Assembly: GCA_036005065.1 (NCBI GenBank)
Contig: DASYQW010000027.1
Coordinates: 1 to 38,147 of the forward strand
DNA length: 38,147 nt
DNA from: Candidatus Methylomirabilota bacterium
GTDB lineage: Bacteria > Methylomirabilota > Methylomirabilia > Rokubacteriales > DASRDR01
Direction: 5' to 3'
Shown: one piece after another, positions 1-38,147 of the stretch
Layout: the number at the start of each line of letters is the position of its first letter
Position numbering within the stretch: the stretch's first letter is position 1
Program-made: the position numbers and the translations under genes
The notes under the pieces: generated by a model
Database searches by the model: none
What the model was told of the DNA's origin: nothing
The model's input: the letters and a program-made list of their open reading frames with translations, nothing else

Positions 1-733
1 GGGCACTCCTGACCTCGCGCGGAAAGGGAATGCGCGCGCTGCGGATCCGCTCGCCGCGCTTGATCCTCAGCTTGAAGCCGAGCCGATCGACCGACACCAT
101 GGCGGCCTCGTCAGCCTCGGCGCCCGCCAGGACGCGGGCGAACGTGAGGAGGGCGTCGGCGTGATCGCGATTCATGTGCTCGATGATCCCGGCGGCCGCG
201 TCGGCGAGCGGGTCCGGACGCGCCGTCCCGTACCCGTGCGCGTCGACCCAATCCATCGCGGCGAAGCCGCCCACGAAGTAGACATGCTCCACCGCGAGCC
301 GGTGGAAGGCGAAATCCTCGAAGTCGACCCAGTAGGCGGCGTTCGGATGGCGGGCCAGGTACATCGGGCGCGCCTCGGTCGCCCCCTCCGGCCCGAGCTG
401 TTGGACTCGGCCCATCAGCGTGACGCGGGCGGCGGCCAACGGGTCCCCGCCCCACCCGGGCTGAGCCACCAGCAGGCTGGCGCGCGGATCGGCCTGCAGG
501 TTCTGGGTGTGCATGGCGAGCGTGCTGATCAGGAAGAGAGGCTGGCCCCGCTCGTCGACGGCGTAGGGCATGACCGAGCCGAAGGGGTGACCGGGGTGCT
601 TCCGGGAGAGCGTCGAGAGCGTCCCCGTTCGTCCGATGTGGACGAGCGTCCGGGCCCGTTCGGCGTAGGTCGGCTCCGGGACCGGCGGCGCCTCCGCCCC
701 CGGCTCGTCGGGCGGTCCTACGTGACTCCCCAC
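1..733 (-). CDS. HugZ-like pyridoxamine 5'-phosphate oxidase-family protein (3' end beyond window)
   Basis: The frame stays open from a GTG at 733 to the window edge, giving 244 codons without a stop; the C-terminus is missing. An in-frame TGA lies five codons upstream and a GAGAGG ribosome-binding site sits about 7 bases before the GTG, which fixes the start. Residues ~20-150 form a PNPOx-type split barrel (GTLSTLSRKHPGHPFGSVMP, then an HTQNLQADPRASLLV-type strand). The following segment, IIEHMNRDHADALLTFAR, is the typical start of a DUF2470 domain. This two-domain order is that of HugZ/heme-utilisation proteins and related flavin-binding proteins. Whether it binds heme, FMN or F420 cannot be told from sequence. 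It lies 51 bases downstream of trpS on the same strand and may be co-transcribed with it. Confidence 0.85.
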   Translation of the reverse strand, partial: MGSHVGPPDEPGAEAPPVPEPTYAERARTLVHIGRTGTLSTLSRKHPGHPFGSVMPYAVDERGQPLFLISTLAMHTQNLQADPRASLLVAQPGWGGDPLAAARVTLMGRVQQLGPEGATEARPMYLARHPNAAYWVDFEDFAFHRLAVEHVYFVGGFAAMDWVDAHGYGTARPDPLADAAAGIIEHMNRDHADALLTFARVLAGAEADEAAMVSVDRLGFKLRIKRGERIRSARIPFPREVRSA

Positions 734-784
734 GGGTCGATCCTCTCAGCGAGACCGGGCGAGATCACCCGAACCCTCGGCGCG

Positions 785-1765
785 CTACCGGGGGACGAAG
801 CCCATGCGCGCGTACATGCGGGCCAGGGTCGGCGCCGAGGCCTCGCGCGCCTTGGCGGCCCCTCGGGCCAGCAGCCGCCGGAGCTCGTCCGGCTCCGCGC
901 GCAGCTCCGCGTAGCGCTTGCCCACCGGCTCGAACAGCGCGGCGACGGCCTCGCCCACCTCGGTCTTGAACTGGCCGTAGCCCTTCCCCCGGTAACGGGT
1001 CTCGATCGCCTCCGGCGACTCCCCGGTGGCGACCGACAGGATCTCGATCAGGTTCGAGATCCCCGGCTTCTCCGGGGCCCGGTGGATCTCCCGGCCCGAA
1101 TCCGTCACCGCACTCTGGAACTTCTTGCGGATCACCTCGGGCGGGTCGAGCACGTTGACGGTGCCCAGCGGCGTGCCGCCCGTGGTCGACATCTTCCGCG
1201 CGGGGTCCTGGAGGTCCATGATGCGGGCCCCGACCGCGGGGTAGACCCCCTCGGGCAGCACGAAGGTCTCGCCAAAGCGCGCGTTGAAGCGCGCGGCGAC
1301 GTCGCGGGCCAGCTCGAGGTGCTGCCGCTGGTCGTCCCCGATCGGCACCCGCTCCGTCTGGTAGAGGAGGATGTCGGCCGCCATCAGGACGGGGTAGGTG
1401 AAGAGGGCGGAGGTGACGAAGTCCTGGCGGGCGGACTTCTCCTTGAACTGGGTCATCCGGCGCAGCTCGCCGAAGCTGGTGACCGCGCCGAGCAGCCAGG
1501 CCGCCTCGGGGTGGGCGGTGACGTGGCTCTGGGCGAAGACCGTGGAGCGCTCGGGGTCCATCCCGGTCGCGAAGAGCATCGCGGCCAGATCCAGCGTGCG
1601 CTCGCGGAGGTCCTCGGGGTCGTAGCCGACCGTGATCGAGTGGAGGTCGACGATGCAGAGGAACGTCTCGCCCGCCGCCTGCATGGCGGCGTACTGGCGG
1701 AACCCTCCGCTGTAGTTGCCGAGGTGCTTCGAGCCGGTCGGCTGGATCCCCGAGAAGATCCTCAT
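785..1765 (-). CDS. trpS: tryptophanyl-tRNA synthetase
   Basis: Class I aminoacyl-tRNA synthetase that charges tRNA-Trp in the cytoplasm. The 326-residue product has the usual bacterial TrpRS length. It begins MRIFSGIQPTG, and residues 9-17 (PTGSKHLGN) are the HIGH-like signature. Residues 191-195 (KMSTT) are the KMSKS loop. The segment GDDQRQHLELARDVAARFN is also typical of TrpRS. The frame is open 12 codons further upstream, but family alignment favours the ATG at 1765; no strong Shine-Dalgarno is visible there. It is divergent from the exported protein gene at 1850, with 84 bases between them. The trpE/trpG pair lies 30 kb away and is separately regulated. Confidence 0.97.
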   Translation of the reverse strand: MRIFSGIQPTGSKHLGNYSGGFRQYAAMQAAGETFLCIVDLHSITVGYDPEDLRERTLDLAAMLFATGMDPERSTVFAQSHVTAHPEAAWLLGAVTSFGELRRMTQFKEKSARQDFVTSALFTYPVLMAADILLYQTERVPIGDDQRQHLELARDVAARFNARFGETFVLPEGVYPAVGARIMDLQDPARKMSTTGGTPLGTVNVLDPPEVIRKKFQSAVTDSGREIHRAPEKPGISNLIEILSVATGESPEAIETRYRGKGYGQFKTEVGEAVAALFEPVGKRYAELRAEPDELRRLLARGAAKAREASAPTLARMYARMGFVPR

Positions 1766-1849
1766 CGGGACGATGATCGCAGAGCGTAACAGCCGGCGCA
1801 ACCCGCCTGCGCCTTGACCGCCGCCGGCCCCCGGCGGTAGGCTGAGCGC

Positions 1850-2662
1850 ATGTCCATGCGAGACAGATCGTCCCGCAAAGCATCGGTCGGCCTGTGGGCG
1901 ACGCTGGGCGGACTCGTTCTCGCCTGCGCGCTGTTCGGCTGGCGGAGCCCGGCGTCAGGCGAGGACACCCAGGCGTTGCTCGACAAAGTCATCGCCGCCC
2001 ACGGCGGCATGGAGGCGTGGGTCGCGCTGAAGGACCTGTCGTTCAGGCTGACCCTGGTGGCGCTCACCCCCCAAGGCGAGGTGACAGGAGCCCGGGCCAG
2101 CCTCTACCGGCTGAAGCGGCACGGCAAGGGCCGGGTGGAGACGGTGACCGGGGACGGGCTCCTGATCGAGGGGTACGACGGCGAGCGCCCGTGGGCGACG
2201 CTCAACGGCCGGCACCTCACCGAGCCCGACGCGCTCAAGCGGGCCCACTTCCAGGCGGTGAACTGGTGGTACTGGATGGGGATTCCCTTCAAGATGCGTG
2301 ATCCGGGCGTGATCCTTCGCCAGAAGGAGCCGGCGACCTTCCAGGGAAAGCCGGTGCACGTGCTGGAGGTGACGTACGCGCTGGAGGGCCCGACCGACCG
2401 CTTCACCTACCACGTCGATCCCGAGACCTACCACATCGTCCTCGTCGAGACCGAGCTGAAGCCGGGGGTCTGGCCGGGGGTCGGGGGGAGCGGGCCGGGC
2501 TGGTCGACCTGGCAGGAGTATCGGACGGCGGGCCCCTTCGTCATGCACACCAAGCGGACCGTCTATGCCAATCGCCAGCTGACCGAGCGGCGGGCCATCG
2601 TCTTCTTCGGGGACTTCAAGTTCAACACCGGCCTGCCCGACAGCCTCTTCCGGGCGCCGTAG
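1850..2662 (+). CDS. exported LolA-like hypothetical protein
   Basis: The 270-residue product has a positively charged N-terminus and a hydrophobic stretch at about residues 12-30 ending near SPASGE, consistent with a Sec signal peptide. The mature part has the pattern of outer-membrane lipoprotein-sorting-like (LolA/LolB fold) proteins: an early helix with AHGGMEAWVALKDLSF, then many beta strands rich in aromatic residues (NWWYWMGIPFKM, DRFTYHVDPETYHIVLVET). I know this general family as 'outer membrane lipoprotein-sorting protein-like'; the specific ligand is unknown. The start is either the ATG at 1850 or the one at 1856, because the ribosome-binding site is weak. The gene stands alone, and a repeat-derived hairpin follows directly after its stop. 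Confidence 0.75.
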   Translation: MSMRDRSSRKASVGLWATLGGLVLACALFGWRSPASGEDTQALLDKVIAAHGGMEAWVALKDLSFRLTLVALTPQGEVTGARASLYRLKRHGKGRVETVTGDGLLIEGYDGERPWATLNGRHLTEPDALKRAHFQAVNWWYWMGIPFKMRDPGVILRQKEPATFQGKPVHVLEVTYALEGPTDRFTYHVDPETYHIVLVETELKPGVWPGVGGSGPGWSTWQEYRTAGPFVMHTKRTVYANRQLTERRAIVFFGDFKFNTGLPDSLFRAP

Positions 2663-2815
2663 CTTCTTCGGAGGGGGCCTCGGCGGCCCCCTCCGAGACC
2701 TCCCCCAGGACCGTTGCGGCGGCAGAGCCGCCGCTCGAAGCGGACCACCAACCGGCGGCGGTCAGGCAATCCTCGGCGCGTTGGTCACTCCAGCAGGCAC
2801 GTGGCCGCGGGCGAG
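2663..2815 (+). repeat. intergenic mosaic repeat R1 with terminator-like hairpin
   Basis: This begins directly after the stop of the LolA-like gene. A perfect 12-bp stem (TCGGAGGGGGCC at 2668-2679 with its complement at 2685-2696, 5-base loop) is followed by GACCTCCCCCAGGAC, a GCGGCGG...CCGCCGC hairpin, and a tail resembling GGTTACTCCGACAGGCA. The same modules recur near 6.4, 17.6, 18.7 and 26.2 kb. The first hairpin can terminate transcription from both sides, although no T-tract follows. It lies between convergent genes (the exported protein and the small cupin). Confidence 0.75.
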
Positions 2816-2824
2816 CGGCATCCC

Positions 2825-3343
2825 TCAGGCCCGCCCGGGCGGGAGGTGGGCCGTGCGCCGGGCCTGGAGGGCGGGATCGGCGTAGGTCATGAGATCGGGC
2901 TGGGCGCGACCGAGCATGACCTGGATGTAGGCCGGCTCGAGGCCCACGTTCTCGAACCCGTGGATGACGCCGGCCGGGGCGGAGACGCAGTCCCACCGCC
3001 CCAGCACCGTCTCGGCCCGGTGCCCGTCGGCGTCGTCGAGGAACACCCGGACCTTCCCCTCCAGGACGAAGAAGGCTTCTTCGACCTCGTGGCTGTGCGG
3101 GGCATTGCCCTGGCCAGGCGGCACGAACATCACGCTGAGCGTGAAGTGTTCAGCCGTGATCGCCCCGGGGTCGCTCTTCCCGGAGGCGCCGGTGCCGATG
3201 TAGCGGTGCTGGGCGCGGCGGTAGCCCTCGACCCGGGCGTCGGCGAACGCGTCCCAGTCGGCCGCGCGGTCCACGAAGCGCGCCACCCGGGCGCGGAGCA
3301 GCGCTGCGAGCGTGGGGTTCGGAACGTCGGCTGCCGTCGTCAT
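2825..3343 (-). CDS. small cupin-domain protein
   Basis: Single-domain cupin of 172 residues. The start is the ATG at 3343, preceded by AGGAGGG; the frame is open further upstream, but that part has no family similarity. The conserved cupin motif 1 is GNAPHSHEVEEAFFVLEGKVRV, which supplies His-His-Glu metal ligands. Motif 2 is APAGVIHGFENVG, which supplies the last His. Such proteins are often metal-dependent dioxygenases, isomerases or ligand sensors; the substrate here is unknown. It is the last gene of the long minus-strand block, 19 bases after the TctA-TctB stop. That position suggests a role in metabolism of the imported compound. Confidence 0.85.
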   Translation of the reverse strand: MTTAADVPNPTLAALLRARVARFVDRAADWDAFADARVEGYRRAQHRYIGTGASGKSDPGAITAEHFTLSVMFVPPGQGNAPHSHEVEEAFFVLEGKVRVFLDDADGHRAETVLGRWDCVSAPAGVIHGFENVGLEPAYIQVMLGRAQPDLMTYADPALQARRTAHLPPGRA

Positions 3344-3362
3344 CGCCGCCCTCCTGTCGCCC

Positions 3363-5387
3363 TCAGCCGCCCCCGCCCAGCCAGGCGAAGAGGAGACCCG
3401 GCGGGAAGGGGATGGCCAGGACCCGCTCGAACAGGCCATACACGAACGCGTAGCTGGCGAGGCTCAGCGCGATGCTGATCGGCCAGCGCTCGCGGGCGCC
3501 GACCTTGAGATAGAGGAAGGCCGTCACCAGGGTGGCGCTGGAGAAGCCGACCAGCCAGATCGCCGCGAACATCCCGAGGATCCAGGCGCAGATCTCGGCG
3601 GTGCGCCGGGCCGCCACCCCCGGAGGCAGGTCCGGGCCCGTCTCGATCGCGTCCAGGGCCGCGCCGCTCCGCCGCCCGGCGGCGTCGCGGGCGAACTGGA
3701 CGATCGCCAGGCCGAGCGACGGGATGACGATGGCCCACGGGAAGAGCCCGGCCCGCGGGCCGAAGTCCCGGCTCTGCCAGAGCGCCCACCCGAACAGGAG
3801 CACCAGGAAGAGGCTGAACACCGTCGCCCCGTCGAGCCGGAGGCCCCGGCGATCGCCGGCCGGAGTCACCGCCGGCGCCGCCATCGTGGCGCTCGCGCGC
3901 GTCCGCCGCCGGCGCTCGTTCCAGACCGGGACCACGAGGCCGACCAGGATGAGCGTGGTCAGGACGAGCACGCCTGGGCGGGCCAGCCAGGCCAGGCCGT
4001 AGTTGTCGGTGGACAGGAAGAGCTTGTTCTCGGCCAGCGGCCCCAGCACGAGCCCCAGCAGCAACGGCGGCCGCGGCCAGCCGAGCTGGGCCATCACCCA
4101 GCCGACCGCCCCGAAGACCAGCACGACCCCGAGATCCTCGAAGACGTTCTTCTCCGCGAAGGCGCCGACGTAGATCAGGGTCAGCAGGATCGGGGTGAGG
4201 AGCGTCCCCCGGATCTGGGTGATCCGGGCGAGCTGGCCCATGAACGAGAGGCACACCGCGACCGTGATGATGTTGGAGACGACGATGGTCCACACCATGG
4301 CGAACGTCACCGACAGGTGTCCCTTCGGCTCCGGCGTGAGCATCGCGGGCCCGGGGACCAGGCCCTGGATCAGGAAGGCGCCCATCAGGATCGCGGTGCC
4401 GACGCTGGCCGGCACGCCGAAGGCGACGGTCGTGACGAGGCTCCCGCCGAGGGTGGAGTTGTTGGCGGCGCCGGGCCCCAGAACGCCCTCGACCGCGCCC
4501 CGGCCGAACCGCTCCCGGTCGGGAGAGCTCTGGACGGCGTGGGCGTACGCCAGCCACTGGGTGGTGGCGGCGCCCATCCCGGGGATGATGGCAATGAAGG
4601 TGCCGACCGCGCTGCACCGGATGACGAGCCACCAGTGGACGAACGTGTCGCGGACGCCTTGCCAGACGCCGCCCAGCTTCCCGACGTCGAGCTTGGCGAT
4701 GCTCGATCCCTGAATCGCCAGCTCGATCACCTCGGGGAGGGCGTAGAAGCCGATGGTGACCGGGACCAGCCCGATCCCGTCCCACAGGAAGAGCTGGCCG
4801 AACGTGTAGCGCTGGACGCTCGCCAGCGGGTCGAGGCCGATCGTCGCCAGCCACAGCCCGAGGCCGCCGGCCAGGAGCCCCTTCAACAGCGCCTCGCCGC
4901 TCAGCGCGGCCACGAAGGTGATGCCGAGCAGGGCCAGCATGAAGAACTCGGGGGAGCCGAAGGTGAGGACCAGCGGTCGCACGATCGGGATGGCCAGCCC
5001 GAGGACCAGGGCGCCGAAGACGGCGCCGAAGAGGGAGCTCATCATCGCGGCTCCCAGGGCCCGGCCGGCTTCGCCGTTCTTGGCCATGGCGTGGCCGTCG
5101 ACGATGGTGGCGGCCGTGGTCGGCTCACCGGGGATGCCGAAGAGGATCGAGGTGATGTCGCCGGTCGTGTTGGTGACCGCGAACATCCCGAGCAGGAACG
5201 CGAAGGCCTCCACCGGCGTCATCCTGAAGACGAAGGGCAGCATGAGGGCCAGCGTGGTCGGCCCTCCCAGGCCCGGCAGGATCCCGACGGCGAAGCCGAT
5301 GACGATACCGACCAGCATCAGGCCGAAGGTGGGCCAGGCGAAGACCTGGATCAGCCCGGCGAGGGAGGCCTGGGCGAACTCGACTAT
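3363..5387 (-). CDS. TctA-TctB fusion, tripartite tricarboxylate transporter permease
   Basis: Inner-membrane permease of the tripartite tricarboxylate transporter (TTT) family, working with a periplasmic TctC protein. Residues ~1-500 are TctA: many hydrophobic helices and the signature GFAVGILPGLGGPTTLALML near residue 30, with its second half-repeat at IAIIPGMGAATTQWLAYAHA. After a basic linker (NERRRRTRASA) the last ~165 residues form four hydrophobic segments typical of TctB, which is normally a separate protein. No ATG, GTG, TTG or CTG start exists near the expected N-terminus. The reading frame emerges from the end of the upstream tctC gene, and the best candidate is an ATA at 5387 overlapping that gene's TAG (ATAG). 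The start is therefore uncertain; the family assignment is firm. Confidence 0.88.
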   Translation of the reverse strand: MVEFAQASLAGLIQVFAWPTFGLMLVGIVIGFAVGILPGLGGPTTLALMLPFVFRMTPVEAFAFLLGMFAVTNTTGDITSILFGIPGEPTTAATIVDGHAMAKNGEAGRALGAAMMSSLFGAVFGALVLGLAIPIVRPLVLTFGSPEFFMLALLGITFVAALSGEALLKGLLAGGLGLWLATIGLDPLASVQRYTFGQLFLWDGIGLVPVTIGFYALPEVIELAIQGSSIAKLDVGKLGGVWQGVRDTFVHWWLVIRCSAVGTFIAIIPGMGAATTQWLAYAHAVQSSPDRERFGRGAVEGVLGPGAANNSTLGGSLVTTVAFGVPASVGTAILMGAFLIQGLVPGPAMLTPEPKGHLSVTFAMVWTIVVSNIITVAVCLSFMGQLARITQIRGTLLTPILLTLIYVGAFAEKNVFEDLGVVLVFGAVGWVMAQLGWPRPPLLLGLVLGPLAENKLFLSTDNYGLAWLARPGVLVLTTLILVGLVVPVWNERRRRTRASATMAAPAVTPAGDRRGLRLDGATVFSLFLVLLFGWALWQSRDFGPRAGLFPWAIVIPSLGLAIVQFARDAAGRRSGAALDAIETGPDLPPGVAARRTAEICAWILGMFAAIWLVGFSSATLVTAFLYLKVGARERWPISIALSLASYAFVYGLFERVLAIPFPPGLLFAWLGGGG

Positions 5388-6385
5388 CGAAGGATCTCCC
5401 GGAGCTTCGCCACGATCGCCGGGTCGAGCCGGAACAGCTCCTCGACGAGACCCGCGAGCTCCTCGCCGGGGATCGGGTCGACGTCGAGCTTGGCCTGCCG
5501 GGCGTCGGCCAGGAACTCCGGGTCGCGGACGGTCTCGAGGAAGGCCGCCCGCAGCGCCTGCACGCGATCCGGCGGCGTCCCGGGCGCGACCGCGTAGAGC
5601 CGGCTGATGGCGGAGGGCACGATGACGGCCGCCCGCACGAGCTGGCGCGCGTCCTCGGTCCGGGCCAGGTCGAGCGCCAGCGGGACCCGCGGCAACTCGG
5701 GGAGGGGCTTGGCGGTGGCCTGAAGCACGATGGCGATCTCGCCGGCATCCAGGGCCTTGCGCCAGGTCACCTTGACCGACTCCCACTGCCAGCAGCCGCC
5801 GGCGACCTCGCCGGACTCGGCGGCCAGCCGGATCTCGGCCGTCCCCTTGTAGCCCCGCACGAGCTGGATCGGCAGTCCGAGAGCCGCCTGGAGCACCCGG
5901 GCGGTATCGTGGGTCGTGTCGCCCGGCCCCACTCCACCGAGCTTCACCGGCGTCCGGGCCGCCATCCACTGCTCGACGGTCCCGATGCCGCTCGCTCGGG
6001 TCAGCGCGCACACCACGTTGTCCCGCACGGGAACGCCGAGCCAGACGAACTTTCGGGCGTCGAACTCGATGCCCTCCCGACCGAGCAGCTGGCCGACGAG
6101 CTGGTTGCCGTGGAAGTTGACGATGGTGAGTCCGTCGGGCCGGGCGGCTTTGTAGACGGTGTTGGCCGCGATCAGGCTGGCCGCCCCCGGCATGTTCTCG
6201 ACGATGACCGCCGGCTTACCGGCGAGGTGCTTGCCCAGGTGGCGGGCGAGCGCGCGCGAGTAGGTGTCGAAGCCCCCGCCCGGCGTGAAGCCGACGACGA
6301 TGCGGATCGTCCTGCCCTCGAAGGCGCGGGGCTGCGATTCCGCCGGGAGGACCGGGAGCGCCGCCAAGACCGCGACGGCGACCAC
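5384..6385 (-). CDS. TctC-type solute-binding protein 1
   Basis: Periplasmic binding protein of the TTT/Bug family. The product is 333 residues when read from the GTG at 6385. A short hydrophobic N-terminus (VAVAVLAALPVLPAESQ) serves as signal peptide. It is followed by the family hallmarks IRIVVGFTPGGGFDTYSRAL, VIVENMPGAASLIAANTVY, and KLGGVGPGDTTHD in the ligand-binding lobe. Its stop overlaps the start region of the TctA-TctB gene. The frame is open upstream to 6550, but that extension is made of intergenic repeat R2. The GTG lies at the end of the repeat and no good ribosome-binding site precedes it. The signal peptide lacks the usual basic n-region, so the 5' end may have been altered by the repeat. 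Confidence 0.9.
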   Translation of the reverse strand: MVAVAVLAALPVLPAESQPRAFEGRTIRIVVGFTPGGGFDTYSRALARHLGKHLAGKPAVIVENMPGAASLIAANTVYKAARPDGLTIVNFHGNQLVGQLLGREGIEFDARKFVWLGVPVRDNVVCALTRASGIGTVEQWMAARTPVKLGGVGPGDTTHDTARVLQAALGLPIQLVRGYKGTAEIRLAAESGEVAGGCWQWESVKVTWRKALDAGEIAIVLQATAKPLPELPRVPLALDLARTEDARQLVRAAVIVPSAISRLYAVAPGTPPDRVQALRAAFLETVRDPEFLADARQAKLDVDPIPGEELAGLVEELFRLDPAIVAKLREILR

Positions 6386-6542
6386 CGAGCGCGTGGTGCA
6401 TCGAGGAGCGCTCCGAGCAGCGGCTTCGCCGCCGCAACTTTGGGTTCGCGCACCTCGGACGGAGGGGCCCCAGCTCCGCGACGTCTTGCGGCGCGCCGTC
6501 TGGGGGGGTATCGGGGGGGTCTTCCGAGACTTCCCCGAAGAA
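6386..6542 (-). repeat. intergenic mosaic repeat R2
   Basis: Read on the minus strand, this starts right after the TAG of the second tctC gene with TTCTTCGGGGAAGTCTCGG, then AGACCCCCCCGA. It continues through a variable middle to the GCGGCGGCGAAGCCGCTGC hairpin and ends CTCCTCGATGCACCACGCGC. The last part matches the copy at 26147-26275 almost base for base up to the point where tctC-1 begins. It separates two otherwise contiguous tctC genes by 157 bases inside the operon. Confidence 0.75.
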
Positions 6543-7568
6543 CTAATCATAGAGGATGCCCTTCAGCCGGGCGATCAGGGCGGGCTCGAGCTTGAACAGC
6601 CGCTCGATGACGCGCTCCATCTCTTCCCCGGTCACGGGCTCGATCTCGAGCTTGGCCTGCTCCGCCTCGGCGAGGAACACCGGGTCGCGAAGGGTGTCCA
6701 GGAACGCCTTGCGCACGGTCTGGACCCGGGCCTTCGGCGTCCCCGGCGGCAGGGTGAGCGACCGGACGATCGCGCTGTCGGCGTGGATCGCCACCTCCAG
6801 GAGGCGGCGCGCCTCGTCCGTCTTGGCCCGGTCGATCGCCAGCGGGACGCCGGCTAGCTCGGCGTGGCTCCGCGGAGCGAGTTGGAGGAGGACCACCACC
6901 TCGCCGGCCTCCAGCGCCTTCCGCCAGGTCGCGCGGATGGAGCCCCAGTTGAAGCAGGTGCCGGCCAGCTCCCCCGCCTCCGCGGCGAGGCGGATGTCGG
7001 CGGTGCCCTTGTAGCCGCTCACGAGCTGGATGGGCAGCCCCAGCGCGGCCTTGATCGCCCGCGTGGCGTTGTCCGGGGTGCTGGAGCCGGGGGCGACGCC
7101 GCCCATCTTGACCGGCGCCGGCGCCGCGATCCACCTCTCCAGGCTCGTGATCCCGCTGGCCTTGGTCATCGCGCAGACCACGTGGTCAGGCGCGGGGGCG
7201 CCGATGAACTCGAACTTCCGCGCGTCGAACTCGATGCCTTTCTGCCCCAGCACCTGGCCCAGAAAGAGGCCACCGATGAAGTGCCCGATCGTCAGGCCGT
7301 CCGGCTTGGCCACCTTGTAGAGGTGGTTGGCGGCGATCAGGCTGCCGGCGCCCGGCATGTTCTCGACGATGATCGTCGGGTTGCCCGGGAGGTGCCGGCC
7401 CAGGTGTCGCCCCAGCGTGCGGGCGAACGTGTCGAAGCCGCCCCCCGCCGAGAATCCCACCACGATGCGGACGGTCTTGCCGCGGTAGAAGTCGTCCTGG
7501 GCAGGGGCCGAGCACGGGGTGACCGCGAGGGTGATTCCCAGGAGCCAGAGCCAGCGCCTCCGGTTCAT
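6543..7568 (-). CDS. TctC-type solute-binding protein 2
   Basis: Periplasmic solute-binding protein of the TTT/Bug family, 341 residues, usual length. The signal peptide MNRRRWLWLLGITLAVTPCS precedes a cleavage region at SAPAQ. Family motifs are VRIVVGFSAGGGFDTFARTL, IIVENMPGAGSLIAANHLY and KMGGVAPGSSTPDNATRA. The start is well supported: AAAGGAGGAAGCGC precedes the ATG, and that ATG overlaps the upstream gene's TGA (ATGA at 7565-7568), indicating translational coupling to the molybdenum hydroxylase. It is a clear paralogue of the next gene (5384-6385), sharing the same block order and the ENMPGA.SLIAAN motif. The two may bind related substrates for one permease. Confidence 0.95.
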   Translation of the reverse strand: MNRRRWLWLLGITLAVTPCSAPAQDDFYRGKTVRIVVGFSAGGGFDTFARTLGRHLGRHLPGNPTIIVENMPGAGSLIAANHLYKVAKPDGLTIGHFIGGLFLGQVLGQKGIEFDARKFEFIGAPAPDHVVCAMTKASGITSLERWIAAPAPVKMGGVAPGSSTPDNATRAIKAALGLPIQLVSGYKGTADIRLAAEAGELAGTCFNWGSIRATWRKALEAGEVVVLLQLAPRSHAELAGVPLAIDRAKTDEARRLLEVAIHADSAIVRSLTLPPGTPKARVQTVRKAFLDTLRDPVFLAEAEQAKLEIEPVTGEEMERVIERLFKLEPALIARLKGILYD

Positions 7569-9841
7569 GCGCTTCCTCCTTTGGCGGCCACGATCGCCCG
7601 CCGGACCCGCTCGGGCGTGAGCGGGAGGTCGGTGATCCGGACGCCCACCGCCCGCGCGACCGCGTTGGCGATGGCCGGGGCGGTCGGCAGCAACCCGCTC
7701 TCGCCGATCCCCTTGGCCCCGTACGGCCCCGGCCCGTCGCCGTTCTCCACCAGGATGCTCTCGTACTCATCCGGCACGTCGCCCATCCCCGGGACCCGGT
7801 AGTCGATCAGCGACGGGTTCACGAGCTGGCCGCCGTCGTAGACCATCTGCTCGAAGAAGGTGTGGCCGATCCCCATCATCGCGCCCCCCTCCTCCTGGGC
7901 GTGGCACTCGCGGGGGTTGATGGCGCGGCCGATGTCGGCCACCGAGACGTACCGGAGCACCCGCACCAGGCCCGTCTCCGCGTCGACCTCGACCTCGGCG
8001 GCCGCCATCCCGACCTCCCAGAACGGGGCCTCGCCGCCGAGCGGGGCGTGCCCGCGCTCGCCCCGGTAGGTCCCGCGGCCGATCAGCTCGCCGCCGCCGC
8101 CGAAGTGGGCGGCCAGGGCCTGCGAATAGGTGAGCTCCCCGCCTGGCCCGACGATCCGCCCGTCGCGGAGCGTCACCGCCGCCCGCTCGCCGCCGAGCCG
8201 GCGGGCGGCGATGGCGCCGAGCTGATCGCGCACGTCCCTCGCCGCCGCCTGGACCGCGAGGCCCATCAGCGTCGTCGACCGGCTCGCGCTGGTCGCCTGG
8301 TCGTAGGGCCCCATCCCCGCCTCGGGCCGGGCCACGGTGACGCGCGCCAGAGGCAGGGCCAGCTCCTCGGCCACGATCTGGGAGAGCACGGTGCGGACGC
8401 CCTGGCCGCACTCCACGGTCCCGGTGAGGAGCGTCGCGCTCCCGTCGGCGTGGAGCCGCACCATCGCGCTCGAGACGGACGGGGCCAGCGGCGCCTTGAT
8501 GGTGCAGGCGAGCCCCTTCCCGCGGCCGGGCGCCCGGGGCGGCTCGGACCAGCCGACGGCGGCGGCCGCCTGCCGGAGGCCGCCGGCGAGATCGCAGTCG
8601 ATCGGCAGGTCCCCCTCGATGAACGTCTCGCCCCGCCGGAGGAGATTCCGGAGGCGCAGCTCGAGCGGGTCCATCCCGAGCCGCTCGGCGATCACGTCCA
8701 TCTGCGACTCGTAGGCCCAGGCGAGCTGAGGAACGCCGTAGCCCCGGAAGGCCACGCTCACCACCGTGTTGGTGTACACGCCGTACGCGTCGATCCGGAC
8801 GTGGGGGATGCGGTAGGGGCCGGCCGCGGTATAGGCAGACTTCTGGACCACCCGCGGGCCCACGTCGGCGTAGGCGCCGAGCTGGTAGTGGATCTCGGCC
8901 TCGCGCGCGAGGAGGGTGCCGTCGCGGCGGACGCCGGTCCGGAGCCGGTATCGAACGGCAGCCCGCCGCACCGAGAGGAAGGCCTCCTCGGCGGTGAGGG
9001 CCAGGCGTACCGTCCGCCCGACGGCCGCCGCCAGCGCGATCACCAGCGGCTCGATCTTGGTGTAGGACTTGTTGCCGTACGCCGCGCCCAGGTACGGCAC
9101 GATCACGGTGAGCCGCGCCAGAGGCACGCCGAACATCTCGGCCAGCTCCTTCCGGACCGGGAAGGGGTGCTGGGTCGACGCCCACACCGTGATGCCCTGG
9201 CGGTCCACGCGCGCGATCGCGCAATGGGGCTCGAGCGATACATGATGGGCCATCGGGAAGGTGTAGGTCTGCTCCACGACCAGCTCGGCCTCGGCGAGGG
9301 CTCCGCTCGGGTCCCCCCGCGCGTAGCGGTAGTGGTGGCAGACGTTGGTGCCGGGGATGGGCCGGAGCGCCCCGAGATCCCGGAAGTGCCCGGCCGGGCG
9401 CGGCCGCTCGTGGAGGAGGGGCGCGCCCGGGGCCAGCGCCGCCTCCAGCGTGGCGACGACGGGCAGCTCGGCGTAGTCGACGCCGATCCGCGCGAGCGCC
9501 GCCTCGGCGTGGGCCGGGGTGTCGGCGATGACGGCCGCGACCGGCTCCCCGGCGTACCGGATCACGCCGTCGGCGAGGAGCGGCTGGTCCTTGAACGCGG
9601 GGCCGTAGTAGAGATCGCGGACGGGCAGGTCGGAGGCGGTCAGGACCGCGACGACACCGGGCGCCCCCGCGGCCCGCGTCGTGTCGACGCCCAGGATCCG
9701 CGCGTGAGGGACGGGACTCCGCCAGAGCCGGGCGTGGAGCATCCCGGGGACGACCACGTCGGTGATGAAGCGGGCGCGCCCCGTCGCCTTCTCGGGGGTG
9801 TCGACGCGGGGCGCGGGCGTCCCGACGATGCCGGCGGTCAC
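7565..9841 (-). CDS. molybdenum hydroxylase large subunit 1 (CoxL/XdhB-like)
   Basis: Molybdopterin-binding catalytic subunit of the xanthine dehydrogenase/CO dehydrogenase superfamily, 758 residues. The GTG start at 9841 forms a GTGA overlap with the stop of the preceding large-subunit gene. The N-terminal a/b-hammerhead domain begins at about residue 10 (PRVDTPEKATGRARF), followed by the molybdopterin-binding domains. The glycine-rich cofactor loop reads GAAYGNK at 252-258 instead of GGAFGGK in its neighbour. The segment AFRGYGVPQ and the GIGES motif near the C-terminus (the superfamily's catalytic Glu) are intact. It is a close paralogue of the following entry and has no FAD or Fe-S subunit of its own, so the two must share them or act as a pair. 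Confidence 0.93.
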   Translation of the reverse strand: MTAGIVGTPAPRVDTPEKATGRARFITDVVVPGMLHARLWRSPVPHARILGVDTTRAAGAPGVVAVLTASDLPVRDLYYGPAFKDQPLLADGVIRYAGEPVAAVIADTPAHAEAALARIGVDYAELPVVATLEAALAPGAPLLHERPRPAGHFRDLGALRPIPGTNVCHHYRYARGDPSGALAEAELVVEQTYTFPMAHHVSLEPHCAIARVDRQGITVWASTQHPFPVRKELAEMFGVPLARLTVIVPYLGAAYGNKSYTKIEPLVIALAAAVGRTVRLALTAEEAFLSVRRAAVRYRLRTGVRRDGTLLAREAEIHYQLGAYADVGPRVVQKSAYTAAGPYRIPHVRIDAYGVYTNTVVSVAFRGYGVPQLAWAYESQMDVIAERLGMDPLELRLRNLLRRGETFIEGDLPIDCDLAGGLRQAAAAVGWSEPPRAPGRGKGLACTIKAPLAPSVSSAMVRLHADGSATLLTGTVECGQGVRTVLSQIVAEELALPLARVTVARPEAGMGPYDQATSASRSTTLMGLAVQAAARDVRDQLGAIAARRLGGERAAVTLRDGRIVGPGGELTYSQALAAHFGGGGELIGRGTYRGERGHAPLGGEAPFWEVGMAAAEVEVDAETGLVRVLRYVSVADIGRAINPRECHAQEEGGAMMGIGHTFFEQMVYDGGQLVNPSLIDYRVPGMGDVPDEYESILVENGDGPGPYGAKGIGESGLLPTAPAIANAVARAVGVRITDLPLTPERVRRAIVAAKGGSA

Positions 9842-12135
9842 GACGCCGACGCCTTGGGTCTGGCGTCCTGCAGCGCGCGCCAGACCCGCTCCGGGGTCAT
9901 CGGCACCTCGCGGAGTCGCACGCCCGTCGCGCGAGCGATCGCGTTGCCGATGGCCGGGGCCGCGCAGAACGTCCCGCTCTCCCCGACGCCCTTCGAGCCG
10001 AAGGGACCGGGGCCGTCGGCGTTCTCGATCAGGAGGGTGTCGAAGCGGTCGGGCAGGTCGAGGAAGGTCGGCAGCCGGTAGTCGATCAGGCCCGGGTTGA
10101 GGAGCTGGCCGGCCTCGCTCGCGCGCGCCTCGAACAGCGCGGGGCCGAGCCCTTGCAGCGCGGCGCCCTCGTCCTGGCCCGCGCACTCGCGCGGATTGAT
10201 CGCGGTTCCCACGTCGGCCGCCGACACGTACTTGTGGATCCGGACCGCGCCGGTGTCCGGGTCGACCTCGACCTCGGCGGCGCCCATGCCCGTCTCCCAG
10301 AACACGGTGGCACCGCCCAGGCTCCCCGACCACGCGCCGGGGACGAACGTGCCGACCCCGGTCACCTCGCCGCCCACCAGGCCGAAGTGGCCTCGCACCA
10401 CCTCGGCCACCGAGAGGGCACGGTCGCCGTGGACGACCCGCCCGCCACGAAGGTCGAGGGCCGCCGGGTCGGTTCCGAGGAGGTCGGCGGCCAGTCGGAG
10501 GAGCTGCTCGCGCGCGTCGCGCGCGGCCGCCTGGACGGCCAGCCCCATCACCGTCGTCGAGCGGCTCGCGCTCGTGCCGTGGTCGTAGGGGGTGAGCGCG
10601 GTGTCGGGCGCGACGGCGACGACGGTCTCGAAGGGGACCCCGAGCGTCTCGGCCGCGATCTGGGCCAGCACCGTCCGCGCGCCCTGTCCGACCTCGACCG
10701 TCCCGGCGAAGAGGCTCACGCTCCCGTCGGCATGGACGCGCACGACCGCCATCGACACCGTGTGGGTGCCGCCGCCGTCCTTCATCGCGCAGGCCAGCCC
10801 CTGGCCGCGCCCGGGGGCGTCCGGGACGCCCCAACCCACGGCGCGCGCCACCGCTCCCAGCCCTTCGGCCAGGTCGCCGTCCATCGGCGTGTCGCCCGCG
10901 ACGTACTCCTCACCCCGCTTGAGGAGGTTCCGCAGCCGCAGGGCGAGCGGGTCGAGGCCGAGCCGCTCGGCGATTCCGTCGAGCTGCGACTCCGAGGCCC
11001 AGGTGACCTGGGGGACGCCGTAGCCGCGATAGGCGCCGGCGGGAACGTTGTGGGTGTAGACGCACCGGGCGTCGATGCGGAGGTGGGGAATGCGATACGG
11101 CCCGGGTGCCCGGTAGCCGGCCTTGGTCGCCACCCGCGGGCCGATGTCGGCGTAGGCGCCGGTGTCGAGGACGACGTCGCACTCGCGGGCCAGGAGCGTC
11201 CCGTCGCGTCGGATCGCGGTCTTGAGCCGCACGGTCACCGCGTGGCGCGTGATGGTCCGGGCGCTCTCCTCGAGGGAGAGCGCGAGCCGGACGGGCCGGC
11301 GCACCCGGGCGGCCAGCGCGGCGGCGATCGGCTCGATCTTGGTGTAGCACTTCCCGCCGAAGGCGCCCCCGATCAGCGGGACGATCACCTGGACGCGGGC
11401 CAGGGGGACGTCGAAGATCTCGGCCAGCTCGCGGCGGACCGGGAAGGGATGCTGGGTCCCGGTCCAGACCGTGAAGCTCCCGTCCGCCTCGACCCGAGCG
11501 ATCACACAGTGGGGCTCGAGCGCGTGATGGGAGAGGGCGGGGTAGTGGTAGGCGTCGTCCACCACGAGGTCGGCTTCGGCGAAGGCGGCCGCCAGGTCAC
11601 CACGCTCGGCGTGCCAGTGGTGGCAGACGTTGGTCCCGGCGATGGGACGCAGCCCGGAGAGGTCGCGGAAGTGGCCGGCGGGGTCGAGCGCCCCATGGAT
11701 CAGCGGCGCGTCCGGCGCCAGGGCCGCCTCCGCGGTCGTCACCGCCTGAAGCTCCTCGAAGCGCACGTCGAGGAGCGGCAGCGCCGCCTCGGCGTGGGCC
11801 GGGGTATCGGCGACGACCGCGACGACGGGCTCGCCCGCGTAGCGGACGACCCCGTCGGCGAGGATCGGCTGGTCCTTGTAGGCCGGGCCGTAACAGAGGC
11901 GCCGCACCGGCAGATCGGCGGCCGTGCAGACCGCCAGGACGCCCGGCGCCGCCGCCGCGCGCTCCACGCCCACGCCGTGGAGGCGCGCGTGGGGCACCGG
12001 GCTCCGCCAGAGGCGCGCGTGGACCATCTCCGGCAGCGCCAGGTCGGTGACGTAGCGCGCCGCGCCGGTCACCTTCTCCCGGGCGTCCAGGCGCGGGACC
12101 GAGCGGCCGACGACCGCCAGCGTCTCAGGCGCCAC
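9838..12135 (-). CDS. molybdenum hydroxylase large subunit 2 (CoxL/XdhB-like)
   Basis: 765-residue molybdopterin-binding subunit of the xanthine dehydrogenase/CO dehydrogenase family. The a/b-hammerhead domain starts at residue ~14 (PRLDAREKVTGAARYVTD). The cofactor loop GGAFGGK is at 256-262, AYRGYGVPQ at 368-376, and GVGES places the predicted catalytic Glu near residue 719. It lacks the CO dehydrogenase active-site loop AYRCSFR, so it is not a form I CO dehydrogenase; it more likely hydroxylates an organic or heterocyclic substrate. It starts at a GTG overlapping the end of the [2Fe-2S] gene by 11 bases, in the order FAD, Fe-S, Mo subunit. Substrate unknown. Confidence 0.94.
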   Translation of the reverse strand: MAPETLAVVGRSVPRLDAREKVTGAARYVTDLALPEMVHARLWRSPVPHARLHGVGVERAAAAPGVLAVCTAADLPVRRLCYGPAYKDQPILADGVVRYAGEPVVAVVADTPAHAEAALPLLDVRFEELQAVTTAEAALAPDAPLIHGALDPAGHFRDLSGLRPIAGTNVCHHWHAERGDLAAAFAEADLVVDDAYHYPALSHHALEPHCVIARVEADGSFTVWTGTQHPFPVRRELAEIFDVPLARVQVIVPLIGGAFGGKCYTKIEPIAAALAARVRRPVRLALSLEESARTITRHAVTVRLKTAIRRDGTLLARECDVVLDTGAYADIGPRVATKAGYRAPGPYRIPHLRIDARCVYTHNVPAGAYRGYGVPQVTWASESQLDGIAERLGLDPLALRLRNLLKRGEEYVAGDTPMDGDLAEGLGAVARAVGWGVPDAPGRGQGLACAMKDGGGTHTVSMAVVRVHADGSVSLFAGTVEVGQGARTVLAQIAAETLGVPFETVVAVAPDTALTPYDHGTSASRSTTVMGLAVQAAARDAREQLLRLAADLLGTDPAALDLRGGRVVHGDRALSVAEVVRGHFGLVGGEVTGVGTFVPGAWSGSLGGATVFWETGMGAAEVEVDPDTGAVRIHKYVSAADVGTAINPRECAGQDEGAALQGLGPALFEARASEAGQLLNPGLIDYRLPTFLDLPDRFDTLLIENADGPGPFGSKGVGESGTFCAAPAIGNAIARATGVRLREVPMTPERVWRALQDARPKASAS

Positions 12136-12622
12136 GCCCGGTCTCGGCTCCGGGTGCCAGTCGCCGGGAGGCGGCCAGGATCGCCTCCAGGATCGACTTG
12201 TAGCCGGTGCAGCGGCAGATGTTGCCGCGCATGTAGTGCTTGACCTCGTCCGGCGTCGGCGTGGGGTTCTCCTGGAGCAGGGCGACGGTCGCCATGATCA
12301 TGCCGGGTGTGCAGAAGCCGCACTGGAGCGCGCCGTGCTCGACGAACGCCTCCTGCACCGGGTGGAGGTCGTCGCCCTCGGCCAGGCCTTCGATGGTGCG
12401 GAGGCGCCGGCCCCGCGCCTCGAAGGCCAGGAGCGTGCAGGCGCTCACGGGCTCCTCGTCGAGGAGCACGGTGCAGGCGCCGCACACCTGGACGTCGCAC
12501 GACTTCTTCGTGCCGAGGAGACCCAGGCGATCGCGGAGGCACTCGAGCAGCGTTTCCCAGGGCGGCACGGTCAGCTCGTGCCGTTCGCCGTTCACCGTCA
12601 CCGCGACCGCGACGTCGCTCAC
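12125..12622 (-). CDS. molybdenum hydroxylase [2Fe-2S] small subunit (CoxS-like)
   Basis: Electron-transfer subunit of 165 residues with the two expected clusters. The plant-ferredoxin-type cluster uses Cys42, Cys47, Cys50 and Cys62 (SCDVQVCGACTVLL). The C-terminal helical-bundle cluster uses Cys101, Cys104, Cys136 and Cys138 (QCGFCTPG and NICRCTGY). All eight cysteines are present, so it should be functional. The GTG start at 12622 overlaps the TGA of the FAD-subunit gene as GTGA. It carries electrons between the Mo centre of the large subunits and the FAD of the medium subunit. Confidence 0.97.
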   Translation of the reverse strand: MSDVAVAVTVNGERHELTVPPWETLLECLRDRLGLLGTKKSCDVQVCGACTVLLDEEPVSACTLLAFEARGRRLRTIEGLAEGDDLHPVQEAFVEHGALQCGFCTPGMIMATVALLQENPTPTPDEVKHYMRGNICRCTGYKSILEAILAASRRLAPGAETGRGA

Positions 12623-13497
12623 GATGGCTCCCGGACCCCGAGACTGGCCAGGGCCTGGCGGAAGGCTCGCCGCAGCAGGACGGCGACCAGGTGCTCCTTG
12701 TACTCCGCCGAGCCGTGGAGGTCCGTCACGGCGTCGGCCGCCCGGGCCGCCAGGCGCCCGGCCTCCTCGAGGGCGGCCGGGCTCTCGGCGATCGCCTTCT
12801 CTCGCAGCACGGCCTCGGCCTCCCGCATCCGGCGAGGGACGGGGCCGACCGAGCCCACGGCGACGCGGGCGTCGGCGAAGTGCCCGTCGGCGACGGTGAC
12901 GGCGACGGCCACCCCCACCGAGGGGCGCTCGAGGAAGCCGAACTTGAGGTACGCCGCCGCCGAGCGAGGCGGCAGCGGCGGCACCGCGATCTCCGTCAAC
13001 AGCTCGTCCCCCTCCAGGCACGTCTCGAAGGGCCCGACGAAGAGCGCCTCGAGCGGGAGCGTGCGGGCGCGGCCGGCCCGCTCGAGCCTGACCGTCGCGT
13101 CGAAGACCTGGAGCAACGCTCCGGGGTCGGCGTGGGGCTCGGCGAAGCAGAGGTTCCCGCCGAGCGTGCCCACCGTACGCACCCGCACGTTGGCCACGTC
13201 CGCCTCCATCCGGGCCAGGGCCGTGAAGTGCTCGCGGACCACCGGGTCCCGCTCGACCGCACGGTGGGTCGCGGCCGCGCCGATCCGGAGCGTCCCGTCG
13301 CCGTCCCGGCGGAGGCCGCCCAGGCCGGGGATGGTCTTCACGTTCACCAGGTAGTCGTAGTGGACGAGCCCCTCCTTCATGGCCAGGAGCAGCTCGGTGC
13401 CGCCCGCGTAGAGCCGGGCCGCCTCCCCGTGGCGCGCGAGCAGCGCCGAGGCCTCGCCGACCGAGGCGGGCTCCGCCAGCTCGAACGGCCTCAGCAT
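12619..13497 (-). CDS. molybdenum hydroxylase FAD-binding medium subunit (CoxM-like)
   Basis: 292-residue FAD subunit of the xanthine dehydrogenase/CO dehydrogenase family. FAD-binding motifs are YAGGTELLLAMK (residues ~30-41) and TVGTLGGNLCFAEPHADPG (~108-126), close to the canonical AGGHS and TIGGN motifs. The C-terminal domain is the CO dehydrogenase flavoprotein C-domain (KFGFLERPSVGVAVAVTVAD). The ATG at 13497 overlaps the end of the CoxG-like gene by 7 bases. The open frame continues upstream, but that region belongs to the preceding gene. It passes electrons from the Fe-S clusters to an external acceptor. Confidence 0.96.
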   Translation of the reverse strand: MLRPFELAEPASVGEASALLARHGEAARLYAGGTELLLAMKEGLVHYDYLVNVKTIPGLGGLRRDGDGTLRIGAAATHRAVERDPVVREHFTALARMEADVANVRVRTVGTLGGNLCFAEPHADPGALLQVFDATVRLERAGRARTLPLEALFVGPFETCLEGDELLTEIAVPPLPPRSAAAYLKFGFLERPSVGVAVAVTVADGHFADARVAVGSVGPVPRRMREAEAVLREKAIAESPAALEEAGRLAARAADAVTDLHGSAEYKEHLVAVLLRRAFRQALASLGVREPS

Positions 13498-13940
13498 CGC
13501 TCGAGCTGGGCCCGCACCGCGTCGGCGAAGCGGTCGACGATCTCGCCGCCCTTGCGGACGATGACGCCGTGGCCGAGCGTCCCGAGCTTCCCGAACACGA
13601 CGATGTCGGCCGCCAGCCGGAGCCCGGTCCCGCCCTCGGCCGGCGCCAGCGTCACGTCGAGGTCCACCTTGACGAGCCCATCCACGCTGGCGTCGCGACC
13701 GCCGGCACGGGCGCGGAGGTGCTCGGGGGACTGCGCCTCGAGCACCTCGATCTCGAGGGGGACGTGCAGCTTGAACGGCCCGACTCGCTCGGCCACGACG
13801 GCGGCGTAGCGCTTGCCGTCCTCGAGGGCCCGCACCTCCCGGGCTCCCGGGATGCACGTCGCCAGCCGCGGCACGTCCCAGAGAAAGGCCCACACCGCCT
13901 CCCGCGGCGCCGCGATCCGGATCTCGCGCTCGATTCTCAC
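13491..13940 (-). CDS. CoxG-like SRPBCC-family protein
   Basis: 149-residue START/SRPBCC-fold protein of the CO dehydrogenase subunit G family. The hallmark REAVWAFLWDVPRLATCIPG is at about residues 13-32, and LRLAADIVVFGKLGTLG at about 107-123. In CO dehydrogenase gene clusters CoxG is thought to help anchor or recruit the enzyme at the membrane. The typical C-terminal hydrophobic anchor of longer CoxG proteins is absent here. The GTG start at 13940 overlaps the EutA-like stop (GTGA), and its own stop overlaps the FAD-subunit start, so translation is coupled on both sides. Confidence 0.92.
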   Translation of the reverse strand: MRIEREIRIAAPREAVWAFLWDVPRLATCIPGAREVRALEDGKRYAAVVAERVGPFKLHVPLEIEVLEAQSPEHLRARAGGRDASVDGLVKVDLDVTLAPAEGGTGLRLAADIVVFGKLGTLGHGVIVRKGGEIVDRFADAVRAQLERC

Positions 13941-15466
13941 CGCGCCGGGTCCCCTGCCAGTATCGGCGCCGGACGGAAGACGAGCGACTTGATCACGACC
14001 GGCACGATGCCCGAGACGGGCAGGGGGTCGCCCACGTCGATGTAGTCGAAGCCGGTGAGATCCAGCTCGTCCACGGTGACGACGTCGGGGCCGGCCCCCA
14101 GCTCCTCGACCAGGAGCCGCCCCACCAGGCGCGCGATGTCGCGGTCGAAGGCGAGGACGATCGGAGCCGTCCGGTGGCCGAGTGCCGTCAGGACGCCGTC
14201 GGCGAGGGCCCGCAGCTCCTCGTAGCTGGCGCCGAACTCCCACCGGATGGCGAGCGCGATCGGACCCCCGGAAAGCTCCGCCTCGTGGCCGTCGATCGCC
14301 GCCCGCACCGCGCGGGCGACGCGGGGCGCGGCCAGCGGCTCGTCGAGGCGCACGGGGAAGACGGGCAGGTTGCGCAGGGTCAGGCGGCCCGCTCCCGGGT
14401 GGAAGATCGTGCTGCCGCTGACCTGCACGGTGTACTGCGCCGCCCCGATCACGGTGGCGCGGATCCCCTCCTCGGGCTCGATGAGGCGGGCGCCGAGCGG
14501 GTGCCCGTCCAGCCGGCGCCGGATCGCCGCGCCGAGCGCCAGGCCGAGGTCGCCGAAGCTCGCGCGCTCGCGGCCGTAGACGTACTCGGCGACGCCCCCG
14601 GAGAACATCAGCGCGACCATCCCATCGGGGCCCGCCAGCGGCTCGGTGTGCATGAGGCGCCGGCTGAGCGGCGACAAGGGCCGGCGCTCGACCACCTCGA
14701 AGAGACACTCGACCATCCGGTCCACCATCGCCCGCGCGAGCGCGTCGTCGAAGCGGTCGCCGGGGGCGAGCCCGCGTCCCACCGCCTCGGCCAGCCAGGC
14801 GCCGGCCTCCTCCAGCCGGGTGAGGCGGCCGGCCTCGAAGGCAACCAGTCGGCCGCCGACGTTGATGACGGCGGTGTCCACGACCTCGCCGTCGCGGCAG
14901 ACGGCCAGCTTGGTCGTCCCGCCGCCGAGGTCGACGTTGAGCACCGGCCCGGCGTGACGGGAGCGGGCCACGGCCCCGGAGCCGTGGGCGGCCATGATGG
15001 CCTCGAGCCGGGGGCCGGCGGCCGCGCAGACGAATCGCCCGCCGTCCCGGGCGAAGAGCCCGAGGACCGTCTCGGCGTTCGCCTTCTTCGCCGCCTCGCC
15101 GGTGACGATCACGGCTCCGGTGTCGACGGCCTCTCGAGCGAAGCCCGCGCGCTGATAGGTCTCGTCGATGAAGGCGCCCAGGCGCTCGGCGTCGATGGTG
15201 GCGGAGTCCCGGTAGGGCGTCAGCAGGATCGGTGACTGGTGGACGATCTCGCGCGCGACGACCCGGTACCGGCTCGACAGGGACAGGCTCATCCGCCGGA
15301 GGACCAGCCGGGAGAACGTGAGGTGCGAGGTCGAGGAGCCGATGTCGATGCCGACGCTCTTGAGCTCGATCCGCTCCACGGCCCAGGCGGGGTCCGCCTC
15401 GTCCGGCAGGCCGTGGGGATCGCCCTCGTGGTCCTCGTGCTCGTGCGGGTAGGGGAAGTCGTGCAT
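13937..15466 (-). CDS. eutA: EutA-family reactivase-type ATPase
   Basis: 509-residue protein matching ethanolamine ammonia-lyase reactivating factor EutA along its whole length. Visible motifs are VGIDIGSSTSH (38-48, phosphate 1 of the actin/Hsp70 fold), AVIVTGEAAKKANA, VLNVDLGGGTTKLAV (175-189, phosphate 2), LMFSGGVAEYVYG, EEGIRATVIGAAQYTVQVSG and the C-terminal DYIDVGDPLPVSGIVPVVIKS. Known EutA proteins use ATP to exchange damaged B12 on ethanolamine ammonia-lyase. No eutB or eutC is in this window; the gene sits between a bicupin and molybdenum hydroxylase genes, coupled at both ends (TGATG and GTGA). An acidic, His-rich N-terminus (residues 8-19) is an addition to the usual protein. The target enzyme is unknown. 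Confidence 0.9.
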   Translation of the reverse strand: MHDFPYPHEHEDHEGDPHGLPDEADPAWAVERIELKSVGIDIGSSTSHLTFSRLVLRRMSLSLSSRYRVVAREIVHQSPILLTPYRDSATIDAERLGAFIDETYQRAGFAREAVDTGAVIVTGEAAKKANAETVLGLFARDGGRFVCAAAGPRLEAIMAAHGSGAVARSRHAGPVLNVDLGGGTTKLAVCRDGEVVDTAVINVGGRLVAFEAGRLTRLEEAGAWLAEAVGRGLAPGDRFDDALARAMVDRMVECLFEVVERRPLSPLSRRLMHTEPLAGPDGMVALMFSGGVAEYVYGRERASFGDLGLALGAAIRRRLDGHPLGARLIEPEEGIRATVIGAAQYTVQVSGSTIFHPGAGRLTLRNLPVFPVRLDEPLAAPRVARAVRAAIDGHEAELSGGPIALAIRWEFGASYEELRALADGVLTALGHRTAPIVLAFDRDIARLVGRLLVEELGAGPDVVTVDELDLTGFDYIDVGDPLPVSGIVPVVIKSLVFRPAPILAGDPAR

Positions 15467-16530
15467 CAGCGCCGGGTCACGGCTGGCATGCGGCTTCGGG
15501 CGCCCGCCTTGGCCAGCTCGGCCTCGAACAGCTCCCGGACGGCGGGGTCCTCGTCCTCGTACTCGATCTGGTTCCCGCCGCTCGCCCGGTTCTCGGCCAG
15601 GCGGTCGTGCTTGTCGTCGAGCTTGTGCTTGACACTGCCCCAGCGGATGGCCAGGTAGCGCGCCGGGGTCGGACCGGCGTTGAAGTGCTGGTGCCACCAG
15701 TAGTCGGGCGGCACGAAGACGCTCCCGTCGTGCCAGTCCACTTTGGTCCAGGGCTGGCCGTCGGGCCAGAGCAGGGAGTAGCCCTGGCCGGACAGGATGA
15801 TGACGTTGGCGCCCGGCCCGTGGCGGTGCGCCTTCTTGTAGGTCCCGACCGGGAACTCGGAGATGTGGGCGATGAGGGTGTTGTTGGCCAGCTCGAACAT
15901 GATGTTGCTGCCGCCCGCGCCCCGCTCCTTCCAGTCGATGAGCTGGAAGGTGTTGACGTCGGGGATGAAGTTCGCCTCCCAGATCCGGCTGGCCAGAAAC
16001 GTGCCCTTGCCGCTGAAGGCATCCGGCTCGCCGGTGAACCGGTCGCGGAAGACGAACGGGTTGTCGAAGATGAAGTCGTGGTTGTGGAAGAGGTTCATCA
16101 CCAGCGGCGCGCTGGTCACCGCGTAGTAGCGGGCCGGCTGGGTCCCGGAGGCGTTGAAGTGCTGGTGGAAGGCATTGAGCGGGATGGCGAACAGGCTCCC
16201 GGCCTGCCACTCGAAGGTGAGCCGGGGCCCACCCTCGAGCCAGACCGAGGTGGCGCCGCGGCCGGTGAGGACGTAGATGACCTCCTCGTAGAGGTGGCGC
16301 TGGGGGGCGAGCTTGCCGCCGGGCGGGATCTCGCAGACGTAGGCGGCGTTGGTTCCCCCCGTCCCTTCCATGTCGATGAACGCCCCCTGGCCGCCCTTGC
16401 GAGCCCAGGGCCGGAGCTCCACGCCGCGGAGGTCTTCCACGTAGAAGCCGCGGACGACCGGGAGGCCTTCCGCCTCCTGCCATTGCTGGTAGGTGGTACG
16501 CATCGTGCCGGGGCTGTTGGAGATCGACAT
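15466..16530 (-). CDS. bicupin-domain protein
   Basis: 354-residue protein with two cupin barrels, first gene of the minus-strand block. Barrel 1 has candidate metal ligands His79, Glu82/83 and His122/His124 (PQRHLYEEVIYVLTGRG, then AFHQHFNASG). Barrel 2 has His235, His237, His280 and His282 (KKAHRHGPGANVIILSGQG, then YWWHQHFNAG). The architecture recalls gentisate 1,2-dioxygenase-type bicupins, but I cannot assign a substrate. The start is firm: GGAGGAG lies 6 bases before the ATG. Its TGA overlaps the EutA-like ATG by one base. A 79-base region separates it from the divergent gene at 16610 and probably holds the operon promoter. Confidence 0.9.
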   Translation of the reverse strand: MSISNSPGTMRTTYQQWQEAEGLPVVRGFYVEDLRGVELRPWARKGGQGAFIDMEGTGGTNAAYVCEIPPGGKLAPQRHLYEEVIYVLTGRGATSVWLEGGPRLTFEWQAGSLFAIPLNAFHQHFNASGTQPARYYAVTSAPLVMNLFHNHDFIFDNPFVFRDRFTGEPDAFSGKGTFLASRIWEANFIPDVNTFQLIDWKERGAGGSNIMFELANNTLIAHISEFPVGTYKKAHRHGPGANVIILSGQGYSLLWPDGQPWTKVDWHDGSVFVPPDYWWHQHFNAGPTPARYLAIRWGSVKHKLDDKHDRLAENRASGGNQIEYEDEDPAVRELFEAELAKAGARSRMPAVTRR

Positions 16531-16609
16531 CAGGCGCTCCTCCGTTGTTCGATGGCCGGCGCCTCATGATAGACTGGCGGCCCGAAGCCAGACAAGGGGA
16601 CCCGCGACC

Positions 16610-17584
16610 ATGACCCGACTCCGCCTCACCCTCGCGTGCTGCGACTACGACCGGACGCTGGCGCTCCGGACGGGCGCCGTTCGACCCCAGGGCGTCGAGC
16701 TGAACGTGCTCACGCTGTCCCCCGAGGAGACCTTCTATCGCATGGGACGATTCCGCGAGTTCGACGTCGCGGAGTTCTCGCTCTCCACCTACACCGTGCT
16801 CCGGGGCCGCGGCGAGCCGATCGTCGCCATTCCCGCCTTCCCATCCCAGATGTTCCGCCACGGCGCCATCTTCGTGCGCGGCGACGCCGGCATCCGGGAG
16901 CCCGGGGACCTCCGCGGCAAGCGCGTGGGGGTGCCGAAGTACCACATGACGGCGGCGGTGTGGGTCCGCGGGATTCTCGAAGACGAGTACGGCGTGGCGC
17001 CGAAGGACCTCGTGTGGTTCGAGGGCGGGGAGGGCGCGAAGGTCAAGGAGGTGGACGTGACGCTGCCGGGGGAGATCCGGCGGCAGGCGGTACCCGCCGA
17101 CCGGAACCTCGGCGACATGGTGGCGGCGGGGGAACTGGACGCCTTCATCGGAGCCCGCCGGCCGGCGACCTTCGGCGGGGACGCCGGGCGCGTCCGCCGG
17201 CTGTTCCCGGACTTCCGGCGCGCGGAGCGGGCCTACTACGAGAAGACGGGCATCTTCCCCATCATGCACACGGTCGTGGTGCGCGAGGAGCTGGCCCGGG
17301 AGCACCCGTGGCTGCCGCGCAGCCTCTACGACGCGTTCATCGAGGCGAAGCGGCTCGCCTATGGACGGCTCGAGCAGTCGTTCGGGCTTCCCTATGCCCT
17401 GCCGTGGGTCCTGGCCGAGGCCGAGGAGACGCGGGCCCTCATGGGTGACGACCCCTTTCCCTACGGCGTCGCCCGCACCCGCAAGGCCCTGGGGGTCCTG
17501 GCCGGCTACACCCACCGCCAGGGTCTCGCCCCGCGCCGCCTCGCGATCGAGGAGATGTTCTGGGAGTCGACGCTGGACACGTAG
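16610..17584 (+). CDS. Pht5-like (4,5-dihydroxyphthalate decarboxylase family)/solute-binding-like protein
   Basis: 324-residue protein of the family often annotated as 4,5-dihydroxyphthalate decarboxylase or ABC-type substrate-binding protein (periplasmic-binding-protein fold). Typical features are LTLACCDYDRTLALRTGAVR, the DVAEFSLSTYTVLRGRG segment, RGKRVGVPKYHMTAAVWVRG and DPFPYGVARTRKAL. No signal peptide is visible, so if a binding fold is used it may act in the cytoplasm as an enzyme. The ATG at 16610 follows AAGGGGA. It is divergent from the bicupin-EutA-hydroxylase operon, which suggests joint regulation. Its TAG stop coincides with the first bases of repeat R3. Confidence 0.82.
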   Translation: MTRLRLTLACCDYDRTLALRTGAVRPQGVELNVLTLSPEETFYRMGRFREFDVAEFSLSTYTVLRGRGEPIVAIPAFPSQMFRHGAIFVRGDAGIREPGDLRGKRVGVPKYHMTAAVWVRGILEDEYGVAPKDLVWFEGGEGAKVKEVDVTLPGEIRRQAVPADRNLGDMVAAGELDAFIGARRPATFGGDAGRVRRLFPDFRRAERAYYEKTGIFPIMHTVVVREELAREHPWLPRSLYDAFIEAKRLAYGRLEQSFGLPYALPWVLAEAEETRALMGDDPFPYGVARTRKALGVLAGYTHRQGLAPRRLAIEEMFWESTLDT

Positions 17585-17765
17585 GTCATTTCGGGGAGGT
17601 CTCGGGGACCCCCCCGATGCCCCCCCTCGGTTGCGGCGGCACAGCCGCCGCTCGGAGCGCTGCTCGCCGCATCGCGCGCTCGGGGCGAGCTGCCGGGTTA
17701 CTGCGACACAGTCCCAGGTCTTCAAATCGGGTAGCGCCTGGTTAACCCGACAGGCACATAGGCCG
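17582..17765 (+). repeat. intergenic mosaic repeat R3
   Basis: This begins TAGGTCATTTCGGGG, where the TAG is also the stop codon of the upstream gene. It continues with GACCCCCCCGA, the GCGGCGGCACAGCCGCCGC hairpin, CTCGGAGCGCTGCTCG and a GGGTTACTGCGAC module. A second tail GGTTAACCCGACAGGCA follows at about 17740-17760. The same opening occurs at 26147 and, inverted, at 18882. Apart from the repeat I see nothing in the 229 bases between the two genes. Confidence 0.75.
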
Positions 17766-17813
17766 GCCCGAGCCGCGGCTCAGAGCCCCGGCGGCCGGCC
17801 GGGGAGATGGCAC

Positions 17814-18701
17814 ATGGCGGAGCTGACCCTGGCCGTTCTGCATCCCGGTGAGATGGGTGCCGCGGTGGCGGCGTGCGCCCGGTCCCGCGGCGCGCGCGTG
17901 GTGTGGGCGTCGGAGGCGCGCAGCGCGGCGACGCACGCGCGGGCGACCGCCGCCGGGCTCAGGGACCTCGGGACGCTCGGCGCCCTCGTCGAGGCGAGCG
18001 ACGTCGTGCTCGCGGTCTGCCCGCCGCACGGCGCCCTGGACCTCGCCCGCGCGGTGGCCGGGCACCGGTTCCGGGGCATCTACGTGGACGCCAACGCGGT
18101 GTCGCCGGACACCGCCCGGCAGATCGGGGTGATCGTCGAGGCCGGCGGCGCGACCTTCGTGGATGGCGGCATCGTCGGGCCGCCTCCGGGAGCCGGCGCC
18201 AGCACGCGCCTCTACCTCTCCGGCAAGGACGCCGAGCGCATCGCCACGGCATTCGCGGGCAGCCACCTCCACACGGTCGTGCTCGATGGCCCCGTCGGGG
18301 CCGCCTCGGCCCTGAAGGTGTGCTACGCGGCCTGGACGAAGGGTGCGAACGCGCTCGTCGCGGCCATTCGCGCGCTGGCCGCGCGCGAGGCTGTCGATCG
18401 CATCCTGGCCGACGAGTGGCAGCTCTCGCAGCCGGACCTGCTGAAGCGATCGGAAGGGGTGCGGCCGAGCGCGCGGAAGGCGTGGCGATGGATCGCCGAG
18501 ATGGAGGAGATCGCGGCGGCGTTCGCCAGCGCCGGGTTACCCGACGGCTTTCACCGGGCGGCTGCGCAGGTCTACCGGCGGCTCGAGCCGTACAAGGACG
18601 CCGCCTCGCCGCCGACGCTCGAGGCGATCACGCGGTCACTCCTCCTGGACGCGGCCCCGGAGGGGGCCGCCGACGCCCCCTCCGAAAATAGCCCCCGCTA
18701 G
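17814..18701 (+). CDS. NAD(P)-dependent oxidoreductase with DUF1932 C-terminal domain
   Basis: 295-residue member of the beta-hydroxyacid dehydrogenase/6-phosphogluconate dehydrogenase superfamily. The N-terminal Rossmann domain starts LAVLHPGEMGAAVAA, a variant of GxGxxG. The middle segment VDANAVSPDTARQIG matches the substrate-binding DxNxxSP motif, and GPVGAASALKVCYAAWTKG carries the catalytic Lys region. The rest corresponds to DUF1932. The start is the ATG at 17814, preceded by GGGGAG at a spacing of 7. The last ~15 residues (PEGAADAPSENSPR) are encoded by a repeat-type hairpin at 18659-18683, so the C-terminus appears to have been extended or replaced. Substrate unknown. Confidence 0.88.
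   Translation: MAELTLAVLHPGEMGAAVAACARSRGARVVWASEARSAATHARATAAGLRDLGTLGALVEASDVVLAVCPPHGALDLARAVAGHRFRGIYVDANAVSPDTARQIGVIVEAGGATFVDGGIVGPPPGAGASTRLYLSGKDAERIATAFAGSHLHTVVLDGPVGAASALKVCYAAWTKGANALVAAIRALAAREAVDRILADEWQLSQPDLLKRSEGVRPSARKAWRWIAEMEEIAAAFASAGLPDGFHRAAAQVYRRLEPYKDAASPPTLEAITRSLLLDAAPEGAADAPSENSPR
18659..18683 (+). terminator. terminator-like hairpin inside the 3' end of the DUF1932 gene
   Basis: A 9-bp perfect stem GGAGGGGGC/GCCCCCTCC with a 7-base loop lies within the last codons, followed by GAAAATAGCCCCC. It resembles the first hairpin of repeat R1 (2668-2696). It may terminate transcription or may be a repeat remnant; there is no T-tract. Confidence 0.5.
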
Positions 18702-18743
18702 GAGTTCGAGATAACCACGCACCGCCGGTTACCCTACCGAGCC

Positions 18744-18882
18744 GGGATGGTGTTCCACTCCGAGCGCGGGCTTCGCCCGCGCAACCTCAGTCCTGGGGGA
18801 GGTCTCGGAGGGGCCGCCGAGGCCCCCTCCGACACGAATAGGCGCCATGGGGGGTCTTCCGAGACCCCCCCGAAATGACCTA
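18744..18882 (-). repeat. intergenic mosaic repeat R4
   Basis: Read on the minus strand this copy begins TAGGTCATTTCGGGGGGGTC, and its TAG is the stop of the Spy-like gene. It contains both hairpin types seen separately elsewhere: GGGGGGTCTCGGAAGACCCCCC, and GGAGGGGGCC with its complement. It then has GACCTCCCCCAGGACTGAGG and a GCGGGCGAAGCCCGC hairpin. It lies between convergent genes and could act as a bidirectional terminator. Confidence 0.75.
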
Positions 18883-19419
18883 GGCCGGGGTCGGAGCCGC
18901 GGCACCGCGCGGGCGATGATGCCGCGCCCGCTCGTCGAGCAGGGTGCGAAGCTTCGAGCGCTGGTCCGGCGTGAGCTGGGCCTTGGCGGCCTCGGTCGCC
19001 CGGATCCGGGCGAGGCGGAACTCGGTGCGCATCCGCTCGATGTCGCGAAGCTTCGGCTCGACCTGCGCCAGGTCGACGGGCTCGGCCCGACGGAGGGCCG
19101 CCAGCTCCAGCTCGGCCACCCGGAGATCGGCGCCCCGGCGAATGAGATCGCGAGTCGCGTCGAGCCGCAGCTGCTCCAGACGCTCGACCTGCTGGGTGGA
19201 CAGAGCCAGCTCGGCGCGATGCCGCAGCAGGAAACTGACCGGGCCGATGCGTCCCCGGTGCGGCCTCCACATACCCCGGTGCTGGCCGTGAGCGGCTGGC
19301 GCGGAGGGTGGGGACACCTCGGCGGTGGCGGCGATGTCGGGCACCGGCGCGGCGGCGGCCGGCGCCGAGGTCGCCAGCGAGGCGAGTGCAGCCAGTGCGA
19401 CAGCGTGACGGGTGGCCAT
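18880..19419 (-). CDS. Spy/CpxP-like periplasmic protein (LTxxQ family)
   Basis: 179-residue exported protein. The N-terminus MATRHAVALAALASLATSAP is a signal peptide, followed by an Ala/Pro-rich linker and a mostly helical, charged domain. That domain contains the LTxxQ-like motifs LSTQQVERLEQLRLDATRD and LTPDQRSKLRTLLDERA, typical of Spy/CpxP and zinc-resistance-associated proteins. Such proteins act as periplasmic chaperones or metal sensors. The start is the ATG at 19419, preceded by GGGAGG; an upstream in-frame start at 19452 would add a non-signal extension. No partner two-component genes are nearby. The stop codon is supplied by repeat R4. Confidence 0.8.
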   Translation of the reverse strand: MATRHAVALAALASLATSAPAAAAPVPDIAATAEVSPPSAPAAHGQHRGMWRPHRGRIGPVSFLLRHRAELALSTQQVERLEQLRLDATRDLIRRGADLRVAELELAALRRAEPVDLAQVEPKLRDIERMRTEFRLARIRATEAAKAQLTPDQRSKLRTLLDERARHHRPRGAAAPTPA

Positions 19420-19539
19420 GGGCGTATCCTCCCGGGCTTTCAGGCTAGGCACGCGAATTCGCGTGCCGACCTCTCAGACGCCCCGCGGGCTCGGCCTATT
19501 CGCCGTCCGGCCGACCGGCGCCACCGCGCCGCCCGCCGA

Positions 19540-21807
19540 TCAGCTCGGGGCTCGTAAGGCGCGCCACACGCGCTCGGGCGTCAGCGGCAGGTCCCGGATG
19601 CGGACGCCGGTCGCGGCGGCCACCGCGTTGGCGATGGCCGGCGCCACCGGGATGATGCTCCCCTCGGCCACGCCCTTGGCGCCATGGGGTCCGGGCCCGC
19701 CGCCTCCCTCCAGGATCACCGCCTCGAAGATCTCCGGCAGGTCCGGGAACAGCGGCACCCGGTAGTCGACCAGGCTCGCGTTCACGAGCTGACCGTCCTG
19801 GTACACCAGCGCCTCGAAGAGCGTCGGCCCCAGCCCCATCATCGCGCCCCCCAGATCCTGCCCCTCGACCCCGGCCGGGTTGATGGCCCGGCCGGGGTCG
19901 CACAGCGTCACGTACCGGTCTATCGTGACGACCCCCGTTTCCCGGTCCACCGAGACGACGGCGGCGCCGAGCCCGACCTCCCAGAAGCTCGTGGTGGCGC
20001 CGAGCGTGCTGCGCTCGGCGGCCGGGCGGTAGTAGCCGTGGCCGATCAGCTCGCCGCCGGCGTCCCGGAAGAAGCGCTGGATGACTTCGCCGAGGCCCAG
20101 GCGCCGGCCATCCGCGACCACGCCGCCGTCCTCGAGCCGGCAGGCCTCGGGCGGCACGGCGAGGGCCTCGGCGGCGATCGCGCGGACCTGCCCGGCCACG
20201 GACCGGGCGGCCTCCTGGACGGCGTGACCGAGAAGCGTGGTGGCCCGGCTGGCGTTCGTGCGCTGGTCGAAGGGCGTGAGCGCGGTGTCGGGCGCGGGGA
20301 CCGCGACCCGCGATGGCTCGAGCCCCAGCTCGGCCGCGGCGATCTGGGCCAGCACGGTGCGGACGCCCTGGCCGATCTCGACCGAGCTGGCCAGCACGGT
20401 AGCGCTCGCGTCCCGATGCAGCCGCACGATCGCGGTCGACGAGGTCCGGGTGCCGCCGCCGTCCTTCAGCGCGCAGGCGACGCCGACGCCCGCGCCCTCC
20501 GCGCGGGCCCGGGCCCAGCCGACCTGGTCGGCCAGCCTGGCGAGGGCGGCTCCGAGGTCGCTGTCGACAGGCCGGTCGCCCGGGGCGTATTCCTCGCCCC
20601 GCTCGAGGAGGTTCCGGAGCCGGAAGGCCACCGGATCCAAACCGAGCGCCGCGGCGATCGTGTCCATCTGCGACTCGTATGCCCAGCACACCTGCGAGGT
20701 GCCGAAGCCTCGATAGGCGCCGGCCGGGACGGTGTTGGTGAAGACCGCGTAGGCGTGCACCTCGACGTGGGGGATGCGATACGGCCCGATCACCCGATAG
20801 CCGGCCTTCTTGGCGACGCGCGGGCCCTGGTCGGAATAGGCGCCGGTGTCGAGGTGGATCTCCGCGCGGCGGCCCACGAGCGTGCCGTCGCGGCGCACGG
20901 CGGTCCGGATCCGCACCCGACCGCCGTGACGGCAGAGCGTCCGCGCCGTCTCTTCGGCCGAGAAGAGGACGCGCACGGGCCTACGGGCCTTCCGGCTGAG
21001 CACCGCCGCCAGCGGCGCCGCCCCCATGAGCTCCCGGCAGCCGAACCCGCCGCCGACGTACGGCACGACGACCCGCACCCGGCTCTGCGGGAGGCCGAAC
21101 ATCTCGGCGAGCATCTGCCGGGTGGCGAACGGATACTGGGTGCCCGCCCACACGGTCAGCTCGCCACCCTGATGGTGAGCGATGGCGCCATGAGGCTCGA
21201 GCGGGTGGTGGTGGACCCCCGGGAGCGTGAACGTGTCGTCGAAGACGAGGTCGGCGTCGCGGAAGGCCGCCTCCGGATCCCCGCGCCGGTAGGCGAAGTG
21301 GTGGCAGATGTTGCGCGTGAGGTCGGGCGCGACGTCCTGCACGTCCGGGAAGAGCGTCGAGCGGGACCGCGGCTCCTGCAGGACCGGCGCGCCGGGCGCC
21401 AGCGCCTCGTCCACGCTGCCGACGGCTGGGAGCGGATCCCAGCGGACGACGATCCGTCGCACCGCCTCGGCCGCGGTACGCTCGTCGGCCGCCGCCACCG
21501 CCGCGACCGGCTCGCCGGCGAAGCGGGCGCGCTCGATGGCGAGGACGGGCTGGTCGCGCACCGCGTGGCCGTAGTAGGGATCGAGGTCCGCCAGGTCGGC
21601 GGCGGTGACGATCGCGATCACGCCGGGGAGCGCGTCGGCCTCCCGCGTGTCGATGTCGAGGATCCGCGCGTGCGGGTACGGGCTGCGGAGGATCTTTCCG
21701 TCCACCATCCCGGGGACGTGGAGGTCCGCGGTATACCGCGCCCGCCCGGTGACCTTCTCACGGGCGTCCTGTCGCTCGGCGGACCGGCCGATGACCGGGT
21801 CGGTCAC
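19540..21807 (-). CDS. molybdenum hydroxylase large subunit 3 (stand-alone)
   Basis: 755-residue molybdopterin subunit of the xanthine dehydrogenase family. The cofactor loop is GGGFGCRE (252-259), retaining a Glu at the position following the glycine loop as in classical xanthine dehydrogenases. AYRGFGTSQ corresponds to the substrate/Mo loop. The C-terminal catalytic Glu lies in GVAEGS rather than the usual GVGES. The GTG start at 21807 has AGGGGGA upstream and overlaps the stop of the luciferase-like gene (GTGA). No FAD or Fe-S subunit is adjacent; it must borrow those at 12-13.5 kb or from elsewhere. Its operon partners (flavin oxidoreductase and enamidase-like hydrolase) suggest a nitrogen-heterocyclic or amide substrate. 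Confidence 0.92.
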   Translation of the reverse strand: MTDPVIGRSAERQDAREKVTGRARYTADLHVPGMVDGKILRSPYPHARILDIDTREADALPGVIAIVTAADLADLDPYYGHAVRDQPVLAIERARFAGEPVAAVAAADERTAAEAVRRIVVRWDPLPAVGSVDEALAPGAPVLQEPRSRSTLFPDVQDVAPDLTRNICHHFAYRRGDPEAAFRDADLVFDDTFTLPGVHHHPLEPHGAIAHHQGGELTVWAGTQYPFATRQMLAEMFGLPQSRVRVVVPYVGGGFGCRELMGAAPLAAVLSRKARRPVRVLFSAEETARTLCRHGGRVRIRTAVRRDGTLVGRRAEIHLDTGAYSDQGPRVAKKAGYRVIGPYRIPHVEVHAYAVFTNTVPAGAYRGFGTSQVCWAYESQMDTIAAALGLDPVAFRLRNLLERGEEYAPGDRPVDSDLGAALARLADQVGWARARAEGAGVGVACALKDGGGTRTSSTAIVRLHRDASATVLASSVEIGQGVRTVLAQIAAAELGLEPSRVAVPAPDTALTPFDQRTNASRATTLLGHAVQEAARSVAGQVRAIAAEALAVPPEACRLEDGGVVADGRRLGLGEVIQRFFRDAGGELIGHGYYRPAAERSTLGATTSFWEVGLGAAVVSVDRETGVVTIDRYVTLCDPGRAINPAGVEGQDLGGAMMGLGPTLFEALVYQDGQLVNASLVDYRVPLFPDLPEIFEAVILEGGGGPGPHGAKGVAEGSIIPVAPAIANAVAAATGVRIRDLPLTPERVWRALRAPS

Positions 21808-22796
21808 GCGCGTCCCCCTGCCATGATCGCGGCGGCGAAGCGGCGTAGCGTCGTCGCGCGATCTCCACCACCGACGCCGTACGGGACGATCGCGAGCTGG
21901 TGGATGCCGCTCCCGTCCAGGCGCTTCACCGCCGCGCGGCACTCGGCCGGCGTGCCGGCGATGGCGAACCGGTCGACCAGCCAGTCGGGGACGACCCGGG
22001 CCTGGCTCGCGCCGCGGTCCATGTGCGCATAATAGTCGTAGGTACGCCGGATCTCGCGGGCGACCTCGCGCTCCCCCGCGTCGAGGGCAAAGGGCAGCGG
22101 CCGGTTCAGCGCCCGAGCGACGTGGGCCTTCACGGCCTCCCGGGCGCCGTCGTCGGCGACCGCACAGGGGACCCAGAGGACGAGGTCGAGTCGGTCCGGA
22201 TCGCGCCCCGCCCCCCGGGCCCCGACCCGGATCACGTCCAGCGCCCGCCGGACCCGATCGAGCTCGACCCCCACGAGGACGATCACGCCGTCGGCCACGC
22301 GGCCGGCTAGCTCGAGCATCTTCGGCCCGCTGGCGGCGACGTAGATCGGTACGCCGTCGCCAGTCGCGTGCTTGAGTCGGATCGTTCCGCTTTCGAGGGC
22401 GACGTCCCGCCCGGCGAGGAGCTCCCGGATCCGCTGGACGCCCAGCTCGAACGTGGCCAGGCGGGCCGGTTTCCGGCCCAGGGTCTCGACGGCGCTGTCC
22501 CCGAGGCCGACCCCCAGGACGAGACGCCGCGGGAACGCCTCCTGGAGCGTGGCGAACGCGCTGGCGGCGACGGAGAGATCACGCGTGACGAGGTTGGTCA
22601 CGCCGGTGCCGAGGACGATCCGGGTGGTGGCCAGGGTGGCCGCGGTGAGGTTCACGTAGGCCTCGCGCCAGATCAACTGGGAGTCGCCGACCCAGACGTG
22701 GCCGAATCCGAGATCCTCGGCGAGCCGGGCCAGGCCGACCGTGGTCAAGAGGGGCTCGGTCGGGAAGAGGCCCACGCCGAAGCCGAGAGTCGTCAC
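21804..22796 (-). CDS. luciferase-like (LLM) flavin/F420-dependent oxidoreductase 1
   Basis: 330-residue TIM-barrel enzyme of the bacterial luciferase superfamily. It is closest in style to F420-dependent methylene-tetrahydromethanopterin reductase-like proteins: ARLAEDLGFGHVWVGDSQL, ATTRIVLGTGVTNLVTRD, FPRRLVLGVGLGDSAVETLG, and a C-terminal FAIAGTPAECRAAVKRL. The GTG start is 10 bases downstream of the amidohydrolase stop, and its own stop overlaps the hydroxylase start. It therefore lies in the middle of a three-gene operon. Whether it uses FMN or F420 cannot be decided from sequence. The role may be reduction or oxygenation of a ring or enamide intermediate. Confidence 0.88.
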   Translation of the reverse strand: MTTLGFGVGLFPTEPLLTTVGLARLAEDLGFGHVWVGDSQLIWREAYVNLTAATLATTRIVLGTGVTNLVTRDLSVAASAFATLQEAFPRRLVLGVGLGDSAVETLGRKPARLATFELGVQRIRELLAGRDVALESGTIRLKHATGDGVPIYVAASGPKMLELAGRVADGVIVLVGVELDRVRRALDVIRVGARGAGRDPDRLDLVLWVPCAVADDGAREAVKAHVARALNRPLPFALDAGEREVAREIRRTYDYYAHMDRGASQARVVPDWLVDRFAIAGTPAECRAAVKRLDGSGIHQLAIVPYGVGGGDRATTLRRFAAAIMAGGRA

Positions 22797-22806
22797 GGCG
22801 AGCGGC

Positions 22807-24006
22807 TCATGCGTCTTGGCGGTCGAGCGGGCCGCGGATGATCGCCGGGCGCTCGGGGGGCGGCGTCTGCTGGCTCCGGCCGACGACCCGCGGCTGGCCG
22901 TCGATCAGCACCGTCGAGATGCCCGGCAGGTCACCCCGGGCGAAGGCGTCGAGCGCGTCGCGGGCGATGGACCCCGGGATGCGGTCGAGCAGGACGAGAT
23001 CGGCCGGCCGGCCTTCCTCCAGGATGCCCTGGGGCAAGCCGTGGGCGCGCGCCACGTTGCCGGTCGCCATGGCCACGGCCAGCTCGGGCGGCACCTCGGC
23101 GACCGCCGCCAGATACGCGATCTCGCGAAGCATCCCGCGCGGGATGACGCCGGTGCCGCCGGGGGTGTCGGTCCCGACGAGCACCCGGTGGAACGCGTCG
23201 CGCGCCCGCACCGCTCGCATCAGGTGGAGGACCATCCGGGGATTGCCGGAGCTGCAGATCTCGAGATCGCAGTCCGTCTCGGCGACGACCTCGTCGATCT
23301 CCCCGGGCGGCATCGGGATGGGGCCGCCGGTGACGTGGGCCACGATGTCGGGCATGAGACGCTTGACGATCGCGGCGCCGGCGACCTGACTGACGCCCGA
23401 GCGGGAGACCCCGCCGGAGTGGAGCTTCACCTTGATCGCCCGGGCCCGGGCCCACGCCACGTACCCCTCGGCCTCCCCGGTCGGGAGGCGGTAGTCGTAG
23501 AAGATGAACTTGACCAGGCGGATGCCCGCCGCAGCCACCCCGGCGAAGTCGTCTTCGGTGAGCCCGGGGACCAGCAGCAGCGTGCCGCCGTAGACCTTCA
23601 CGCCGCCGGGCCGGAGGGTATCCCAGCAGACCTTGGCCAGGTGGGCGAGGGCGAGGGCCGTGCGCGGGTCAGGAGGCGTCGGGAGCCCGGGCAGGTGGAG
23701 CTCACCGGCCGAGATCAGCGCGGTGACCCCGCCGTGGAGGTAGTGGGTGATCCAGGAGAGCGCGGTCTGGGCCGGCGTGAAGTCGCCGAAGGTGGGATGC
23801 GAGTGGGAGTCGATCAGTCCCGGGAGGGCGGTAGTCCCGCGGGCGTCGATGACCACGTCGGCGGGGCGGTCGAGGCCCGTGCCGATCTCGCGGATCCGGC
23901 CGTCGGCGACGAAGATCGAGTCGTCGGGCCGGAGGGGGCGGTGGCAGTCCCCCGTGACCAGCGTGCCGATGTTTCGGATCAGGCAGGTCGCGCCCGCCGC
24001 GCTCAC
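22807..24006 (-). CDS. enamidase-like amidohydrolase
   Basis: 399-residue metal-dependent hydrolase of the amidohydrolase superfamily. From memory of the enamidase of nicotinate-fermenting Eubacterium barkeri, similarity extends over the full length. Shared segments include LIRNIGTLVTGD, LHGGVTALISAGELHLPG, RPGGVKVYGGTLLLVPGLTE, the HxGG metal loop (VKLHSGG), AHVTGGP, GTDTPGGTGVIP, VAMATGN and DLPGISTVLIDGQ. The HxH metal pair is in LIDSHSHP; a Lys in RLVKF may be the bridging carboxylated ligand. Enamidase hydrolyses 1,4,5,6-tetrahydro-6-oxonicotinate to 2-formylglutarate. Here the exact substrate is not certain, but the adjacent molybdenum hydroxylase and flavoprotein fit a heterocycle-degradation operon. 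Confidence 0.88.
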   Translation of the reverse strand: MSAAGATCLIRNIGTLVTGDCHRPLRPDDSIFVADGRIREIGTGLDRPADVVIDARGTTALPGLIDSHSHPTFGDFTPAQTALSWITHYLHGGVTALISAGELHLPGLPTPPDPRTALALAHLAKVCWDTLRPGGVKVYGGTLLLVPGLTEDDFAGVAAAGIRLVKFIFYDYRLPTGEAEGYVAWARARAIKVKLHSGGVSRSGVSQVAGAAIVKRLMPDIVAHVTGGPIPMPPGEIDEVVAETDCDLEICSSGNPRMVLHLMRAVRARDAFHRVLVGTDTPGGTGVIPRGMLREIAYLAAVAEVPPELAVAMATGNVARAHGLPQGILEEGRPADLVLLDRIPGSIARDALDAFARGDLPGISTVLIDGQPRVVGRSQQTPPPERPAIIRGPLDRQDA

Positions 24007-24185
24007 GGCGGGATCGTGGCCGAGGTTGCGCAGCCGTGCGAGGCGATCGGCCCGGGCTGGGATCTCACGCCGGAACCCCCGGACCGGCCAGGCCAGCTGA
24101 CGGCAGGACCTTCGGACTTGCTGGGCGGTCGGGTCCGGCGATGGGACAGGGCCAAGCCCCGAGCAGCCCTAGGACGCAGGGAGGA

Positions 24186-24224
24186 GGCGGGCCGAGGCGT
24201 ATGCCGCATACGTTGAGGCCCGCC
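24186..24224 (-). terminator. two-part inverted repeat downstream of LLM gene 2
   Basis: Outer stem GGCGGGCC (24186-24193) pairs with GGCCCGCC (24217-24224). Inner stem CGTATG (24198-24203) pairs with CATACG (24207-24212) around a CCG loop. It lies 48 bases after the stop of the LLM gene at 24272 and before the enamidase-like gene. It could be a factor-independent terminator without a clear T-tract, or an operator. Nothing else is evident in this 265-base spacer. Confidence 0.5.
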
Positions 24225-24271
24225 GACGACCGAGGACGACGGGCTGCGACGGGGATCGGCCCGGTCCGCGC

Positions 24272-25279
24272 TCACGGCGGGAGGGCGCCGACGGGGCGCA
24301 GGATCTCTTCCGCGATCATCTGCAGGTATTCGACGCGCGCCGTCGCCTCTGGCGGCAGGCTGTAGATCGTGAAGCCGATCCCGTCGACGCCCATCGACCG
24401 GGCGCCGGCGAGCGTCTCGACGCAGTCGGCCGGAGCGCCGCAGACGGTCCAGCTCTCGAGCGGGGCGTCGAAGCCCAGCTGGAGCGCCATCATCGTCGCC
24501 TCTTGCATCTGCCAGGCCCGGTACATGGCGAAGGTCTTCTCGAGGTACGCCCGGGCCGCCGCCACGGCGGCCTCGCGGCTCGGGCCGACGATGAGGGCGC
24601 GAGAGGCGCAGACCGTCCCGGCCGCCGCCCCGGCCTCGCGGCGTGTCTCGCGGAAGACGCCGGCCAGCGTGGCGATCGCCTCCCAGGCGAGCTGCGGCCC
24701 GAAGAAGACGCCGTCGGTCAGGCGCGCCGCGCGGCGGGTGGCGCCGACGCTCTGGGCGGCCATCTCGAGCGGCGGGTGCGGGCGCTGGCAGGGGAGGAAC
24801 CCCATCCGGCCCCCGGTGGCCCGGGTGTACCGGCCGTCGAACGTCACTTCCTCGCCCGCCCAGAGCCGCTTCATCAGCTCGAGTGACTCCTCGAGCTTCG
24901 GGACGCGGTCTTTGCGCCCGAGCCCTACCGTCTCGAGCTCCTTCTCGCGGTACCCGATGGCCACGCCGACGTCGAGGCGCCCGTGGGTGATGTGGTCGAG
25001 GGTGGCGATGTTCTCGGCCGCCTCGACGGGGTTCACGAGGGGCAGGAGCAGCATCGAGGTCTTGAGCCGCAGACGGCCTGTCTCGGGCGCCAGCCGGGCC
25101 AGCATCGGCAAGGGCTGCGGCCACACGGTCGGGTGGGAGAGGAGGTGGTGACCGATGGAGACCCAGGCGTAGCCCATCCCGGCGGCGGCCGCCACGACCC
25201 GGATCGCCTCGTCGAAGATCCGGGTCGGGTGGCGGTCGGTCGGACTCCAGAACGGCGTGAGGTGGAGGCCGATGCGCAT
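24272..25279 (-). CDS. luciferase-like (LLM) flavin-dependent oxidoreductase 2
   Basis: 335-residue luciferase-superfamily TIM barrel. Characteristic parts are MRIGLHLTPFW, AAAAGMGYAWVSIGHHLL, LRLKTSMLLLPLVNPVEAAENIATLDHI (a strong LLM signature), GRLDVGVAIGYREKELE and ESLELMKRLWAGEEVTFDGR, the last typical of alkanesulfonate/alkanal monooxygenase-like enzymes. The terminal part (WTVCGAPADCVETLAGA) is the usual helix before the C-terminus. The ATG at 25279 has no strong Shine-Dalgarno. It lies 55 bases after the solute-binding protein gene and probably belongs to the same transcript. Substrate and cofactor (FMN or F420) unknown. Confidence 0.88.
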   Translation of the reverse strand: MRIGLHLTPFWSPTDRHPTRIFDEAIRVVAAAAGMGYAWVSIGHHLLSHPTVWPQPLPMLARLAPETGRLRLKTSMLLLPLVNPVEAAENIATLDHITHGRLDVGVAIGYREKELETVGLGRKDRVPKLEESLELMKRLWAGEEVTFDGRYTRATGGRMGFLPCQRPHPPLEMAAQSVGATRRAARLTDGVFFGPQLAWEAIATLAGVFRETRREAGAAAGTVCASRALIVGPSREAAVAAARAYLEKTFAMYRAWQMQEATMMALQLGFDAPLESWTVCGAPADCVETLAGARSMGVDGIGFTIYSLPPEATARVEYLQMIAEEILRPVGALPP

Positions 25280-25334
25280 GGCCCGGTCGCGCGACCCTAT
25301 CCCGGCGGCTGCGAGGCCGCCCGAACGGGGTGTC

Positions 25335-26132
25335 TCACGGCTTCACGAGGTTGGCCTCGACTTCGCCGAAGTACTTCTTCCAGAGCCGGTCGTAGGTGCC
25401 GTCGGCGCGCGTTTTCTGGAGCTGGCCGTTCACCCAGTTGATGAACTCGGTGTCGCCCTTGCGCACCGCGATCCCGTACGGGCGCGGGATGAACGGCTTG
25501 CCCACCACTTTCAGCTCGGGGTTCTCCTTCACGAGGGAGAGCAGCAGGACGTCGTCGTGGACGTAGGCCTCGGCTCGCCCGCCCTTCACGGCCAGCAGAG
25601 CCTCGGAGACCTTGCCGAACTTCACGCGGTTGGCCTGCGGCGCCAGCTGGGCCAGGTCCTGGTCCTGGATGGCGCCCTGAATCACCGCGACCGTCTTCCC
25701 GTTGAGGTCCTTCACGTCGCCGATGGTGCTCGCCCTGGGCACCAGGATGAGCGAGCCCGAGAGGAAGTAAGGGTCCGAGAACTCGACGACCTGGCGGCGC
25801 TCATCGGTGATCGTCACCGTCGCGATGATGATGTCGATCTTGCCGCTCTGGAGAAACGGGATCCGGTTCCCCGAGGTGACCGAGACGAACTCGACTTTGT
25901 TGGCATCGCCGAGCAGCGCCTGGGCGAACAGGTGCCCCAGCTCCGTGTCGAAGCCGAGGTTCTTGCCCTGAGCATCCACGTACCCGAAGGGCGGGAAGTC
26001 GGTCTTGACGCCCGCCACCAGCTTGCCACGCTTCTTCACGTCGTCGAGGGTTCCGGCCGCCGCGCCCGCCGCCAGTCCGAGCAGCAGGCTGACGGCCGAG
26101 ACCCCGGCCACGATGTCGAGCCACCGCCGCAT
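25335..26132 (-). CDS. polar amino-acid-type ABC solute-binding protein
   Basis: 265-residue periplasmic binding protein of family 3 (SBP_bac_3). The signal peptide MRRWLDIVAGVSAVSLLLGL ends near AAGAAAG. Family motifs are GKLVAGVKTDFPPFGYVD, LGFDTELGHLFAQAL, GKIDIIIATVTITDERRQVV and FSDPYFLSG. No lipobox cysteine is present, so it is likely free in the periplasm. The start is well supported by GAGGAGG 6-7 bases upstream. No permease or ATPase genes accompany it in the window, so it must work with components encoded elsewhere. Repeat R5 occupies its entire upstream region, so its promoter would have to lie in or across the repeat. Confidence 0.95.
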   Translation of the reverse strand: MRRWLDIVAGVSAVSLLLGLAAGAAAGTLDDVKKRGKLVAGVKTDFPPFGYVDAQGKNLGFDTELGHLFAQALLGDANKVEFVSVTSGNRIPFLQSGKIDIIIATVTITDERRQVVEFSDPYFLSGSLILVPRASTIGDVKDLNGKTVAVIQGAIQDQDLAQLAPQANRVKFGKVSEALLAVKGGRAEAYVHDDVLLLSLVKENPELKVVGKPFIPRPYGIAVRKGDTEFINWVNGQLQKTRADGTYDRLWKKYFGEVEANLVKP

Positions 26133-26146
26133 AGAAGCCTCCTCTC

Positions 26147-26275
26147 TAGGTCATTTCGGGGGGGTCTCGGAAGACCCCCCCGAGGCTCGTGGCGGCGGCG
26201 AAGCCGCCGCGCGGAGCACTCCTCGATGCACCTCGCGCTCGATGGACGGCGCCGGGTTACTCCGACAGGCCTCTA
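26147..26275 (+). repeat. intergenic mosaic repeat R5 (clearest copy)
   Basis: This is the most regular copy. It opens TAGGTCATTTCGGGG. A perfect 12-bp stem TCGGGGGGGTCT (26156-26167) pairs with 26172-26183 around CGGA. A second perfect 8-bp stem GCGGCGGC (26192-26199) pairs with 26203-26210 around GAA. Then follow CGGAGCACTCCTCGATGCAC and GGGTTACTCCGACAGGC. It is inserted between two minus-strand genes in an orientation opposite to them, and its opening TAG does not end a gene here. That shows the TAG belongs to the repeat. Confidence 0.8.
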
Positions 26276-27406
26276 GTCCGGGTGAGCCGGCCGCGTCTTG
26301 ACCCGGACGCCGTTTCGGATGACCTCGATCGGAAGCAGGCGCCGGGTGGCGACCACGGTCTCACCCATCGCATCCGTGAGCTCGAAGCGCCCCTCGGAGA
26401 GGTCGACCAGCGTGACGTCGGCCGCGGCGCCGGGTTGGACGGTCCCCAGCGCCGCCGCCTTCCCCAGCACCTGGGCCGGGGCGGCCGTCGTCATCTCGAC
26501 GACCTCGTCGAGCGCGAGGCCGAGGTGGAGAAACTTCGACATGGTCGTGGCGAGGTCGAACACGGGGCCGTCGACGTTGTAGACGTGAAGGTCGCTGGAG
26601 ATGGTGCCCGGCCGGAAGCCCTGGGCCAGGGCGCGGCGAGCCACCGCGAAGGCGAACGACCCCCGGCCGTGGCCGACGTCGAAGTTCACCCCGCGTCCGG
26701 CCGCGACGCGAGCCTCGGCCAGCACCTGCCCCTTGGCGCCGAGGATGCCCTCCTCCCGGCCGTGGAAGCAGTGGGTCAGGACGTCGCCCGGGCGCAGCTC
26801 GTCGAGAATGTCGGTGAGCGGGAGCGGCGTGTCGCCGACATGGACCATCAGCGGGAGCTCGGCGGCTTCCGACACCTCCAGGGCAGTCTTGAGCCCGATC
26901 CGGGCGTTCGCCCCCACCAGCTCCCGCGAGAGACGCACCTTGACGCCCTGGATCAGGTCCCGGTGGGCGCCGATGGTCCGGAGCGCGGCCGTCTTGTCGA
27001 GAAGCCGGACGTCCTCCAGCTCGCCGACGTCGGGCGAGAGCATCCCGGAGACCGACACGTTGAGGAACGGCACGATCCGGGTGTGCGCGACCTCGATCAC
27101 GTAGCGGCGGAACGCCGGAAAGGTGTGAGCCCCGGCCGAGCCGGCGTCCACCACCGTCGTCGTCCCGGAGGCGAGGCAGTGCGGATCGGGGTCGATGCCA
27201 TAGTGGGAGCCGCCCGGAAAAACGTGAACGTGAAGGTCGATCAGGCCCGGCAGGACGAGCTGGCCCCGGGCCTCTACCACCTCCTCGCCCGGCTGGGGGC
27301 CGAGGGCCTCCCCGACCTCCGCCACGCGGCCGCCGACCAGACGCACGTCGCGCCGCGCGTGGAGGCTCTGGCTCGGGTCGACGAGGGTGCCACCCCGGAT
27401 CAGCAC
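26273..27406 (-). CDS. dihydroorotase-like amidohydrolase/deacetylase-family metallohydrolase
   Basis: 377-residue amidohydrolase-superfamily enzyme. Metal ligands are visible: HVHVF in LPGLIDLHVHVFPGG, the probable carboxylated Lys in IQGVKVRLSRE, MVHVGDTP, VLTHCFHG and the Asp in GTISSDLH. The segment CLASGTTTVVDAGSAGAHTF and the final VIRNGVRVKTRP match the amidohydrolase/deacetylase (EF_0837-type) group. The GTG start at 27406 lies 4 bases after the stop of the LLM 3 gene, and the frame upstream belongs to that gene. It probably cleaves an amide or N-acyl bond of a small molecule, fitting a catabolic pair with the flavoenzyme; the substrate is unknown. Confidence 0.87.
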   Translation of the reverse strand: MLIRGGTLVDPSQSLHARRDVRLVGGRVAEVGEALGPQPGEEVVEARGQLVLPGLIDLHVHVFPGGSHYGIDPDPHCLASGTTTVVDAGSAGAHTFPAFRRYVIEVAHTRIVPFLNVSVSGMLSPDVGELEDVRLLDKTAALRTIGAHRDLIQGVKVRLSRELVGANARIGLKTALEVSEAAELPLMVHVGDTPLPLTDILDELRPGDVLTHCFHGREEGILGAKGQVLAEARVAAGRGVNFDVGHGRGSFAFAVARRALAQGFRPGTISSDLHVYNVDGPVFDLATTMSKFLHLGLALDEVVEMTTAAPAQVLGKAAALGTVQPGAAADVTLVDLSEGRFELTDAMGETVVATRRLLPIEVIRNGVRVKTRPAHPD

Positions 27407-27410
27407 GGGA

Positions 27411-28556
27411 TCATCGGCCCGGCGAGAAGGCGGGCATGACGTCGCGGGCGAACCACCGGAGCTGCTCCTTGAACTCGGCCGGCGGCACGCCTTCCGGCCA
27501 GTGGAGCATGAGCTGCTCGAGCCCGGGGTACTTCGCCTCGTACTCGCGGACGAGGGCGATGCAGTCGGCGGGCGAGCCCACCATCCAGGCCTTCTGCTCG
27601 ACGCCCTCCTCGATCGTCGGCACCCGGGCCGGCGCCCCCGGCGTCCCCCAGGGCCGTCCCTCGGGGTCGGCGTAGCGCACGAACCCGAAGGGCGCGAACC
27701 ACTTGTAGCGCTCGTCATGCGCGGGCTCGACCCGGCGAATGGCCTCCTGGCGGGACGCGGCCATGTAGAAGCCGAGCCCGAGGCAGAGGTCTTCCCCCAG
27801 CTCGAGCCGGCGGCCGTACCGGGCGCAGGCTTCGCGGTAGGCCCGGAAGACCTGGTCGGTCACCTTCTCGCCGTTCAGCGTCACCATCCCCTTGATCCTG
27901 TGGCGGGCCATGAACTCGATGCTCTTGCCGCTGGCGATCGGCTGCCAGATCTCCACCGGCCGGTGGATCGGACGCGGAACCAGCGTCACCTCGGTCAGCT
28001 CGTAGCCGCGGTACCGGACGGGCGGCGGGATCGTGTAGTGCTTGCCCTGGTGGCCGAAGGCCTCCTCGTTCCAGGCCTTCAGCATGATGTCGAACTGCTC
28101 CTCGAACAATTCGCGGTTCGCGTCTTGGTCCAGGACCGGCGCCCCGAAGGACTCGACCTCGCGGGAGTGATACCCCCGGCCGATGCCCATGATGACGCGC
28201 CCATCGGTGAGGATGTCGGCCACGGCGTAGTCTTCAGCCAGCCGGATCGGATGCCACATGGGCAGGATGTTGAAGGCGCAGCCCAGCTTGAGCCGTCGCG
28301 TGACGGCCGCGAGGTAGGTGCCCAGCTGGATCAGGTTGGGGAAGACCTCGTAGCCCTCACGCTGGAAGTGATGCTCCGCCGTCCACAGGCAGTAGTAGCC
28401 GAGGTCGTCCATGAGCTGGGCCACCTCGACGACCGTCCGGTAGGCCTCCACCAGCCGCTCGTTCGGATAACGGCGGGCGTCGGCCGGCGTCCCGTCCTTG
28501 CCGACGTGGTCGAGCTCGATCTGGCCGACGTAGAGGACCGAGAACCGCCGGATCAT
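27411..28556 (-). CDS. luciferase-like (LLM) flavin-dependent monooxygenase 3
   Basis: 381-residue luciferase-superfamily protein, the largest of three in the window. Signatures are VEVAQLMDDLGYYCLWTAEH, LKLGCAFNILPMWHPIRLAE, VADILTDGRVIMGIGRGYHS and EEQFDIMLKAWNEEAFGHQG. The C-terminal half includes WMVGSPADCIALVREY and a long segment PGLEQLMLHWPEGV typical of alkanal-monooxygenase-like proteins. The start ATG at 28556 follows GAGGAGG. The open frame continues upstream past 28800 but lacks family similarity. It is the first gene of a two-gene unit with the amidohydrolase. FMN use is likely by family; the substrate is unknown. Confidence 0.9.
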   Translation of the reverse strand: MIRRFSVLYVGQIELDHVGKDGTPADARRYPNERLVEAYRTVVEVAQLMDDLGYYCLWTAEHHFQREGYEVFPNLIQLGTYLAAVTRRLKLGCAFNILPMWHPIRLAEDYAVADILTDGRVIMGIGRGYHSREVESFGAPVLDQDANRELFEEQFDIMLKAWNEEAFGHQGKHYTIPPPVRYRGYELTEVTLVPRPIHRPVEIWQPIASGKSIEFMARHRIKGMVTLNGEKVTDQVFRAYREACARYGRRLELGEDLCLGLGFYMAASRQEAIRRVEPAHDERYKWFAPFGFVRYADPEGRPWGTPGAPARVPTIEEGVEQKAWMVGSPADCIALVREYEAKYPGLEQLMLHWPEGVPPAEFKEQLRWFARDVMPAFSPGR

Positions 28557-28609
28557 GCCGCCTCCTCGGTTGGCGCCGATTCTAACAAAGAACCGCGGAC
28601 CGCGCGGAC

Positions 28610-28836
28610 TTACCTCGCGTGGAAGAGTCGCAGGGCCGGCTCGTGCAGCCGTCCGTTGCTCGCCAGCACGGCGCCCGAGGCGATTGTCGGCGCCCCGGCC
28701 AGGTCGGTCAAGCGCCCGCCGGCCTCTTCCAGGAGGATCTTGGCCGGGGCCAGGTCCCACGGTTTCACCCCCGCCGACAAACCGAGATCGACCAGGCCCT
28801 CGGCCACGAGGGTGAAGCAGAGAAAGACATTCTAGC
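28610..28836 (-). pseudogene. 5'-truncated inositol monophosphatase/histidinol-phosphatase-family remnant
   Basis: The last ~75 codons of an inositol monophosphatase-family gene remain. They include the diagnostic PWDLAPAKILLEEAGGRLTD (W-D-x-A-A/P-x-x-x-I-x-x-E-A-G-G) motif and a normal end (ASNGRLHEPALRLF). Upstream the frame runs into TAG at about 28837, and the catalytic DxxDGT and EExxxD motifs are absent. It is therefore a decayed or rearranged fragment. It lies 54 bases upstream of the LLM 3 gene, on the same strand, at the edge of the disturbed region 28.6-31.8 kb. Confidence 0.8.
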
Positions 28837-29188
28837 CGACGGGGCACCCGAGGGACGGCCATCCCGGAGCGGGGGCAAGCCAGACGAAAAGACCACGAGG
28901 GGTCATTCTCGCCGAACGCGCGGGGGCGCGGACGACGGGCGGTTGCTCAGGAGTTGGCCGGCCGTCCACGCCCCTTGGCCAGAAGATGACCAGCTCGCCA
29001 GGCCGAGGACCGTCGCTGCGAGAAACTCGCGGCATTTCGGGTCTGAGCGGTGATGGCACGCCCAATGCTTCCCGTCTGAGAGCATGCGAGCCTTCAGGAT
29101 CCCGAACCTCTACTAGGCCCGGCTGCCGCTTGGTGTCTCGGTTTTCCCTGCGGGGTCCTGGCGATCGGTAGTGAAGACAGGGGTCAGC
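28837..29188. other. gene-free stretch, nothing recognised
   Basis: There are 352 bases between the phosphatase remnant and the arginine-rich small protein. Open frames here give Arg/Pro-rich translations without family features. I looked for riboswitch cores (such as the c-di-GMP type), tRNA shape and long hairpins and saw none convincing. Presumably it contains the promoter of the downstream small gene. Confidence 0.4.
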
Positions 29189-29470
29189 ATGTCACAAGTC
29201 CGGTGGCTGATCGTGATCAGACGGGACAACGAAGGCCTCTATCAAATGACTCGTGAGAGTTTCCAGGGCCGCGCCGTTGTCATCTTCGATCGCCGATTCG
29301 GCGAGCGTCGCACGCAACAGGTTCCGATCGAGGTCGAGCGCCGGCAGCGGCCTCGCCGCCAGCCGCTATCCCCCCAGGAACAAATGCTGTGGAACGATGC
29401 CCACTATCGCATGGTCTATCGGCCGGAAGGGTTCGACCCGTCGGAGACTGAGCGACCGGCCTACCAGTAA
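29189..29470 (+). CDS. small arginine-rich protein with DRRxxERR motif
   Basis: 93-residue soluble protein read from an ATG with AGGGG just upstream; an in-frame GTG at 29171 would add six residues. The N-terminal strand RWLIVIRRDNEGLYQMTRES resembles a receiver-like beta strand. It is followed by VVIFDRRFGERR, then QVPIEVERRQRPRR, and a tail with WNDAHYRMVYRPEGF. I recognise similar small proteins with DRRxGxRR motifs in related genomes but know of no assigned function. The same DRR...QVP...ERR...RR pattern ends the large regulator at 34241-37807. The Arg clusters suggest nucleic-acid or anion binding. Confidence 0.7.
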   Translation: MSQVRWLIVIRRDNEGLYQMTRESFQGRAVVIFDRRFGERRTQQVPIEVERRQRPRRQPLSPQEQMLWNDAHYRMVYRPEGFDPSETERPAYQ

Positions 29471-29493
29471 CCGAATCGTGCTCCGCTGAGAGT

Positions 29494-29572
29494 CCGACCG
29501 ACTGACGGACCGGGTCCTCAGCCGAACCAGCGGGGGGCCGCCGTCCGACCCCACGCGCGCCCGAGATCGCGC
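29494..29572 (+). repeat. direct repeat, left copy
   Basis: About 79 bases beginning CCGACCGACTGACGGACC and containing GGTCCTCAGCCGAACCAGCG, then CCGCCGTCCGACCCCACGC and CCGAGATCGCGC. It matches the right copy at 31713-31798 with one 6-7-base gap and a few substitutions. On the minus strand it encodes the same [12 protein letters not shown]-stop tail as the trpG 3' end. The rest of the 449-base gap 29471-29919 holds no gene I can support. A TAGAAT at about 29653 with TGGGCA 17 bases earlier is a possible promoter for the glycosyltransferase gene. Confidence 0.8.
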
Positions 29573-29919
29573 AAGTACTTCGGCAAGTCGCACATCCCCG
29601 CGTTCACCCACTTCAGCCAGCGGGCACCTGGGCAGGATCGTGACGGTGCGGTAGAATGACACGCCCGACTGGCAAGGCGCGATGATCGAGAATACCGGGA
29701 GGCCAGGTGGCTTCGCAGGCTCGGGTGTTCTGTGAAGGGCCGCGCGAGCGGTTCGTCGAGCTCCTCAACGACGGGCAGAGGCTCTGCAACACGCTCAGAC
29801 ATGCGGTGTGGGGCGCTGTCGCACCGCACGGCTCCGGGATAGAGACCGCTCTTTCCGCCCCAACTCCCGCGGGGGAACTGCAGTCGCAGGTGCCGTAGCG
29901 GCAGGCGATCGCGCCGGCA

Positions 29920-31683
29920 ATGCCCAGACGAGTCCCATCGCTGTCCGTGGTGATTCCCGTTTACAACAGTGCAGCGATGCTGCCGGAGCTCGTCGCGCGC
30001 CTCGCGCCGGTGCTTCATTCGTGCGCCGGCCGGTTCGAGATCGTGTTCGTCAACGACGCGAGCCGCGACGGGAGCTGGGACGTGCTCGTCGAGCTGCGTC
30101 GCCGTCACGGCTGGATTCGCCCGATCGACTTGATGCGCAACTCCGGGCAGCACAACGCGCTGCTCTGCGGCATCCGGGCCGCGCGGTACGACCTCATCGT
30201 CACGCTCGACGACGACCTCCAGAATCCGCCGGAAGAAATCCCGAAGCTGCTGGACGCACTGGAAGATCACATCGATGTCGTCTATGGCGCGCCGTGCCAG
30301 GAGGTGCACGGGCGCTGGCGCGATCTGGCGTCACAGGCCACCAAGATCGCCTTGCAGAGGGTTCTGGGGGCGGAGACGGCTCGGATGGTCGGCCCCTTCC
30401 GCGTGTTCCGAACCGATCTTCGCCGGGCGTTCGACGACTACGAGGGTGCCTTGGTCAACATCGACGTCTTGCTCACCTGGGGCACCACGCGCTTCAAGGC
30501 CATTCGCGTCGGCCATCACGAACGGCGCACGGGCCAATCGAACTACACGTTCTGGAAGCTGCTGACCCATTCGCTCAACATGCTGACGGGGTTCAGCACG
30601 GCGCCCTTGCAGTGGGCGAGCATGCTCGGGTTCGCCGTGACGCTGTTCGGCATGCTGCTGTTCGCGTTCGTGCTGGGCCGATACGTCCTGCAGGGCGCGA
30701 GCGTGCCCGGCTTTGCGTTCCTGGCGTCCGTCATCATCATCTTCTCGGGCGCTCAACTCCTGACGCTCGGCATCATCGGCGAGTATCTAGCCCGCATTCA
30801 TTTCCGGCTGATGGATCGGCCGTCCTACACCGTGAAGTCCGGCGATGCCGCTGCGGTCGCGCGAAGAGTCGAGGGTCACCCGTCCGCGACGTCCCGATAT
30901 TCCATCGAAGAAATCCGCAGGTTCTGGGGCGAGCAGGCGGTGACCCATCGGCAGTCGCCGGATGCGTCGTGGAGCGATCGCATGGCGATCGAGCTCGAGA
31001 TCCAGCAGCTGCTCGAGCACATCCAGGACGGCGATCGCGTGCTCGACATCGGGTGCGCGAACGGGTACTCGACGCTGCGGCTCGCGTCCCGGCGGGCCAT
31101 CGAGATTCTGGGGCTCGACTACATCCCGGAGATGGTAGAGCAGGCGCGCGCTCGTCTCGAGGCCGAACGCCACTCGCTCACGGGACGCGTGGTGTTCGAC
31201 GTCGGCGACATCACGGCGCTCGACCGGCCGGCGGGCGCGTTCGACAAGGTCATCGTCATTCGCGTCCTCATCAGTCTGAGAACGTGGGACAACCAGGTGA
31301 AGGGCCTGACCGAAGCGCTCCGCATGCTGAAGCCCGGCGGCACGCTGCTGTTGTCCGAAGCGACACGGCAAGGCTGGGAGCGGCTGAACGGTTTCCGCCG
31401 CGAATGGGGATTGCCGGACATCCCGATGCCGTCGTTCAACGAATACCTCGATCTGGATCGCGTCATCGAGGCCGCTCGCCCGCACGCGGATCTCGTCGAT
31501 GTGGTGCACTTCGCGAGCACCTATTACGTCATGACCCGGGTTCTGAAGCCGCTGCTCATCGAAGCGCTCGGGCGGCCGATCGACGTCGCCGATCCGGGCA
31601 TGGAATGGAATCGCTTTGCCGCGCAGCTGCCGCCGGGCGGCGACTATGGCGTTCAGCAGCTCATGATCTTTCGCAAGCGCTGA
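29920..31683 (+). CDS. GT2 glycosyltransferase (GtrB/ArnC-like) fused to SAM methyltransferase
   Basis: 587-residue two-enzyme protein. Residues ~8-230 form a family 2 glycosyltransferase of the polyisoprenyl-phosphate type: SVVIPVYNSAAMLPELV, NDASRDGSW, DDD at 97-99 followed by LQNPPEEIPKL, and GQSNYTFWKL near 206-214. Two transmembrane helices (~233-253 and ~263-285) anchor it in the inner membrane and lead to IGEYLARIHFR, a classical end for such enzymes. Then residues ~325-587 are a Rossmann methyltransferase with motif I VLDIGCANG (374-382), motif II LGLDYIPEM and ALRMLKPGGTLLLSE. The gene uses visibly less GC-rich codons than its neighbours and lies between direct repeats, suggesting acquisition. 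Probable role: surface glycan or lipid-linked sugar modification. Confidence 0.9.
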   Translation: MPRRVPSLSVVIPVYNSAAMLPELVARLAPVLHSCAGRFEIVFVNDASRDGSWDVLVELRRRHGWIRPIDLMRNSGQHNALLCGIRAARYDLIVTLDDDLQNPPEEIPKLLDALEDHIDVVYGAPCQEVHGRWRDLASQATKIALQRVLGAETARMVGPFRVFRTDLRRAFDDYEGALVNIDVLLTWGTTRFKAIRVGHHERRTGQSNYTFWKLLTHSLNMLTGFSTAPLQWASMLGFAVTLFGMLLFAFVLGRYVLQGASVPGFAFLASVIIIFSGAQLLTLGIIGEYLARIHFRLMDRPSYTVKSGDAAAVARRVEGHPSATSRYSIEEIRRFWGEQAVTHRQSPDASWSDRMAIELEIQQLLEHIQDGDRVLDIGCANGYSTLRLASRRAIEILGLDYIPEMVEQARARLEAERHSLTGRVVFDVGDITALDRPAGAFDKVIVIRVLISLRTWDNQVKGLTEALRMLKPGGTLLLSEATRQGWERLNGFRREWGLPDIPMPSFNEYLDLDRVIEAARPHADLVDVVHFASTYYVMTRVLKPLLIEALGRPIDVADPGMEWNRFAAQLPPGGDYGVQQLMIFRKR

Positions 31684-31712
31684 AGTCGAGTGATGGAGAG
31701 GATTCCAGTCGA

Positions 31713-31798
31713 CCGGCCGACTGACGGACCGGAGAGACGGGTCCTCAGCCGAACCAGCGGGGCGCCGCCGTCCGACCCCACGCCCCCGAGGTCGCGCC
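31713..31798 (+). repeat. direct repeat, right copy (overlaps trpG 3' end)
   Basis: About 86 bases matching 29494-29572 (CCGACTGACGGACCGG, GGTCCTCAGCCGAACCAGCG, CCGCCGTCCGACCCCACGC, CCCCGAGGTCGCGC). The TCA at 31745-31747 is the complement of the trpG stop. The repeat thus encodes the last ~16 residues of TrpG and extends beyond the stop. Confidence 0.8.
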
Positions 31799-32371
31799 GG
31801 GCTGCTCACAGCCTTCCAAGAAGTTGCGCAACAGGTCCAGGCCCACCGCCGTGAGGACCGACTCCGGGTGGAACTGGACGCCCTCCACGGCCGCCGCTCG
31901 GTGACGGAGGCCCATGACGAGCCCGTCCTCCGTCCACGCCGAGACTTCGAGCACGTCCGGCAGCCCCTCCCGGCGGACGATCAGCGAATGGTACCGCGTC
32001 GCCTCGAAGGGGTTCGGAAGGCCCGTGAAGACGCCGCGCCCATCGTGGTAGACGCGGGAGGTCTTGCCGTGGATCGGCGCGGGGGCCCGGCTCACCACGC
32101 CCCCGAAGACCTCGCCGATGCACTGGTGGCCGAGGCAGACCCCGAGGATGGAACACCGTCCGGCGAAGGCGCGGATGAGGGCGTTCGAGACGCCGGCCTG
32201 AGCCGGCGCGCCGGGGCCCGGTGAGATGACGATCGCGGCCGGCGCGAGCCGCTCGACCTCGTCCAGGGCGATCCGATCGTTCCGGCGGACGACCGGCGTC
32301 GCGCCCAGCTCGCCGAGGTACTGCACGAGGTTGTAGGTGAACGAGTCATAGTTGTCGATGACCAGCAACAT
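31745..32371 (-). CDS. trpG: anthranilate synthase glutamine amidotransferase subunit (TrpG/PabA)
   Basis: Class I glutamine amidotransferase that supplies ammonia to TrpE for anthranilate synthesis. [20 protein letters not shown] starts the protein; SPGPGAP, the catalytic Cys in [12 protein letters not shown], and the His-Glu pair in [11 protein letters not shown] complete the triad. The start at 32371 has GAGAGGAG directly upstream and lies 26 bases inside the trpE 3' end. The length is 208 residues. Family members normally end near LRNFLE; the extra [16 protein letters not shown] tail is encoded by the direct repeat and is probably non-essential. It could serve both anthranilate and p-aminobenzoate synthesis. 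Confidence 0.97.
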
Positions 32372-33842
32372 GCTCCTCTCCCGCGTGTTCGATGGCCTTG
32401 AGCAGACCCCGGGCCTTGGCCACGCACTCCTGGTGCTCGCGCTCGGGGACCGAGTCGGCGACGACACCCGCGCCGGCCTGGACATAGGCGGTCTGACCGT
32501 GCACCAGGACCGTCCGGATGGTGATCGCGGTGTTCAGCGCGCCGTCGAACCCCACGTACCCGACGGCCCCGGCGTAGGGGCCCCGCGCCACCGGCTCCAG
32601 CTCGTCGATGATCTCCATCGCCCGAACCTTGGGCGCCCCGCTGACCGTCCCGTGGGGGAAGACGGCCTGGAGGACGTCCCAGGCGCCACGGCCCGGCTCG
32701 AGCGCCCCTTCGACGTGGGACACCAGGTGCATCACGTGCGAGTACCGCTCGATCGCCATCAGCTCCGTCACGCGGACGCTCCCGTAGCGCGCCACGCGCC
32801 CGACGTCGTTCCGGGTGAGGTCGACGAGCATGACGTGCTCGGCGCGCTCCTTGGTGTCGGCCCGCAGCGCCTCGGCGAGCGCCCCGTCCTCGGCCGGCGT
32901 CCGGCCGCGCGGGCGCGTCCCGGCCAGCGGCCGCATGTCGACCCGGCCGTTCTCGAGGCGCACCAGTCGCTCCGGTGACGATCCCACCAGTGTCCCGGCC
33001 CCGAAGTCGAGGAGGAACATGTACGGCGAGGGATTCAGAACCCGGAGGGCGCGGTAGATGGCGAGCGGATCGAGGCCCGGGACCGGGGTGGCGAAGCGCT
33101 GCGAGAGGATGACCTGATAGATGTCGCCGGCCCGGATCAGCTCCTGGGCGCGCTCGACGCCGGCGCAGTAGGCCTCGGGAGTCAGGTTGGCCCGTGTCGT
33201 AAGCGGCGGGGCGCTCGGTGGGTGCCAGGCCGGCCGGGGCGCTCGGAGTCGGGCCAGCATGGCCGCCACGCGCGCCTCGGCGTCGCGGTAGGCGGCCTCG
33301 GCCCCGTCGTCCAGGAACGCGTTGGCGACGACCCGGAGCGTGTGACGGAGGTGATCGAAGACGACCACGCTGTCCATCAAGGCGAGCCGGAAGACGGGAA
33401 GGCCGAGGTCGTCGGCCGGACGCCCGGGCAGGCGCTCCCAGAGCCGCACCGCGTCGTAGCCGAGGTAGCCGAGGAAGCCGCCGACGAAGGGCGGGAGGTC
33501 GGGCCGGGGCTCGGCCCGGTATCGCGCGAGGTACTCCCGGACCACCGCCAGGGGCTGGCCCGGCTCGGTGACGGTGCCGTCGCCGCCGGTCACCCGGACC
33601 TGCTCGCCGTCGCACTCGAGGACCAGCCGGGGCGCGCCGCCCAGCACCGAGAAGCGGGCCACCTGGGCATTGCCCTCGACGCTTTCGAGGAGGAAGCTCG
33701 ACGGCAGATCCCGGAGCTTCAAATAGGCGGAGATCGGGGTCTCCAGATCCGCCAGGAGCTCGCAGGAGACGGGCACGACATTAGCCTCCCCGCGGACGCT
33801 GAGGAACTCGCTGTGGCTCGGCTCCAGCACCACCCCGCGCAT
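32346..33842 (-). CDS. trpE: anthranilate synthase component I
   Basis: 498-residue chorismate-utilising enzyme, first step of tryptophan synthesis; forms a complex with TrpG. The N-terminal feedback-inhibition motif is present ([10 protein letters not shown]; the LLES signature binds tryptophan). Catalytic segments include [56 protein letters not shown] and the C-terminal [13 protein letters not shown]. The ATG at 33842 follows GGAGGGAAGGG. It overlaps trpG by 26 bases. Expression is predicted to be controlled by the attenuator upstream (33862-34069). A PabB assignment is less likely because of the tryptophan leader. Confidence 0.97.
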
Positions 33843-33861
33843 CCCTTCCCTCCTTGACGAC

Positions 33862-33903
33862 AAAAAAGCCGAGGTCGCGGGACCCGCCCGCTCACCTCGG
33901 CTT
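33862..33903 (-). terminator. trp attenuator (intrinsic terminator) and antiterminator segment
   Basis: On the minus strand GCCGAGGT pairs with ACCTCGGC (33868-33901 overall), enclosing an inner GCGGG/CCCGC stem, and is followed by six T (33867-33862). It lies 20 bases before the trpE start codon, so it can only act as an attenuator. The inner segment CGGGCGGGTCCCG (33878-33890) can instead pair with CGGGACCCCGCCCG at 33953-33940, inside the end of the leader peptide gene. That alternative forms an antiterminator that breaks the terminator stem. Confidence 0.92.
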
Positions 33904-33934
33904 CGTTCCGGCTTCTCGACTCGCTGCTGGTCTG

Positions 33935-34030
33935 CTACACGGGCGGGGTCCCGGGCCCTCGGCGGACGCGCCAGCGCCACCACCACTGCCGGTCGGCACG
34001 CGTCAGGGGGTCGCCCAGGATTCGCCTCAT
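33935..34030 (-). CDS. trpL: trp operon leader peptide
   Basis: 31-codon open frame starting with ATG at 34030 and ending TAG at 33935, directly between the promoter and the trpE attenuator. Residues 16-20 read WWWRW: four tryptophan codons in five, an extreme enrichment for a rare residue. Ribosome stalling there under tryptophan shortage would free the downstream segment at 33940-33953 to form the antiterminator, switching on trpE and trpG. The codons after the Trp run (GPGTPPV) overlap the antiterminator arm. This is the classical arrangement of trp attenuation. The 5' untranslated part is very short, so translation may be nearly leaderless. Confidence 0.93.
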   Translation of the reverse strand: MRRILGDPLTRADRQWWWRWRVRRGPGTPPV

Positions 34031-34040
34031 GGTGCCGAGC

Positions 34041-34069
34041 ACCTTACGAGTCCGGCCCGGCCTTGTCAA
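34041..34069 (-). promoter_or_regulatory. predicted sigma-70 promoter of the trp leader-trpE-trpG operon
   Basis: A perfect -35 box TTGACA (34069-34064) and a -10-like TAAGGT (34046-34041) are spaced by exactly 17 bases. Transcription would begin only a few bases before the leader ATG at 34030. Confidence 0.85.
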
Positions 34070-34240
34070 GGAGAAACACGGGCCGGGGCCCGGATCGACG
34101 AGGGCCACATCGCGGCGCGGGCCGACCCCCAAGCGGCTTTCCGAACGGGGCAGAGGCCCGTTGACACGGGCCTTGCCGTCCCCTAGACTCCGGCCAGTCT
34201 CCGATGTCTTCCGTCGCCTGAGAGGGGGTCCAGGCTCTCG

Positions 34241-37200
34241 GTGCGTTGCGTTCGGTGCCAACAGGATAATCCGGCCGGGGCGCGGTTCTGCAACGCCTGC
34301 GGCACGTCCTTTGAGGCCGCCTGTCCCACCTGTGGCCATCCCAACGCGCCTGGCAGCCGGTTCTGCAACGAGTGCGGGCAGACCCTGAGCGCGCTCCCGG
34401 CGGCGCACCGGTTCGGCTCCCCGAGGGCGTACACGCCCCCCCACCTGGCCGAAAAGATCCTGAGCACCCGCTCTGCTCTGGAAGGGGAACGGAAGCAGGT
34501 CACCGTCCTCTTCGCCGACCTCAAGAGCTCGCTCGAGCTCCTGGCCGAGCGGGATCCCGAGGAGGGCCGGGCCCTGCTGGACCCGGTGCTCGAGCGCATG
34601 ATGGAGGCCGTTCACCTCTACGAGGGCACGGTCAACCAGATTCTCGGCGACGGCATCATGGCGCTCTTCGGCGCGCCGGTCGCCCACGAGGATCACGCCG
34701 TCCGCGCCTGCTACGCGGCCCTCCGGATGCAGGAGAGCGTGAACGCGTACGGCGACGAGGTCCAGCGCTTGCACGGCCTCCCTCTGCAGATCCGGGTCGG
34801 CCTCAATTCGGGCGAGGTGGTGGTGCGCTCGATCGGGAACGACCTGCACACGGACTACATGGCGGTCGGCCAGACGACTCATCTGGCGGCCCGCATGGAG
34901 CAGATGGGAAAGCCCGGCTCGGTCCTCGTCACGGCGGACACCTTCCGGCTGGCCGAGGGGTCGGTCCAGGCGCGCTCGCTCGGCCGGGTGCCGGTGAAGG
35001 GGCTGGAGGCTCCGATCGAGGTATACGAGCTGACGGGGGCGCAATCCGTGCGGTCGCGGCTCCAGGCCGCGATGGCCGGGGGGCTCAGCCCGTTCGTCGG
35101 CCGCGAGCTCGAGATGGATCAGCTCGGAGGAAGCCTGGAGCCGGCCCGATGGGGGCACGGCCAGGTGGTCGCGGTGGTGGGCGAGGCCGGGGTGGGGAAG
35201 ACCCGACTGTTCTTCGAATTCACGCGCTCGCCCCGCACCGAGGGGTGGCTCGTCCTCGCGGCGAGTGCCGTGTCCTATGGGAAGACGACCCCGTATCTGC
35301 CCGTCATCGATCTCCTGCGGGGCTACTTCCACCTCGAGGAGCGCGAGGCGCCGGGTTCGATCCAGGAAAAGGTCACGGCGAAGGTCCTGGCGCTGGACGA
35401 GCGGCTGAAGGACGCGATCCCTCCGCTCCTGTCGCTCCTGGACGCTCTTCCCGACGACGACGCGTTCCGGACCCTCGGGCCGCCGCAGCGGCGGGCCCGG
35501 ACGCTGGAGGGCCTCAAGCGGCTCTTCCTCAGCGAGAGCCGGCGTCAGCCCCTCCTCCTGGTCATCGAGAGCCTCCACTGGATCGACAGCGAGACGCAGG
35601 CCTGCCTCGACACGCTGATCGAGAGCCTGCCGACCGCCCGGCTGCTCCTCCTCGTCAGCTACCGTCCGGAGTACCAGCACGGGTGGGGCAGCAAGACCTA
35701 CTACACCCAGCTCCCGATGGATCCCCTGGCGCCGCCCAGCGCCAGTGTGCTCCTGCAGGCGCTCATCGGGGGTGACCCGGGGCTCCAGCCCCTCAAGCGC
35801 CAGCTGATCGATCGCACCGAAGGGAACCCGTTCTTCCTGGAGGAAAGCGTCCGGCGCCTCACCGAGGTCGGTGTCCTGGTGGGGGAGCGCGGCGCGTACC
35901 GTCTGGGGAAGCCGCTACACACCGTCAAGGTCCCGGCCACCGTGCAGGCGGTACTGGCCGCGCGGATCGATCGGCTCCCGTTCGAGGAGAAACGCCTTCT
36001 CGAAGCGGCGTCCGTCATCGGCAAAGACGTGCCCTTCGCGCTCCTGGGGGCCATCGCCGATCTGCCCGAGACCGAGCTCCGCCGCGGGCTCATGCACCTC
36101 CAGGCCGCCGAGTTCCTGTACGAGACGGCCCTGTTTCCCGAGCTCGAGTACACCTTCAAGCACGCCCTGACCCACGACGTCGCCTACGGGAGCCTCCTCA
36201 ACGAGCGGCGCCGCGGTCTCCACGCCCGGATCGTGGAGGCCATCGAGACGGTGTACCCCGATCGCCTCGCCGACCAGGTCGAGCGCCTCGCCCACCACGC
36301 TCTCCAGGGGGAGCGGTGGGAGAAGGGCCTGACCTACCTCCGGCAGGCGGGGGCCAAGGCCGCCGTCCGCTCGGCCAACAGCGAGGCGGTGACGTGCTTC
36401 GAACAGGCTCTGGCGGCGCTCAAGCACCTGCCCGAGCGCCGCGAGACGATCGAGCAGGCCATCGATCTTCGGTTCGAGCTGCGCCCGCTGTTGCTCCAGC
36501 TCGGGCGGCTCCCCGAGGTGCTGGTGCGGTCCCAGGAGGCCGAGCGCATGGCTCGAGACCTCGGGGACGAGTCGCGCCTGGCTCACGTCTACTCGTATCT
36601 GATCAACTACCACTACCTGAAGGGCGAGCCCGACCGGGCGATCGAGTACGGCCAGCGATGCCTCACCATGCGCGGACCTGGCCAGGACCTCAGCCTCCAG
36701 GCGCTGGCGCGCCGATACATGGGCCACAGCTACCACGCCCAGGGCCAGTACGCCCTGGCCGAGTCGATCCTCAAGGAGAACCTGGCAGTGCTGGAGGCCG
36801 AGGGCGGCGGCGACGCGGTCGCCGATCCCATCTCGTACGTGGGCTCGTGCGCGTGGCTCGCCTTCAGCCTGATCGAGCTCGGAGACTTCGACGCGGCCCA
36901 GACGTACGTGACCCGGGCCCAGAAGGTGGCCGATCCCAGCCAGCAGGCCTACAGCCAGGCGATCGCCTGGACTCTGGCCGGCCTTCTCTGGGTCCGGCGC
37001 GGGTACTTCGAGGCGGCGGTGCCGCCGCTGGAGCGGAGCCTCGAGGCGTGTCGGGAAAAGCACCTCACCGTCTGGCAGCCGATCCCGTCTTCGCTCCTCG
37101 GCCTCACCCTGACCCGTCTGGGCCGGGCGGCCGACGGCCTGCCCTTGCTCGAGGAGGGGGTGAAGCTGAGCGAGGAGGTAGGAATCCGAGCCTACCTCGC

Positions 37201-37807
37201 CCTCTGGAGCGGGCAGCTCGCCGAAGGGCTCTTCTTGGCCGGCCAGACCGAGCAGGCCGGGATCGCCGCGCAGGGCGCCCTCGACCTCGCCCTGGCCCAC
37301 CGGGAACGGGGGCATCAGGCGTGGGCCCTCCGGCTCCTCGGCGAGATCGCCTCTCATCGCGAACCGCCGGCGACGGAGTCGGCGGAGGCGTACTACCTGC
37401 AGGCGGTGGGGCTGGCCCAAGAGCTCCAGATGCGCCCGCTCCTGGCGCTCAGCGACCTCGGGCTGAGCCGACTGTATCGGCTGATGGAGAACCGCCCGAA
37501 AGCCGAGGAGCACCTGACCCGCGCGACCGCCCTCCTCTGCGACATGGACATGCGGTACTGGGTGCGGGAGGCCTGGGCCGAGCTCCGCGAGATCGGAGAG
37601 CTGTTCATCGTCGGGCGGGAGCACCGCGCGCTCTACGACTATCTGACCCAGATGCTCTCGGTCGACGAGCGGCTCCTGGTGCTGCTCGACCGGCGGCAGG
37701 AGGACCGGCGGGAGGACTCAGGCGAGCAGGTGCCCGAGCGGCGGCGAACCGACCGGCGCCGGGGCGCCCCGCCGCCGCACGGCCTCGTGATCATCACCCC
37801 GCCCTGA
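34241..37807 (+). CDS. zinc-ribbon / class III cyclase / AAA ATPase / TPR regulatory protein
   Basis: 1188-residue cytoplasmic multi-domain protein. Residues 1-50 form two zinc ribbons (Cys3, 6, 17, 20 and Cys28, 31, 42, 45). Residues ~84-265 are a class III nucleotide cyclase domain with metal Asp93 (LFADLKSS) and Asp137 (ILGDGIMALFG). The usual purine-contact Lys is Gln133 and the usual Asn of the NxxxR pair is His214 (THLAARMEQ), so activity is doubtful. Residues ~285-560 are an AAA_16 ATPase (FVGREL; Walker A GEAGVGKT at 314-321; Walker B LLLVIESLHWID). The remainder up to ~1120 is helical TPR-like repeats. The tail has DRRQEDRRE and ERRRTDRRRG, as in the small protein at 29189. The start is a GTG with a weak ribosome-binding site. 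Signalling role inferred. Confidence 0.9.
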   Translation: MRCVRCQQDNPAGARFCNACGTSFEAACPTCGHPNAPGSRFCNECGQTLSALPAAHRFGSPRAYTPPHLAEKILSTRSALEGERKQVTVLFADLKSSLELLAERDPEEGRALLDPVLERMMEAVHLYEGTVNQILGDGIMALFGAPVAHEDHAVRACYAALRMQESVNAYGDEVQRLHGLPLQIRVGLNSGEVVVRSIGNDLHTDYMAVGQTTHLAARMEQMGKPGSVLVTADTFRLAEGSVQARSLGRVPVKGLEAPIEVYELTGAQSVRSRLQAAMAGGLSPFVGRELEMDQLGGSLEPARWGHGQVVAVVGEAGVGKTRLFFEFTRSPRTEGWLVLAASAVSYGKTTPYLPVIDLLRGYFHLEEREAPGSIQEKVTAKVLALDERLKDAIPPLLSLLDALPDDDAFRTLGPPQRRARTLEGLKRLFLSESRRQPLLLVIESLHWIDSETQACLDTLIESLPTARLLLLVSYRPEYQHGWGSKTYYTQLPMDPLAPPSASVLLQALIGGDPGLQPLKRQLIDRTEGNPFFLEESVRRLTEVGVLVGERGAYRLGKPLHTVKVPATVQAVLAARIDRLPFEEKRLLEAASVIGKDVPFALLGAIADLPETELRRGLMHLQAAEFLYETALFPELEYTFKHALTHDVAYGSLLNERRRGLHARIVEAIETVYPDRLADQVERLAHHALQGERWEKGLTYLRQAGAKAAVRSANSEAVTCFEQALAALKHLPERRETIEQAIDLRFELRPLLLQLGRLPEVLVRSQEAERMARDLGDESRLAHVYSYLINYHYLKGEPDRAIEYGQRCLTMRGPGQDLSLQALARRYMGHSYHAQGQYALAESILKENLAVLEAEGGGDAVADPISYVGSCAWLAFSLIELGDFDAAQTYVTRAQKVADPSQQAYSQAIAWTLAGLLWVRRGYFEAAVPPLERSLEACREKHLTVWQPIPSSLLGLTLTRLGRAADGLPLLEEGVKLSEEVGIRAYLALWSGQLAEGLFLAGQTEQAGIAAQGALDLALAHRERGHQAWALRLLGEIASHREPPATESAEAYYLQAVGLAQELQMRPLLALSDLGLSRLYRLMENRPKAEEHLTRATALLCDMDMRYWVREAWAELREIGELFIVGREHRALYDYLTQMLSVDERLLVLLDRRQEDRREDSGEQVPERRRTDRRRGAPPPHGLVIITPP

Positions 37808-37916
37808 CGCCGGCCTCACGCCCCTCTCCCGTCCCCCAGGTCGTCGCGTCGACGAGCCGGCGGGAGCCACGTCCCCCGGGCATCATTGAACCGTGCGTCC
37901 ACCGAGAGGTCCCTCG

Positions 37917-38147
37917 TCAGAACCGGTACGTGACGCGCAGGTCGGCGTGGACCCCGTGGAAGGTCGAATCGGCCGGGAAGATGGGGCTCTGCTTGGCGTC
38001 GAGGACGAAGTAGCGGACCGCGGCGTCGATCGCAAACGTCCGGGTGGGGCTCCAGGTCACCCCGGGTCCGAAGGCGACCTTGGTCCGGCCGCCGTCGCGG
38101 AGCGGATCTCCAGCCGAATAGTCGTTGGCGGTCACGTGGCGGACCGC
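37917..38147 (-). CDS. C-terminus of an outer-membrane beta-barrel protein (5' end beyond window)
   Basis: The final 76 codons of a gene entering from the right edge. Alternating strands with aromatic girdles are visible: TKVAFGPGVTWSPTRTFAID, AAVRYFVLDAK and the terminal HADLRVTYRF. The last residue is Phe, the typical outer-membrane insertion signal recognised by the BAM complex. The turn region between the strands (QSPIFPADSTFHG) looks like an extracellular loop. It is convergent with the cyclase-TPR gene, with 109 bases between them. Confidence 0.8.
   Translation of the reverse strand, partial: AVRHVTANDYSAGDPLRDGGRTKVAFGPGVTWSPTRTFAIDAAVRYFVLDAKQSPIFPADSTFHGVHADLRVTYRF

Follow-up and report, generated by a model that had tools for sequence, protein, structure and literature searches.

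EutA-like ATPases from genomes without EutB pair with gentisate dioxygenase-like bicupins and may assist them

Organization of the operon

The window analysed here is a 38,147-nucleotide stretch of a Candidatus Methylomirabilota genome (contig DASYQW010000027.1). Eleven tightly packed genes lie on its minus strand between positions 2825 and 16530, as defined by Pfam matches and by gene calls made with a simple script. The original prediction had described an eleven-gene minus-strand operon at this position, and each gene that it named was placed by Pfam. The genes, together with two features within them, are listed below.

15466..16530, minus strand: bicupin, 354 aa; Cupin_2 in two stretches
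15691..15828, minus strand: putative metal site in the C-terminal cupin of the bicupin, H235-x-H237...H280 (and H282)
13937..15466, minus strand: EutA-like ATPase, 509 aa; PF06277, 1.8e-115; actin/Hsp70-like (ASKHA) core
15410..15466, minus strand: His/Asp-rich N-terminal tail of the EutA-like ATPase, MHDFPYPHEHEDHEGDPHG, predicted to be disordered
13491..13940, minus strand: CoxG-like protein; PF06240, 6e-12
12619..13497, minus strand: FAD subunit of a Mo hydroxylase; FAD_binding_5/CO_deh_flav_C (PF00941, PF03450)
12125..12622, minus strand: [2Fe-2S] subunit of the Mo hydroxylase; Fer2/Fer2_2 (PF01799, PF00111)
9838..12135, minus strand: Mo hydroxylase large subunit 2; MoCoBD_1+2, GVGESG motif
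7565..9841, minus strand: Mo hydroxylase large subunit 1; MoCoBD_1+2, GIGESG motif
6543..7568, minus strand: TctC substrate-binding protein 2; PF03401, 5e-8
5384..6385 (start uncertain), minus strand: TctC substrate-binding protein 1; PF03401, 1.5e-10
3363..5318 (start uncertain), minus strand: TctA-TctB fusion transporter; PF01970 (8.5e-119) then PF07331 (1.6e-9) in one frame
2825..3343, minus strand: single-cupin protein; PF07883, 8e-14

The bicupin and EutA-like genes meet in the sequence TGATG. Overlaps of 4 bp join EutA to CoxG, the FAD to the [2Fe-2S] subunit, Mo large subunit 2 to Mo large subunit 1, and the latter to TctC 2, while CoxG and the FAD subunit overlap by 7 bp and the [2Fe-2S] subunit and Mo large subunit 2 by 11 bp. 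The Mo hydroxylase belongs to the xanthine oxidase family, with large, FAD and [2Fe-2S] subunits and the GxGESG motif in the forms KGVGESG and KGIGESG. Its two large subunits are 60% identical to each other, and large subunit 2 scores under every NCBIfam equivalog cut-off.

A clade distinct from canonical EutA

The EutA-like protein resembles EutA in its full-length match to PF06277 and its ASKHA motifs, but differs in its clade, in the residues GSSTSH and K186, in its His-rich tail, in a genome without EutB and in its bicupin partner. The match to PF06277 runs end to end (profile positions 2-474 of 475, 1.8e-115), and scores of 321, 258, 214 and 212 bits fall below the respective NCBIfam EutA cut-offs of 598, 769, 799 and 952. 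Short PF06277 matches (~45 aa, 22-33 bits) turn up in almost every genome of the order and were disregarded, as they span no more than a single short part of the profile. In a maximum-likelihood tree of 55 sequences, a branch with 100/100 support splits 45 EutA-like proteins from 10 canonical EutA proteins (E. coli, C. difficile, Listeria, two haloarchaea and five Chloroflexota eut operons). The tree that the original prediction had proposed thus places this EutA relative in a clade of its own.

EutB is encoded in all five genomes that carry a canonical Chloroflexota EutA, but the same test found it in none of the 22 EutA-like genomes searched, among them that of the window (G000, 97.9% complete). 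The missing EutB rules out an ethanolamine system, and the earlier view that none is present here holds across these genomes.

The nucleotide-site motifs of ASKHA proteins are kept in the EutA-like proteins (D41-x-G43, D179-x-GGG and S289-GG). The site reads GSSTSH in place of the canonical GTTTTQ; H48 is present in 45/45 EutA-like proteins where 9/10 canonical proteins have Gln, and K186 is likewise invariant (45/45) where all 10 canonical proteins have Asn. A fold search with the predicted model of the EutA-like protein, which is of moderate confidence, returned Ppx/GppA and the activators of 2-hydroxyacyl-CoA dehydratases (1hux, 4eht, 8jgp). The EutA-like protein is thus predicted to share the fold of these proteins, but it has no detectable sequence relation to them past the nucleotide site and they serve other partners. 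In-frame stops in some EutA-like matches had suggested selenocysteine, a candidate that was rejected because the stops sit where the profile overruns the C-terminus; the annotated Phyllobacterium EutA-like coding sequence ends at that TGA.

Histidine-rich tails

The His-rich N-terminus to which the original prediction had drawn attention is present, recurs in the EutA-like clade and is missing from canonical EutA proteins, which have 6-18 in-frame residues ahead of the core with at most one His among them. In the predicted model of the window protein, residues 1-29 have a pLDDT below 50. Most EutA-like proteins have a His/Asp-rich tail. Extensions of the EutA-like proteins average 9.8% His and 22% Asp plus Glu, compared with 2.0% His in the core. 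At least four His per 15 residues occur in 23 of 44 EutA-like proteins, with proteins whose start codons are provisional included in this and the following counts. The tract is N-terminal in 20 proteins and C-terminal in 4 (for example, HDHEHDHDHHHDHDHDHDHDHHHDHDHPHTH in L095), three of these four having both, and a further protein (L093) has an internal tract; its position therefore shifts while its composition stays. Among 787 genes in the collected loci, EutA-like genes account for 13 of the 20 most His-dense (P 2e-12). A subclade that includes the Sinorhizobium and Phyllobacterium proteins is mostly without the tail yet still pairs with the bicupin; the tail is thus no strict requirement.

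For the G3E GTPases UreG and COG0523, histidine stretches have been put forward as a sign of a metallochaperone role (PMC2770081). Like the EutA-like proteins, HypB, UreG and COG0523/CobW are NTPases that have a stretch of His at the N- or the C-terminus and are tied genomically to a metalloenzyme. They differ in being G3E GTPases, whereas the EutA-like protein is an ASKHA ATPase whose proposed client is a cupin enzyme. The His-rich tail of the EutA-like protein probably binds metal.

The bicupin

The best sequence match of the bicupin in the PDB is gentisate 1,2-dioxygenase (3bu7, 2e-6). The closest NCBIfam model is 5-aminosalicylate 1,2-dioxygenase (MabB), which the bicupin matches with 42.8 bits, under the cut-off of 650. 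In the C-terminal cupin, H235, H280 and H282 are present in 39/39 relatives of the bicupin and H237 in 38/39, and the usual cupin Glu is substituted. The N-terminal site is eroded, with H122 kept in 24/39 relatives. This pattern of residues is consistent with a site of three His in the C-terminal domain; a structure model built from two sequences was poor (pLDDT 46). Gentisate and 5-aminosalicylate 1,2-dioxygenases likewise have two cupin domains, an H-x-H...H site without the usual Glu, and neighbours from aromatic catabolism. The bicupin differs from them in scoring far under the MabB cut-off, in having its intact site in the C-terminal domain and in co-occurring with an EutA-like ATPase. 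SAR202 MAGs have been reported to encode numerous ring-cleaving dioxygenases, some of them annotated as gentisate dioxygenases (PMC6123686).

A link to nickel was considered because NiCoT and NikR genes lie beside the bicupin-EutA pair in Phyllobacterium. The arrangement is not repeated in Sinorhizobium, where the next gene past the pair reads as an FAD-dependent enzyme, and the link was dropped.

Pairing of the EutA-like gene with the bicupin

Co-occurrence of the two genes was surveyed in the window's phylum (95 genomes), in Chloroflexota (301 genomes) and in plasmids (where the hits are from Rhizobiales); most of the genomes are fragmentary MAGs. In the window's phylum the EutA-like gene is present in 5/95 genomes and the bicupin in the identical five, one copy each. 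The genes lie 7-10 kb apart in two of these genomes and on different contigs in G007, so the co-occurrence goes beyond adjacency. Among the Chloroflexota genomes, 20 carry both genes, 2 the bicupin only, 1 the EutA-like gene only and 278 neither (Fisher P 6e-28, uncorrected for kinship), based on 21 genomes with EutA-like genes (26 matches less 5 canonical) and 22 with bicupins. The exceptions are an EutA-like fragment at a contig edge without a bicupin (G368), a bicupin at a contig start with no EutA-like match (G313) and a much weaker bicupin of 289 bits (G102). A full-length bicupin is found in only four of 72,556 plasmid records (three from Sinorhizobium and one from Phyllobacterium), and these four also hold the closest plasmid matches to the EutA-like clade; the two plasmids looked at further have two EutA-like genes each.

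A bicupin on the same strand lies within 350 bp of the EutA-like gene in 24/45 loci, against a chance expectation of about 0.5, and none of the seven canonical EutA loci scanned has an adjacent bicupin. Further adjacent pairs occur in G132, G187 and G267, and in L081, L085, L098, L104 and L126 bicupins stand in tandem or on both sides of the EutA-like gene. A scan of genome contigs with one protein query gave two loci. The EutA-like gene has its true partner in the bicupin and not in the Mo hydroxylase.

What the partnership does is a matter of interpretation, and we put at about even the chances that the EutA-like protein serves the gentisate dioxygenase-like bicupin as a dedicated, ATP-dependent helper, either a reactivase or a metallochaperone. 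Alternatively, the two proteins could be subunits of one ATP-consuming enzyme in which ATP activates the substrate, as with the ATPase subunits of hydantoinase and acetone carboxylase. The tight pairing, the frequent adjacency and the predicted ASKHA fold of the EutA-like protein would all suit such an enzyme. Against it, copy numbers diverge: some Chloroflexota genomes carry 14-42 bicupins and 1-10 EutA-like matches (42 to 1 in G281, 37 to 4 in G134), a spread more in line with a helper that is shared than with a fixed subunit. A two-subunit enzyme also leaves the His tails unexplained, and EutA is, to our knowledge, no member of the HyuA family. We consider this alternative credible but unlikely.

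It is also conceivable, with a rather low probability, that the EutA-like gene and the bicupin merely travel together on a mobile catabolic island and that their products do not interact. The pair is patchy within each phylum, and the catabolic genes around it differ between loci (Rieske, UbiD, CoA-transferase, luciferase-like monooxygenase), which speaks for such an island. However, while other genes of the island change, the two remain a pair in three phyla, and they share a genome even when separated by 7-10 kb or located on different contigs.

The molybdenum hydroxylase and other neighbours

Genes for LigXa-type Rieske oxygenases, CoA-transferases, luciferase-like monooxygenases, class II aldolases, and TTT or ABC uptake systems recur beside the EutA-like gene, as do UbiD decarboxylase genes, which in several cases adjoin the bicupin. 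The theme that these neighbours share appears to be catabolism of aromatic or organic acids. Some EutA-like genes adjoin Rieske oxygenases or ABC transporters and not a bicupin.

The original prediction had offered, as one role for the EutA relative, service to a further enzyme of the pathway, either B12-dependent or radical. Family resemblance to EutA speaks for such a client, but EutB is absent, the constant partner is a cupin, and no B12 or radical enzyme was found among the annotated recurrent neighbours, several recurrent clusters being without a name. We regard this proposal as improbable.

The other suggestion was that the ATPase had been recruited as a maturase or repair factor for the Mo hydroxylase or the bicupin. 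Co-occurrence makes the bicupin half of this suggestion the best-supported option, while distribution speaks against the other half. Large subunits of the xanthine oxidase family are present in 58/59 genomes of the order, with up to 33 per genome at a strict cut-off, and the EutA-like gene in 5. Of 42 EutA-like loci, 9 contain Mo large subunits, where 3.0 would be expected (P 0.002); some Chloroflexota loci are among these, and the recurrence amounts to a modest enrichment of catabolic neighbours. Within the window's phylum, Mo genes adjoin the EutA-like gene in the window genome only; its relatives have UbiD, CoA-transferase, GntR or other genes there. Despite the shared operon in the window and this weak enrichment, a role of the EutA-like protein in maturing or repairing the Mo hydroxylase is a very remote prospect, and was discarded.

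Proposed role of the EutA-like protein

For the EutA-like protein as helper of the bicupin, the loss of the EutA client, the His-rich tail and the co-occurrence with the bicupin together point to a probable role in ATP-driven metal loading or repair. The retained nucleotide-site motifs were counted in favour of an ATP-dependent helper, and the tailless subclade, the EutA-like genes beside Rieske or ABC genes, and G313 were counted against it.

TctABC would import an aromatic or organic-acid substrate, which the Mo hydroxylase would then hydroxylate. The bicupin would act on that substrate, most likely as a metal-dependent enzyme of the gentisate 1,2-dioxygenase type. EutA swaps out damaged cobalamin. 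By analogy with EutA and the reactivases of diol dehydratases, binding and hydrolysis of ATP by the EutA-like protein may open the bicupin, such that an inactivated metal centre could leave and a new one enter. The flexible His/Asp-rich tail might carry the ion that replaces the lost metal (Fe, Ni, Co, Mn or Zn). The clade, the pairing, the loss of EutB, the tails and the conserved His residues of the C-terminal cupin are observed, whereas the contact between the two proteins, the transfer of metal, the dioxygenase reaction and its substrate are inferred.

Implications

No published description of an EutA-like/bicupin system was found in the open-access literature, where searches for EutA with cupin, dioxygenase or histidine-rich likewise gave nothing relevant, and text searches of two SAR202 publications found no mention of cupins or ethanolamine genes.

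Tentatively, the EutA-like proteins could represent one more class of metalloenzyme helper driven by NTP, in which an actin/Hsp70-type ATPase with a His-rich, metal-holding tail loads or repairs the metal of a large cupin family of ring-cleaving enzymes; SAR202-type and other bacteria would rely on it for the continued activity of up to 42 of these enzymes. If the helper role is correct, a whole clade of proteins now annotated as 'ethanolamine ammonia-lyase reactivating factor' is misnamed. As far as we know, cupin oxygenases are thought to take up their metal unaided. It would follow from the proposed role that a dedicated ATPase can be required by such enzymes, and this would matter for their expression in other hosts. 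The EutA-like protein also provides a testable partner for a bicupin family of which some Chloroflexota genomes have 14-42 copies, among them a MAG of SAR202, a group thought to be oxidisers of recalcitrant organic matter (PMC6946804).

Gene neighbours of the EutA-like ATPases

The two molybdenum hydroxylase large subunits of the operon (window:7565-12135) are tandem duplicates that are 60% identical, and the GxGESG motif is present in both. Outside this pair, at window:19540-24006, there is a second molybdenum hydroxylase large subunit; after it, on the same strand, come a luciferase-like monooxygenase and then an amidohydrolase.

Directly upstream of a His-tailed EutA-like gene at locus L110 (genome G161) is a methyltransferase gene (L110:5890-6759) whose product has an extremely His-rich N-terminus (HQHGHHHDATQSQGHAHGHGHGHGHEQG). 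The class II aldolase-cluster gene at locus L092 of genome G109 (L092:1433-2206), which encodes a protein with a His-rich C-terminus (HGHSHSHRHGDHEHTH), is flanked by an EutA-like gene on one side and a bicupin on the other. On a Phyllobacterium zundukense plasmid (L045:17461-19063), genes for a Ni/Co transporter and NikR immediately follow bicupin-EutA; these two genes were not seen alongside the Sinorhizobium bicupin-EutA copy.

Bicupin expansion and association with UbiD

Bicupin is present in 14-42 copies per genome in the Chloroflexota genomes G095, G096, G109, G134, G152 and G281, of which G096 is a SAR202 MAG. In the SAR202 papers covered by a text search, no mention of this family was found. 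A single 757-aa open frame in G109 (C49:44617-46716) appears to be a fusion of two bicupins.

A UbiD-family decarboxylase gene directly adjoins bicupin at G001:C86:11102-13748, at G005:C75:19778-22313 and at loci L125, L128 and L129. CoA-transferase III genes lie close to these pairs, which span two phyla. It is possible that bicupin and UbiD form a unit for decarboxylation plus ring-cleavage.

Follow-up and report, generated by a model that had tools for sequence, protein, structure and literature searches.

The gap upstream of trpE in the window, as we call the whole 38,147-nt stretch of DNA analysed here, raises the question of whether this gene is controlled through the translation of a Trp-rich leader peptide and, if so, how such a device came to lie in its host. 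Both a short open reading frame (ORF) with consecutive Trp codons directly 5' of a trp biosynthesis gene and an intrinsic terminator between this leader and the first structural gene are present, and we consider it very probable that the region is a classical ribosome-mediated transcription attenuator, one through which the level of charged tRNA-Trp governs trpE-trpG. Ribosome-mediated attenuation had been proposed in an earlier sequence-only reading, and on the strength of the parts, the null models and the fold model we too find it the best reading. What we show are the parts, their improbability by chance and the predicted mutually exclusive folds; from these we infer where transcription starts, that the leader is translated, that termination occurs and that it responds to Trp.

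The whole control region is read from the minus strand and occupies the gap that separates trpE (32346..33842, minus strand; anthranilate synthase component I, Pfam PF04715 and PF00425) from the divergent adenylate-cyclase-like gene on its opposite side (34241-37807, plus strand). The start of trpG (31745..32371, minus strand; glutamine amidotransferase, Pfam PF00117) overlaps the end of trpE. From 5' to 3', the region reads TTGACA, 17 nt, TAAGGT, ten bases, the leader ATG, the leader, TAG, a linker, the terminator, AAGGAGG and the trpE ATG. As the sequence-only reading had it, the leader ORF (33935..34030; MRRILGDPLTRADRQWWWRWRVRRGPGTPPV) has 31 codons, here followed by TAG (33937-33935), with four Trp in five codons: counting from the ATG at 34030, the sensor codons (33971..33985) are Trp 16-18 (33985-33977) and Trp 20 (33973-33971). 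A 31-nt linker (33904-33934) leads to the intrinsic terminator (33862..33903), which consists of a stem (33903-33894 with 33875-33866), an inner stem and six T (33867-33862). The hairpin from 33903 to 33866 has a computed energy of -27.0 kcal/mol, and its T tract, which had likewise been noticed before trpE, lies 19 nt 5' of the trpE ATG (33842); the ribosome binding site AAGGAGG (33849..33855) stands 6 nt before that ATG. On the other side of the gap, the cyclase gene has its own promoter, TTGACA-17-TAGACT (34161-34189, plus strand), in a style that matches the trp promoter. After trpG comes a glycosyltransferase-methyltransferase gene (29920-31683) flanked by a 61-nt direct repeat (87%; 29496-29556 and 31723-31783) with just two copies in the whole genome.

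The promoter claimed in the sequence-only reading, TTGACA-17-TAAGGT, for which no strand had been stated, is found exactly at 34069-34041 on the minus strand (TTGACA at 34069-34064, TAAGGT at 34046-34041). TAAGGT is a weak -10, matching three of the six consensus bases, including the A at position 2 and the T at position 6, and is absent from the list of our promoter scan, which demands four of six. Transcription from this promoter would begin near 34035-34030, that is, nearly at the leader ATG, and the message from which the leader is translated would therefore have little or no untranslated 5' sequence (leaderless or near-leaderless). It seems to us unlikely that the attenuator is the same but not leaderless, with the true start farther upstream and AAGGTG, 9 nt before the ATG, acting as a Shine-Dalgarno-like element. 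This motif does look like a ribosome binding site at that spacing, and the three-of-six -10 also speaks for such a start. However, TTGACA stands at the exact 17-nt spacing, and TTGACA-N16-18-TANNNT arises in only 1/5000 shuffles of the intergenic region; moreover, the divergent promoter in the same gap is similar, and the scan lists no other promoter on the minus strand.

Two parts of the leader ORF are predicted to pair with the terminator. Segment 2b, at the ORF end (33939..33953), pairs in our folds with 33878-33891 through 14 pairs and one bulge, within one pair of the antiterminator given in the sequence-only reading (33940-33953 with 33878-33890). A further helix, missing from that description, joins GCCGAGG of segment 2a (33963-33957) to the terminator 3' arm (33874-33868). 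Segment 2a is a copy of the terminator 5' arm carried within the leader, and the antiterminator is therefore predicted to capture the terminator 3' arm as well, a somewhat unusual property. Antiterminator and terminator are predicted to exclude each other, and the pairing goes beyond chance in folds, shuffles and recodings. Before segment 3 exists, segment 2 pairs in the folds with the leader 5' end (segment 1, 34013..34031), start codon included, as in the classical four-segment scheme. Without a ribosome the RNA folds mostly into the antiterminator (average 0.76, with 0.14 for the terminator). The computed energies are -78.6 kcal/mol for the state with 1:2 and 3:4 pairing and -81.4 kcal/mol for the antiterminator state; thus, either outcome appears possible without a ribosome.

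We propose that a shortage of charged tRNA-Trp would make the leading ribosome stall at codons 16-20 and leave segments 2a and 2b free to capture the terminator 3' arm and inner part, which would block the terminator and allow trpEG to be transcribed. When Trp is plentiful, the ribosome would instead reach the stop codon and mask segment 2; the terminator would then fold, and transcription would end 19 nt before trpE.

These positions were modelled at equilibrium by removing the RNA covered by the ribosome, whose leading edge was set at a distance of 15 nt, counted from the P-site codon's first base. The terminator probability was 0.00 at W16, W17, W18 and W20, then rose to 0.82 at codon 21 and reached 0.99 at the stop. 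Across edges of 9-16 nt it stayed at or below 0.01 with any Trp codon in the A site and reached 0.99 at the stop, the changeover falling at codons 21-23, just past the last Trp; at 17-19 nt W20 alone flipped (0.65-0.95), with W16-W18 remaining at 0.00. As a control, equilibrium folding of E. coli K-12 trpL gave no switch (terminator 0.96-0.98 at every codon), and the equilibrium calculation is therefore no validated test of the mechanism. In E. coli the choice between terminator and antiterminator is made during transcription, which we take to be what this control reflects. A co-transcriptional measure asks whether upstream RNA holds the 5' part of the terminator before the 3' arm is made. For E. 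coli K-12 trpL the 5' arm was held at 0.71 at both Trp codons and at 0.00 at the stop, as expected; in the window it was held at 0.99 at the Trp codons and, from codon 27 onwards, at 0.18-0.54, with 0.51 at the stop. In these models, a ribosome at the Trp codons frees segment 2 and one at the stop covers it, while the predicted co-transcriptional release at the stop is partial and less complete than in E. coli.

How easily could such an arrangement arise by chance? In our null model, dinucleotide shuffles of the intergenic region (33843-34240), a single one of 20,000 shuffles yielded an ORF 8-50 codons long with four Trp within five codons, and 41 of the 20,000 yielded one with three Trp in five codons. 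A full switch, defined as a terminator probability that stays below 0.05 at each of the four Trp codons and exceeds 0.9 at the stop, appeared in 5/1000 shuffles of the upstream 130 nt with the terminator kept. Furthermore, when the leader was recoded synonymously, following the codon usage of four genes of the window and with the terminator kept, only 2/1000 versions preserved it, and the antiterminator pairing is therefore not a by-product of the peptide. A chance origin of the Trp run and the switch is unlikely. These same frequencies, together with the intactness of every element, argue against a rival account in which a constitutive or partial terminator precedes trpE and the Trp-rich ORF is a chance frame or the remnant of a decayed attenuator. 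That account would fit the absence of the device from every relative sampled, the ease with which long open frames arise by chance in GC-rich DNA and the ordinary folding energy of the whole region relative to shuffles (z -0.34); we nonetheless regard it as quite improbable.

We give almost no credence to the idea that a TRAP-like Trp-binding RNA-binding protein, or another trans factor, acts on the same terminator. A TRAP-controlled trp leader has about eleven regularly spaced (G/U)AG triplets and is accompanied by an mtrB gene. A few GAG/UAG triplets do lie between leader and terminator, but by eye they number about five, their spacing is irregular, and the Trp codons would be left unexplained. 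A T-box leader was also considered and rejected, the window having no match to the T-box covariance model; Rfam as a whole, which includes T-box and would include any Trp leader family, gave no match at gathering score in the window, and its search of the region returned only two unrelated sRNA families (E 0.39 and 3).

The host genome (5.6 Mb in 419 contigs, the window being contig 27) is 97.9% complete and 4.4% contaminated. In an RpoB tree it falls with full support among genomes of the same order, with 83% identity to one of them, and judging from RpoB it groups with Candidatus Rokuibacteriota, whose wider phylum bears the name Methylomirabilota. In addition, the TrpE of G035, a genome of the host's order, is identical to that of L018, a record named Candidatus Rokuibacteriota. 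The sequence-only reading had seen an extension of ribosome-mediated trp attenuation in case the host belonged to a deeply branching uncultured phylum; by RpoB and this TrpE, the host comes from a mostly uncultured phylum, the Rokubacteria. Our genome set holds no other member of the host's own family, and no 16S gene was found in the host genome. TrpE is the only chorismate-binding protein we found there (a single PF00425 match); with no separate PabB found, the regulated TrpE may also serve folate synthesis, or the gene may be missing from the assembly. A single trpD lies on another contig, where its neighbours are non-trp genes by reading of the ORF translations.

The trpE gene itself points elsewhere. 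In the TrpE tree, the sampled Rokubacterial proteins group together (100/100), and a second clade (100/96) unites those of the remaining class. The window TrpE falls inside neither; it sits among 29 TrpE of the CSP1-3 phylum, in a clade supported at 100/99 with the window included and at 100/98 for the half that contains it, its exact sister branch being weakly supported (83/44). Its best identity is 65% in the CSP1-3 phylum versus 56% in the Rokubacterial order. Among the rows of the CSP1-3 phylum, one is named CSP1-3 and labelled Candidatus Sysuimicrobiota and another is named Armatimonadetes; the genomes of both (G095 and G096, respectively) stand in one phylum set. When we read those Rokubacterial upstreams inspected that show a gene, a thioredoxin-like gene precedes trpE in L018, L083, L084 and L086, and not in L105; by the same kind of reading, a prephenate-dehydrogenase-like frame closely precedes trpE in most upstreams of the CSP1-3 phylum. 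Based on these sequence comparisons, trpE was most likely acquired horizontally rather than inherited vertically as a Rokubacterial gene. TrpG identities are alike in all groups, with a median of 65 for each of Rokubacteria, the CSP1-3 phylum and the remainder of the class, the highest value (73) coming from Rokubacteria; transfer is therefore claimed for trpE only. We also observed that six genomes of the same order (G008, G010, G021, G022, G029 and G034), several of them more than 94% complete, have only distant PabB-like matches (E about 5e-56 to 1e-59) and show no ordinary trpE; this order may have lost or replaced the gene several times.

The nesting of TrpE in a CSP1-3-phylum clade, in an assembly of 419 contigs with 4.4% contamination, might also be read as a chimeric contig in which a CSP1-3-like trp segment is joined to Rokubacterial DNA, the leader then coming from another organism. 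However, the cyclase is 61% identical to its match in G008, its CSP1-3-phylum matches being far weaker, and the luciferase-like flanking gene is 74% identical to those of G008 and G007, with 72% to one CSP1-3-phylum genome (G147). Judged by these identities, both tested flanking genes are Rokubacterial; they lie on both sides of the segment, and a chimera would therefore need two joins. Moreover, the device is also missing from the 31 trpE upstreams of the CSP1-3 phylum. We hold a chimera to be very improbable.

The sequence-only reading had held that the attenuator would be refuted if relatives turned out to have no Trp codons or no terminator stem at this position. Such a lack is what we found: a Trp-rich ORF and a terminator occurred together in none of 72 usable trpE upstream regions of the host phylum, although ORFs with two Trp in seven codons were present, at scattered positions, in 21 of the 72. 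The refutation does not follow, since the window trpE was probably not inherited vertically, and what the absence weakens is the case for an ancestral device rather than the case for the present one. The scan covered 77 loci, from which we dropped L082, L112 and L178, which are the window itself, L087 (4 nt of upstream DNA) and L161 (a distant PabB-like paralogue); twenty loci with no usable trpE start (L113-L131 and L160) stand outside this count, as does L179, which served another purpose. In the CSP1-3 phylum, three Trp in five codons were found in 0/31 usable upstreams. This set comprises 30 loci minus L215 (no upstream DNA), hence 29, plus L239 and L240; L241, which has 26 nt of upstream DNA, and L242, whose identity as trpE is doubtful, were dropped. 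For the first 30 loci the search consisted of a Trp-rich ORF search and a reading of the 220 nt before trpE.

The same scan flagged Trp-rich leaders before trpE in some of 80 named loci from other phyla. Trp-rich short ORFs precede trpE in L034 and L044 (both Pseudomonadota), L046 and L028, among Myxococcota and Pseudomonadota records, one example being MKISNIKTNSWRWWWL in Methylotenera, and the scan is therefore able to find such leaders. A leader-peptide search of 95 phylum genomes (94 besides the host) gave no convincing homologue; many weak matches (E 0.01-1) are expected because the query has only 31 aa. The best foreign match (G065, E 7e-4) was discarded, as it contains an internal stop and, by reading, its neighbours are unrelated to trp. 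Separately, in a CSP1-3-phylum genome (G119), the trpE locus L230 carries at about 3004-3074 (minus strand) a T-box-like core, GGGTGGCACCGCGG, and a T-tailed hairpin before trpE; its Rfam T-box match (23 bits, E 0.035) falls under the gathering score. In the donor-like phylum, trpE may thus be under a different device that also senses tRNA.

A fuller history may be proposed, although we hold it only tentatively and think it could well be wrong. A Rokubacterium would have received its trpE from a donor resembling CSP1-3/Sysuimicrobiota, and the attenuator would have evolved de novo afterwards, with an origin independent of the attenuators of Proteobacteria and Actinobacteria. In this scenario, the copy of the 5' arm would bind both terminator arms and thereby capture the whole terminator, and the predicted consequences are equilibrium switching and read-through as the default if the leader is untranslated, the reverse of E. 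coli.

The evidence for the attenuator comes from one genome, as the 72 and 31 usable trpE upstreams yielded no second copy that could be compared for covariation. No relevant paper on a Rokubacterial or Methylomirabilota attenuator was among the matches listed in a literature search whose coverage leaves out most subscription journals. In the portions of a 2010 survey that concern this point, leader-peptide systems had, to its authors' knowledge, been shown only in Proteobacteria and Actinobacteria before its Firmicutes case, and the survey did not decide between spread by transfer and repeated origin (PMC2965389). A probable attenuator on a probably transferred trpE, lacking in the relatives sampled on the side of the host and on that of the likely donor, provides a case for this question.

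Among known systems, trpLE(G) of Sinorhizobium meliloti (rnTrpL/peTrpL) has, in the sections of the source describing this locus, a leaderless trpL, the RNA beginning with its ATG, and an attenuator that governs trpE(G), with trpDC as a separate operon (PMC7298713). The window resembles it in its probably leaderless or near-leaderless leader before trpE(G) and in having trpD elsewhere, on another contig; it differs in phylum, in its leader of 31 rather than 14 aa, and in that trpE and trpG are separate overlapping genes. With E. coli trpL it shares consecutive Trp codons, a stop placed for the ribosome to cover segment 2, and alternative 1:2, 2:3 and 3:4 pairings. Unlike in E. coli, the window antiterminator is predicted also to pair with the terminator 3' arm (2a:4) and to win at equilibrium, whereas the free E. 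coli leader is 0.98 terminator, and the window has no certain upstream Shine-Dalgarno. The trp attenuators of Corynebacterium and Streptomyces are predictions, some with earlier experiments, in the relevant parts of PMC1262725. As described there, they have a GC-rich terminator with a U tract and double or triple UGG before trp genes, as does the window, which belongs to a different phylum. Altogether, the kind of device is known and the phylum is new, and the attenuator stands as a convincing single-genome prediction on a probably transferred gene.
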